From: Taeniopygia guttata
Lineage: Eukaryota > Chordata > Aves > Passeriformes > Estrildidae
DNA length: 64,000 bases
Assembly (NCBI RefSeq): GCF_048771995.1
Contig: NC_133024.1
Coordinates: 114,853,501-114,917,500, forward strand
Reading direction: 5' to 3'
Shown: piece by piece, positions 1-64,000 of the stretch
Position numbering within the stretch: position 1 is the stretch's first letter
How the letters are laid out: every line of letters starts with the position of its first letter
The notes under the pieces: generated by a model
The model's input: the letters and a program-made list of their open reading frames with translations, nothing else
Told to the model about the DNA's origin: nothing
Database searches by the model: none
Translations under genes and position numbers: made by a program

Positions 1-108
1 TGGAGCAGCCTGGGACAGTGGAAGGTTCCCCTGCCCATGGCAAGGGTGGCACTGGATGGGCTTTAAGGTCCCTTCCAACCCAAACCATTCCACAATTCTG
101 TGTTTTTA
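1..108 (+). mobile_element. CR1 LINE 3' end
   Basis: Carries the CR1 tail: tggagcagcctgggacagtg, then aaggtcccttccaacccaaa and a terminal ATTC-rich end. Truncated by the window edge. Confidence 0.85.
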
Positions 109-608
109 TGATCTCGGTGCCAGGAGGGTGTTGGGGATGAAACAAACAGCTGGTGGTAGAATTCCAACTCATCTTTTTTCTTTTTTTTCTTTCTGTCTCT
201 AGTGCTATCTAAAAATTGCACTAAACTGAGCCCTCTGAAAGCAAGGGGAATCAGAACTTTTTTTTTTACATTATGTTAATTAAGAAGGACAGTGTGCTGT
301 CATCATGGCTGAGGATATGTGGGCTTGGGCTGTTACAACCATTATCTTTCCAAAAACAAACATTCAATGTGATGACACTTGGAATGCCCCAAACTGTGCA
401 AACAAAAGAAATGTCCTGCACCAAAGACAATAATGCCAATCCCATGATCCAAAAGTTACGCAAAAGGCCCTGCAATTCCCCTGGTTTATCATGAATAAAT
501 AAAGCCAAGGTCTGCAGAGGAGGGGAACACAGATCCAGAGAGGCAGAAAAGAGAGGAGCCCAACGTGGATTGGCTGCTTGTGCAGGGAGGAGACTGCACA
601 CAGAAGGC

Positions 609-905
609 ACGGTGCTGGCAAAGGGAGCACAGAATCCCAGGATCACCAGGGCTGGAGGAGCCCTCCAGGATCACCCAGTGCCACTCAGCATCACCCCAAA
701 CCCTGTCCCCACGGGCCACATCCCGACTCCTTTAGGACACTGCCAGAAACAGTGACTCCACTGACTGGGCAGTTCCTTCCAAGGCCTGGCCACTCTGCCA
801 GGGAAAAATTGTTTCCAATCTCCAATCTGACCTCCCCTGGTGTAGTTTAGGGCCATTTCCTCTTGGCCTTTCCCCTGGGACATGGCAATGCACTGGGAGC
901 TGATG
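609..905 (-). mobile_element. CR1 LINE 3' fragment, older
   Basis: Diverged CR1: begins near acagaatcccaggatcacca and includes the CR1-typical ccatttcctcttggcctttc segment near 850. Confidence 0.6.
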
Positions 906-1027
906 GTCTCCTCCAGCCAGTTTCTGGGGTGTGATGAGAGAAGAAGGGGATGACAGGATTTGGGTCAGTCCCACTGTGCTCCCCCTACCCTGGATGAAGA
1001 AATTCATTGAATTATTGAACTCCAGAC

Positions 1028-1215
1028 TTGTGTGGGTTGGGAGGGACCTCACAGCCCACCCAGTGCCACCCCTGCCATGGCAGGGACACCTCCACTGTCC
1101 CAGGCTGCTCCAGCCCCAGTGTCCAGCCTGGCCTTGGGCACTGCCAGGGATGCAGGGGTTGCCACAGCTGTGCCAGGGCTTGCCCACCTGCCAGGGAACA
1201 ATTCCTTCCCATAAA
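1028..1215 (-). mobile_element. CR1 LINE 3' end
   Basis: Reverse copy with gggttgggagggacctca, cagtgccacccctgccatgg and ccagggaacaattcc landmarks. Confidence 0.85.
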
Positions 1216-4200
1216 ATTTCCAGATTCTACAACAGAATCTACATTTTGGTTATAGATTTACCCTGTTCAGGTGGGGTGGGGGAACACCCAGACAGAACAC
1301 AAATAAAAATCAGCTCCTTGGCACCTCTTTAACAGCCCAATTATTTTGTTCCACCAAGGAAGGCATTTGACTCCCGTGTGCAGCTGATGCCAGCTGACTT
1401 CTGGCTCACCCAAAAGCACAACACACCTGTGCCAGAGACTCCCCCACACAGGGAACAATTCCTGCCCAAGATCCATCCAACCCTGCCCTCTGGCAGTGGG
1501 AAGCCTTTTCCCCTTGTCCTGGCACTCCAGACACTCCTGTCCCTCTCCAAGCAGGGAAAGGAGAGAGTCTTAAGTCACCCCAGGTTTCTTGCTGCAGGTC
1601 TGATCTCATGATACGAACAGTGAGTGTGGCACAAGATTTACACGATGGAGAAATGTCCTAACAACAAACAGGAAAGAACAAATCGTGTTGTTTATCTATG
1701 ATTTTAACTTTCCTCCAAAGTGCCATTTTTCTTAAGTTGTTGACTGAAAGGGGACATTTCTGTAGCTGTGTTTGAGTGCTTAAAACAACAGCTGAACATT
1801 CCTTTGGAACCAGACAGGAGGACCCTGGCCCGAGGATTTCAAGGGTGGAGCTTAAATTTCAGAGCACAAGTTACACTGAAAGGTAAAATGTGACAGAAGG
1901 AGGTGTCAGGATGATGAAGTCTACTCACAGACACACCTCTTCATTCAGCAAGCCATTGTCTGGGCCTGCACCAAAACTGCCCTGATAAACCACCTAAATT
2001 AAATATAAACCTTATTTAGGCACCCAAACTAAATCCCACTGTATTGCTGGAAACAACTATCAGCTCAGATCAACCACAATTTTTTTTTTTCTTACTTGAG
2101 TACAAAGTTTTAAATTGAGGCTATTTGTAATTTTCAGCTCACTTTCTCATGTTTCAGTAATCACCCAAGACCCAGAGCTGCAATCCTAATTAAAGGCAAT
2201 TCCATGACCCAGGAAGGGAGAATGAACTTTCAGAGCAAAATCTTGATTATACCAGAAAACTCCCAGAAACCAGGGAAGGAATTTTCCAGATATCCCAGGT
2301 ATTGAGGCCCACACAACATAACAGAGCTCAGGTGCTTCTGTAAGGCAATTCCCCATTTTCCACCCTGAGTTAAATCAAGGCCCCAGTGACAGCACTGGAA
2401 TTCCTGAACAGGTGAGACAAATTCTTTCCTTAAAAACGCACATAAGTCAAACTCTTCATAAATTCTAGGTTCTTCCTGGGGTGGTGAAGATTTCCATCCC
2501 AAGGCACAGGTGAGCCCATGTGCAGAACAAAACTATTTATTCCACATTGAAATTTCATAGATCTGGCTCAAGATCAAGCATTTTCCACTACTGGTGCAAT
2601 GTTTTTTATGAGATGAAAGAGAGAAAAAGTTTAAAAAAGGAGTTTAAAAAGGCACAGCTTGAAAAAAAAAACCTTGAATTTCCATTCCAGCCTGGCACTG
2701 ACCCATTTAGCACAAGGGTAGAGGGGATTTTTTGACTCTGATCTTGTCAAGCTCTTCTTTCCAGGCCTCTCCTCAGAGGCCAAACAGAGCAAAAAACCTG
2801 GAATGAGGAGCTCACTCATGATGCTGTGACTGGACAAAGAAATTCAGGACAAAGTTGTTTCAAAAGCTTGTAATTAAGCATTCCAAGGGAATTCTATTCA
2901 GTAATTACCTGCAGCACTCATGTTTCCACATGAGACAACAACACACAAAGCTGCTCCCACACCAGCACAAGAGCAGAAAATGGATGTGTCTGATCCACAC
3001 TCACATGCACCCTGTGTTAACTTCAACTCCACATGTTCTGAAGGGAAAACTGAAGTTTTAGGCAGGTTAAAGCCCCTAAATCAGGATCAGTTGTGTAAAG
3101 GACACAGCAGTCTCTGTGGTCTAGACTGGTTCTCTGGGTGTCAGCACCTCAGACCAGGCTTTTTTGAAGAGCAGCTCCAAATTTTGGATGCTCAATTTGC
3201 AACATCTGAAGCTTGATTTCTCAAAACTAATAACTATGAAAAGTCTCAATTACAGCCAGTCAGAGCTTAATATGTTAAACTAAGAGCTCCAATCAAGCAG
3301 GCAGAGAAATATTTGAAAATAACCTTGATTTATTAAGGTCACCAAGACAAAGGTATGAATTTATGCTCACAGTGACAGAGTGCTCTTGTCACAGGCTGTG
3401 GGGTTCATGGGGTTTCAACACACTTCTGAGAGCACAAGAGGGAATTTAGATGGCAAACACAGCAACTATCCTCAGTTGGATTCCCAGAGGAAAAGCTCTG
3501 GCTGAATCCTCCAAACCCAAACCTAAAGAATGAGACTTCACAGTTGAGATCTTATAAAATTAATTACACACCTTACACAAGGCTTTGTTCAGACACTTTT
3601 TTTTTTTTTCTTCTTAACTATGGATATTCTCAGTTCAGTCAGAGAGAAAAAGAGAAAGATTTCTGCCAGGCTAAGCCTGGGAAAAAGTCCGGGAGGAATA
3701 TAAACAATTATTATCTCTCTTTCTGTTCATATTGTTTATAGATATGTTCTACCACCATGTGCTATTCATAGTGCACCAATGGTGTGAAAGGTTTTCACTT
3801 TGAGACCAATTTCACCTTAGAGATCCTGGTTATAACAGAGGAACACTACTTGTTAATGAAGTTTCATTCTTTGCCTTCTGAACTTGGAGTCATTTTATTC
3901 CCATCCCTGCCTCAACAGCGACACTTAACTGCATCTAAAATCTATTCACATGCCCAAAACCTTAAAAAATGGTAATCCATCATCATTATCCATCATCAGT
4001 TTGTTTATGGGTTATGTTGATTTATGGGGCATTGCTTTAAAGATGAGTTGGTTAAAGGTAAAAGGTTTTATTTTTAAAATTATTTTTATTTTTGGGAATA
4101 GAGATTTTTTTAGGGGGGTATAGGATTTTTTTTTTGTTTAAATTTTTAATAGGATTGTAGTTATATACATTAACCAGTAAATCTTAAAATTAAAAAATAC

Positions 4201-4332
4201 TTACATGAGGGAACCAAAACCACTACAAAAAAATTAATATTTCCACCCAATTTCAAACTAAAACCACCACAATCATCATCATCATTATTTCATTATCATC
4301 ATTATGCTTTCACACTGCCAGCTGTGATTTCA

Positions 4333-4611
<279 letters not shown>

Positions 4612-4794
4612 CTAAACTTCATCAGTGATACACACTAAACCTCCAAGGCTGAGCGGACCCCGAGCACGGCAGGAACCCGTTCAGAAAAACCATCCTGGGT
4701 CTGATTTGAAACTGCTCCCACTTATACAGAAATCTGGGATAGAGGAAAAAAACCCAGCTGAGTGATCAGGCTGGGATTTGCAGCCTAGAGATTC

Positions 4795-4960
4795 ACAGAA
4801 AAGATGGTTTGGGTTGGAAGGGACCTTACACCCATCCAGTGCCACCCCTACCATGGCAGGGACACCTTCCACTGTCCCAGGCTGCTCCAAGCCCCAGTGT
4901 CCAACCTGGCCTGGGACAGGGATGGGGAGTCCACAGCCTTTCTGAGCAACAATTCTTTGG
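4795..4960 (-). mobile_element. CR1 LINE 3' end
   Basis: Reverse copy starting gatggtttgggttggaaggg, with a short internal loss relative to other copies. Confidence 0.85.
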
Positions 4961-5564
4961 AAAATCCAAGCCTGCAAAAGTCAAAGCCCTTCTGATGTAC
5001 CCACTGTATGAACACAAACTGTTTGGAGCTGGATGGGGCCACTCAAGAGATTTTAGAGGCAATGACTCAAAAGCTCTGAACACCTCATGGAAAGGAAAGC
5101 ATCCAAGCAATGAGACAAGGAAGTAATTTCTAGCTCTGGCTTTCCTTGGAGAGAACAACTACAAGGCCAGCAACAGGTGGAAATAAAAAAGGAGCTCACT
5201 CACACAAGGTAGAATGGGGTATCCACTCCACTCTCCCATTTGAGTGAGGTTTGGAGGAAAAACACACGGACATTCTGCTGGCCAGTGGGAACAGCAGCAT
5301 GGGTGACCACGTCATCACCTGGGTGTGCACATCCAGCTTACGCACGTGGGGCTCACAGCAAAAGTACAACGTGTTCTCTGGGCAGCTCTGGAAGCCTCTG
5401 CCCCCTGAGATTTTACTGCTCTGTGTACTCTCCACATATTTACTGATGGAAGAGTTCACTTGCACTGATAAAATCCACTAGAATTCACAAAAACAGTAAA
5501 GAAAGGAAGGAAGGACATAATTTATAAAGTAATTATGTATGTCCTTATTTGGAGCTAAAATAAT

Positions 5565-5965
5565 AGTTTGGGTTGGGTTGGGAGGGACATTAAAGCTCAT
5601 CCCATTCCAACCCTGCCTACCATGGACAGCGACACCTCCCACTGTCCCAGGCTGCTCCAGCCCCAGTGTCCAGCCTGGCCTTGGGCACTGCCAGGGATCC
5701 AGGGGAATCTGGGAATTCCATCCCAGCCCTGCCCACCCTGCCAGGGAACAATTCCCAATTCCCAATCTCCCACCCAGCCCTGCCCTCTGGCACTGGGAGC
5801 CATTCCCTGGCTCCTGTCCCTCCATCCCTGTCCCCAATCCCTCTGCAGCTCTCCTGGAGCCCCTCCAGGCCCTGGCAGGGCTCTGAGCTCTGCCTGGAGC
5901 TTCTCCTCTCCAGGTTGAACATTCCCAGCTCTCCCAGCCTGGCTGTAGGGATCAGCTCCCATTCT
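5565..5965 (-). mobile_element. CR1 LINE 3' end, longer copy
   Basis: A 400-bp reverse copy reaching further upstream in the element (cctctgcagctctcctggag, aggttgaacattcccagctc). Confidence 0.88.
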
Positions 5966-7464
5966 CCCACTGCTGGGGGGAGGAACAGAGCCCAGAGAAG
6001 AGCTCAGGACTAAAGGAGCCACGAGTGCCCCTGATGTAGTCCCAGCACACACAACACACAACAGGGTCACCCGCTTCACACAGCCGGTCACTGACCTGCC
6101 CGTGGCCAGTGCCCGGCTGAGCTCAGAGCCCCCTGTGCAGGAGGGCAAGAGGGCAAGACAACACAGAATGTATCTTAGAAAAGGGGGAAAAACCAAACAA
6201 AATCCAGGGGATTTCTAAGGAAACAGCAAAAATGAGCCAAGGCAGGTTTTCAGATAAGGCAGGGATGTATGTGCCTTTCTCCCACATCAGCTGCTACAGC
6301 TTGACTTGACTAAAGCTACCCTGGTGAGGCAAAATATCTGCATTAGGCAAAACATCCCAACGGAATAAAGTCAAAATAAATGTGGATAAAAGGATAAACT
6401 ACAGAAAATTAATACTGAGTTGTTTGCTATCAAATAAACAAGCCAGAGCTAATATTTAATGGTAGTTTCATGCTGGGGGAGACCAAGAGGTTTTTAATCC
6501 AGAATTGGGTCAAATGTAGATATTGCAAAGTTACAGACATGTTTTAGTTACAAACCTCCATGATTATTTGCAATAAAAAAGCTCAGGCCAGGCTAAAAGA
6601 AAAACAACCTGATAATTATCAGTTATTGTATAGATGTTTGGGAAACCATATTATGCTCAACTCTTTTATGTTAAAACTCAAGCAAGAAGGAAAAAGAATG
6701 AGGGATACAGCAAAAGGGGTGAATTAGATAAATACAGTAATATAATAGTAAAGTAGAAGAACATTGATTACACAGCAGACAGCTGTCTCCTTGAAGTTCA
6801 ATGAGCATTGCCAGTGGTGTCCAGAGCCAGTGGCCACAAAACACAACTTTTTAATGCAAATTTTATCAGTAATAAGTTGAACTATACACAACATGATTTT
6901 CTGGGGAAAAAAAAATTCAAAACTTTTAACTTTTAAAATGGTAAAAAAATTTATAAATTTTTAAACATCAATTTAAAAACATCAAAACTTTAAACCAGGA
7001 TGATTTTAAACCCAAGAGAGCCCCTACTCACTGTGTGCTATGTGTACCAGGCTGAGGAGAGCAGGACTCAGGAGCTCAGAGGTACAAAGAGAGCAAACAT
7101 TGGCAGCCCCTGGTTAAAATGTTCCTGCACCAACATTCCCACCCCACTGATGACCCTGCAGCTAGCCAATGGAAGGAATTCCAGCTGGGAACAGGGGACA
7201 AAATCTTCTCTACAAAGCTCTAGTGGTGAGAGGCTAAAGCTTTGGAGGACAGGAGCAGCTCATCCTGTTGTTTCTAAAAAGAGCAATAAATTCTGGTCCA
7301 TTCCAGGTTTTTGTTTGGGTTTTTTTTCAGTTAAAAACTGTTCATTAACCAGCTTATGAACATTCTCTTTGTATCTAAAAATCAGGATCTGCACTTTTTG
7401 CAATAAATAAAAATTAGTCTATGTTATCAGGAGCATGGTAAATAAGGGGTATGATGCAAATTAT

Positions 7465-7700
7465 CATGGAATGCTTTGGGTTGGGAGAGACCTTTAAATC
7501 TCATCCCATCCCACCCCTGCCATGGCAGGGACACCTTCCACTGTCCCAGGCTGCTCCAGCCCCAGTGTCCAACCTGGCCTTGGGCACTGCCAGGGATCCA
7601 GGGCAGCCACAGCTGCTCTGGGCACCCTGTGCCAGGCCCTGCCCACCCTGCGAGGGAGGAATTCTTAATTCCCAATCTCCCATCCAGCCCTGACCTCCTT
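7465..7700 (-). mobile_element. CR1 LINE 3' end
   Basis: Reverse copy with gctttgggttgggagagacc at its 3' end and gaggaattcttaattcccaa at its inner end. Confidence 0.88.
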
Positions 7701-9299
7701 CCTCTTAAGGTCCTTAAGAAATTCACACTCCACTAAGCCCACACTGCTGATCAGCACAGCCTGAAGACTCAGCAACACTGTGGCCACCTCAAGGGACTCG
7801 CCACGATGGAACTCACTCCAAGAGTCACCTCCTTTACTTCCCTGAACTAACACATCCTGGCACTACTGTCAGATGAAAGAATTCATCACATACAGAACAA
7901 ATTTTTCTGTGGGAGCGGTAAACAGAACAAGCCATGTCTGCTCCTGTCAAATAATATTTAATCATTTTATATCAAAATGTGAGTGAAGATTAAGTTTCAC
8001 ACATTTGTTTTGAAGCTCAGTGTTATTTGTGCATCCCACTATGGTATCCTAGCAACTTTTATTTAGGAATGTGGCTTGAGAAGAACTTGTGGTGGCAGTG
8101 CCAGTTTTGGAGGCTCAGATGTAGCCATGGCAGCCCCTGTTTTATTTTACACTGACACTCAAAGATGTCACAGGGCCCCTCTGCTGCCCAACAGGACTTC
8201 AATTTAAAAATTAACATCCCAAGAGGCGACATTCCTTTTTATTTTTGTCACTAATTCAGCAGTCAAAAATTTCTTCTCTAAAGAGCTAAAGTCATTCACA
8301 AGGTAGATATTTACTCTCTGAAGATTATCACACCCCCGGGATTTTTGGAAGTAATGTGTGAAATCCTTAAATATCCCAAACCGTGGGATGTCATTACCTT
8401 CTGCACCCATTGTCTGCTTTGGTAAAGAAGGAGGAGATGTTTCTTTAAAGTATGTTTTAAAATGAAGATAAGGGACATTTCAGAAGAGGGTCTGTTGTTA
8501 GATCCTTATATGAAGTGAAAACAGGAAAGAACAAATGAGTTAATCACTCTGTGTATTCAGGAGGAGATGAGGCAAGGACAGAGTGGAGACGAGGAGATTC
8601 CCAGATCTTATCCACGAGGATGTCAGGACAAAGTCAGCAGGGAGAAGCATCAGCTCAGAGACCTTTATCCTCACTGCAGGAAGGCAGCTGGGGCTCTCCA
8701 ACAAACCAGGGAACTCTTCCTGGTGAGCAGGGCCTGTGGAGCAGAGAAAATCAAGTGAGGGAGGCAAACCCCACAGTCCTGAGAGCCCTCCCCACCCCCA
8801 TTCCTGCACAGGGCACAGGGAGGCTCCAAACACAGGGAGCAGTGACACGAGGCTACTCAGGTGCTGTCCCTTCCTCTGTCCCTTCCCAGGGACAGGAGCC
8901 ACTGACCTTCCCAAACTTACCCTGCGCACACACCTGGAGGTTACACTCACTCCTTGTCTGCTTTAGGAACAGAACTCTGTAAGAAAACATAAACTCCTTA
9001 AGCAATTTATTCTCAAGTGTGATGCAAGATACCTAAATATTCAATCTCAGCTGGGTGGAGTATTTTAATAAGGCAGCACTTTATCAGCTCACCTCAAACT
9101 ACAGCAGGAAAGGTGCAACTACAATCAGCTCTCTGCACTCCAGCACAAACAGCAAAGCTCACTGCTTCACACAGTACATACATTTTTTTTAATTAAGCTC
9201 CAGTACTGTTGGTTTCCTCTGTGCTCTTTTTTTTTCCCAGCACTGGGATTCAGGAGAACTCATGCAGGCATCCAAGTTTCTTTAGATCAATGACACAGT

Positions 9300-9395
9300 C
9301 CTTCGTGTGTCTTAATTCAGGGCCAGGTTGGACAGGGTGTCTTAATTCAGGGCCAGAGTGTCTTAATTCAGGGCCAGGTAGGACAGGGCTTGGAG
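9300..9395. repeat. Short tandem triplication
   Basis: Three copies of about 22-40 bp containing gtcttaattcagggccag, at about 9308, 9338 and 9358. Confidence 0.8.
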
Positions 9396-9490
9396 CAACC
9401 TGGTCTAGCGAAGGGTGTCCCTCAACAGAGCAAGGAGCTGGAACTGGATGAGCTCTGAGGTCCCTTCCAATCCAGACCACCCTGGGAGGC
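9385..9490 (+). mobile_element. CR1 LINE 3' end
   Basis: Forward copy: ggcttggagcaacctggtct to aggtcccttccaatccagac. Confidence 0.75.
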
Positions 9491-10565
9491 AATGAGCTCC
9501 TACCCTTCTTAGAGCTGAGTCTGAAGAATGGCCCAGCACTTTCCCAAACACTACAGACCCAAGCCCAGTGTCTCTGTGAAGGTTCAAATCCACAACTCTC
9601 AGCCCTGGAGAGGAGCTCTCATCACTTGGCTTTGGACTAAAGGACAAGGTTCATTCTTCCTCTTGCAGTTAGGCAGGAGAAGGAAAAAAAAAAAAATTCT
9701 CACAGGAGACAGGAAAAAGCCCAAATTAGGAAGGCTGTGTAGCTCCCACAGAGGGCTGTGTGTTTCTGACTCTAGCAGTCTGAGCTGTTTATAAGTTTCA
9801 GGGTTTTTTTCATAGAGCTGTTATGGAGTAAAAGAATCAAAAGAAGGGATTGGAGAAGAAGCCAAAACTTGCAACTTCTTCCTCCAACTTCCTTCAACTT
9901 CAAACTTGAAACTTTCTCCTCCCAACTTCAATTCCCTCCTAGGATCCACCCTGCCATGCTTTGCTCAGCTCCCAAACTCACCCACAGCCAGGCCGTGTGG
10001 CCCCCAAGCCCCCATGGGCTGAACCCAGCTCTTGTGCTCTCCAAATTAACCCACGGGTTGAGTCTCTCTGCCCATCCTGAGTGCTCCCAGAGCTCGGCAC
10101 GCAGGAGGAGAGCTCCGAGCCAGCCTTCCCCTCCCAGGGGATCTCTGCCAGCTGCTGGCCCCCGTTCAGGCTGGGGATGTGCAAGTTGCAGGTTCAGCGA
10201 CTGCGGGTGCACTGGGGGCTGAGCTGCCCTTGCTGGGGCAGCTCCCCATTGGTCCCACCAACCTCTCCCCCTGCAGGCTCTCCTTCCCTCTCCCTCCTGC
10301 CTGTGCCAAGGGAGTGCGGTCACTTGGATCAGGAAAACAATGCTGAAAAGCTGACACCACGATGGTAAGCAGTGCAGCAAAGTAAATATGTCTGTATGGG
10401 TATATAAAGGAAATACTCCTAGCTTAGTGAGCTGAGGGGTGAAGGATCACCCCAGTGAAGACAAGGGAAGCAGCAGCACAAGACAGCCAGGGAGGGTAAA
10501 GAGCAAAGCCAGCTGTGCCCTTGGGTCATCCTGATGGCTCGAGGTTCCAGGACACACTGGGTGGC

Positions 10566-11161
10566 TGTTAATTTCTTGGGGTCCAGAAGGTCAGGGTGAC
10601 CCCAAGATTGTAAAGAGTCTTCGCTTCCTTAGCCCTATGCAGCCAAAGAAGGAGCCTGAAATGTGTCCAATTGCGCATTCAAAGTTGTTTATTTCTTCTT
10701 ATCTAAATATTCTTTCTCTGACCTGCCAAGCTCTGGCTAGCAAGTCCACCATAGCAGTCTGCCCTCGAGCCTCGGGTGGCTCCCACCTTATATTCTCAAA
10801 ACTACGTGTACCATGTTGGCAGTTCCTGTACCAATACCTAAAATCTATGTCAGACAGTGTGTCTCTACCTTAAACCAATAGAAAAGTGTCACTATCACAG
10901 CAAGTCATGGAGGACAAAAAGAAGAAGATGGTCAGACATGCCCAAATTCCTCCATTTTGTACCCCCTTGAACCCCATCCTAAAAATCCCAAAATTCTACT
11001 TTTCCACCCTGTGTGAGTTCAAATATCACACTGCTCAAACCTTTGTGGCTTGTAATTCCTCATACAAAATTGACAGCCTTCTCCACAGGCCAAAATCGAA
11101 GCCACAGGTGTTTTTGACTTCATGCCAGGGTCTCTGAGATCCCTGCCAGGGTCTTGAGACA
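10566..11161 (-). mobile_element. Solo LTR of an endogenous retrovirus (fossil)
   Basis: On the minus strand this reads as an LTR: it starts TGTCTCAAGACC, has a TATA-like gaatataagg (about 10795-10788), then AATAAA (10693-10688), and ends near GAAATTAACA. No internal coding region is seen on either side, so it looks like a solo LTR. The inner limit is uncertain by up to about 100 bp, and I found no clear target-site duplication. Family: avian ERV, class not determined. Confidence 0.55.
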
Positions 11162-11644
11162 GCCGGGGCAGCCAGAGGGATGTGCTGGATTCCAACAGGT
11201 GGTTGCAAGTTTGCATTCCCATTCCCACTTTCTGCCCCAGCCTGTCCTTGGTCCCAGGCAGAGACACACCAGGGAACCAGGGAGGCAAGACATCCACCTC
11301 TCTCTGCATTTTTTTCCTGTGCAGCTCACCGCCAAGCCAAGTGTACGGGCAGCTCTGAGGCACAACAAAAAACAGCCATAGCAACCAAACCTGCAAAATG
11401 GCCAGAATCCCACAAGGGAACTGCAGGTTTAGGCTGGGGAAGGATTAGGCTCATCCTGAAAGAAAAAAACACAGCCTTAGAAAATTTTTCATTTCCTCAG
11501 CCTTCAACACATGAAGAGCTGCTTAAGTAGGTTGGAGGCCTCCAGAATCTTGTGGCAATTATGATTTGTAGTTAGAGCTTTGGATTAAATAAGCTTGCTT
11601 AACTCATGTGTTTTATTTAGGACAAATTCCTGGCTCTCACCTGG

Positions 11645-11715
11645 TCATATAGAATCATGAAAGGTTTGGGTTGGAAGGGAACTTAAAGATCATCTCGTTT
11701 CACCTCCTGCCATTC
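11645..11715 (-). mobile_element. CR1 LINE 3' terminal fragment
   Basis: Short reverse fragment: agaatcatgaaaggtttggg then ttggaagggaacttaaagat. Confidence 0.75.
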
Positions 11716-12649
11716 AGTGTAGTGTAGAAAACAAAATAAAAGAAAAAAAGGCATTATTATATGTGTCTTTCATGGCCTAAGCTGAAGCTCTGCAAGACAG
11801 GCCCCAGACATACCTGTGTCCAGGTATGATCCTCCAAACAGCTGGATTTGGCATTTTTCTAGGCAAAACATTCCATCAAGTTTTGCTGCTAAAAAGAAAT
11901 AGGATCATAAACTTTTACAACCACCCCCACGGTATTAAATTTGACACCTCAAGCGATGTAGGATGCTGCAAGCGTTTTGTATCATGAAAAATACCCTTGA
12001 AATGCACTTTCTGTGTTATCCTTTCAGCTATATACCCAAAATTGTGGCATAAGTATTAACTCTGCTCATTAATTCCAATATCTACTGGATATTTTTTTTA
12101 AATGCTTAAAAAGTTGGTAAGCCCCCAACTTTGCAAACAGCTGGGAAAGAATTCAAGTGAATCAAAGTCCAAAAGCAGAGACGTTCTAAGTTTAATATTT
12201 ACTTCAAGCAAATATTTCACCACTTTGGCCGTGAAAGCCAGGCTGTGACGGGATTGCTGTGAGGGCTGTGAGAGATGAGTAATGTCACAGTTGACTCTCA
12301 CAATTAAAATGTAAATATCATGTATATTTGTTAGGGGAAGTTTTATAGATTTATAGCTATGTTCTACCACCCCTTGTGCTGTTATCAGGGGAGTTTGGGA
12401 AATTTGGGAGGGTGGGATTGTTACTGTGGCAGTTACCTGGTCTCCAATCGAGATGTCAGGAAAGTGATTTCCACCACTGGACAGTGAAGGAGGAGGGGAT
12501 GGGCAGAACTTTGGGAGGGGCCAAAGGGTTCAAAGCACGTGGCGCGGAAAAAAATCCTTTGCTCCTGGTGCCGTAATATTTTTTCTATTCAGTCTTCTGT
12601 TGTATTTTGATAAAGTTTTAATTTTTTGAAAGCGAGTATCATTTCTCAC

Positions 12650-14215
12650 AAGGCCAAGCCATGAGGGCCATGCCAGGAGAGGATGTGCCATGAAGGGGAT
12701 GCCGTGAGGGCCATGCCCTGAGGGAATTGCTGTGGGGGCTATGTTGTGAGGGCCAAGCCATGAAAAGGATGCCATGAGAGGGGTGCCATGAGGGGGCTGC
12801 CATGAGGGTCAAGCCGTGACGGCATTTGCCATGAAGGAGGTGCTGTGAGGGCCATGCCCTGAGGGAACTGCTGTGGGGATTATGCTGTGAGAGCCAAGCC
12901 ATGAAGGAACAGACGTGAGTGGGATGTTATGAGGGGGACGCCATGAGGGGGTTGCCATGAGGGCCAAGCCATGAAAAGGATGCCATGAGGGGGGTGCCAT
13001 GAGGGGGCTGATGTGAGGGTCAAGCCGTGAGGGCCATGCCCTGAGGGAACTGTTGTAGGGGCTAAGCCATGAGGAAACTGCCATGAGGGCCAAGCTATGA
13101 AAAGGATGCCATGAGGGGGCTGCCGTGAGGGTCAAGGCGTGAGGGCATTTGCCATTAAGGAGATGCTGTGAGGGCCATGCCCTGAGGGAACTGCTGCGGA
13201 GACTGTGCTGTGAGAGCCAAGCCATGAAGGAACAGACATGAGTGGGATGTTATGAGGGGGGCGCCATGAGGGGGCTGCCGCGAGGGCCAAGCCATGAAAA
13301 GGATGCCACGAGGGGGGTGCCATGAGGGGGCTGCCGTGAGGGCATTTGCCATTAAGGAGATGCTGTGAGGGCCATGCCCCGAGGGAAGTGCTGTGGGGAT
13401 TGTGCTGTGAGAGCCAAGCCATGAAGGAACAGACATGAGTGGGATGTTATGAGGGGGGAGCCATGAGGGGGCTGCCGTGAGGGCCAAGCCATGAAAAGGA
13501 TGCCATGAGGGGGGTGCCATGAGGGGGCTGCCGTGAGGGTCAAGACGTGAGGGCATTTGCTATTAAGGAGATGCCGTGAGGGCCATGCCCTGAGGGAACT
13601 GCTGTGGGGATTGTGCTGTGAGAGCCAAGCCATGAAGGAACACACATGAGTGGGATGTTACGAGGGGGGCGCCATGAAGGGGCTGCCGTGAGGGCCAAGC
13701 CATGAAAAGGATGCCATGAGGGGGGTGCCATGAGGGAGCTGCCGTGAGGGTCAAGCCGTGAGGGCATTTGCCATGAAGGAGATGCCGCGAGGGCCATGCA
13801 CTGAGGGAACTGCTGTAGGGATTATGCTGTGAGGGCCAAGCCATGAAGGAACAGACATGCGTGGGATGCCATGAGGGGGGTGCCATGAGGGGGCTGCCGT
13901 GAGGGCCAAGCCATGAAAAGGATGCCACGAGCGGGGTGCCATGAGGGAGCTGCCGTGAGGGCCATGCACTGAGGGAACTGCTGTAGGGGCTAAGCCATGA
14001 GGAAACTGCCATGAGGGCCAAGCCATGAAAAGGATGCCACGAGCGGGGTGCCATGAGGGGGCTGCAGTGAGGGTCAAGCCGTGAGGGCATTTGCCATGAA
14101 GGAGGTGCTGTGAGGGCCATGCCCTGAGGGAACTGCTGTGGGGATTATGCTGTGAGGGCCAAGCCATGACAGGGATGCCGTGAGGGGGGTGCCGTGAGGG
14201 AATCTGCCCTGAAGA
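12650..14215. repeat. Minisatellite with about 200-210-bp higher-order unit
   Basis: About 1.55 kb of degenerate short units built on ccatgaggg / ccgtgaggg (roughly 15 bp), ordered into longer periods. The landmark gaacagacatgagtggg recurs near 12907, 13229, 13430, 13637 and 13848, about 200-210 bp apart apart from one longer step. The array keeps several frames open on the minus strand (frames rich in HGxx and SWHP-like repeats); these are by-products of the repeat. It ends directly against the CpG-rich block at 14.2 kb. Confidence 0.92.
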
Positions 14216-14560
14216 GCGGGGATGCCCCGTGAGGAGGGAGCGCCCCGCCATTTTGCGGATAGGCGCACACGGCCGCGGGCCGCCCCCCGCGCCCCGAGCC
14301 CGGCGGGGGCAGCGGCAGCGCCGGGACACCGGGAGCTCCGGGACACCGGCAGCCGCACACCCGAGCGAGCCGCGGCCGCCGGCAGCGCGGCTCGGTGACT
14401 TACTGTGCTCCAGAGAGGACTCGAGGGTGGGAGAAAATCTTCCGGAAATACCGCAAAGCGAGCACCGCGCAGGGAGGAGCGACGGAAATCTGTGGGCTAT
14501 GTCTCGATGGGGGTATCCGAGTTTCCTTTAGCACAGACATCCCGCAAGTCTAGGGCGGGT
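14200..14560 (-). promoter_or_regulatory. GART: CpG-rich candidate GART promoter and noncoding first exon
   Basis: The block is sharply GC- and CpG-rich between AT-rich or minisatellite DNA. On the minus strand it has a palindromic ETS core TTCCGGAA at 14440-14447, a strong splice donor (GTAAGT, 14403 down to 14398) after an exon-like end CTGGAGCACA, and further on a YY1-like CAAAATGGCG (14255-14246), an orientation usual for sites near or downstream of a start site. Together these point to minus-strand transcription starting near 14.43-14.5 kb and splicing into the GART coding exon at 4540. In human, as I recall, the GART and SON 5' ends nearly coincide; here the two CpG blocks are about 2.5 kb apart. 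The assignment is inferred, not shown by transcript data. Confidence 0.5.
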
Positions 14561-16400
14561 GGGGAAGGGAGAGAGGAGACCGAAAGACCTTAGGGATGCG
14601 TAGGTTGTTTTTACTTTATCCATCGCCTCAGGGGCTGAGGGGGGCGGTCTGTGAGGGCTGTGCAAAGGTGGATTTTATCTCTACATCCCTTGAAATACCA
14701 CATAGGAGCAACTCAGTTTGTCCCACATTTGAACTTCTTGCTTTATGAAACCAAAGAGTATTGGGCAACGTTTAGTCTAATTTAGCATTACAGTTGTGCT
14801 ACAATACTGTTTCTTGCCCTGATTTTTAAAAGTGTTTTCTTTTTTGAAAGTTTTAAAGTTCTCATAAAACTTCTTTAGCCTTCTGATAATGTTTACATAT
14901 TTGAGAGTTGAAGTTCCTACACAATTTCATGCATAAATAGAATAGTTTATGTATTTGTGGGTGGAGAGAAATGACTGATTGATCTTTAGACCAGTGTGGT
15001 TGGAAAGGTAGTAATTCCATCCTCCAATCCAAAACAGTCACCTTTGGAATTCTATAAATACCACATGTTTGAATAAAACTAGCGCTTTTTCTCTTTTGAA
15101 CTTACCGAGCTTCTGTGTACTCATTTTGTCTCCAATAGGGACAATTGTTAATTAAAACAAGATTTGATCCACAGTTTTTCTCCCTTCAAGAGCTATAATG
15201 TGAGAACATCACTGGTTTTTGTAAAATATCTTAGGAAATAAGGTTTAATGTTATTTTTTGCATATTTAAGCACACCCCAGACCAGACTCCTGCTTTGAAA
15301 GGGAAGAGTTGCACGAATAAATGCTCTAAGTAGTATTGATGATAGTAGCAGAACTACTATTAGTAATGTCATACTAATGTCATACTAATGTTACTAACTG
15401 AGCAGTACCAGCAACAATCACTGGTCTTGATGAAAGTAAAATATTTAATTAATCTGAAAACCATTTGACAGTGAAACTGAATAAAAGTGTTTAAATAAAG
15501 GGAGTTTATTCAGCAAGCAGAGATGGAGAGAGCAAGAACAATTATTTTCCGGTAGGGCTGTGGATCCTCATGTGTACGAGGAATGACTTTCTGTAATTAT
15601 CACATTTGTTTTCTTCTGTGGAGTCAGAGGGAAACATTCAGCACACACTAAAGTCCTTCTCTGGCCTTTTTGGGGCACCTTTTTTCATGTTTTTGACATG
15701 CCTGGTTGAGACAAGGCCATTTGCATCAGCTGAACCTAAATATATCTGAAATTGTTCAACTGAAACATTTTCAGTCTTTATTTTGATATCAAAAATTACA
15801 TTGTGTTCTACCAGTAAATCTAACATATATATTAATGTGTGCATGGCATGAACAAGTAAAAGGACTTCTTAAGTGTAACTACTTTATATTTTAAGTGGAA
15901 TAAAGCAAGCATGACAAAAACGTAAGCAAATTGATCCAAGTCAGTGATTGATTTTTTTTTTTCTCCAGTGTCAGTATTAAGGCACATCTGCAGGACAGTA
16001 AAGAATGATGCTGCTTTTAAGGGGTCTTTCAAGTGATTATGAAACTATTGACGGTGAAAATTTTTACACCCTAGCAGTAATTAAACAGTTTTACTTGGGG
16101 ATGCCACTCACTAGATCAGGTTTGGAGGTATTTTAAATTTATTTCAGGCCAACTAACTCCTCTAAGTTACTGCTACAGAAACTGTGGTGGGGGGGATAGT
16201 CTTCGATAGGATTTTTCGTTTTTACAGCCTGTTTGAACACCCATATGATTAAATTTTGATTTGATTAGAGCATCAGGGGCAGCAATGAAGGGGTCCCTAA
16301 TGCGGCTGTACTCTGGACAAACTCATTTCGGTGCATTCCACCACCGCCAGAAAATCTCCGACTTCCCAGGCGGGCAAAAGGCGCACTTTATTTACCCACC
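14561..16400. other. AT-rich spacer without recognised gene
   Basis: AT-rich unique DNA between the two CpG blocks. Two adjoining 66-68-codon minus-strand frames at 15638-16032 have no start context or splice framework that I can support and resemble no family I know. A polypyrimidine tract plus AG near 15955-15969 on the plus strand looks like an acceptor but lacks a partner exon. Confidence 0.5.
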
Positions 16401-16704
16401 TCCCTTCGGTTCCCCCCCTTTGTTCCTTTAATTTTCGCGGCCCCGCTGCCAGCCCCCGGAGCACATGTGCGTGTCACCGCCGGGCGGAGGGGGAGGGAGG
16501 GAGCGCGGGCGGGCGCCTCTCGCATGGAGCCGGGGCTGAGGGCCCCGTGGTGATGCAGCAGCGGCAGCGGCAGCAGCACCGCCCGTGTGCGGGCAGATCC
16601 CCCTGAGAGCCGCCGCCCGCCCGCCTGGAGCACACGCGGGGCTCGGCCCCGCTCCATGGGCACCGATGGAATCTCTCCCGATCGCAGCCGCGCCTCAGCC
16701 CGCC

Positions 16705-16718
16705 ATGGCCTCGGCCGG
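16705..16718 (+). other. SON: Possible alternative SON first coding exon
   Basis: An ATG in strong context (gccATGG) opens a five-codon reading (MASAG) ending at 16718 against a good donor GTAAGC (16719-16724). The exon would end in phase 2, the phase at which SON exon 2 (18057) begins, so splicing would give MASAG followed by ANVEGQ and the rest of SON. It would replace the 28-residue N-terminus. Phase agreement alone has a one-in-three chance, and upstream ATGs exist (16656 and 16665), so this is weak. Confidence 0.25.
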
Positions 16719-17318
16719 GTAAGCAGCGGCCGCCGCGGGGACTCCGGCGGCGCCGGGGAAGGCTGTGCGGGAGCGCGGGGGACGGGACCGGCGGTGGTGG
16801 ACACCGCGGTGCTTTCCCTGCCCTCGGCGGGGCCGCGGGGGCTCGGACGCGGCGTACGGGACGCCAGAGGGGCCGCGAGTGGCGGCGGCGGGGCGGTGTG
16901 TCTGTGTGGGGAAGGGTCTGGGCGAGGCGGCGGTGTGGGCGCGGAGCGCCGAGGACTGGTTTAGTGCTTTCATCGGGGGACGGGGACACGCTCGGGGCGG
17001 CTTTGCCGGTGGTGGCGGCGGCGGGCGCGGAGCGCGGGGGGGCGGCGGGAGCGCCACAACATGGCGGCGGCGGCTGAGGGGACACGAGACCTTCCTCCCC
17101 CCCCCCGCGGAACCCGCCGCTGCTCTATGGCCCATGCGCCGCGCTAGAGCGGCCGTTCGCAGCCACACGCCGCCTCGGCCAATGGCGAGAGGGCTTACAG
17201 AAGACGCAGCCAATCGCGACGGGGCTTACAGCGAGGACGTCAGCGCGCGCCCGGGGCCGCGGTGCGCTGTGGGATACTGGAGGCCTCGCGTCGGGGCAGG
17301 AAGGAAGGGGGGGGTGTC

Positions 17319-17404
17319 ATGGCGACGAATATCGAGGAGATCCTTCGGTCCTTTGTGGTCAGCAAATTCCGGGAGATCCAGGAGGAGCAGCAGCAGCACG
17401 GCGG
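17319..17404 (+). CDS. SON: SON exon 1 (coding part)
   Basis: ATG at 17319 (context gtcATGG, without a purine at -3) gives MATNIEEILRSFVVSKFREI and then QEEQQQHG, matching the human start. It ends in phase 2 at donor GTAACG. Confidence 0.95.
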
Positions 17405-20400
17405 GTAACGGGGCGGTGGGGAGCGGCGGGGAAGGGCGCGGGGCGGAAAGAGATGGGCCGCGGCCTGAGGGTCGTGTCGGCGGCAACATGGCGGGGCCGG
17501 GGGGGTCGCGGCCGTGCGGGCGCCCTGAGGGACGCACGGCCCGGGGGCCGGGAGAAAACGGTGGTGGGACGCGACCACTCGCTCTCTTCTCGGTTTCGGT
17601 GCTGTCTTCCCGTAGGGACAGGCGCCTGTATGGTGTGTCTGATTTACGGCTAAATTTGCCGAGTTTTTTCTCGTAAAAGAAGGAAAACCTTGGAAAGAGC
17701 AAGGAAAAGCTGGAAGAGAGCGCATTATGTGTATTTATTTTGTGGAGGAAACCCCTATAAGGTCGTACGAGCACGGGGCATGTGGCACATTCCAGAATGT
17801 GTTTTTTTTTTTTCTTTGCGTCTCAACCTCAGCAGTCGCAGAGTGTCGGGGCTAAATAAGTGAGAATTAATCCAAAGGCAGATTTTCCCTAAGAGCACGC
17901 CCTTTTCAGGAGGCTTGAATACTGGTCTGAAGAGTCGGGTATAATAAATGTATGTAAACGATAAAAAAATGCTCGAAAAAGGGCTTAAAACCGCTTGTAT
18001 TAAATTGATTTTTTAAATTATTTTTTTGTTGTTGTTTTTTTTTCCCCTTTGGTTAGTGCAAATGTGGAAGGCCAGCCCAATGGTGACACGATCCCAGCTG
18101 AGCAAGCCGGGCCTTCCGAAGCCTCTGGAGCTGCTGGGAGTTGTCAGAGTGATCAGATAGTGCAGAAAATAGAGGAAGTGCTCTCCGGAGCCCTCGGGAC
18201 AGAGCTGCAGTGCAACCCAGGTAATAAAACTCCCTCTGGCAAATCTGTTCTTGGTAAGAGGGCTGTGACTGTGCCTAAAATCAAATCAATTTCATAGAGA
18301 TGAAAATGTGCTTCCTGGAGCTGCTCCTCTGGCAAGTTGTGTGTTTGTTGTGAATTGTTAAATATTTTCTCTGCTTGATTTTACATCCAGAAGTGGCCAG
18401 AGAAAGAAATAATTTAAAAATTGAGCTGGTTATATGTAAGCATTGCTATGGGGAGAAGTTGGAGTTTTTTCTTTCCAGTTCTGAAAGAGATAAATATTTT
18501 CCATATGTGTATATATACATTTCTATAAATTCTGAATTATTTTATATATATCTACTCCAGGGTCACTGAAGTTTTCTTAATGCCAAAGCTGATGCTGATA
18601 GAAGCAGTTTCTGCTTTGGGTTGGTTTTCAAGATTATTTTGAAAGAATATTTATTACAAAACAGATCTGTGATGAACTACTGTTCAGTCAAAAGATTATT
18701 TTCTTTTTTTAAAGTGTAGATATTTATATTGCAGGCTTGCAAAGGGATTTTTATGTGCCTGTCTCAGATCTTCAGTAAATTACTAGATTTTTTAAGGCTA
18801 AAAAGTCACATCTGAGTATTTCCTCTTGTGGGATTGGTCCTTGCTGTAAAATTTCTGGCTGTGGAGGGTTGGTGAGCTGCTGAAGGCTGTAATTACTGCA
18901 TTTCCCATTTTTGGGAATTCAGACACAGGTGGCTGCAGTGCTGGGTGAGTACAGTTCCAGAGGCAGCACAGAAAAGCAGAGATTCTGCGGCAGGATTTTG
19001 GGATTGCTCTGGGGCTTTTTGCTCAGTGGTTTGTGTACTTTGAGCATTTTCAAGTTTTTAATTTATGCTCTGTGAGCAGCACTTCAGGCTGACATGGGGA
19101 GGTTTGGATAGGTTCTTGGTAGGTTGGTGGTTTTTGTTGGGTTTGTTTGGTGATGTGATTTTTATTTTTTGTTTCTCTTGCGTGGAGGACTGAGGCAAGG
19201 TCACATGGTAATAAAGAAGTGAGAGTTGTTAACTTGGAAGTTAATAAACTTTCCTGTGGCAAATGTTCCCACGGTCCATCTCGAAAAAGGAGTTGGCAAG
19301 AGGCATTATCTGATTATCTGAATCTAATTAATTATCTTTGCAGAAAAGTTCATTTTATAGAACCCCAGAATATCCTCAGCTGGAGGGACCCCCAGGGATC
19401 CCCCAGTGCCAGACCCCCACCAGCCCCAGCCTGGGCATCCCTGGCAGCGCTGGCCAAAGGCTCCTGCAGCTCTGGCAGCCTCGGGGCCGTGCCCATTCCC
19501 TGGGCAGTGCCAGCACCTCTGGGGAAGAGCCTTTCCCTGGTTCCAGCCTGAGCTGCCCTGGCCCAGCCCCAGGCGCTCCCTGGTGCTGTCCCTGGCCCAG
19601 AGCAGAGCTCGGAGCTGTCCCTGCGCTGCCCCTCGGGAGGAGCTGCAGCCCCGGGGAGCTCTGACCTCAGGCTGCTCCAGGCTGAGCTGCCCCAGGGACC
19701 TCGGGGGGACCTTCCCCACCTCGTGTCCCTCCTGGTTGCCAGGGCACTGCGTACTCAGCTCCAGCTGGCCATGGACCAGGACCCCCAGGGCCCTTCCCAC
19801 AGCCAGGATTGCCCAGTCCAGCAGCTCCCCTGTTAAACTCCCCACGGATGGGGATTGCCAATCTCTGTGATTTGTTGAGGTCTTTCTGCAGGGCTTCTCT
19901 GCCCTCAAGAGGACCAACAGCTCCTCCCCGTTTATTGTCCTCAGCAGACTAATTATCCCTTTGAGTCTTGTGTCCAGGTTGTTAGTGAACTGGGCGGAGA
20001 ATGGAGCCCTGCAGAACCCCACTAGTGACTGGTGTCTGCCCCATGTCGCCCCAGTCACTGCCAACATTGGTTGCTCACCCACTGAGTAACGCAGTTCTCC
20101 AGCTGTGGGCTGGACATTTTGTCCATAAATTTGACTCTGCTTCACTCAATGCATTCACAGCAGTGTTGGTGCAAAAACTATTTCTAAGTTGCTTATCCCG
20201 TAAATATGTATCTGGTGTACTTGTTGTGGAATCCCAAGTCACATTCATTTAACAGTGGTGTAAGTACCAAATGCTTTTGCAAGATTTTGGAGACTGGAAA
20301 ATAGTGAGCTTTGGGATCGCGGATTCTGATTGGAGGGTCTGTGTTGCTGCCCTGGCCTGTATAAATACAGTCATTGAAAGGAACATGTAAACAGACTCCA

Positions 20401-23400
20401 ACATACAGCTCATATTTCAGCAGAAATCCCAGCAAATTGCCTTTAACATAAAGTGCCTTTCCCCTGAAAACATGGCACTAGGGCTCCAGAAGGGCAAGAA
20501 CCTAACAAAGGTTAAATCCAGAGGGAGGTGAGGTACAGAATTAAAAGGTGGTGATGGAAACCCCGGACTCCCTCTTTCCCTTCCCCATCAGTGATTTGCT
20601 TGTCCCCAGAGTCATCTGATTTTGTTACTTTACTGGTGGAAGCAAACACTCAAACACTCTCAGAGGACCATGCAGCTTTGCGGCTGCAGTCCTGCCTGTC
20701 CCAGCAGCTGTTCCTCCTGCAGTGCCTTAAATTTGGTTGTGGATTGGGGACATAAATGCTCTTTTCCTGAACTTGTTAGACCCTAGTGAGTAACTTGGTC
20801 AGTAAATACCCAGGGCATTTCTAACACAACAGCAACACTGGACTCACTGGGGGGGGTTAAAACACAGCAGGGGAGAGTGGCTGCTCAGGTCTTGTAGCAT
20901 AAATCCCCACTTTGGTAATTTGTTTGGAAAATGGAAATTTTTGTTTATCTTCCATGTGCAGTGCTGGGAGTTTGAAAGCACATTCCCAGCCTCCTGTTAG
21001 AATGTGCTGCCCCACTGAATGTGGGTGGAGGGACATCCAGCCCATCTGCCCTGCTCAGGTGAGAGCCCACCTGCAGAGCTGCCCCAGCCCTGCCCCAGCA
21101 CAGGAGGAGCTGGAGCTGCTGCAGAGAGCCCAGAGGAGGCTCCAGGATGAGCAGAGGGATGGAGCAGCTCTGCTGGGAGGAAAGGCTGGCACAGCTGGGA
21201 TTGTTCCCCTGCACAGGAGAAGCTTTGGGCTGAGCTCAGGGTGGCCTTGCAGGGCCTGGAGGAGCCCCAGGAAACCTGGAGAGAGACAATTTCCAGGGCA
21301 TGGAGGGACAGGACACAAGGGAGTCATAAAGTGGTTTGGATTGGAAGAGGACCTTGTATTTTGTTCCAAACCCTCTGACATGAGCAGGGTCACCTTCCAC
21401 TATCCGGGGTTATTCCAAAGCCTGTCAAGTCTGGCCTTGAACACCTCCAGGGATAGGACAGCTTTCCTGGGCAACCTGTGCCAGGGCATCACCTCCCTCA
21501 CAGGGCAGAATTTTTTCCTAAGATCTAATCTAACCCTAATTTCCCTAGTTTTGAACCCACTGTTCCTTTTCCTGTCACTCCAGGCTCTTGTCAACAGTCT
21601 TGCACCACCTTTACTGTACTGGAGGGTCATGGTTAGGTCACCTGAAGTCTCTCCAGGCTTAACAATCCATGTTGTGCCAGCCTTTCCTCCCAGCAGAGCT
21701 GCTCCATCCCTCTGCTCATCCTGGAGCCTCCTCTGGGCTCTCTGCAGCAGCTCCAGCTCCTCCCTGAGCTGGGCTCAGGGCTGGGGCAGCTCTGCAGGTG
21801 GGCTCCCACCTGTGGGGCACAGGGGCACAATCCCAGTCCCAATCCCAATCCTGATCCCCAGCTGGGACTCAGCCCAGGGCACGGGGGGCTCTGGGCTGGG
21901 GCAGGTCCAGCTCTCCCAGGGCTGCTCCATCTGCTCTTCCCAGCCTGGATTGATCCCAGGGGTTGTCCCAACCCAAGTGCAGCCTCTGGCCTTGTTAAAC
22001 CTCAGCAGATTCCCATGGGGCCCTTCTGGAGCTGGTCCAGATCCCTCTGGATGGCCTCATCCTTTAGAGGTGTCACCTGCACCTGCAGCTTGGTGTCACC
22101 TGCAAACCTGCTGAGGGTGCTTGGTGTCACCTGCAAACCTGCTGATCCTCCTGTCATTAATTAAGATATTAAGTAACACTGATTCATTAACAAAGCTATT
22201 AAGTAACATTGGTCTCAATATGGACTCCTGAGGGCCACCACGGGTCACCGATATCCGTCAGGACTTAAGACTTTTGACCACTGTCCTCTGGATGTGACCA
22301 TCCAAACAACTGCTAATGCACCTGACAGTGCACCTGTCAAAGTCTTCATTCCAGTTTGAAGAGAAGAATGTTGTGTGGGCACTGGGTCAAATACATTACA
22401 GAAGCCCAGATAAATGCCATGTGTAGCTCTTCCCTTACCCACTGATGTGGTCAGTCCACCACAGGTGGTCAGACAGGATTTTCCCTTTGTGAAGCCATGC
22501 TGGTTGTTTCAAATCACTTCCCTGTCCTCCATGTGCTTTAGCAGAGCTTCTAGGAGGATCTGTTCCATGATCTTTCCAGCACAGAGAGGTGTGACTGACA
22601 GGGTGGTAATTCCTGGAATCATCCTCTATTTCCTTCTTCAGGGCAATGGCATTTCATTGCCATAGGGCAAGGTTAGATCATGCATTAGGAGAAGAGTCTT
22701 CCTGATTAGAGTGGGCAGGCCCTGGCACAGGGTGCCCAGAGCAGCTGGGGCTGCCCCTGGATCCCTGGCAGTGCCCAAGGCCAGGTTGGACACTGGGGCT
22801 GGAGCAGCCTGGGACAGTGGGAGATGTCCCTGCCCACAGCAGGGAGTGGAACAAGATGAGCTTTCAGGTCCCTCCCAACCTAAACTGTTCCATGACTATG
22901 ATACTACTTGGAAAGAGCTGGGTTCCCTCTGGACTTCTGAGCTGACAAGATTTGTGTAATTTTTTGAAAGAAGTGTTGTTTAAAGTAACTCTGAGAGGAA
23001 GGAAAGAGACCTGGAAAAGACGTGTGTGTTGCTTGTGTGTGGTAGTTCAGTGAATTGGGCATGATTTGCAACTTTAATTGTTTTGTACCTCTGTCCATGT
23101 ACTTCACAACTACTCTGAAATAATTTTTTGTATGCAGTCTTACAAATGTTTACAAGGTAAATGTCATTTTTTCTAGATGTAGACAAAAATACTGTGAAAA
23201 ATAGTACTCAGTCTACGAAAAGGAGCTCTACTGGTGAAGATGAAATTCCTAGGAAAAAAGCAAAGAAAAACAAGAAGCACAAAAGCAAGAAGAAGAAGAA
23301 AAAGAAGAAGAAAAGAAAGAAAGAGAAAAAGCATAAAAAGCAACCAAAGGAATCCAAGTTGAGTGCACGTCCTGGAGAACCTGCAGGCGTGCAGACGGCC

Positions 23401-26400
23401 CCTCTCTTGGTGCCAGAGCAGAGCAGCTCCCAACTGAATGTACAGCATGGAGTGCTTGCAGATGCAAACCTGGCTGGCCACGTGCAGCCAGAACTGTGCT
23501 CAAAACCAGCTGAGGGGCTTGATAATCAAGCTTTAGGACTTGTTTCTCATTCAGTGACTGATTCTCAGCAAACTGCAGAAAATCTTGGAAGTGTGGAGGG
23601 GACTTTGTGTGCAGCAAATCCTCCATTTAATTTAGAAAGCATCCAGTCTAATATAGCAGAAAATACTAGTATAGCTCAAACTAGAATTTGCACTAGTGAA
23701 GAACAAATTCAACAATCTCATGAAAATATTTATCCTGTAGCTGTTAATGCCAGTGTTGTTGATACTGGAATTTATACTTGTTCCAGCATCCCATCTGGAA
23801 TTGTCAGTAAATTGGAGATTCAGAAAGATTCAGTAGAAGCACTAGGAGGTACAGAAGTTACTCTGAAATCTCAAGGCATTGGGGAAGTAAAAGCATCAGA
23901 TGCAGCTCTTGAGCCTGAGACCATGGAGGTGTTGACTTACTCTGAAGCATCTCATCAGTCTGTGTCTCAGAGGGCAGCACAGGGATTGGACACAGCTTCA
24001 GAATCTGTTTCCTTGGCAAGTGATGTGACAACAACCCCTACACCTGCAAATTGGGCACATCCAAGTGCTGTGGCTGGGCAAGAAGTGAAAATTCCAGAAA
24101 CAACTGAAAAATCTCTGCACATGGGAAATGTGAGAAGTGTGGAGAGACCCTTGGAGCTGGGGGGTGCGAGCAGAACTTCGGAGCCATCCCTGCAGCCCTC
24201 AGTTATATCTGGGAGTTTGAGCATGATGCAGGGCAGTCCCATGGAGGCTTCCAGTGTTCTGAAAGCAGGTGTACCTTTGCAACATCCTTTGACAGTATCT
24301 GCAGCCACCCCTGTGACCCATGTGGAAATAAGTGCCAAAACACCTCCAGGACCAGGAGCTGTTACAAAAATGAAGGATACGGAACCAGCTATGGGAAGTG
24401 TGAAAGCTTTAGAAACAACCATGGAACCTGTGAGTGTTGTAGCAAAGGATGTCAGAGCAGCTCATGAAAGTCTGCAAGGCAAAAGTGTGGAAGGTACCAC
24501 TGGTTCTGCAACAGCACTGGGTGCATCAGGAATGTTCCTACAACATGGCGTCTTGGCAGAAACAAGGAGTGTAGACAGAACCCAGGGATCTGCACTTCCA
24601 GCAGGACTGACGGGTATGAACATTGTTGCAGAGGCAAAAGGATTAGGAACAACTTCAGAACCCGCAGCAGTTGTACAGACCTTTGTTCCCCAAACAGCTC
24701 CAGAAGTCCAGATGGCAGAGGGTTTTAGGAGTCCACAAGCAAGAGATTCAGAAGGTACTTCATTGCTGAGAGAATCAAGACCTGAGAGTGAATCACATGT
24801 GAGAGGTTTGGCAGCTTCCCTGTCTTTGCAGAAGGAAAACACACAAGGTGCAGGAGGAGTCCTGACACCAGCAGCTGTGGTGGAAGCAAAAACTTTTACA
24901 ACAGCTTCGATGTCCTTACAAGTAGAAGGTGTGAAAGCTTCAGAAGAAGCTATGCATTGTGGGACTGTTACAAGTCCAAGACTTCCTGCCTTAGAAAGGA
25001 CTCCTGAACCTGTGGTTGCAAGTGACAGCGTGAAACCAGTGAGAGAGGCTGAGGCCTCAGCAGGGGTGATGCCATGGCAAGCCACAGCAGAGAGAGAACC
25101 TCTCCATGCAAGCCAAACAGAGAGTTCCATCATTGCCCAATCGCAGCTCATGACACACACCAGGCCCTCACAACCTGAGGTGCTGAGGAAGAGAAAGGAT
25201 TCAGAGCACATCCCAGAAGCAGAGACAAGGAGCAGAGAAGCAATCCTGGGAACTGTGCAGACCTCAGAAACCAGTTCAGAATCTATTCAGGAACAAATAG
25301 TAGGTCATTCAGCAGCTGTATTGGAGTCTTTGCCCAGAGTGGAAGAAAACAGAATGGCATCAGGAGTACTGACAGAATTGCCAGATATGCAAACTCAGGG
25401 ATCTGCTGTAGAACATGAAATGGCAGCAAGGAGGACCAGCGCACAAGGAAATGAGCTCTTGGAAATGGAGAAAGCAAAATATCTGGAGCCAGCATCAGAA
25501 GCTGGAGGAATGAGGTGGCCGGAGAGCATGAAAGAGTCTGCAACAGTAGAGGTGAAAGGTTCTGAAACAGGTGAAGGGCCTGAGGTACCCGTGGGTGATG
25601 CTTCAGCAGCTGTTCCAGAAAACTTGCATGCTGAAAAGCAACAAGATCTTCAAGTAGAACCTGCTACAGAATGGAAGAGTTCAGAAGAGACTCCAGAAAT
25701 CCTGGGTGCTTCTGAAGCAGTTCCAAAGACAGGGGATGTGAAAGGCCTGGAAACCACACTGGAGCATGAAGTGACAGCTGAGGTACAATATGTAGAAGGA
25801 GCACAGAGTCAACAGGTGGAGGATATGGTAATTGAGAAGAAAGATGCAGAGCAGACTCAAACATCTGAGCCTTTAGTAGCAGAAACAGTTTTTAGTTCTT
25901 CACATGCAGCAGAGGATGAAGTTTCAGCAGAGACTCCTGTAGCAGAAACACGAGATTTGGAAACAGCACCTCAGACTGATGTAGAGCTGAAAGATGGAGA
26001 AGCAGCTGTAGGGTTGGAGGCAGAGACAAAAGATTTGGAAGCAGCTCCAGTACCTGAGACTGATACAGAAGCAGGTCCAGAACCTATAGAGGAAGGCCAG
26101 TTGGAAGACACTCCAGAGGCTGAGGATATCAAAGAAGCAACTCCTGAAGAGGACTCGGAGAAAAGAGACTCGGAAACATCCGATGTTCAACCTGATGTGG
26201 CGGCACGAATGAAGGAGACTCTCATGAGGCTTGAGAATGTTATTGAAAAAAGTAGTCATAGAACCAGTGAGAAAAAACATGATTCAAAGAAACAGAAAAG
26301 GAGCCGTTCCAAGTCTCAGTCCAGGTCTAGGAAGCGGAAGAAAAAATCAAGATCACGTTCTACTTCCAGGCGTTTGACCTCTAAAAGAGCACGTTCTAGG

Positions 26401-29400
26401 AGCAGAAATTATTCAGTTTCCAGAAAAAAGCATTCCAAATCTAGGTCCCGATCTGTGGAGAAGAGAGAAAGAATGTCTTCCCGGCGGTCCAGGCGTAGAC
26501 GTTCTAGGTCATCTGACCGTTACAGGTCTAAGTCCAGATCAGCAGAAAAGAGATTGTCCAGACGGAGACGCTCCAGGTCGTCTGACCACTACAGGTCTAA
26601 ATCCAGGTCAGTGGAGAAGCGACTGTCCTCCCGAAGGTCCAGACGCAGACGCTCCAGATCATCTGACCGCTACAGATCCAAGTCCAGGTCAGTGGAAAAG
26701 CGACTGTCCTCCCGAAGGTCTGGGCGCAGACGTTCCAGGTCTTCTGACCGCTACAGGTCTAAGTCACGGTCAGTGGAGAAGCGACTGTCCTCCCGAAGAT
26801 CCGGGCGCAGACGTTCCAGGTCTTCTGACCGCTACAGATCCAAGTCCAGGTCAGTGGAGAAGCGGTTGTCCTCCCGAAGGTCCGGGCGCAGACGTTCCAG
26901 GTCTTCTGATCGCTACAGATCCAAGTCCAGGTCGGTGGAGAAGCGGCTGTCCTCCCGAAGGTCTGGGCGCAGACGCTCCAGGTCGTCCGACCGCTACAGG
27001 TCTAAGTCACGGTCAGCAGAAAAGAGGTTGTCCTCCTGGCGATCCCGCCGCAGACATTCCAGGTCTTCTGACCGCTCAAAATCTAGATCCAGATCTTCAG
27101 AAAAGGGCGGAGGCAAAGAATACTCCTGGAGGTTCAGACATCGGTCTGGTTCCTCTGATCGTTCAAAATCCAGGTCAAGATCTGTTGAGAAAAGAGGTCG
27201 GAAGGCATCTGTACGGAGGTCCAAACGTCAGCGCTCAAAGTCCTCAGATGGCTACAAGTCTCGATCCCGGTCAGTAGAAAAAAGGGATCGAAAGCAATCA
27301 TCGCGGAAGTCTAAACGTCAGCGCTCCAAGTCCTCTGACCGCTACAAGTCTAGATCCAAATCAGTGGAAAAAAAGAAGGAATCCTCACGAAAATCCAAGC
27401 GTCGACGCTCAAAATCTTCTGAACGTTACAAGTCTAGGTCTAGGTCTGTTGAAAAAAAGCGCAAGGAGTCTTCAAAAAAATCCAAACGGAAGCGTTCCAA
27501 GTCCTCTGACAGTGTAAAGTCAAGGTCCAAATCTGTAGAAAAAAAAGACAAGTTATCCTCAGCAAAGTCCAGTAGCAAGCATGTGGAGTCTTCTGAACTT
27601 CAGGAGTCAGCCAAAGGTCTTGATAAAGATGTTCCTCAGTCTTCTTTTGAAAGTGAAGGTAAATCCTCTAATGGTCCCACATCAGTAGCTTTGTCTGATG
27701 AAGGAGTAAATGGCCCAGTGCTGCCACCGTCATTTGGAAGTGGATTATCCCAAACTTCAGAGAATCTTGAGGAAGGCTCCTCATCTGTTGAAAAAGCAGC
27801 AGATCTGCAGCATCCTGCCATGTCTGAATGTGATACCTCCAAAACCCCAGATGACCAGGAATTGAGATCCACATCTGTGGAAAAACCGCAGGATTCAGAG
27901 CTGTCTATGGCATCTGAAAATGGATCAACTGAAAAAGCAGCAACTCTGGAGTCTTCATTGCTACCTGAACTTCCATACTCCACATCCAAGTCAAGATCCT
28001 CATCTGTTGAAAATAGAGGGGATCTAGAAACTTCTTCAGTAGCAGAATTTCATGTCTCTGCATCGCATGAAGATGAGTCCAGAACTGCACCTCTCAAAGA
28101 AGTAGAAGGTCCAGAGCTTCCTCCAGCACTTAAAAGAAGCATGCAAATCCAGTCATCTTCTCTCCTGTCTGAAGGTGAGGTCTCCAACTTCTCTGATGGT
28201 CATGAATCACAGCATATCCCTGGTGAACACAAAGAGCTTTCACAGGTTCTGCAAGTACCTGAACGTGAGTCTTCCCAGCTGGCTGACAGCCCTGGAGCAG
28301 TGGAAGCTCAGAGGCCTTTCCTGCCACCTGAAATGATTCGCCCTGTGATCCCTGATGGCTGTGAGTCAGTCCAGATGCAGGAGCCTTCTCTGGCTTCTGA
28401 CGGTGGACACTTCATATCTCCTGATGGACATGGATCAGGATCCAGCTTCGCTGCACCAATAGAGGAGCATCCACTCTCTGTAGATGAACCCTTTAAGTCA
28501 CCACATGGAAATGAACAAAGATTTTTATCTGTTGAAAAAGTCAAGACTCCAGATGTTTCCCTGACATCTGTGTGTGGTTCTGTTGAGGTGTCTGGTGACG
28601 TCATTTCAGTGTCTTCTTTTGAAGTTTGTGAGTCCAGATCTTCTGTTGACAAAGCTTTAGATGGTCCAACGTTTCCACAAGTGCTTGAGGTTGACTGCTC
28701 CAGATCTTCAGAAATGCATGAATCGAGATACCTAACTGGAAAAATAGATGGTGCAGGATCTTTGGTGATGTCTAAAAGTGGGATTCCCATATGCCATGAT
28801 GGCCACAAAGCAAAGTACAATTCCTTTGAGCAAACAGAAAGTGCAGAACTGTCAGCGGCATCTGAGCTCCGGTGTTCCATCTTACCTGAAAGCTATAAAT
28901 TGACATCTGCTGCAGTTGAAAAAGTGGAGATCCAGAAACATTCCCTCTCACTGGAAAGTGGCTTCTCCATGTCTGCTGATGGCTGTGAATCAGTGGGCAC
29001 ACCTGAAAAACTACAGCCCCCAGTGACTGCTGTGACATCGGAAGATGGGATTGTGCTGTTGCCCGACAGTCATGAGGTGAGACCCGTCCCTGCGGAGAAA
29101 CCAGAAATGCTGAATTCATCCGAAGTGAAACACCTGGCATCCCCTGATGGCTACAAGCTGAGATCTGCCTACAGTGAAGAAGTGCAGGTGCAGGAGCCCT
29201 TTCTGATACAGGAAAGCAGGTGTTCTGTTGCTTCCGATGGTCATGAGTTGGCATCCACCACTTTTGAAAGAGCTGAGGAGCCTTCTCAAGTGTCTGAAAA
29301 TGAGTACACAATAGGGCTTGATGGCCCAGAGTTCACATCAACCCCTGCTGAAAAAACAGAACTGCGGAAGCTTTATCAGATGCCTGAAGAAAGATGTCTG

Positions 29401-32400
29401 GAGTCCATCGACAGCCAGGACCTGCAGTCACTGTCTGCTGAAGAGACACAGGTACAGCAGCCTGCTCTGGTGTCTGAAAATGCTGTGTCCTGGGTGGGCC
29501 AGGAGTTGAGGTCCAGCTCTCCTGAGAAGGCAGAGATGCAGGAGGAGGCTGTGGTTCCTGACAGTGCTGTGTCTTGTAAAGATCACATCTTGCCCTTGGC
29601 TGGAAAACCAGAAGTGGAGGAGTGTTCTCTGCTGCCTGAAAATGAATACAGTGAGTCTCCTGAGGTCCAGGAGGTAATAGCCAGCCCCGCTGAGAAGGAG
29701 GTGCGGGAACCTTCTCTGACACCTGGCAGTGAATATTCCATCTTCCATCGAGGCCAAATACTGCAGTCTGGCCCCACTGAAAGCACAGCAGTGCAGGAGC
29801 CAGTGCTGGTCCCAGAAAACCAATACACTGCATCTCCCAAGGGGCAGGAGCTGCCCTGTGCTTACCCTGAAAAACCAGAAGTGCAGGAGTGTTCTGTGCT
29901 GTCTGAAAACGAGTACGAGGCATCCCCCAAAAGGCATCATTTGAGATCCAGTCCTGTTGAAAAAGAAGAATTGGAGGAACATTCTGAAGCATCTGAAAGT
30001 GAAAGTTCAATATCCACTGATAGCCAGGAGTTGCAGCCTGCTGTTGCTGGAAAAACAGAGCGGCAGGAGTTGTCCTTGTCTGAAGGTGAATGTCCCGTGA
30101 CTCCTGAAGGTCAGGAGCTGCAGTCCAGCCCTGCTGAAAGAGTACTAGCCAAGGAGCCCTGTCTGCCATCTGAACATGCTCTGTCACCTGAAGAGTACGA
30201 GTCAAAATTGGGGCATGCTGAGGAAACAGTGGGTGTGGATTCTACTTTGACAGCTGAACGTGACCATCTCTTTTTCGAGAGCCAGGAGGTGAGTTTCACC
30301 TCTCTTCCGAAAGCAGATGTGCGGGACCGTTCTCCTACACCTGAAAATGAACGTGGAGCATCTCCCGATGGACAGGAGTTGAGATTCACCACTGTTGAAA
30401 GAGTAGATGGTCTTGAACCCTTGACACTGAATGATAGAGCCTCCATGTCCCCTGATGGCAGCAACTTGAATTCCACCGCTGTTGAAAAAATGGATCATGC
30501 AATGCCTTCTTTAGTGCCTGAAGGGCGCTCGGTGTCTCCTGATAACTGCAGTGTGGGCCCTGGTGAAGAAATGGGGGATCTGGAGCCCTCTTTGAGATCT
30601 GAGCGTAGATACTCCACATCCTCATATCAGGAAGGTCAGGAGCCGAGGTCTCCCATGGAGGAAGAGGGTCTGGAGTCCTCTGTGACTTCGGAACATAGAC
30701 GATCCCCATCCCCTGAGGGCCATGACCAGAAGTCTATTGCCGATGAAGAAATGGATGATCTGGAGAGGCGTTCCACTTCCCCTGATGAGCACGAGTCAAG
30801 ATCTAGCATTGGTGAAGAAGCAGAGGATCTGGAGCAGCCTTTGACAACAGAACGTAGGTGCTCTGAGTCCTCTGATGAGCATGAGTCAAGGTCAACCACT
30901 GGAGAAGAGGCAGAGGATGCAGAGACCTCCTTGGCAGCTGAAAGAAGAGATTCCGTATCCTCTGATGACCGTGAGTCGAGGTCTGCTGCTGGGGAGGATG
31001 TAGAGGATGGGGAGCCCTCCTCAGCAGCTGAACGTAGACACTCCACATCTTCTGATGACCATGAGTCAGGGTCTTCAGCTGATGAAGAAGCAGAGGATGT
31101 GACAGCTGAACATCGCTCTGTGTCTCCTGATGGACGTGAGTCAAGGTCAACCGTTGGTGAGGAAGCAGAGGACCAGGAGCTCTCTTTGACAGCTGAGCGT
31201 AGACACTCCACATCTTCAGATGAACAGGAGTCAAGGTCTACTGCTGGTGAAGATGCAGAGGATGTGGAGCCCTCCTCGGCAGCTGAACAAAGAGATTCCA
31301 CCTCATCAGATGAGCAAGAGTCAAGGTCTACTGCTGGTGAAGAAGCTGAGGATGTGGAACCTCTGACAGCTGAACACAGACGTTCTGCATCCCCTGATGG
31401 GGCTGAATCAAGGTCTACCACTGCTGAAGAAGAAGGAGAGGATGCAGAGCCCTCCTTGACAGCTGAACAAAGAGAGTCCACATCGTCAGATGAGCATGAG
31501 TCAGAGTCTTCCAGTGGTGAAGAGGAGGGAGAGGATGCAGAACCCTCTTTGGCAGACGAGGAGAAGCAGGATTCCATGCCTCTTGAGCAGTCAGAGGAAC
31601 AGGACTCTTCTTTTGTCCCTGAAAGTAGACGTTCCGAGTCTTCTGAGCGTGAAAAATCCAGATCCAAATCTGTTGATAAAGCATCTGACAAGGAGTCTCC
31701 ACAGAGATCTGTAAGCAGACACTCAAAGTCTCCTGCTCGCCAGAAGAGTCGATCCACATCTGTGGAAAAAACAGCAGACAAGGAATCCGTGCGGAGGTAC
31801 AGGCGGAGACGCTCCAGGTCCACGGCTCGCCAGAGGAGCCAGTCAACATCTGTAGAGAAAACAGCAGACAAGGAGTCCTCACGCAGGTCCAGGCGGAGAC
31901 GCTCCAGGTCTGCTGCTCGCCAGAGGAGCCAGTCCAAGTCTGTGGAGAAAGCAGCAGACAAAGAGTCGTCGCGCAGGTCCAGAAGCCGGCGCTCCAGGTC
32001 CTCCCAGCGCAGATCCAAGAGATATGACACAGACTCGCGCTCCAGACGGAATCGCTCCAGGTCAGCCACGCGGAGAAGAGCATCCAGATCTCGGTCCAGC
32101 TCGTTGTCTCGTTCCAGGCACAGGAGGAGAAGCAGGTCCAGGTCAGCATCACGACGGCGGCGTTCCTTGTCCAGAGACAGGCGCAAGAGGTCTCAGAGAA
32201 ACAGATCGAGATCTACTGACAGGAGAAGGAGAAGATCCGACTCGAGAGACCGCAGGATATCGCTCCGATTGCGGAGCAGGAGTCGGACCCCTCTTCGCCA
32301 GAGGCGCTCGCGGTCCAGGGGAAGGAGACGGAGCTCCAGCAGGTCCCCGATCCGGCTGCGGCGCTCGCGGTCCTCGGGGAGAAGGCGCTACAGCAGATCC

Positions 32401-35400
32401 CCTGACCGGCGCAGGTCCAGGTCCTCAGAGTTCTCCAGCAGATCGCCCAAACGTCTTACAGACCTGGGTAAGTGAGCGCTTTATTTTCAGTGGTCCCATG
32501 CTGAGGTGGAAGTGGGTGGATTTGCATTGTCCGATTCAGCTCTGGAGCATTCATAAGGGATTTCTTAGAAGTCACTCTGTACATTAGTTTCAGGCAGTGA
32601 CTTCCAGCGGGAAGTTTTATGTTGGAGAGGAATCAGTGCTGAGCATTTGAATGAAAGCCTCTTTAGAGCCAGTTTTACCTTGCTTCTAAAGCTTTTGTAC
32701 AAAGGTAGCGTGTTGCAGCCTCAGGGAACATTCTGAATAATAGTAAAGGCCGAGTACTTCAAGTACTTGTATGTAAGAAAATTTAGAATTTCTACTCCTG
32801 AGAAAAAAGTCATTCATGTGCCAGTTGGAGAGTCCCAGGCTCTGTTGTCAGCTGTTCCCAGAACTCTGTCTTGCCTCTTTCCCATGGTAAGAACTTAAAG
32901 GAAAGAGAGACTTGTTTGTGAAAATACTCCCAGACCCAACAGGTCAGAAAATAAAATCTTAAGAGCTGCATCTTTCCTCTGTGCTTGGAGGAAGAGAGGC
33001 TGTGTTATTTCTTGGGTAATGAGTTAATAAAGGGAAAGCTCTGTTAACAATTTTGTACCTAATTGTGTTTTAAGCAAGAGCATGTTTTACTTTCTCAGAG
33101 CTTGTTTTTCGGTTTCGTGGTTTTAAGTAGCTTTAGGCTACATCTGGGGAGATGAGACTTCCTCCAGAGGTTTTAGAGCTTTTCAGAGGTAGATAAGGAG
33201 GAAACTCCGGACTTTATGATGTGTAGGAAGGACTCAGTATTGCCAAAACAGGAATAAATCAGTGAAGTAAGAGACATCAGAACTGGGGTGGTTGGAGGAT
33301 GTTGTAGCTGGGCCTGCTATGGGACTGCTGGGTTACATTTGCAGTTTCACTTGCCTTCTGCACAGTCTAAAGCAGCTCAGTACAATTTCAATTTTTTACA
33401 CAGAACATAAAAAATGCTCAGTCCTCTTGTTTAGTTTGCCAGAAATGTTTCTTCATTATTAAAACAAGAATCTATAAAAATAATTACTTCTCTGTAAAAA
33501 AAACAAACAAACAAATCTTTTTAGACAAGGCCCAGCTGCTTGAGATCGCCAAAGCCAACGCAGCCGCCATGTGTGCGAAGTCTGGCGTGCCCTTACCCCC
33601 GAGCCTGATGCCTCTGCTGTCCCAGAAGAAGGATGACAAAGCCAACCAGAAGTCCTCGAGGGACACCCTGAAGGAGCTCACTGAGGTGAGGCAGAACAGC
33701 AGCATCAAGCCTGGAAATGGCCACACTGGGGTTGGTGACCTGTGGGAGGTTGTCTCTGCGTGCTGCTGTCACCTGGGAGCTGCCTCGTGTTCAGAATCCC
33801 CAAATCCCTGGGGCTGGAAAAGCCCTCCCAGCCCAGGGAGTCCCAGCTGGGCCCATGCCCACCTTGTCCCCAGCCCAGAGCACTCAGTGCCACCTCCAGG
33901 GGACACCTGCAGGGATGGGCACTCCAAAGCTCCCTGGGCAGCCAAAGCCTGAGCACCCTTTTGAGCCCTTACTCTTCCCACCGGTTTTATTAAGTCATCA
34001 AAACTTGTATTTTTAAATTCCGTGGAAATTCATAAAATCAAATGATTTTGTTTTTTTCTCGTTTTTAAATCTGTTCTAATTTCGTACAAATTGGTGGTTG
34101 TCCTGCAGTTCTGTCAGTGAAATCCAAAGCTTTCACTCCTGATTTTTTTGTTCTGGTGATGTTAGTTATTGCTGGAGTTGGAAGGAACTTCAAATCTCAG
34201 CCTGTCCCACCCCCTGCCATGGGCAGGAGCACCTTCCTCTGTCCCAAGTTGCTCCAAGCCTTGTCCAGCTGTCCTTGGACTTCCCTCAGAATGGAAAAAA
34301 TCTGGAATAGAAAAGTGCCTATTTTTTTTGTTTTTTAATTGCATTGTGACTGTGACAGTTCTGAAATTGTGTTGACAGAAATAATCTGAGATGAAGCAAT
34401 GTCCAGGTTCTGAGAGATAATCTGCAGTAGTGCCTGGGCTGGGGGTGCAGAAGTACTGAGCAAGAGCTGCGTTGGTGCAGGTGCCCTGTGGTGACATCCT
34501 GGGTGGTTTTTCACGTACCCTGACCAAGATCCAGCATATCTTGTGCTAATCTGCAGGCCCCAAATCTGCAGGCCCCAAATCTGCACTTCCTTTCCCTTTC
34601 CAACTTTGGAGATCTGTTGAATCATGTTTCTGTTCTTTTGACTCAAAATTGTCCACAGAAGGAGTGCAGGTAGGAAATCAGTAAAGACTTTTTAACCATA
34701 AAATTCTGTCCCCTTGAGAAAGTCTTTTTGGTTTTGATCATTTTCTTCCTCTCTTTTCTTTTCCCCTCTTGGAGGTTCCTCCCAGTTTGTCTGTGTTATC
34801 TCCTCTGTGTTTTGGTTCTGTTGGACATCAGATGGGGGTGGCTTGTGTAGCTGACCAACACCACAGTGTTCCAGAGGAATCTGAGCTCTCTGAGCCATCA
34901 CTTCTGGCAGACTCCCTGCTCTGCCAGAGAGCTGAGTCAGTAACCAAGGAGTGCCTGGCAAAGCCATGGTGGTGTAGGATAATTTGTGTAGAATATCCAA
35001 AGTACATCTATTGGTGCTGTTGCTAAAAAGATTTTCCGTTCCTGGTTTAGTAAAGAAAACCACTTTTTTTGGTAAAAATGTGAGTTTGGGTTGAAAGTTC
35101 AGGTTTGCTCAGAAATTATGTTTCCCTCTGGTTTATTTTTCAGAAATGCAAGAAGATTGCTCAGAGCACCGATGATGTGATAGTGAACAAGCCTCACGTT
35201 TCTGATGAAGAGGAGGAAGAACGTCCTTTCTATAACCATCCTTTTAAGCTGAGTGAACCCAAACCTATTTTCTTCAATTTAAGTGTGAGTGCTACTTACA
35301 TTTTCAATACTTTAAATCCTGATTCTTTTTAAATAATGCAAGTAATTCTATAGAAATTTATCAAGGGTTGATAATCTTGGTGAAACTGGGAATATTTTTT

Positions 35401-38400
35401 AATCAATTTAAAGGAACACTCCCAATTTCTTCAAGATTAAATTGATAATCCAGTTTTACTGATTGGTAGTTGATAAAATTGTGAGTGTTTCTTCAAATGC
35501 ATCTGGAAATCAAATGCTTTGAAGCATGGATTAGAATCAGTTTAAATTTTGTTTGGGCTTGTGTTTTTTTGGGGTAGTGGGTGGGTTTTTTTCAGTCTTA
35601 TTTGGGGTGGGTGGTTTTGCCCATGAAGGTCTGCTCTGATTTTGCAGGTTATAAAGCACTAAAAAACTTTAATATGCTCAGCAAAACCAGAAATAACATC
35701 CCTGGTTTTGTGTATAAATAGGTATAGCTTGTGCTGTACACAAAATAAGCAGCAGTGCACGTTTAGGTAAGGTGTTAGGTAGAAAATGATTTAGATTTTA
35801 TATTATATTGTTAGAAAAGGCTACAAGGAAACTCAAGAAACCTTCGAATTCTTCCAGGCTCTGAGGAGGAATGAATGCTCTGTAGTGGATATGGACTGCT
35901 CTGCCTCTTGGTCTTATTTTTGACCCTTCTCATTTTGTTCTTCATTTCTCCTAAAACTATTCCCATCTGTATTCCTAGGAGTTTATCCAATATTATCCAG
36001 TGCTGCCAGCTGTGTTTGCCTCTTGGAAAGGAACCTGGCAGGGATTTCTGCAGGTTTTTAATACGTTAACAACACCGGGCAAAACAAAGCCATAGACATT
36101 GTCTGCTCAGAGACTCAGGCTGCTGCTAAAAATATGCCAGAATTAGAAACTCAAATGCTGAGAGCTGTTTTCTCTCCACTCATGGGCAGCCTTTGATCAC
36201 AGGCAATGTTTTGCTGCCCAGGATTTTTCCATGGAGCTTTCCATTCAAAATACCTGTGTGGCAGGTGGAAGTGTTCTCAATGTGAATGGGGTCAGCTGGG
36301 AAAGGAGGGTCAGGAATTTTGGGCTGCTGAAGTTGTTTTTAGGGGGTTTTTGTCTTCTCTGATAGCACAATTTGTGGGTCACTTGTGTGTTTTTTAGGGC
36401 TGTGCCAAAATGATTAACTATAAAGGCTTCTTACTCTTTTTGTTCTGTAAAAACCAAATCCCAGGTGTTTGCAACAAAACCACCTCATGACTCTTGGGTG
36501 TTCTCAGGCCTTAACATTTTCTCATTTTATTTCTTTCAGACTCCCAGCATAAAACCAGCACCACCACCCCAACCAAAAAACCAGGTCAGCCTGTCCAAGG
36601 AATTCCCTGTTTCCTCTGGGTCTCAGCATAGGAAGAAGGAGGCAGACAGTGTGTATGGAGAGTGGGTTCCCGTGGACAAAAACGGCAAAGACGACGGCAA
36701 GGACGATGTTTTCCCCAAGCCAGCCATTGAGGTAAGGAAGGCAAGGAGAGCATATCATATAAGAAAACCAAAACCATCACCTGGGCAGTCTGGTACCAAA
36801 CTTCAGTCTGGGAAAACAAAAAAGGCACTTAAAAAGGTAGTGCCTAACACTGCACTAAGCTGAGGAGCTGAGCCCTGAAAATGGGGATGCTCACGTGGGC
36901 AGTGGTGGAAGCAGCCTGTACCCATCCTGCTTCTGGCAGCTGGCGGCTTCTTGGTCTCAACAGAACTTAGACTGTAGCTGGAAGATGAAAAAACTTCCTC
37001 GTTCATTTCCTGCAGGGGTTAATTAATAATACCTTGATTTGCACAATAATGTATGTAGCGCTAATTAACATTGTCCTACCAGTCTTAGAACAAGAACATC
37101 ACACTGGAATGTAATCCATTAAAAATTGTAAGTCACTTCCTCTGGATGTATTGATTTTTTAGCTTTCCAGTCATGTTTTCTCCAATGGCTGTCTTGCACG
37201 TGGCCTTCCAAAGGAGAATCTAATTGTATGGATAATAAATCAAGAAAACCAAAGCAAGTGCTTTTCCCCTTGAAATTTCTTCTAAAGAACATTTTTGGGG
37301 GCTGTTGTAATTAAGTAAATTAAATATTTAAGAGAGATTTTACTATTTTTAAGTGTGTGTTGCCTCAGTGTACCTCCAGCCTTGTTCTCACACCTTCCAA
37401 AGCCAAACCCCAAAGCCTCCCCATCAATTTCTGACAAGGCCATCTCAGCACTTGGTGCATTTTGTTTCTCAAGACCTTTCTGATACTGGCCAGTTCACTC
37501 CCTGAGGCACAGAAGGAATTTTCTTCTGGCTCTTCTACAGCACCAAAAGCACAGAGGATGTAACTTAGCCAGCTTTTTCATGGAGTCCCTCAGAATTTGA
37601 TGGTTGGGCACCCAGTTTCTTGTTCCCTCAGCACATGAGGGAGCTGCACTTTGGGCTCTTGTGCTCCAGTAAAACCCTGAGATGTTTGTGCAGAATGTCA
37701 TTCCCAGTTTCCTCATTGCAGTAAATATATTTAACGTAACTTCCTTTCCTTTCTGTTGTGTGTACCTTTATAAATGCCTGTAACTATGTTGTCTGATTTT
37801 ATATTTTGTAAATAAATACTTTTATTTGCCTTTACCTTAACTTGGTTTGTGTTAAGGGTGATTTCAGGGGCGTTAGCTCCCAGCAGGCTGTTCCATCCCC
37901 TGGGGTTTGGGAAATGCAGGTACAGAATTGCTGTGTGTTTCTCCAGGGAGCCTGGCAGGTAACACAGTGTTTCTCTGCTTAATTATTTAATGTTCAGGAG
38001 GACTCTGTGGTGGAAATGGCTCCCTTGGAGCAGCCTGAGGCAGATCCTTGCTGGGGGAGTTGAGAACTGGGAGTGCTTGGAACTCAAGTTTCACCTAGAA
38101 TTAACCTCCATTTGTTGTTGCTGATTTTGCAATGCTGTTCTAGTGCAAGTCTTGACATGAAACCCCACACAGTTGGTTTTGTTGCTGTGTTTCAATTCAC
38201 ATATTAGTTATGGGCTTAGTCTGAAATGACCCTGTTCATACATTACAGCTTGTTTTAATAAAATCTGATGCTTTAAGGTAATTGTGTGTGGTAGTAGGAG
38301 ATGGAGGGGAAGGTCTGGAGTGATCTGAGGGCTCCCCATGTCAGGTAGCAGGCAGAGACACCTCTGAGGAAGGAGTGTTTGGAAGTGCAGAGTGCCAGGG

Positions 38401-41400
38401 TTGGGCTAGCCCAGGTGACTCATGCAGAATGTTGGGATCTAAGGATGCAGAAAAGCATTCATGGACCTCTAGAGGGAGTAAAACACCTGCTTTTTACTTG
38501 CTTCAGGATTTGTGATGTGTGGGGGTGAGTCTGAGAAAGGGGATCAGCCAGGAGAGCTCTGGGGGAGAACAGCACCTCACTTCCACCTGTTTTCCTTGAC
38601 TCGGGAATAACAACAACTTCTTACACCTTGAGCAGAGATGGTTGTTTTCTTTTCCAAGATCCAAAGCTGCCATCGAGTGTCTTGACATAACACAGAGCCC
38701 TGATGGTCTCCAAAATGGAGAGGTGTTTGGGAATTAACCCAGCAGGGAATGTTGCTAGGCCCCAGTCCGGTAAAGCACTAACACACCTGTTTAGCATGGC
38801 AGTGGTCCCCTGTGGTTTCATGGACTGCTTCCATGCCTTTGTGTATTGCTGGATTGAAACTTTTGGTGAGTAGAAGAACTTTTATTTATCTCCTGGACCA
38901 GTTTCGTAAACAGAACATTAAATAATTATTCTAATAATTATTTTTATGAGAGAAGCTTGGAAACTCAGCCAGTGTGCATTTGAAACAGGCTTTTTTACAT
39001 CCATGCTGTTGTGTAAGGGGGTTGTTAGATAATATTTTAACTCTTCTTGTGCCTTTTTTGTGTTCTGTTTGGCAAGAAATAAGCACTGAACTCAGTCCAT
39101 AGACACCTGGGACTTGTGGGGATTTTACTTCTGTTTTGGTCAGTGCCAGATATTCCAGCAGTGATCTTCCCAATAGAAACACGTTTTTCCTAAAGACCAG
39201 CAAAAAAAAAAAAAATCTTCAAATCAGATTTCATAGAGCACAAAAGCAATTCCTGTGTTTGATGCCATTGTAAATGTTCATATCTGTCTCCTCCTTTCAG
39301 TATTTACTGAATTCCTGACCAGGCTTCTGGCACAGGGTTTGTGGTTTAACAGTGTTTGTTTTGTTCAGCTGAGTCACTTTTAAAGGAGTTTCAGTTTCTC
39401 TTCGTGGTCCTTTAGTACAAAATGTGTTAGAAGTCGAGGTAGTGACAGCAAAAGAGGCAAAGCTTCTACAAAGCAAATGAAAATGAAGTTCAGGTTAACC
39501 CATCTCCTTGATATGTGTGTGCCAGCTGCATTTCTGATTATTGGGTTTCTTTTTTGCCTCAACAGTCCCAGCCCTTCCAGGTTCTGCCACATCTCAAATT
39601 CCGTTTGTCTTTGCACTCTTCCCTCTCTGCCTTCCAAACCGAATGATCCATAAAATGCAGATCCTTTGAGGAGCAGGGCACAAGCTTTTTATAAAACTAG
39701 AATTGGTACAGCCCCAAATGTTGTGGATTTCTCTCCCCATGGCTTTGTCCAGAGTGAAGGTCTGCAGTGAGCTCCTTCCTGTATTTCACATTTTCACCAC
39801 ATGACTCTGCAGCATGGTTTCAAATTTATTTTTCTTTAAGTCTACTGTAGTTCAGCAGCACAGATGTAGATAATTCTTTCCAAAGCAGTGGGTTCTGTGA
39901 GCTCACAGCCTGGTTTTACAGGGAGTAAAAAGAAAAGCCCTCCCAGCCCAGGGAGTCCCAGCTGGGCCCCATGCCCACCTTGTCCCCAGCCCAGAGCACT
40001 CAGTGCCACCTCCAGGGGACACCTGCAGGGATGGGCACTCCAAAGCTCCCTGGGCAGCCCCTGCCAGGGCCTGAGCTCCCTTTCCATGGGGAAATTGCTG
40101 CTGCTGTCCCAGCTGAGCCTGCCCTGGCCCAGCCTGAGGCCGTTCCCTCTCCTCCTGTCCCTGTTCCCTGGAGCAGAGCCCGACCCCCCGGCTGTCCCCT
40201 CCTGGCAGGAGCTGTGCAGAGCCACAAGGTCCCCCCTGAGCCTCCTTTTCTCCAGGCTCAGCCCCTTCCCAGCTCCCTCAGCCCCTCCTGGGTCTCCAGC
40301 ACCTTCCACAGCTCCATTCCCTTCTGGTTTAGGCTGAAGATGAAAATTTGAAACACTAAAGTCAGGATTGTGGAATGCATCTGATTCATGCTGGAATTAT
40401 TTTATACAGACAAGCTTTAATGTGACTTAATAGCAGAGTGCTCATGTGACCAGCTCTGCATGAAGTTTTAGTTAAATTGCATTTAATTCTGTTGGTTAAG
40501 AAGATCTTATTGAACAGTAAAATGCTTCTCTGTTCATTACACACCAGAATTTTGTGTGACAAACAGTTCTTAGAAAATAGGTCATTGGATATTTTGTGTG
40601 TACAGATGATTTTAAATTACCAGGGTGTTACAGTTTAAATTCAGATTTGTCTTTGTTCAGGAAAGCCCATCTTGTGTGGATTTATAGTCCCAGGATTTCA
40701 ATCACATTGCCTATTTCTTTCTCAAACCAATAATTCATCTAACCCCACTTGGTAGCATTGATTCTCCAGCAGCTTTTTCCAGCTCAAGTGGACACTGTTG
40801 TGCTCTGCTGTGTTTTTACAAATGCTCTTTTTCCTCCTAGTGTGTGGACATAACCACAGCCATGAACGACAGAGCAGTGGCCCAGAAAAGGCTCAATGAG
40901 AACTCCTTTGACCTGGAGGCCATGTGCATGTTGAACCGGGCACAGGAGCAGGTAAGCTGGGGCCTTGCAGCATTTTGGGGAGCTTGAGGAAAATCTGTGT
41001 TTTCCTTTCATGGCAGCTGGTTTTCCTCTCTGTTTAATCTGTTTCCAATCTGTTTAAGTTTGGAAACTCAGTTGTGGGCCAGCGTTTCAAAGTTCTGCAC
41101 TTCCTAACACTGAGTTTTGATGAGCTCCTTTGTGTATGCCATGTTGTCACTCTGAAACATAGTTTCAAATTTAATTTTCTTTAAGTTTTTGTGATTCAAC
41201 AGCACAGATGTAGGTAATTCTTTCCAAAACAGTATATTCAGCAGTTTTGGGGATGAGGAGACCTTGAACTCTATGGAGTTGGAGCTCAGGTTTCAGGGTG
41301 ACCATTCAGATGCTCAGATTTTGGGAGCACCTGCTTTCATCTGAGTGTGAATTAAGACACCAAATACCAAGAACACAATGTGCAAATTCCTGAGAGGCAG

Positions 41401-44400
41401 CAGAGAGGTGCAGGGGAAGACGTGGAGGTGTTAGTGCTGGTCTCAGTGCGGGTTTTGCCGTTGCAGATCGACGCCTGGGCTCAGTCCAACTCCATCCCTG
41501 GGCAGTTCACGGGCAGCACCGGAGCGCAGATCCTGTCCTCGGACGAGCTCACCAACAGCGGGCCCCAGGCGTGGATTCGAAAGGTACAAGTGACACAGGC
41601 ACTGCTGCTCAGCAGCACCTGGCAGCAGTGCAGGATTGCCACGTGCAGGACAAGTGCCATTCCCCGTGGCAGAGCGTGTGCCCAGTGCAGCAGGCTGGGC
41701 TCAGCCCGTCCTGGGTGTCACAGCGAGGTGTGACCACCGAGGCACAGCCTGCCACTGACAGGACACTGCTGGTGCTGCTGTGCTGCCAGTGGCAGATCCT
41801 CCCTGCCCCACTGGCACTGCAACACCTCGGGCAGGCTTTGATCCTGCTGCTGTGGAAATCAACAGGTTTTGGCATCGGCTTCAGTGAACCAAGTCCCAGA
41901 CTGCCCTTGTGTTTGCCTTGGTTCTCTCTGTTGCTCCTCTGCCTCTCTCTGGATCACCAGGGTTTTCTGGGAGCCAGAGATGTGGAGTATTTAAAGCAGG
42001 AGTTGTGGTAAATAAGTTACTTTCACTCTGATGTTGTTTAGATACAGTACAGTAGTTCCCTCTTGCTGTGTTACCAGTAGCTGATTTTGGGGGGTACTGC
42101 GTCCTCCATCCGTGTGTTTCGTACATTCAGTTACTCAAGCTGTATCTTTGCCAGTGAACATAGAGCTGGTGCTCTGCAGGAAGGAGATCTGAGGAGTTCA
42201 AGCAGCATCCACCTTCCAGGCACAAGGAATAAGGAGTTAAAGCTGCTCAGTCTGGCAGGTGCTGCAGTTGAGTCTGTATCAGCTTGGGCTGGGGCACCCT
42301 CCAAACTGGGAGGTCAGATTTGAGGTTTAGGTGGAATTTTCCATAAAAGTTGGTGTCAGCTGAACACAAAAGTCTGGAATTATAATATCCTGAAAATAGA
42401 AGCATTTTTTGCCAGGATTCACTTACTTATTTTTCCACTTCATATAGCCAAGCAGTGCAGAGAGCCAGGGAACACAGATATGAGTCACTGGCCAGATGGG
42501 AAATCTTCTGAGATTTGTCAGTGTTAATGCAGAATGTGCATGATAAAGTCTGCTTTTAACAACTATGAACAACTGAGATTGTAGCAAAATGCTGCCTTTG
42601 ATGAAGACAATCCTTGTTCCTGGCAGAGAGAACTGTGAAGCACAGGGCTATGTTGGTGAGGAAGGAGTTTTTCCACTGGGGGCTTGGGAAGGAGAGCAGC
42701 AGGGCTGTGAGGGGAGGGTTCTCCCTGTCTGCAGCACCTGGAATGGGTTCCCATGGCTCTGGAAAGGGAACAGCTCTGAGCAGCTCTTTCCCAAACCTCC
42801 TCCCTGGGGCCTCCTGTGATGGCAGTGACAGGAGGGGCTGCTCACAAGGGTGAAGTGGAAAGGGCCAGGTGTGATTTTCCTGTCCTCCAGCTTCACTCTG
42901 GGATCTGCTTTAAAGCAACCCAACGAAACAAACCAAAATAACAGCCAAAAAAACAGATACAAGCCCAACAAAACACTTCATGGGAAGAGAGTGGGAGAAG
43001 AGTGTGGTCTGTGCTTGTGGACACGGCTGCTGCGAGGAGCAGGGGAATGTTGGAACATTTTGCTGGATCTGGGCATCAGTGAGGCAGCAGCAGCTCTCCT
43101 GCCCTGCCCAGAGCTGGGAATGTGCTGTGGTCACAGTGCAGGCTCTGGGGCTGGGCACAGAGGAGGCTCCTGCTGGCAGCAGGAGGAGTTGGAGGGTGAG
43201 GGAGGTGAGGAAAAGTCCTCTCCCTGCTCTGGCATTCCTCAGCTGCTCTCCTCCCCTGCCAGGTTCCCCTTCCCTGGCAGCCCCAAGGGTCCAGAGCTGC
43301 CCAGAAGTGCCCTGGGGCTTCAGGAATGGTGGGGCTGGGAAAGCCTCCCTCAGCTTCATGTGGAGTCCTCCTGTGGCTGCAGGAGGGTTTCACAGGAAGA
43401 AGTGGGCATGTGGTTCTGAATCCATGTTACCTTTCTCAGGGGCACGAATGCAAACCACCCATGAAATGCAAAGTACTGGTTGTGTGTGACCTGGACACCT
43501 GAAATTGTGTGACAGTGATCAGTTACTAAGTCAGGCTTGTGCTCCCTTTTTGGCCTAAAAACTGTGTCTTAACATTGTATTTTTCACTCAGGCCAGGAGT
43601 TGGACTTTGATCCTTATGGGTCACTTCCAACTCAGGCTGTTCTGTGTTTCTGTGATTTTTGCCTGCAAGCAGGGCTCTGGAGTTTCTTGGGGGATGTTGT
43701 GTCTGTGAACGAATGCACATTTCTGGCTGAGGCTATTTGCTGAAGGCATTTCCCTTGGGAATTTGCCATGGGAGAAGCTGTGACCATCCAGCACAGACTG
43801 AGCCTGTGGCAGCCACCGCATTTGGGTCTCAGGAAAGAAGGAATTAGAGCAAGCACAGACACTGGGTGTGACAGAGGTCACCACAACACCAGGGAGGTGG
43901 AACAGGAGAGTGACTCAGGAGGGCAGGAAGGGACTTGGGGAATTTGTTTGCTGAGCTCTGTCTTCACTTTGCATTTCGTGGATTTCACCTTTTCTTGTCC
44001 TTTCCCAGTGACTCTGGAGAGGTAATAGCACTCAAACCAGATTGCCTAGAATCTCAGTTTGGGAATTAGGTACTGCAGGGATTCATGTGGAGCACTGGGG
44101 AGGGGACACTCAGTAGCAATCAGGTTTATGTTTTTAATTCCTGGACTAATTCCTGGTGTTTATGTGCAGGGGCCTGAGCAGGGTCCATAAAGGAGTGATG
44201 TGATGTGAGGTATAAAAAATTTATGAACAATCTCACCTTTTCCTTTGAAAAAGTGGCTTCTGTTTCAGTTTGTCACCATCAGTGTAATCAGTTCACAAAT
44301 GTGACTCATCTTTTCTGAAGGTTGCTTCTATTTTTATTCCCTTTTTCCTTCCAAACACACTGTGCTGCTGAAGAAATATCAGAGCAAGTGGTTAAACATT

Positions 44401-47400
44401 TTTTGTTTTTCCAAGCAAATTCTGTTGAGGTCTGTTTACTCCCCCTTTCCCAGACTCACCCCTTGCTTCTGGATTTATCAGCTCAATTCTGGAGCCTGAA
44501 CTTGCTCCCCACACCCGGGGTTGTGCTCAGGGGTGGCCCTGGGGAGCTGCTGGGTCACTCACTTGTGCTGATCCCTGGGGTGCAGAAAGTTCTGGGAAGT
44601 GCAAACCTCCCTTCCATTCCTGCAGGCACAGCAGAGCAGAACTCCTCTCAGGGTGGGAGTGAAGCTGAGCCTTGTGGCTGCCCCTTGCAGGACCTGCTGT
44701 TCCTGCTGGGAAACAAGGAGCTTTCCTTGGGAGAGGCTCACCTGGCAGAGCAGAGCAGCTCTGTGCTCACCAGGTGCTGCACATTGGGAAGGAATTCCTC
44801 CCTGGCCGGGTGGGCAGCCCTAGCACAGGTGCCCCTGGATCCCTGGCAGTGCCCAAGGCCAGGCTGGACACTGGGGCTGGAGCAGCCTGGGCAGTGGAAG
44901 GTGTCCCTGCCGTGGCAGGGGTGGCACTGAGATGATCCTTAAGGTCCCTCCTGACCCAAACCAGTCTGGGATTCCATGGTATGTGAGCTCTGTTGGCCTG
45001 GCTGCTGTCTCTCCCAGCCTTTCCTTTTCCCCTGCAGTTGTGCAGAAGCTGTGAGCTGCACCTGCAGGTGCTTGGGAACGCAGGGCTTGTGAGGCATCTG
45101 CTGGGGTTCTTCAGCAAGGGATTCCTGCTCCTGTCTGTGGGAAGGATTGGGACTGCTGCTGAAAGGGCCAGAGCATCTCCTAGTTCAGCACCCAGCCCAA
45201 ATTCCCTTCCTCAGGATCCCTGCAAGGTGCCACAGGGAGCAGATCGTGATCAGAGCTCCAGGAGCGTTTGGAGCTCCCAGGGAAGCCCAGGCTGGGATTG
45301 TTGGGCTGTGCAGGGCCAGGAGCTGGACTTGGATGGTCCCTGTGGGTCCCTTCCCACTCAGGAGATGCTGGGATTTAATTCTGGGAAATTCTGCTGCCTG
45401 GCACAGGTTTTTCCAAAGTGATGCTTGTTCCTTGGAGTCCAGCCCTGTGCTGTACCTGAACTGCCACCCCTGCCTTCAAGGCTTTTGTTGTCTTTGCTTC
45501 CTAAATTGTTGAAGAAAGTTAATTAAAACTGCTCTAAACCTGCTGAAGAAATCAGGTTTTACCTTCTCTTTAAAAGCAAGTGCTGACACAAGAATGTGGC
45601 TCTTGAGTGTCTCCATGTGTTGGCAGAATGGAAGTGGGATTTCATGGAATTTAGAGCACAAAATATAAAGTAAAAACTATCAAATTGTGCTACAGGCTCC
45701 CTCAAATGAAGATCAGTGAATGAAAGAGATATGCTTTTGTAAATAACGGGTTAGTTCTGACTAGTAACCGAATGCTGAGAAACCTGGGGCTTCTTGTATT
45801 CCATCCCTTTTAGTTTGTATCTGCAAAGATCCAGAGCTGCTCAGGAGTTTTTGGGAGACTCACCCTTGGATAGTTTTTAGAATGAGAAGAATTGTGCCTC
45901 TTGCTTCCCTGCTTTTGGGAACATTTCTGTTACTTACGTGGTTTTCAATGAATTCCAAACCCAGCACCAGTTTTACCCCCACATAGTAAATCATAGGCTG
46001 AGGGAAGTTGTACAAAAAAATACAATGTACAGGTAGCATTAGAAGTTTACATTCACTTTATTATTAAAAGAGAAGAAACAAAAACCAGAATCAAAATGCA
46101 GGAACTTTTTCCTTGCTGCAGACCTTTGCTTCTTCAGTGACCTGAGTCCAAGTGGGCTTCTCCTGGCTCCTTTTCCACTGGTACCAGAATTCCTTTCAGT
46201 GGGATGCACAAGTATTTGTGTGTTCTGGAATTAAATTATTATTAATAATAATTATTATTATTAATAATAAATGTGTATGTCATTGATGTGCTGGTTTGTT
46301 TGTCACATGGAGGAGTCAGCACGGAATTCCTGCTGCAGTTCCCCTCCAGGATCTGAATTCACCCATGGAAGGGGTGCTTTAACAAATGGCCCTTTGGAAC
46401 CTAGAACTCCCTATTTCCAGTTTCTGGAGTTTGTTCAGGCTCTGGTAATTCCTCTGTAGGAGCTCAGGGCTTTGACCAGGAACAGGATTTTGGTTCTGTT
46501 CTGTCCTTGCTCCAGCCCTGAGCCAGGACACGTCCGGGTGTTTGGGAAAGCCGAGTGAGCCCGCAGTGACCTCAGCAGGAGCTTGCGCTGTGTCCTTTGT
46601 GAACTGAACACACCCCGTGGTGCTGGAACAGCCAGGGATCCCAGATCCTGCCCTCCCAGCAGGAGCCAGCCCAGCTCCAGAGCCTGGAGGGAGCTTCTCT
46701 TGCGGGATGTTCCTGGAAAAGACGGGAGGAGGGAGTGGATCTGAGGGAAGGGCTGTGGATGTTGTGTCTGAGGGGCTGGGCCTGCACCAGCCCCAGCTCT
46801 GCTCCTCCAGCCACGTGGATCCATGAGGATCCAGACAGGGATTTCCTGGCACGGGCAGAGATTGGGAGCATTCCTGGCACAGCCTCCAGCAAGGCTTTCC
46901 TGTCACACTTGTGCCAGCCTCCAGCGCGGGGGCTGGACACAGCCGCGTGTTGGGAATCTGGGAAACACACGGTCTGCCGAAGGAGCACCTGTGGCTTTGT
47001 TCCCTGCCGATGGAGAGCAGGCCCCTGGGGGCCCAGGGACCTCAGTCCTGCCCTGGTGGCAGCCCCAGGCCTGTGCTGAGCTCCAGGAGCTCCCAGGGCT
47101 GCCCTGGGATTGTCGGGCTGTCCCACAGCCAGAGCCCTGGTGGTGCTGAGGGCTCCCTTCCCGCTGAGCACGTGCCGTGGTTCTGTGAGCTCTGGGAACT
47201 GCTGCAGGCACGGCTCCAGAGGAGGCAGAGCCTGAGTGTTGTGGGGTGTGCCCGGGCAGCGAGCGAGCCCTGCCCGGCTCGGGGGCACCTCTGCTCCGTG
47301 CCGGGCTCCAGCTCGTGTGCGGGCAGGCCAGGCAGGTTCTGCTGTGATGGAAATGCTTGACTTGCTTCTGGGGTCAGCGGGGGGGCACGAGAGATGATAG

Positions 47401-50400
47401 TTCACAGAATAACCTGTGAACTTTCACCCCTCTATATGGAAACTTGTTTCAGGGTCAAATCCTTGTAGCCGCCTTCTTGCCACGGTCAGTGCCAGCCCTA
47501 CTATTCACAACACTGCGGCCAGCGAGGCCTAGGTACGTAACTTTTAAGGAGTTTTTACAGTTCTTTACATCAAAGCAGATGTTTAAACTTTCTGTTGATA
47601 AGCTTTCACCGTTTAACAACTTTTGTTAATGCTCATTTGAAAGAATGTGACGACTGCTGCTGCTAAACTGGGGGGCCAAGCGCCTTTTTCCGTTAAAATA
47701 AAGAGAGGGGAAAGCAAAACCTGTTTGTTCCATGTGGAATTTCAGAGTAGAACTTGAATGTGCAACTGCTGTGTAATGAATCAGGTGGGGAGAGGTTTTT
47801 TTTTTAGATTTAAATACGCCTGAACAGCCTGTGAATGTCATGACTAAATGTGCTTGTGTTCTGTTGGACGAGGAGGTGCCCCTGGCACAGCTGTGCCGGG
47901 ATCAGTTCCCACTTCCCGAGCTGAGGAGATCTCTGGGATCAGAGCAGAGTGTTTAGAACCGGATGGTTGTCGCTTGATTAAACACATCTGTCTGCCAAGG
48001 GTCACTGCCACTTTGGGATCACCTTAGACTTTTCCTAAGTTGTTCTTTTTTGCCAAACATTGATTTGTGTCTCGTGTGTCCGCGTGAATTCCGGGTTCCA
48101 CGCACTGGTTTGGGCTAAAAATCCACAGAGCTCAGGTGGATTTTTTTTTTTTTTTTTAATTAAGTCTGTGAAAAGTTGTTAGAAACATTTTTTGGAAGTT
48201 CCCACTTCTTACTTAAAAGCACAGCGCTAACTTTAGGTCTTGTTTTACTTCTCTTTTTCTGGATAGGATCAGTTCTTAAGAGCAGCCCCTGTAACTGGAG
48301 GAATGGGAGCTCAGCTGATGAGGAAAATGGGCTGGAGAGAAGGAGAAGGGCTTGGGAAGAACAAGGAAGGCAGCGTTGAGCCCATCATGGTGGATTTCAA
48401 GACAGATCGAAAAGGTGAGTCCTGTCTCAGAAATGTCTGGAAACTTCTCAGCTCTGGGCTGCCTGGAGGTGGCAGAGGCCCTCGGAAGCAGGAGCTGTTT
48501 CCTGGTGGCTTCACTGGCATCTGAACAGATTCTGGGATTTTGCCTCAGGTTTGCCAAGGCCTGGGGTCAGTCCAAAGCTTTGTCCTTGTGGAAAACTGCA
48601 GTGGTTGTTCTGGAGCAAGTGGTTGGGGCAGGAGCAGGGATAGAAGATGCAACAGTGGGGTCAGTTTTACAGTGGGGTGAGGACAGGGCTGAGAGCCCCA
48701 AAGCTGAGCTGTGTGAGTGACTCCAACTCAGGGCTTTGGGACTTGCCTGAGGATTCTGTCCTTTTTTCTGTCCCTCATTTCATCTCCAGCCTGATCCTGC
48801 TGAAGCATCTCTGCTCATCCTCAGGGCTGGTTCCAGAGTTTTTTTGCCTCCACTTTACATGGAAGCCTCCCATGTTTTCCCTGGTTTCCTGTCTGTGCCA
48901 CAAGGGAGAGCTGACTTGGTGCAGCAGAGCCATGCAGTGACTCCCAGGCTGCTCCTTCAGCTTGGCCACTGTGCTTTGTGTGCTGAGTGCTGATGGAGAT
49001 CCTCCATCTGAAGCACCTCTCCAAGTTCTGACTGCTTTAAATCCAAAATTCAGCAGTCAGGATTTCTAATTCAATTGTTCTGCTGTGCATGGAACAAAAC
49101 AACAGCTCCACACTGACTGTGGGACACATTCCTGCTGTTCTCAAGGTTTCTTTTGCACCAGGAACCTTCAATCCCATCTCAAAGCAAGGGGTGGAAACAC
49201 TCAGAATTTTCATTTCAAGGCCATTGGATGGAGCTTGGAGCAGCCTGGGGCAGTGGGAGGTGTCCCTGCCATGGCAGGGGTGGCACTGGGTGGGATTTCA
49301 GGTCCCTTCCCACCCAAACCATTCTGGGATTTCAGGACTTGTGTTGGCTTTTGGCATTGCTCAGAATTGAGCTTGGAATGGCCAAACTCCTCCCGTGTTT
49401 TTCTTTACAACCTTTCTGTGTGAAGAAGGAAATGAAACCCAAAATGAGCCTGGTGGCAGTGATTGCCAAGGGCTCCTCCTGGCAACCTGAAACCAGGGAC
49501 AGCCTTCAGACAGCTGGGCTGTGCTTTGGCTTTCCTGCCTGTCGATATTTATGCTCATTGCAGCCTTACCTGATCATTCCCAAAAAGTTGTGCCTGGATG
49601 CAGAATTCCCTCTGCTCTTGGCCACCCAGGGCTGTGGCACAGGGAGACAAGGAGCAGGGGGTGTCGTGCTCACAGACAAGAGAAAACATGATTATATATT
49701 ATGTATTTAATATATATTTAGGACAAGGGATTATATATTTAGAGATTATATATTGAGGACAAGTAGTTTTTCAGACATCCATGTTCTTGGGTGATTAAAT
49801 GGCTAAAACATCCTTTTTTTTTTTTTCAACTTCTGTGTAGAGTTTTAAAATCCACACTGCAGGAAGGCTGTTATTAACGCACCTCCCTGGTTTGTTTTGT
49901 AAGGAATTTATTAAACATTTTTCAACATATAAAACAATATTTTATTTTCTAAATATTAAAATTTATATTTTAATAATTATTAAAATATCTACTTTAATAA
50001 ACATATGTTTATAAATATAAACCAGCCCCCAGTAAAATACAGTTCCTGGTCACAGGAAGTGACTCGGGAGGCTGCAGCTTGTTTGAAATTCCCAGGTGAG
50101 GTCCCAGAGTCTGGAGCTGGAGTGTCAGTGACTCAGCAACAAGGGGAGAGTTTAACGAGGAGGATGAGAATCCCTTGTTAGGTTTGGGTTTAAAGTTCTG
50201 TAAAGGGAGAAATCCTCAGCCTTTCTGTCAGGGATTGTCTCTGGTGGCTTCATGGCCCTTGGAAAGGCCCTGCTTAGTGGTAGCAGGAACAGTGGGATGA
50301 ACATCTGGTAAGGAGGGAAGGATTTTCCTGTAAAGCAAAAGAAACCCAAATACCACCCAAAAAAGCTGAAGGAACAGGAAGACACTGGAAGCAATTGCAG

Positions 50401-52204
50401 TATCTCCCTGTCTTTATTCACCAAAGCCACAGCAGGAAAACTTGAGGTAAGAAGCAAGGGAATATTGAAAGGTTGAAATCTGAGAGCGGCAAACTCCATG
50501 GGGCAAAGCCTGAGTTTCTCTGATGGATTGTCACTGGAATTTCAGACATTTCTGGCAATTCTTCAGTTTATTTCTTGGTCTTGTAAGGTTTTCAGAAGAG
50601 CAGTGTTGAGCTTTGGTGTTTGCCTGTGCTCCCTGCATCCCTTTGGGGCTGGAGCACTGGCAAAGGCTGAGAGCACACGGGATCCGGGTGACATTCCTGC
50701 AGGAGGGGACACAGACATCCCTGTGCTCCTGTGCCTGGGCAGACTGAAGGCAGGGAGTGACTCTGGGCTGCACAAAACAGCAGGAGAATGTTCTTCAGTG
50801 TCTCCCTTGTTGGTTGTTTCTCCAAAGAGAGTGTGGAAAACCAGGTTTCCATGGAAAACCAGGTGTTGCCTGGCTTAAGACTACTCAGAGTTTTCTCCTT
50901 CTGGCTGCTTCAGGATGTTCCTGGAGCCTTTGGGGAGAATGTGCAGAGTGGAATGGACAGAAGGAGGTGGAGGGTTGGGAGCTGGGGGTTGGTTCCCTGT
51001 GGCCCCTGGTTGATGAGTCAGGAGGCAGTGGGAATGGGGAATGTCAGCCTGCCTGTGTTGCTTGCAGGGCTCGTTGCTGTGGGAGAGAAGGCCCAGAAGA
51101 GGTCCGGCCATTACGTGGTGATGAAGGATCTTTCAGGTGAGATTCTTGTCTGGAATAACGCAGTTCCCAGAGCGGGGTGGGCCCTGACCCTGGAATGTCT
51201 GTGTGCCAGGGAAGCACCCGGTGTCTGCGCTGATGGAGATCTGCAACAAGAGGAGGTGGACGCCCCCCGAGTTCGTGCTGGTGGATGACAGTGGGCCTGA
51301 TCACCGCAAACATTTCATCTTCAAGGTGGGTCTGGGCTGCCTGCCCCTGTGCTGCTTTCCCTCTGCCAGGGGTGAAATCCATGTTTCTGTTTGATAGAAA
51401 CACCTCACGGGGCTGGCTGAGGATGGTGGAGCCGTCTCGGTGCTGGAATGTGCAAGTCCTGTTCCTGGAAAGGCCAAACCGAGTCCCTGGAGCACTTTAT
51501 TCTGGGATCCCAGGGCTGGAGCCCCTCTGGAGCCAGGCTCGGAGAGCTGGGGGTGCTCACCTGGAGGACAGAAGGCTCCAGGGAGACCTCAGAGCTCCTT
51601 GCTGGGCCTAAAGGGGCTCCAGGAGAGCTGCAGAGGGATTGGGGACAAGACATGGAGGGGCAAAACACCAGGAGTGGCTTCTCACTGCCAGAGGGCAGGG
51701 CTGGCTGGGATCCTGGGAATTAGGAATTGTTCCCTGGCAGGATTGGCAGGCCCTGGCACGAGGTACCCACAGCAGCTGGGGCTGCCCCTGGGTCCCTGGC
51801 AGTGCCCGAGGCCAGGCTGGACAATGGGGCTTGGAGCAGCCTGGGGCAGTGGAAGATGTCCCTGCCCGTGGCCGGGGTGGAGTGGGATGAGATTTAAGGT
51901 CCCTCCCAACCCGAAGCACGGTGGGATGCCACAAAACATCCGTGCTGAGAGGCAGCCAGGGGTTCCGTGTGTCCCTAAAGAACTGCCCAGACTGTGCCTG
52001 GGGCAGCCACGGCCCCCTCGCTAACCCCTGGTTCCCCCGTGCCAGGTGAGAGTCAATGGCAACGAGTACAGGCCCACCTTTGCCAGCCTTAACAAGAAGC
52101 ACGCGAAAGCCACGGCGGCCACGGCGGCGCTGCAGGCCATGGGACTCGTACCAAAGGAAAGCATGGTCAATACCACCATGTTCAGGAGTGCCTCACACCG
52201 CTAA
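17319..52204 (+). CDS. SON: SON DNA/RNA-binding protein, 12 coding exons, 3584 aa
   Basis: SON is a nuclear-speckle scaffold and splicing cofactor that helps remove weak introns. Coding exons: 17319-17404, 18057-18220, 23177-32467, 33525-33685, 35144-35284, 36540-36731, 40841-40951, 41467-41583, 48267-48414, 51068-51136, 51210-51325, 52046-52204; every junction is GT-AG and the phases agree. Order in the protein: conserved N-terminus (MATNIEEILRSFVVSKFREI), Lys-rich stretch (about 104-145), long Ala/Glu/Thr-rich part, RS block 1 (about 1117-1545), acidic repeats (about 1546-2899), RS block 2 (about 2900-3178), conserved C-terminal tail with G-patch (about 3428-3470) and dsRNA-binding domain (about 3495-3575). 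Human SON is 2426 aa; the excess is in exon 3. The human MDSQMLAS-type repeats are absent and other repeats take their place. The N- and C-terminal parts match human closely, so identity is firm. Confidence 0.96.
18057..18220 (+). CDS. SON: SON exon 2
   Basis: Acceptor ttggttag, donor GTAATA. It encodes the conserved helix VQKIEEVLSGALGTELQ near its end, equivalent to human VQKIEEVLSGVLDTEL. It ends in phase 1. Confidence 0.95.
19355..20150 (-). mobile_element. CR1 LINE 3' region in SON intron 2
   Basis: Diverged reverse copy (or two merged copies) of about 0.8 kb: atagaaccccagaatatcct at its 3' end, then CR1-like segments to ggagccctgcagaaccccac. Confidence 0.75.
21050..21310 (+). mobile_element. 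CR1 LINE internal fragment, forward
   Basis: Forward CR1 segment (ggaggagctggagctgctgc, agaggaggctccaggatgag). It is the inverted partner of 21672-21804. Confidence 0.75.
21315..22650 (-). mobile_element. CR1 LINE, about 1.3 kb reverse copy
   Basis: The longest CR1 here. It runs from a gtggtttggattggaagagg 3' end through the characteristic cctgcaaacctgctgagggt and tgaagccatgctggttgttt segments. 5'-truncated, no intact reverse transcriptase frame seen. Confidence 0.82.
22710..22905 (+). mobile_element. CR1 LINE 3' end
   Basis: Forward copy: gtgggcaggccctggcacag to gttccatgactatgatac, about 270 bp upstream of SON exon 3. Confidence 0.88.
23177..32467 (+). CDS. SON: SON exon 3 (giant exon, residues 84-3181)
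   Basis: One uninterrupted 9291-bp exon from acceptor ttttttctag to donor GTAAGT. It encodes the Lys-rich region, an acidic low-complexity region, and RS, acidic and RS repeat blocks, ending in RSPKRLTDL, conserved with human. The human counterpart is about 6 kb; the excess is repeat DNA. Long minus-strand frames across it, including one of about 516 codons at 30636-32186, are mirror effects of the repetitive codons. Confidence 0.96.
23235..23365 (+). other. SON: SON lysine-rich segment
   Basis: Follows DEIPRKKAKKNKKHKSKK and continues as nearly pure Lys/Arg, ending in QPKESK. Human SON has the same block after DEIP. Such a block would serve nuclear import and nucleic-acid contact; that role is inferred. 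Confidence 0.85.
26275..27560 (+). repeat. SON: SON RS block 1: tandem basic units of about 27 codons
   Basis: About a dozen units of the type SSDRYRSKSRSVEKRLSS followed by RRSGRRRSR. Units between about 26620 and 27010 are nearly identical 81-bp repeats, implying recent expansion or homogenisation. Later units drift to Lys-rich forms (KSRSKSVEKK) and grade into the acidic array. The human RS region is single and C-terminal; a second, upstream RS block is not a feature I know from human SON. Confidence 0.93.
27561..31620 (+). repeat. SON: SON acidic repeat array, about 30-codon units
   Basis: The first part (to about 30560) has units like SPDGQELRSTPAEKTEVQEP followed by SLVPENEYS; the second (about 30560-31620) has about a dozen units like SSDEHESRSTTGEEAEDAEP followed by SLTAERRDST. 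Spacing is about 90 bp. Each retains the S-x-D...S-x-S-x-x-E-[KE] skeleton of the basic RS units on either side, so the three unit classes appear to share one ancestor. No fold is expected; Ser next to acidic residues suggests CK2-type phosphorylation, which is inference. Confidence 0.9.
31621..32450 (+). repeat. SON: SON RS block 2 (C-terminal RS domain)
   Basis: About four repeat units (ARQRSQSTSVEKTADKESSR type) and then an irregular SR/RS-dipeptide region ending just before RSPKRLTDL. This matches the position of the single RS domain of mammalian SON, which directs the protein to nuclear speckles. Confidence 0.92.
32468..33524 (+). other. SON: SON intron 3
   Basis: A 1.06-kb intron of unique sequence bounded by GTAAGT and ttttttag. 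I see no repeat or gene in it. Confidence 0.85.
33525..33685 (+). CDS. SON: SON exon 4
   Basis: Encodes DKAQLLEIAKANAAAMCAKS followed by GVPLPP, nearly identical to human, then a diverged linker and ELTE. It ends in phase 0 at GTGAGG. Confidence 0.95.
33788..33950 (-). mobile_element. CR1 LINE 3' end (different subfamily)
   Basis: Reverse copy of a second CR1 type: gctggaaaagccctcccagc, ccaggggacacctgcaggga. The same type recurs at 39935 and 54222. Confidence 0.78.
34165..34290 (-). mobile_element. CR1 LINE 3' end
   Basis: Reverse fragment: ggagttggaaggaacttcaa, ccatgggcaggagcacct. Confidence 0.78.
35144..35284 (+). CDS. SON: SON exon 5
   Basis: Encodes KCKKIAQ, VIVNKPHVSDEEEEE and FKLSEPKPIFFNLS, a strongly conserved part of the SON tail. 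Donor GTGAGT, phase 0. Confidence 0.95.
36540..36731 (+). CDS. SON: SON exon 6
   Basis: Encodes a Pro-rich start, then LSKEFPVSSGSQHRKKEADS and VYGEWVPV, as in human. It ends at GTAAGG (36732) in phase 0; the frame stays open into the intron (see the exon 6 extension). Confidence 0.95.
36732..37816 (+). other. SON: Candidate SON exon 6 extension with intronic poly(A) site
   Basis: If the GTAAGG donor at 36732 is not used, the frame continues 43 codons as a Lys/Arg-rich tail (starts VRKARRAYHIRKPKP, ends VVPNTALS) to a stop at 36861. About 950 bp of repeat-free, UTR-like AT-rich DNA follows, ending in a canonical AATAAA at 37811-37816 with a T/GT-rich stretch just beyond. The product would be about 3388 aa and lack the G-patch and dsRNA-binding domain. 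Human SON is known to make truncated isoforms lacking these domains; whether this is the orthologous event cannot be told here. Confidence 0.5.
37817..40840 (+). other. SON: SON intron 6, distal part
   Basis: Mostly unique AT-rich sequence with one CR1 3' end (about 39935-40335). No exon is recognised. The next exon follows the acceptor ttcctcctag. Confidence 0.75.
39935..40335 (-). mobile_element. CR1 LINE 3' end, 400 bp
   Basis: Reverse copy sharing aagccctcccagcccaggga with the 33788 and 54222 copies and extending upstream through ccttttctccaggctcagcc. Confidence 0.82.
40841..40951 (+). CDS. SON: SON exon 7
   Basis: Encodes CVDITTAMNDRAVAQKRLNE and FDLEAMCMLNRAQEQ, matching human VDISTAMSERALAQKRLSEN and the sequence after it. 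Phase 0 at both ends, donor GTAAGC. Confidence 0.95.
41467..41583 (+). CDS. SON: SON exon 8
   Basis: Encodes IDAWAQSNSIPGQFTGSTGA and ends in GPQAWIRK, as in human. Phase 0 at both ends, donor GTACAA. Confidence 0.95.
43585..43660 (+). mobile_element. CR1-like 3' terminal fragment
   Basis: ggccaggagttggactttga, cacttccaactcaggctgtt, then a TCTGTG-type tail. Confidence 0.6.
44795..44985 (+). mobile_element. CR1 LINE 3' end
   Basis: Forward copy: ggatccctggcagtgcccaa to cccaaaccagtctgggattc. Confidence 0.87.
45295..45385 (+). mobile_element. CR1-like 3' terminal fragment
   Basis: gggccaggagctggacttgg then gggtcccttcccactcagga. Confidence 0.6.
46236..46272. repeat. ATT/AAT microsatellite
   Basis: Near-perfect run of att and aat triplets. 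Confidence 0.9.
47453..47702 (+). other. SON: Candidate alternative last exon of SON
   Basis: A good acceptor (aacttgtttcag) ends at 47452. In phase 0, matching the end of exon 8, the frame reads GQILVAAFLPRSVPALLFTT and continues for 58 codons to a TAA at 47627-47629; AATAAA follows at 47697-47702. Splicing exon 8 to this exon would give about 3479 aa without G-patch and dsRNA-binding domain. A second possibility is a cassette exon of 80 bp using donor GTACGT at 47533, which would shift frame. Acceptor, phase, stop and poly(A) signal together make a terminal exon likely. Human SON has a comparable truncated isoform (SON E), but I cannot verify that the exons correspond. Confidence 0.55.
48267..48414 (+). 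CDS. SON: SON exon 9 (G-patch)
   Basis: Encodes DQFLRAAPVTGGMGAQLMRK and MGWREGEGLGKNKEG, the G-patch, with its glycine pattern intact, then VDFKTDRK. Phase 1 at the donor GTGAGT. G-patches bind nucleic acid or activate DEAH helicases. Confidence 0.96.
49220..49345 (+). mobile_element. CR1 LINE 3' end
   Basis: Forward copy: ggagcttggagcagcctggg to cacccaaaccattctgggat. Confidence 0.87.
49690..50030. repeat. AT-rich low-complexity tract in SON intron 9
   Basis: Runs such as atatattatgtatttaatat and taattattaaaatatc. No exon signals. Confidence 0.75.
51068..51136 (+). CDS. SON: SON exon 10
   Basis: Short 69-bp exon encoding GLVAVGEKAQKRSGHYVVMK and DLS, equivalent to human GLVAVGERAQKRSGNFSAAMKDLSG with two codons fewer. 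Phase 1 at both ends. Confidence 0.94.
51210..51325 (+). CDS. SON: SON exon 11 (start of dsRNA-binding domain)
   Basis: Encodes KHPVSALMEICNKRRWTPPE then FVLVDDSGPDHRKHFIFK: helix 1 and strands of a double-stranded-RNA-binding domain, nearly identical to human. Phase 0 at the end. Confidence 0.96.
51450..51935 (+). mobile_element. CR1 LINE 3' region in SON intron 11
   Basis: Forward copy of nearly 0.5 kb, from gtccctggagcactttattc to ggtccctcccaacccgaagc. It takes up most of the 720-bp intron. Confidence 0.87.
52046..52204 (+). CDS. SON: SON exon 12 (end of dsRNA-binding domain and stop)
   Basis: Encodes VRVNGNEYRPTFASLNKKHA and KATAATAALQAMGLVPK. The KKHAKATAA motif is the RNA-contacting helix of the domain. 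It ends FRSASHR with TAA at 52202-52204; human ends FRSASRR. Confidence 0.96.
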   Translation: MRVNGNEYRPTFASLNKKHAKATAATAALQAMGLVPKESMVNTTMFRSASHR

Positions 52205-52880
52205 GCTTGGCTTTACTGGGACACTGGTTCTGAGCATTGTACTCGGCACAAGAAATGGTATTTGCCCCTCTCATGTTGTAAATACATCGGCGATTCCCAC
52301 CTTGTAAAAACTGTACAGACACCCACAGGTTTTTCTTTTGTACCATCCAAATGTATTTAAATCATACTTAGTTTTTGGTATGTTTATATTGTTTACATTA
52401 GTGATGTAATTATTTCTTAAACGACTAAATCAGACGACAGACTCTGGAGGCATCAGAAATCCAGACCCTTGGCTGAAGCTCCTGCGGTTCAGAAGGTTGG
52501 CCCTTTGATAGAGTTTTGTAGTGGCTGCAGAGTTCCCTGGGCTCGGGGGGGTGCTGGGGACACCCGGGGGCCGTGCCCGGGCGCTGCCCCTCGGTGCCAC
52601 CCGTGCCCCGGGACCGCCGGAGCCGCGGGCGCTGCCGGAGGGATGCGGAGATTTCGGACACGACCCGGCCCGGCCTCCTGGCGGCCCCGGGAGGGGGACC
52701 TGGGGCCGCTCTTCCCAACCAGTGAATCCACTGCCTGATGCCGATTGTACGGATTTGTGGTTCATGTGAATTTTAAACTCTTAACAGATCTACAACTGGA
52801 TTTGGGGGGAGGGAGGGGGTAGAATGACGCTTCAATTGTTGTACCCAACTTGGTCAATAAAGCAGCACAAGTTCATAATC
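52205..52880 (+). other. SON: SON 3' untranslated region
   Basis: AT-rich and UTR-like up to about 52530, interrupted by a GC-rich block at about 52540-52720, then AT-rich to the poly(A) signal. Cleavage is expected about 15-25 bp after the AATAAA at 52856. Confidence 0.75.
52856..52861 (+). terminator. SON: SON poly(A) signal
   Basis: Canonical AATAAA 652 bp after the SON stop codon, followed by T-rich sequence. Confidence 0.8.
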
Positions 52881-53637
52881 TTCACCCCTGGTCAGTAAAC
52901 AGTAATTCCAATGGATGCCAAGCCAGGAAACAGGAATTTAAATACCCCAGAATGCCTTCTGCAAGAAACACGTATGATACAGAAGTGGCTTTGTGAGGAT
53001 TCTCAACAGCCATTGGGGTGGCAGGAGCAGGTCTGGTTGTTTTCATTTGCTTTGAACTTTATTAAATAACTCCTTGGGATGAAATGTTTCCATAAGGATC
53101 CTCTGCTCTCAGGGGGCCTGATCCAGAGTTTGGGCAGTTGAACAGTGGGAGAGGATGTAGAAAGCTTTTCCTGCTTTTTAGTTTATTTTTTATTTAAGAA
53201 GCATTAATCTCTGATCTGTGTGCACGGGGGATGGGAAGGGGCAGTGCACCCTCCCTGAGGGATCTGAGTCAGGAGCAGGCTGCCAGGATTTCTGCACTGG
53301 GGTCGCTCAGGGGCTTGTCCCAGACAAGTCTCTGTGAGGTGTGAACCTGAGCTGGGTTTGGGGACAGAACAAACCCAGCCAGGCTGCTCGGGCCTCACCT
53401 GAGGGACCCTTTGGCCATGGGCCCATGGAGCTGAGGAATTCCTGGTACCCGGAGCCGTGTGGATCCCGTCAGTGGCACAGAACATGGAGTCTCCTTGCCC
53501 TGCAGGGACAAGGGTTGGTGTTTCCCGTGCAGCAGGGAATTGGGGTTGGTTTGGAGACAGAAAAGCCCCTCTGAGTCTGTCCAAGCGCTCTGGAAATGCT
53601 TCAGTTGATCTTCATTTCATGGACGTTGTTGTCTTGA

Positions 53638-53643
53638 ATTAAA
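53638..53643 (+). terminator. SON: Possible distal SON poly(A) signal
   Basis: ATTAAA followed at once by a T-rich run and a GT-rich stretch (ggtctgtgac). It could serve a longer SON 3' UTR. Moderate-to-low support. Confidence 0.35.
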
Positions 53644-54221
53644 CTTTTTTCCCTTTGGCATCTCGCCTTTGGTCTGTGACTAAATGTGTGGAGCTTGTCC
53701 TGGGAAGTGCCTGGGAGGTGTGAAAACCCCAGGAGCTCTGGGAGGAGCTGCCCTGGGGGTGTCAGGCTCCACCCCGGGGCTGGGAGCAGCTCAAACCTGG
53801 CAGCTGCTGAGGATTCTCTCCATGGCAGCTCAGAATTCACAGCTGGACACGATCAAATTTGGGAATGTACAAGCCCCTCTACTGGTTTTGTTCTTTTTTT
53901 CTGTAATCCCCGTTTCCCATGCATAAGGTAAAGATGTGAGTTCTCTCCTAGCAGCAGAGAGATGCAGTCCCACTAAAGACTCCATTTGAAAAGTAACTGT
54001 TGGGCAAGGTCTTCAGTAAGAAACTGCAGATTATAGAAATACGGCTGGAGAGCACAAACACAAGTTGGTTCTACTTCCCACTCAGCTTTGGCATTCCCTG
54101 CTGCAGGAATGTGCTCAGCCAAGAGCTGTGGAAAAGCGACAGACTCCCCAAAATGCCTGGGACCCCTCTACCTGCAGGGAAACACGCAGAGCCCCTGCTC
54201 AGACCCTGCTCCTCTGTGTAT

Positions 54222-54410
54222 GATCCATGGAATCCCTGGAGTTGGAAAAGCCCTCCCAGCCCAGGGAGTCCCAGCTGGGCCCCATGCCCACCTTGTCCCC
54301 AGCCCAGAGCACTCAGTGCCACCTCCAGGGGACACCTGCAGGGATGGGCACTCCAAACCCCCCTGGAGGTGCCAAGGCCTGGCCACCCTTCCCTCCTGCT
54401 CAGGGGCTGC
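54222..54410 (-). mobile_element. CR1 LINE 3' end (second subfamily)
   Basis: Reverse copy: ggagttggaaaagccctccc, cagtgccacctccaggggac. Nearly identical over about 120 bp to the 33788 and 39935 copies. Confidence 0.8.
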
Positions 54411-54634
54411 AGCAAATTTAATTCCTCCCCTTGTTCCCCTCCAGGCCGGGTTTTGTAGGCCTGGGTGGGTGTGGGAGCTCTGAGCAGCTCTGGGGCTCTC
54501 TGATCTCCATTCCTCCCTGCGGACTTTGAAGATGACCCCAACCCAAGAGGTGCCACACACCAGGTGCAGCTACTGAGGGTGGCAGGGGCTGTGAACAGTC
54601 TGAGAAGGGATTTTGCCAAGAATTCCACCCATCC

Positions 54635-54720
54635 ATAGCATCCCAGAAGGGTTGGGCTGGAAGGGACCTTAAAAACTCATCTGGTTCTTATTCCCTGCCC
54701 TGGCGGGGTTCTAGTTCCAG
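54635..54720 (-). mobile_element. CR1 LINE 3' terminal fragment
   Basis: Reverse fragment: gcatcccagaagggttgggc then tggaagggaccttaaaaact. Confidence 0.72.
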
Positions 54721-54814
54721 CCTGGTTATGAGTTCCTGCCCCAAGCAGGAGCAGAAATTCCTTACTTGGAACAGGTTTGTGTGCGTGCGGAAGAGCAACC
54801 TGCCAGGGGCAAAC

Positions 54815-55012
54815 CAGACCAATAAAACCACGTTTTATTAAAAAAACCCTTTCTACATTAAAAAATACGTCCAAGGCCTTTCCCCTCCTTTCCTTCCAAG
54901 CCCTTGGAAGTGTTCCAGTGCAGTGGCTGTGTGGGGTGTCCCTCCTGCCCTGCCCGAGCTCAGCACCTGCAGCCCTGGGAGGGGTGTCCTGCTCCATGGA
55001 CCGGCAGCATCC
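54815..55012 (-). other. DONSON: DONSON 3' untranslated region
   Basis: Short 3' UTR after the stop at 55013, ending near the minus-strand poly(A) signal AATAAA (54839 to 54834). A plus-strand AATAAA also lies at about 54821-54826, so the two strands could terminate within a few bases of each other. Confidence 0.7.
54834..54839 (-). terminator. DONSON: DONSON poly(A) signal
   Basis: AATAAA on the minus strand, about 175 bp after the DONSON stop codon. Confidence 0.75.
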
Positions 55013-55150
55013 CTAGGCCTTCCAGGTGTAGGTGTAATCCTTCATCTCCAGCAAGCGGATGGAGGATTTCCCCAGAGTCGGACACTGCTGCAGCTGATCC
55101 AAAGTCTTGGGGTGCAGCCCGCAGGCGGGCAGGTCCTGCTGCACATCCTC
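55013..55150 (-). CDS. DONSON: DONSON exon 10 (last)
   Basis: Reads [20 protein letters not shown] then [19 protein letters not shown], ending WKA with TAG at 55015-55013. Human ends LRDYIYNWRS. Confidence 0.94.
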   Translation of the reverse strand, partial: EDVQQDLPACGLHPKTLDQLQQCPTLGKSSIRLLEMKDYTYTWKA

Positions 55151-58100
55151 CTGCAGAGGGCACACACCGAGTCGGGGTTCTGCGGGGCGCTCCCGTTACC
55201 CGCTGCTGAGGGAGGAGGAGCCCCAGGGGCGATCCCGGGAATCCCGGTGCGAAGGGAAGGTCCCGGGGGTGCTGCTCACCTGGGCCGGGGCCGGGCGGGC
55301 GTTGAAGGCGGCGCTGGGCTCGTGGGGGCTGAGCAGGGCGCGGAAGGAGCCGCGCTGCGCCGGGCCCAGCACCATTGTCAGGGCGTGCAGGGCGTGCGGC
55401 AGGACCGGCCCCAGCACCTCCAGGCTGAACACGTCCTCGAAGCCGCCCTGCGCCCGGGCGCGGCCGCTGACGGTGCGAGCCTGGGGCGGAACGGCGCCGT
55501 TAGTGCCACAGCACCACGGCCGGGACGAGCTGTCACAGCCCCAGCACCACCGTGCTGAATTTTGCTAAAAATGCAAACACTTGGCAATATTGCCCACTAC
55601 CGTGCAGTGCACGAGGTTTTACTGTGCCTGTAACAACTCCTAAAATGTATCCCCTGGACTGCAGGGATGCTGTAGGGATTGGGAAGTGCACAAGAGCAGG
55701 ATGAACTTCTCTGGTGGAACAAGTAGCTCATCCTGCTCTTACTGGGAAGAAATTTGGGTTAGATATAGGGAAAGAATTCTCGGCTGTAGGGTGAGGAAGC
55801 CCTGGCACAGCTGTGGCTGCTCCTGGATCCCTGGAAGTGTCCAAGGTCAGCCTTGGAACAGCCTGGAACCTTGGAACAACCTGGGATGGTGGAAGGTGTC
55901 CCTGGCCATGGCAGGGGTTGGCACTGGGATGATCCTGAAGGTCCCTCCCAATCCAAACCATCCCTTGCAGGAACAGAAGGTGAGCTGTGGCTCAGGGGCT
56001 CCTCGAGCAAGGGGCTGGGATAGTCTGAGACCCCACAAGATCTGGGGAGAATCTTAACAACCGTTTTCCCTCTGGGCAGCTCTGCACAGCCTCTTGTCTC
56101 TCGGGAGGTGAGGAAAGGGAAGGCTGGGATTCCAGTTCAGCGCAGGGATGTGTTGTAGGGATTTGGGAACGGGCTGTGCCTGCAAACAAACTGCTGACTC
56201 AGGCTTTAGCCAAAAAAATCCCGCTGTGCTGCCTGAGGGAAAGTTCACCAAGTCAGGGTGAGGAAACTGCTTTCCCTAGGTAAGGAAGCTGCTTCCTCGC
56301 CCTCCCCGGAGCCAGCCTGTGCCTCACCTTGAGCGTCTGCATGGTCCCGCCCCGGAAAGCCACCGGGGACAGCAGCGTCGGGGGCAGCCCCGCCTGCGGC
56401 CCCGCCGCCGCCACCAGGCTGCGGCAGCTGATCAGGAAATTCAGCAGCGTGAAGGTGTTGCTGCCTCTCACCAGCACCAGCGACTCGGGTCTGTGATCCA
56501 CCTGCACCTCGTGCTTCTCCTTGCGCCTGGGGAGCCAGTCAAGGGAAAGCCACGGCGCAGAGGGAAGCATCCATGTGCCAAAAAGCTGGACCAATGAGCC
56601 CCCCCACACCCCACCTGACCAAAATCCCCAGCACCAAACCCCACCCAGCTTTGCACCCATCCAGATATGCTCTTCAGCTGTTAAGCAGCATCTTAATCCT
56701 GGCTTCAAATCCTAGAAATATTGGCAAAGTAACTAAAAAGAAAATGCAATCTCTCATAACGCGCAGGAATGTGAGGATTCATATTTGGAAAACAGCACTG
56801 TAACAGCTGCAGGGTTTTCTGGTGTCACACATCTGGAAGATCAAAGGAAGGATACATTTGGATAGAAATAGTATCTGGTTTCTTCACCTTGTCTTGAACT
56901 CCCATCTCCTCAAGCCAAGAGAAGCTTCCATCATCATCATCATCACTGGGAGTTGGTTCCCTGGAGACACAAGGGTGAGTGTTAGGAGGGCAGTGCCTCC
57001 GAGGAAGGTTTTCCACATGGACTGTGCAGGAGCCTGGAATTCCAGCACTGCACAACTGTGGGTAATAGAAAGATAGAAACTTCCACAGATTCAGGAGGGT
57101 TTGATCTGCAGCCTTGGAAGGAGCTTGGATTGATGTAAAAATAAAGTACATTATTAAGTAGAATAACAGACATTAAGAACAAAGAACGGACATTACGTAG
57201 AAAAATCATGAACTTATTTTCTATAATTTTAAGTGAGAATATACCTTAAGTAAGTGAGAAACTGTATTGATAAGATGGTGAAGGGCTTATAAGTATATTA
57301 TAATTATATATTATAATTGGTTATATATAATTGGGTGTGGTAGTATAGAGTAAGTAAGAGTTTAGAAGTTTTAAATGAAGCATCTGTGTGTATGTGAGTT
57401 AGAAACCCATTAGACAAAAGTATCTGCGGTGCAGCAGAAGTAAGCAAAGGTGATAGGTTAGGAAAGCAAAACAAACCCTGTGGCAGCTGTCTGCTGGGTT
57501 AGAAAGTTCTATATTGCCTTGTAACAAAGGAACTTGTTACTTTGAGCTATGGCCGAATGCTTGCTCCTCTAAAATCTCACCCTCTGAGATGGTGTTTATC
57601 TGAGCAATGAATGGACGGTCCCATCCCTTTATTACAAAGGGTGACACCGATACACAACGCTGTTGCTTACCCTGTAACAAGGCTGTTACTTACCCTGTAA
57701 CAAAGCTGTTACTTACCCTGTAACAAAGCTGTTACTTACCCTGTAACATCACTGTTGCTTACCCTGTAACAAGGCTGTTACTTACCCTGTAACAAGGCTG
57801 TTACTTACCCTGTAACAACGCTGTTACTTACCCTGTAACAAGGCTGTTACTTACCCTGTAACAACGCTGTTACTTACCCTGTAACAAGGCTGTTACTTAC
57901 CCTGTAACAAGGCTGTTACTTACCCTGTAACAACGCTGTTACTTACCCTGTAACATTACTGTTGTTTACCCTGTAACATTGCTGTTGCTTACCCTGTAAC
58001 ATCGCTGTTGCTTACCCTGTAACAAGGCTGTTACTTACCCTGTAACAACGCTGTTACTTACCCTGTAACAACGCTGTTGCTTACCCTGTAACATTGCTGT

Positions 58101-61100
58101 TACTTACCCTGTAACAACGCTGTTGCTTACCCTGTAACAAGGCTGTTGCTTACCCTGTAACAAGGCTGTTACTTACCCTGTAACATCGTTGTTGCTTACC
58201 CTGTAACAAGGCTGTTCCTTACCCTGTAACAAGGCTGTTGCTTACCCTGTAACATCGCTGTTACTTACCCTGTAACAAGGCTGTTACTTACCCTGTAACA
58301 TCGCTGTTACTTACCCTGTAACAAGGCTGTTCCTTACCCTGTAACAAGGCTGTTGCTTACCCTGTAACAACGCTGTTGCTTACCCTGTAACAAGGCTGTT
58401 GCTTACCCTGTAACAGTGCTGTTACTTACCCTGTAACAAGGCTGTTGCTTACCCTGTAACAGCGCTGTTACTTACCCTGTAACATCGCTGTTGCTTACCC
58501 TGTAACAGCGCTGTTGCTTACCCTGTAACAAGGCTGTTACCCTGTAACAAGGCTGTTACTTACCCTGTAACAGCTCTGTTGCTTACCCTGTAACAACGCT
58601 GTTGCTTACCCTGTAACAAGGCTGTTACCCTGTAACAAGGCTGTTACTTACCCTGTAACAGCGCTGTTGCTTACCCTGTAACATCGCTGTTGCTTACCCT
58701 GTAACAAGGCTGTTGTTTACCCTGTAACAAGGCTGTTGCTTACCCTGTAACATCGCTGTTACTTACCCTGTAACAAGGCTGTTGCTTACCCTGTAACATC
58801 GCTGTTACTTACCCTGTAACAAGGCTGTTACTTACCCTGTAACATCGCTGTTACTTACCCTGTAACAAGGCTGTTACTTACCCTGTAACAAGGCTGTTAC
58901 TTACCCTGTAACAAGGCTGTTGCTTACCCTGTAACAAGGCTGTTACTTACCCTGTAACAAGGCTGTTACTTACCCTGTAACAAGGCTGTTGCTTACCCTG
59001 TAGCAAGGCTGTTGCTTACCCTGTAACAAGGCTGTTACTTACCCCACGTCCCCCGTGCTGCTGCCCCCTCCGAGCCCATCAGCGGTGTCTGTTTCCAAAC
59101 TCTCCTCTGAGCTTTTCCGTTTCCTGCTCCTACTTTCCTCGAGCAAAGGTAAGGAGAACTCTATGCCTGGGCAGAGCAAAGGCAGCAGTGAGTGCCGCGT
59201 GCCAGCCCTGCCCCGTGCCCGCGCCCCGTGCCCTTACCGTCGCCGCGCATGGCGTCGCGCAGGCCGCGCGTGGTGGGCGCGATGGCGGCGGTGGGCACGG
59301 CGCTGCCCGCCAGCCCCGCGGCGCGGAACAGCACCGAGAACTGCGGCGCGCACACGTAGAAATACGGACACAGCCGGGCCCGCAGCAGGTTGTACAGGGA
59401 GGTGAAGCTCACCGACCTGGCGGGGAACAAACAGCGCTGGCACAGCTGGCAGTCCTGCCCTGCTGGAGAGGGAAGCTGGACGAGGTACGGAGGGAATGGC
59501 TCCCAGTGCCAGAGGGCAGGGCTGGGTGGGAGATTGGGATTTGGGAATTGTTCCCTGGCAGGGGGGCAGGTCCTGGCACAGGGTGCCCAGAGCAGATCGC
59601 TGGCAGTGCCCAAGGCCAGGCTGGACACTGGCACTGGGAGCAGCCTGGCACAGCGGATGATGTCCCCGTGGCAGAGGTTGAAATGCAATGATCCCTACGC
59701 TCCCCTCCAACCCAACCCATGCCACGACTCTGATTAGTTAAAATCTCCCTGTCTCACTCTATCCCAGCCCATCAGTACTTTGGCTGCACTTACCAGTCAC
59801 TCATGAGCACCTGCTGCACGGCCTCGTCCTGCGCCCAAGGACAGGCCTTTCCAGCCATCCTCCTGTCTGCCCCGAGGCGGGGGAACAGCGGCAGCCAGGG
59901 CAGCGAGGGGTGCAGCCAGTAGACCAGGCTCTGCTGGAAGGCACAGCGCAGCTCCGTGCACAGCCGCGGCTCCTGCAGGTCCCACAGGCCGTGAGGGGCG
60001 CGGTGAAGCTGCCACCCTGTTTTCCATTCCCAGATCTACATTCCCAGTTCCCATTCGAATCCTCATTCCCATTATCATCCCCATTCCCAGTTCCCATCCC
60101 CATTCACAGTTCCCATTCCCCATTCCTTATTCCCAGTTCCATTCCCAGTTCCCATCCCCATTCACAGTTCCCATTCCCCATTCCTTATTCCCAGTTCCAT
60201 TCCCAGTTCCCATCCCCATTCCCAGTTCCCATCCCCATTCCTTATTCCCAGTTCCATTCCCAGTTCCCATCCCCATATCCCATCCCCATTCACAGTTCCC
60301 ATTCCCCATTCCTTACTCCCAGTTCCTATTCCCAGTTCCCAGTTCCCATCCACATCCCCTTTCCCAGTTTTCCATTCCCAGTTCCTGTTCCCAGTTTTCC
60401 ATTCCCAGTTCCTGTTCCCAGTTCTCCATTCCCAGTTCCTGTTCCCAGTTTCCCATTCCCAGTTCCCGTTCCCAGTTCCCATTGCCGGCAAAGCTGCAGC
60501 CCCGGGCCCAGCCCTCACCTGCACGCTCCGGGGCAAGGTGGTTTCTGCAGCTCTGCAGTGCTGGGCAAAGCCCTGCGCCTCCTCCTGTGCTTTCAGGTGC
60601 TCTGCCCAGGTGAAGGGTTGGGAGGACATGAAGAGAACCCGGGTTTTAATACTCCAGTCCGCAGGGAATTCCTGTCTTGGCGAGGAGGGAGCTTTGGGAA
60701 CAGCCAGAGGTGAATGAAGGCTCTGAGCAGACAGAAACAGCATCAGTTAACTCACAGAAAACTAAACCTGTTCACAGGCTGAACCAAAGGCACAGTTACT
60801 ATTTTATATATTATTATAATATTTATTATTATTTAATATTTATATGATTATATTGTCTATTGAATTGTTTATTATATTATTTATTATAGTATTTATTGTA
60901 TTGTTTATTATATTATTTATTGTGTTATTTATTATATAATTTATTCTATTATTTATTATATATTGATTTATAATTCTTATATTTTATATATATTATATAT
61001 TTATATTTTTTCTATTATTATTTTGATTATTTTACTCAGTACCAGATTCTAACAAAAATACTCCATTCTACTGCCTATAAAACCACATCAGAGGGCCTGC

Positions 61101-63147
61101 ACTCATGAGTCCTTCCCACAATATAAACTAGGAACAAATAAAGGGTAAATTGTCAAAACTAAAAAGCCCCGAGCCTGTTGTTTACAAAGACAAGAATTTC
61201 CATGCCAAAATGGTTATTTCATTTCATTCTCTCCTGGTGACTGTAATGTTACATGCTGAAAAAAGCCCTGAGCACCTCCAAGACAGTTTGCTTTCTTTTT
61301 TCTATCCTTCTCATTTAGTTGGAACTTCATTTTCTGTACCTAGAACGACATGTACCTAGAACAACATCCATTTCATTCTATTGAAACTCTGTTTCAATTT
61401 CAAGGGCTGGTTTTCAGGAATTCTTGCTTTCCTGTGTGCCTGATGAAGTGCTCCATTTCTGCAGCTGAAAACCAGAATGCAGGAGCTATCTGGTGAAGAA
61501 CATCCTAATCTCAACTACATATAAAACTAAGAAATAGTATAATTATAGTTATGAAAACTGAAAGAAAACAACCTCTGTCCATGGAACTACGATAGCACTG
61601 AGGTCAGGCAGAAGGCTGGGTTTTAAAGACTGTCACCAGAACAGGAATCAATGTAAGAAATGTCCTTGAATATGGACATTTTAGTACATTCTTTTACACA
61701 GAGATGGGCCAGCAAAAACCACGTTCGCCCTGAGAACAGCTGGAATCTTTTCAGCAGCGTGTGCCGTTCCATACCTGGCTTAGGTCGAGGATGTCGGAAC
61801 TTTCAGCAGGCTCCGCTCTCCCGGGAGGCTTCTCTTCACCCGCCGGCTCTAAAAACTGAATGAAAGAACAGCATAAGGCACAGCACAAAGGAAGCAGCGG
61901 GCTGATAACTTTAAAAACTGCCCTTGCAATGACATTTCCCGAGTGCTCCTCAGCACCCCGGGCTGCGAACAAACCCCGATCGGGGCGAGCACGAGATCCG
62001 CACCAGTGCTGAGCGGCAGCCCGAGCCCAGCAGGGCCTTGGGGAGGTGGGGGAGAGCCAGGGCGGCATCGGAAAGGGGCTGAGGGCGAGGGCTGAGGGCT
62101 GAGGGTGGTGGCTGAGGGTTGAATGTGATGGCTGAGAGCTCAGTGCAATGGCTGAGGGCTGAGGGCATTAGCTGAGGGCAGTGGCTGAGGGCTGAGGGCA
62201 CTAGCTGAGGGCTGAGGGCTGAATGTGATGGCTGAGAGCTCAGTGCAATGGCTGAGGGCTGAGGGCACTAGCTGAGGGCAGTGGCTGAGGGCTGAATGTG
62301 ATGGCTGAGAGCTCAGTGCAATGGCTGAGGGCTGAGGGCACTAGCTGAGGGCAGTGGCTGAGGGCTGAATGTGATGGCTGAGAGCTCAGTGCAATGGCTG
62401 AGGGCTGAGGGCACTAGCTGAGGGCAGTGGCTGAGGGCTGAATGTGATGGCTGAGAGCTCAGTGCAATGGCTGAGGGCTGAGGGCTGAATGTGATGGCTG
62501 AGGGCTCAGTGCAATGGCTGAGGGCTGAGGGCACTAGCTGAGGTTGGTGGCTGAGGGCTGAGGGCTGAATGTGATGGCTGAGGGCTCAGTGCAATGGCTG
62601 AGGGCTGAGGGCACTAGCTGAGGGCAGTGGCTGAGGGCACTAGCTGAGGGCAATGGCTGAGGGCTGAAGATACTAGCTGAGGGCAGTGGCTGAGGGCTGA
62701 GGGCTGAATGTGATGGCTGAGAGCTCAGTGCAATGGCTGAGGGCTGAGGGCACTAGCTGAGGGCAGGGGCTGGGGGCTGAATGTGATGGCTGAGAGCTCA
62801 GTGCAATGGCTGAGGGCTGAGGGCTGAGCGCGGCTGACCCCGCTGCCGGGGCTCGGTCCCACCTGCCAGAAGGGCGCTGCCGATGCATCCCCGCCCGCCG
62901 GGGCCGCTGCCGGAGGCCGAGGGGCGGCCGCCGCCCGCCGCGGAGCTTTGTCCAGGCTGGAGAAGGGGTTGCGGCGCCGGCCGGCCGCAGAGCCCCGCGG
63001 GGCCGGGGCGGCGGCGGCTTCCGCGGAGGCGGTGGCGGGGTCGCTCCTCCGCCCAGGACGTTTGCGCTTCAGCCGCAGCAGCGCCGGCGGCTTCTTGAAG
63101 CCGGGCGAGTGCTCGGGCGAGTGCTCGGGCTCGGCAGGGGCGGCCAT
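55013..63147 (-). CDS. DONSON: DONSON, 10 coding exons, 564 aa
   Basis: DONSON (downstream neighbour of SON) is a nuclear replication protein that helps load GINS onto MCM during CMG helicase assembly and protects forks. Exons in transcript order: 62863-63147, 61775-61855, 60519-60722, 59794-59972, 59238-59416, 59043-59166, 56856-56960, 56328-56526, 55280-55480, 55013-55150. All are GT-AG with matching phases, total 1695 bp including stop, 564 aa against 566 in human. Conserved landmarks: [81 protein letters not shown] and [15 protein letters not shown]. The N-terminal exon is Ala/Pro/Arg-rich and poorly conserved. Introns 1, 3 and 6 are filled mostly by three different tandem arrays. The ATG at 63147 has a good context (gccATGG) and gives the human-like SPGFKKPP start. 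Confidence 0.96.
55280..55480 (-). CDS. DONSON: DONSON exon 9
   Basis: Reads [20 protein letters not shown] then [18 protein letters not shown] and [11 protein letters not shown], matching human ITGPIMPHSLHSLTMLL and YPHEPTAVFN. GC-rich; phase 0 at both ends. Confidence 0.94.
55780..55970 (+). mobile_element. CR1 LINE 3' end in DONSON intron 8
   Basis: Forward copy: aggaagccctggcacagctg to ggtccctcccaatccaaacc. Antisense to DONSON. Confidence 0.85.
56328..56526 (-). CDS. DONSON: DONSON exon 8
   Basis: Reads [20 protein letters not shown] then [16 protein letters not shown] and [19 protein letters not shown]. Phase 0 at donor GTGAGG. Confidence 0.96.
56856..56960 (-). CDS. DONSON: DONSON exon 7
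   Basis: Reads [20 protein letters not shown] then [14 protein letters not shown], matching human [20 protein letters not shown] and the sequence after it. Phase 2 at donor GTATCC. Confidence 0.95.
57338..57654 (+). mobile_element. Possible ERV LTR (fossil) beside the 23-bp array
   Basis: Starts tgtggtagtatagag, carries a run like gagcaatgaatggacggtcc as in LTR R-U5 segments, and ends gatacaca, so TG...CA ends are present. It abuts the 23-bp array. No internal viral region is seen. Weak, based on layout only. Confidence 0.3.
57655..59040 (-). repeat. DONSON: 23-bp minisatellite of splice-donor-like units, DONSON intron 6
   Basis: About 60 head-to-tail copies; on the transcribed (minus) sense the unit is GGGTAAGTAACAGCCTTGTT plus ACA. 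Nearly every copy contains GGTAAGT or GGTAAGC preceded by ACA, a good match to the U1-binding consensus. Variation is concentrated at one T/C position (GTAAGT versus GTAAGC) and in the tetranucleotide before ctgtt. Two copies, near 58535 and 58624, lack the donor core (about 19 bp). The last copy is continuous with the authentic exon 6 donor at 59042. The array is about two thirds of the 2.08-kb intron. Confidence 0.97.
59043..59166 (-). CDS. DONSON: DONSON exon 6
   Basis: Starts [20 protein letters not shown] (human [17 protein letters not shown]) and ends in an acidic, Gly-rich stretch, STGDVG. The donor GTAAGTAACAGCC (59042 downward) is itself the first unit of the 23-bp array that fills the intron. 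Reading past it gives TAA at once. Confidence 0.93.
59238..59416 (-). CDS. DONSON: DONSON exon 5
   Basis: Reads [20 protein letters not shown] then [10 protein letters not shown] and [14 protein letters not shown]. Phase 1 at the donor GTAAGG. Confidence 0.95.
59495..59735 (+). mobile_element. CR1 LINE 3' end in DONSON intron 4
   Basis: Forward copy: ctcccagtgccagagggcag to aacccaacccatgccacgac. It fills most of the 377-bp intron, antisense to DONSON. Confidence 0.86.
59794..59972 (-). CDS. DONSON: DONSON exon 4
   Basis: Reads [20 protein letters not shown] then [20 protein letters not shown] and VLMSDW, matching human [20 protein letters not shown] and the sequence after it. It ends in phase 2 within the Trp codon at GTAAGT. 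Confidence 0.94.
60030..60485 (-). repeat. DONSON: TTCCCA/GGGAA-type simple array, DONSON intron 3
   Basis: About 455 bp of (ttcccattcccagttccca)-like repeats fill most of the 546-bp intron 3. On the minus (RNA-sense) strand this is runs of GGG separated by 3-4 bases, the pattern of G-quadruplexes. Confidence 0.93.
60519..60722 (-). CDS. DONSON: DONSON exon 3
   Basis: 68 codons holding [20 protein letters not shown] and [17 protein letters not shown], nearly identical to human. Phase 0 at both ends, donor GTGAGG. Confidence 0.95.
60795..61030. repeat. AT-rich simple repeat, DONSON intron 2
   Basis: Imperfect attt/atta repeat (tttattatattatttatt-like), low complexity. Confidence 0.85.
61775..61855 (-). 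CDS. DONSON: DONSON exon 2
   Basis: 27 codons: [20 protein letters not shown] then DILDLSQ. The acceptor AG just before 61855 keeps the frame; a second AG 7 bp on would shift it. Human is poorly conserved here, so the acceptor choice rests on phase. Confidence 0.8.
62080..62830. repeat. DONSON: Minisatellite with 73-bp higher-order unit, DONSON intron 1
   Basis: Built from ggctgagg-type short units. The landmark gaatgtgatggctgag recurs near 62121, 62221, 62294, 62367, 62440, 62487, 62567, 62706 and 62779, often 73 bp apart. It fills about three quarters of the 1.0-kb intron 1 and ends within about 35 bp of the exon 1 donor. Confidence 0.93.
62863..63147 (-). CDS. DONSON: DONSON exon 1
   Basis: Encodes 95 residues: [20 protein letters not shown], then [20 protein letters not shown] and an Ala/Pro tail to PFWQ. 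A 12-bp duplication gives the doubled EHSP. Donor GTGGGA, phase 0. Very GC-rich. Confidence 0.9.
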
Positions 63148-63460
63148 GGCAGAGCCGCGCTCCCGTCTTGGCGCCAAAGAGCGGCCGCTCCGCCCCGGGG
63201 CGGCGCTGAGGGAGCGGCGCCGCCATCGCTGCCGCCCTCAGGGGCTCTGAGGGGAGCGCGGCTCCCGCCAGCCCCGCTCCGCCCGCACGGGCAGCGCAGA
63301 GCTGGAGCACAAAGACACACGGCGCTGCCATTGTGTCCGAGCCCTTCAAATGCACCCGCACAGCGGCCCCAGGGGCTGCGCTCGGCCGCGGCAGCAGCGC
63401 TCCAGGGCCGAGCTCTGCGAGATGTGACACTGAACCCACAGGCTTTAGTCTGTCTGGGAG
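63148..63460 (-). promoter_or_regulatory. DONSON: DONSON CpG-rich promoter region
   Basis: GC- and CpG-rich DNA directly upstream of the DONSON start codon, continuous with the GC-rich exon 1, lacking a TATA box. The transcription start cannot be placed precisely. Confidence 0.65.
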
Positions 63461-64000
63461 CAATAAATGAATGTTTCAGTCTCCTTGGGATAGAAAACCG
63501 CTTTTGATTGCACTGTTCTGTCGTACACTGCTTTGAAAAGACATCATCATAAATACTAAACTGGTATAATTAGGGGTCCATGTGGGTCAAAAGTCGTCAG
63601 AAGTCATAAACAGGTAGTTAGCAACATCTCTACTAACAAAATATTTGATAAAAGAAAAAGCTGGGCTATCAAAAATTTACACAGTCCTGTCACCTGTTGC
63701 TCTTGTCTTTTACAACGTTTAAATTTTTTCCTGTGATCTTCTTTATTTTGGGCACACTGAAGCAAAGCTGAGCAGCATCAGGGAAAATCCAACAGCTGGG
63801 TCCACCAAGGCTTCAGAAGGGTGTGGAACTCCTGGAGGACTCGCACGCTTCAGCCGTGCACAAAAGCTCCTCTCCTTCCCGAGGCTGCACAGCAGCACAC
63901 GGGGAGTAAAATCAGAGTTCCTCCTGATTTCCTACACTCGCCCTGCATCATTTATCCAGCACCTTCTCCAAGTGCGGGGAGTGAGGGGACACAGATCAAG
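63461..64000. other. Right-edge region without recognised gene
   Basis: In human the next gene is CRYZL1, whose 3' end lies just beyond DONSON on the same strand. I searched for its last coding residues on the minus strand and did not find them, so at most 3' UTR could be here. Several TTTATT (minus AATAAA) occur, for instance near 63742. Confidence 0.4.

Follow-up and report, generated by a model that had tools for sequence, protein, structure and literature searches.

Intron 6 of DONSON, an essential replication gene, begins in Taeniopygia guttata with a tandem array of 61 units whose first copy is the authentic exon 6 splice donor. The array is probably a near-neutral minisatellite seeded by this donor, with leakage into decoy donors or skipping of exons 5 and 6 as its likely cost. 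In the window (the whole 64,000-nt stretch analysed, to which all positions refer), the DONSON gene model has ten exons, all in phase, and encodes 564 aa with 98% identity to the T. guttata entry. Exon 6 ends at 59043 and intron 6 starts at 59042; the phase 2 end of exon 6 is matched by the completing base of exon 7, which fixes the position of the authentic donor, and the T. guttata DONSON model joins exon 6 to exon 7 at this same point. The features of the region are as follows.

59043..59166, minus strand: DONSON exon 6, 124 nt, end GTGGG, phase 2 (from the gene model and protein match)
59042, minus strand: first base of intron 6, authentic donor GGG/GTAAGT, array copy 1 (from exon 6/7 phase and sequence)
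57653..59044, minus strand: tandem array, 61 units of GGGTAAGYAACAGCNNTGTTACA (58 intact of 23 nt, two of 19 nt, the last truncated)
57653..57658, minus strand: probable target-site duplication GTTGTG, copy 1, within the last unit of the array
57057..57652, minus strand: solo LTR-like element, ~596 bp, ends CA
57051..57056, minus strand: probable target-site duplication GTTGTG, copy 2
56961..57050, minus strand: unique 3' portion of intron 6, carrying the exon 7 acceptor CCAG/GG
56856..56960, minus strand: DONSON exon 7, begins G GAA CCA, the first base completing the open codon of exon 6

The array and its donors

Splitting the minus strand at GGGTAA yields 61 head-to-tail units with starts from 59044 to 57672, and TRF reports 57654-59044 with period 23, 60.8 copies, 90% matches and a score of 2152. 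An array of this size is far beyond chance. The first-pass annotation had described about 60 tandem copies of the exon 6 donor, the authentic site being the end copy in register, and both statements are confirmed: the repeat unit holds the authentic donor in register, copy 1 lies at 59042 in agreement with the exon phase, and the array overlaps the exon edge, its 5' end lying 2 bases within exon 6 and its final unit passing at the 3' edge into unrelated, unique intron sequence. Its observation that nearly all copies retain GGTAAGT or GGTAAGC also stands (55 of 61 units); the donor cores, authentic site included, are GTAAGT in 31 units, GTAAGC in 24, and GTAAGG, GTAAAC and GTAACA in two each.

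The exact two-unit pattern has 44 matches genome-wide, every one inside the array (backwards control, 0), and BLAST of the array and remaining intron against the rest of the 64-kb window returned no match outside the locus. A dispersed or mobile-element repeat was rejected as the identity of the array since the exact unit pattern occurs only there, though the adjoining LTR is dispersed, and a known RNA family was likewise rejected, Rfam giving 0 hits at gathering score across 54900-63300. Twelve distances were compared for identity between units, and the value at distance 2 (p = 0.009) amounts to a weak higher-order pattern. Further DONSON introns also contain tandem arrays, without donors. 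A 343-nt stretch of the array folds better than its shuffles (z = -6.0), which inverted arms in a repeat would produce in any case; for shorter stretches the z-scores were -0.5, 0.6 and -2.1 (three of 35 nt, each one and a half units) and -1.6 (one of 16 nt). RNA hairpins from GTAACA/TGTTAC arms are weakly predicted by folding. A loosened hairpin pattern had 3 matches elsewhere in the window, nothing beyond chance-like (an equal number arose in 1 of 100 shuffles), and was uninformative, since its fixed letters missed the array's own units as well.

Origin of the array and of intron 6

The founder of the array probably comprised 2 bases from the end of exon 6 and some 21 bases from the start of intron 6. 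This follows from the remainder of intron 6, which outside the array is mostly a solo LTR: subtraction of the LTR and 60 units leaves 108 nt, as compared with 109 bp for human DONSON intron 6 in the available portions of its report (PMC5538549), and the ancestral intron would have been ~108 nt long. The register of the units, the 2-base exon edge and the 108-nt remainder support the proposal of the first-pass annotation that the donor and first intron bases seeded the array, in that they look like its seed. By simple arithmetic, a 23-nt founder in a 108-nt intron would start no more than 2 bases from the donor ~6% of the time; given this chance expectation, the match of the array edge with the donor is modest evidence for seeding.

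The LTR-like element is located inside the last array copy and has full or partial matches at at least 39 other genome places (40 of 226 candidates scored). Its ends were compared with those of 19 of these matches. For the target-site duplication, the script gave the 4-bp GTTG only, with the element starting TG, and the 6-bp GTTGTG is read from a by-eye alignment of the element start with one sister copy (L040). In the sister copies the match begins past the array, and the unit is absent from the short flanks examined. The LTR may have been inserted before or after the first unit duplication.

Judged from sequence comparison, the donor position looks old. Among the bird DONSON proteins listed (the best 120 of 797 and the best 120 of 732 matches), 116 of 124 had a placeable junction residue: Gly in 45, Glu in 66, Asp in 3, and Lys and Arg in one each. 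Recruitment of the donor from an invading array is disfavoured because this residue lines up across birds.

A donor-seeded minisatellite in which copy 1 is mostly used and the decoys leak slightly is, in our judgement, the likely explanation of the locus as a whole. Such an array could have grown via slippage or unequal exchange, with its units homogenised as in any minisatellite, and need not serve a selected function. We infer predominant use of copy 1 from the arrangement of the units: the spliceosome would mainly pick this copy because the exon adjoins it, and the decoys would constitute a small leak. However, according to work cited in PMC5585400, as far as the available text goes, which of several adjacent donors is chosen depends on the proteins bound, and use mainly of copy 1 is therefore not guaranteed. 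Use of an early decoy would lead to a stop after residue 351 and to decay; translation of the readthrough beyond the exon 6 donor places the stop there, in support of the earlier view that decoy use truncates DONSON. Alternatively, disturbed definition of exon 6 may result in skipping of exons 5 and 6, which together comprise 303 nt and 101 codons in frame.

Competing readings and possible effects on splicing

Retention of GGTAAGY had been read previously as a sign of a role, and a selected ladder, in which the nascent transcript gathers U1 at its many sites and holds back premature polyadenylation, or in which the sites act as a counted dosage control, would be in line with the presence of this motif in 55/61 units. 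It would also be in line with the openness of the GTAAG core, whose mean single-base unpaired probability in the decoys (0.675) is near that of the authentic donor (0.686), and with the better conservation of the donor core (-2 to +5) when it is compared with all 16 other columns (78/928 cells varying in these, p = 1e-10). The latter result, however, is due to three hypervariable columns, one of which is donor +6; the core varies in 2/406 cells versus 5/754 in the 13 other columns (p = 1.0), and in a genome-wide search for clustered motifs GGTAAGT gave 26 matches versus 191 for the same pattern backwards (one control motif only); a role is not supported by retention of the motif. In addition, the whole 8-nt site is less accessible in the decoys (median 0.033) than in the authentic donor (0.099), 15/60 decoys being equally open. 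The description of the copies as strong U1-type sites is broadly right: a weight matrix ranks 30/60 decoys level with or higher than the authentic donor, but 0/60 equal it in U1 duplex energy (-11.6 or weaker versus -11.9). Overall, a selected ladder is very unlikely. The units might also serve as recursive-splicing stations, in which each 5' site is immediately preceded by a 3' site (TTGTTACAG/G): the usual unit junction is ACAG/G/GTAAGY, and CAG precedes GGTAA 60 times. Yet the pseudo-acceptors have a median of 8/16 pyrimidines (range 6-8), compared with 12 in 6/9 real DONSON acceptors and 8, 10 and 11 in the others, and, owing to the additional G that separates the two sites, each re-splice from exon 6 would move the reading frame by 1. 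In place of a strong polypyrimidine tract and an AG directly before the GT, the junctions thus offer 8/16 pyrimidines and an extra G, and recursive splicing was rejected as extremely improbable. Arrays of near-identical units are prone to collapse or expansion in assembly, but the mostly irregular mix of variants across units helps assembly, and a copy number that is partly artefactual is highly improbable.

It is possible, though unlikely, that the array behaves like the ABCA7 repeat, its length raising skipping of exons 5 and 6 and lowering functional DONSON, so that copy number tunes or burdens dosage. Protein models joining exon 4 to exon 7 are found in Lonchura striata, Anomalospiza imberbis (isoform X2) and Chloebia gouldiae, corresponding to 3/119 listed proteins with a placeable junction (5 more being unplaceable) and to 3/5 listed proteins from the families Estrildidae and Viduidae. 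In the accessible parts of the relevant reports, ABCA7 exon 19 skipping grows with repeat length (PMC5954066), and human DONSON intron 6, whose retention causes disease, is removed with lower efficiency than the gene's other introns (PMC5538549). However, assembly gaps could yield the same models, the Chloebia model is without other parts too, and exon 6 is retained in the T. guttata and Vidua macroura models; moreover, the skipped exon of ABCA7 is downstream of the repeat, whereas those here are upstream, and the listing comprises the best 120 of 797 and the best 120 of 732 matches. As evidence of a splicing effect, the exon 4-to-7 models of these three related finches are no more than suggestive. 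That in estrildid finches the array acts on DONSON as a length-variable brake, more copies giving weaker exon 6 definition, more in-frame exon 5-6 skipping or decoy decay and less functional DONSON, with an inefficient intron turned into dosage control set by copy number, is quite unlikely.

The reading as a donor-seeded minisatellite suggests that in an essential gene a splice donor can found a minisatellite and persist at some 60 copies. The array sits in the intron whose faulty splicing in humans causes microcephaly-micromelia, and it may make DONSON splicing leakier. With 61 near-identical donors, the first of which is real, the locus is a natural construct that allows tests of spliceosome choice among equal donors, and of whether repeat length alone alters exon skipping as reported for ABCA7.

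Donor-anchored repeats in other genes

By analogy, the exon 6 array appears to be of the same kind as the human ABCA7 and CBS repeats, that is, a donor-anchored VNTR; literature searches for a donor-anchored repeat in birds found none among the search-result listings. The comparisons below draw on the available portions of the cited papers. Human DONSON intron 6 occupies the same place in the gene and is inefficiently spliced, retention leading to an early stop, but it measures 109 bp and those portions of its report mention no tandem array (PMC5538549). The intronic 38-bp repeat VNTR6-1 in human TERT intron 6 resembles the finch array in being linked to splicing (PMC11830802).

In ABCA7, a 25-bp unit follows directly on exon 18 in intron 18, with 23.7 copies in the human reference, and the repeat opens with the GT of the exon 18 donor (PMC5954066), so that, as in finch DONSON, the authentic donor is inside the repeat unit and the array is at the exon edge. 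The second donor of ABCA7 is used ~2% of the time, with one unit kept and the frame shifted, at a rate constant with repeat length; it is exon skipping and reduced expression that depend on length (PMC5954066). One retained unit is reported in the portions available, in contrast to the ladder of length-variable forms proposed in the first-pass annotation. ABCA7 further differs in its C-rich region, in effects measured on RNA and expression, and in documented polymorphism, the VNTR measuring anywhere between ~300 bp and more than 10 kb (PMC6660495), whereas the finch array, in a bird gene, has a GTAAGY unit whose start lies 2 bases within the exon, and is known from the sequence of one genome. 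The 31-bp VNTR of human CBS exon 13/intron 13 (unit c.1444_1467+7, 16-21 copies; PMC2630376), in which higher copy number goes with lower activity (PMC5188458), resembles the finch array in that its unit crosses the exon-intron boundary and its copies carry the donor; by its name, 24/31 bases of the CBS unit are exonic, compared with 2/23 in finch DONSON.

Structure of the donor array in DONSON intron 6

The window spans C1:114853501-114917500. The minus-strand DONSON gene was resolved into ten coding exons in which all phases join, and its protein shares 98% identity with the Taeniopygia guttata DONSON entry, with 8q6o chain R the better of its two PDB sequence matches. The phase of exon 6, together with the completing G of exon 7, fixes the authentic donor at 59042; translation continuing beyond it meets a stop after residue 351.

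63147 to 55013, minus strand: DONSON, ten coding exons, 564 codons
59166-59043, minus strand: exon 6, ending GTGGG, phase 2
about 57652-57057, minus strand: LTR-like element, from sister-copy comparison
56960, minus strand: start of exon 7, opening with the G that completes the exon 6 codon

Read on the minus strand from 59044, the array consists of 61 units starting GGGTAA (58 intact 23-mers, a pair of 19-mers and a final unit that is cut short), and TRF returned 60.8 copies with 90% matches across 57654-59044. The unit count, TRF and the exon phase together confirm the first-pass annotation's proposal of some 60 tandem donors with the authentic site as end copy. Units vary mostly in three columns, namely donor +6 (T 31, C 26, G 2; n = 59) and unit positions 15 and 16.

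Four of the nine DONSON introns (1, 2, 3 and 6) hold arrays. Those of intron 1 (62076-62824) and intron 3 (60024-60483) begin 38 and 35 nt past their donors and contain zero and one donor-like GTRAG, respectively, while that of intron 2 (60811-61033) is AT-rich and lies near the intron's 3' end. A large GCCATGAGGG-type array at 12658-14200 (plus strand), upstream of a long SON-like reading frame, contains 31 plus-strand GTRAG words. Within DONSON, a 12-bp tandem duplication in exon 1 (63102-63130) gives EHSPEHSP against a single EHSP in the T. guttata entry, and intron 7 (56527-56855, minus strand) starts with GTATCCTT and has CCCTTGAC close upstream of its AG, motifs that we take as marks of a U12-type (minor) intron.

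Origin of the array and length of the ancestral intron

Most of intron 6 outside the array matches, wholly or partly, at least 39 further genome places (40 of 226 candidates scored), the main matches at 70-86% identity. The divergence of the LTR-like element is typical of its family (median identity 0.844 to 19 other copies; theirs 0.833-0.865). Clean 6-bp target duplications flank two of the 19 sister copies (L034 and L040), with none at the other 17 under the exact test used. For the window element, a scripted search gave a 4-bp GTTG duplication and an element start of TG; aligning the start by eye to L040 moves it two bases and leaves GTTGTG on both sides, a probable 6-bp target duplication, which by convention we take to be ERVK-like. 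The left end of the element falls within the last array unit. Once the element, one of the duplications and 60 units are subtracted, 108 nt of intron remain, and human DONSON intron 6 measures 109 bp (PMC5538549); the ancestral intron was therefore probably short, and the array founder was probably its first 21 or so bases with the last two exonic bases.

The array edge lies 2 bases from the donor. By simple arithmetic, the probability of an edge this close (≤2 bases) is about 0.7% if the array may fall at any of about 692 positions in the present 2082-nt intron, and about 6% if a 23-nt founder may fall at any of about 86 positions in an intron of 108 nt. The latter is the fairer null, so that the edge alone is only modest evidence of seeding. 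The residue at the exon 6/7 junction could be placed in 116 of the 124 bird proteins listed (Gly 45, Glu 66, Asp 3, Lys 1 and Arg 1, the Arg row being preceded by unlike sequence); of the remainder, three join exon 4 to exon 7 and five were not placeable at the junction. Going by names, we take the Gly proteins to be from 41 songbirds and four non-passerines, with Glu in most others, and the songbird exceptions with Asp or Glu to be a bowerbird, a lyrebird and a scrub-bird. Judged by codon, this suggests that exon 6 ends in G for most songbirds and in A for the other birds; as the array units carry that G, a seed later than the A/G change would fit. These comparisons speak against an invading array as the source of the exon 6 donor. 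The earlier claim that the donor was the seed is supported, and is extended by the LTR finding and the ancestral intron length; we consider it likely that the array is a donor-seeded repeat of the ABCA7/CBS kind.

Decoy conservation and donor clusters

Half of the 60 decoys, the units other than the authentic copy 1, match or exceed the authentic donor by weight matrix (30/60), and none (0/60) reaches it in U1 pairing energy. Restricted to the 58 intact units, with both 19-mers and the final unit excluded, the column comparison finds the donor core (-2 to +5) off consensus in 2 of 406 cells, against 5 of 754 in 13 other columns (p = 1.0); the core looks better kept when the three hypervariable columns are included (others 78 of 928; p = 1e-10). 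Decoy uniformity reads, short of proof, as general homogeneity rather than donor-specific selection. Across the 1.14-Gb genome (41 contigs), three GGTAAGT spaced 10-40 nt gave 26 matches (17 in the array, six on contig C10 and one each on C3, C7 and C16) versus 191 for one control, the same pattern reversed; hence clusters of donors are not in themselves overrepresented, the DONSON array being the largest by matches among five such places. The suggestion that GGTAAGY was kept as a ladder of functional U1 sites is left unsupported. The C10 locus L070 (about 573130-573486, minus strand) holds 13 GGTAAGT/GGTAAAT words in interrupted tandem blocks, TTTCCCCAG|GTAAGTTCTG, each with a good 3' site joined directly to a good 5' site.

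Comparison with human donor repeats

The closest precedents are human. The ABCA7 VNTR begins at the exon 18 GT with 25-bp units; a form keeping one unit stands at 2 ± 1% independently of length, and longer repeats accompany increased skipping of exon 19 and reduced expression, decay not being the route (PMC5954066). Effects are not necessarily slight, since 90% of frontal cortex cases had more of the summed alternative forms than of the canonical form (PMC5954066). In CBS, the VNTR straddles the exon 13/intron 13 boundary (c.1444_1467+7, 16-21 copies; PMC2630376), and its greater length accompanies lower activity (PMC5188458). By analogy, copy 1 would take most donor choice in DONSON, the remaining copies representing a leak. 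Such a leak could matter because splicing of intron 6 in human DONSON is less efficient than that of the gene's other introns, with 24 ± 10% retention in controls by RT-PCR (absolute values that the authors caution may be off), and because a variant there causes microcephaly-micromelia (PMC5538549).

Some finch models lack exons upstream of the array.

P0035, P0037 and P0121, estrildid or viduid: DONSON models without exons 5 and 6, in frame

Among the bird proteins listed, the in-frame join of exon 4 to exon 7 occurs in Lonchura striata, Anomalospiza imberbis (isoform X2) and Chloebia gouldiae, three of the five listed from Estrildidae and Viduidae, and exon 6 is kept in the Taeniopygia guttata and Vidua macroura models. 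None of the other listed bird proteins with a placeable junction has this join. The loss resembles the ABCA7 repeat effect, although the exon skipped in ABCA7 lies downstream of the repeat whereas the DONSON pair lies upstream. Assembly gaps could yield equal models, and the Chloebia gouldiae model also lacks other parts. We treat these models as a lead, not as a result. Among the papers listed in searches of open-licence literature, no bird case of a donor-anchored repeat was found.
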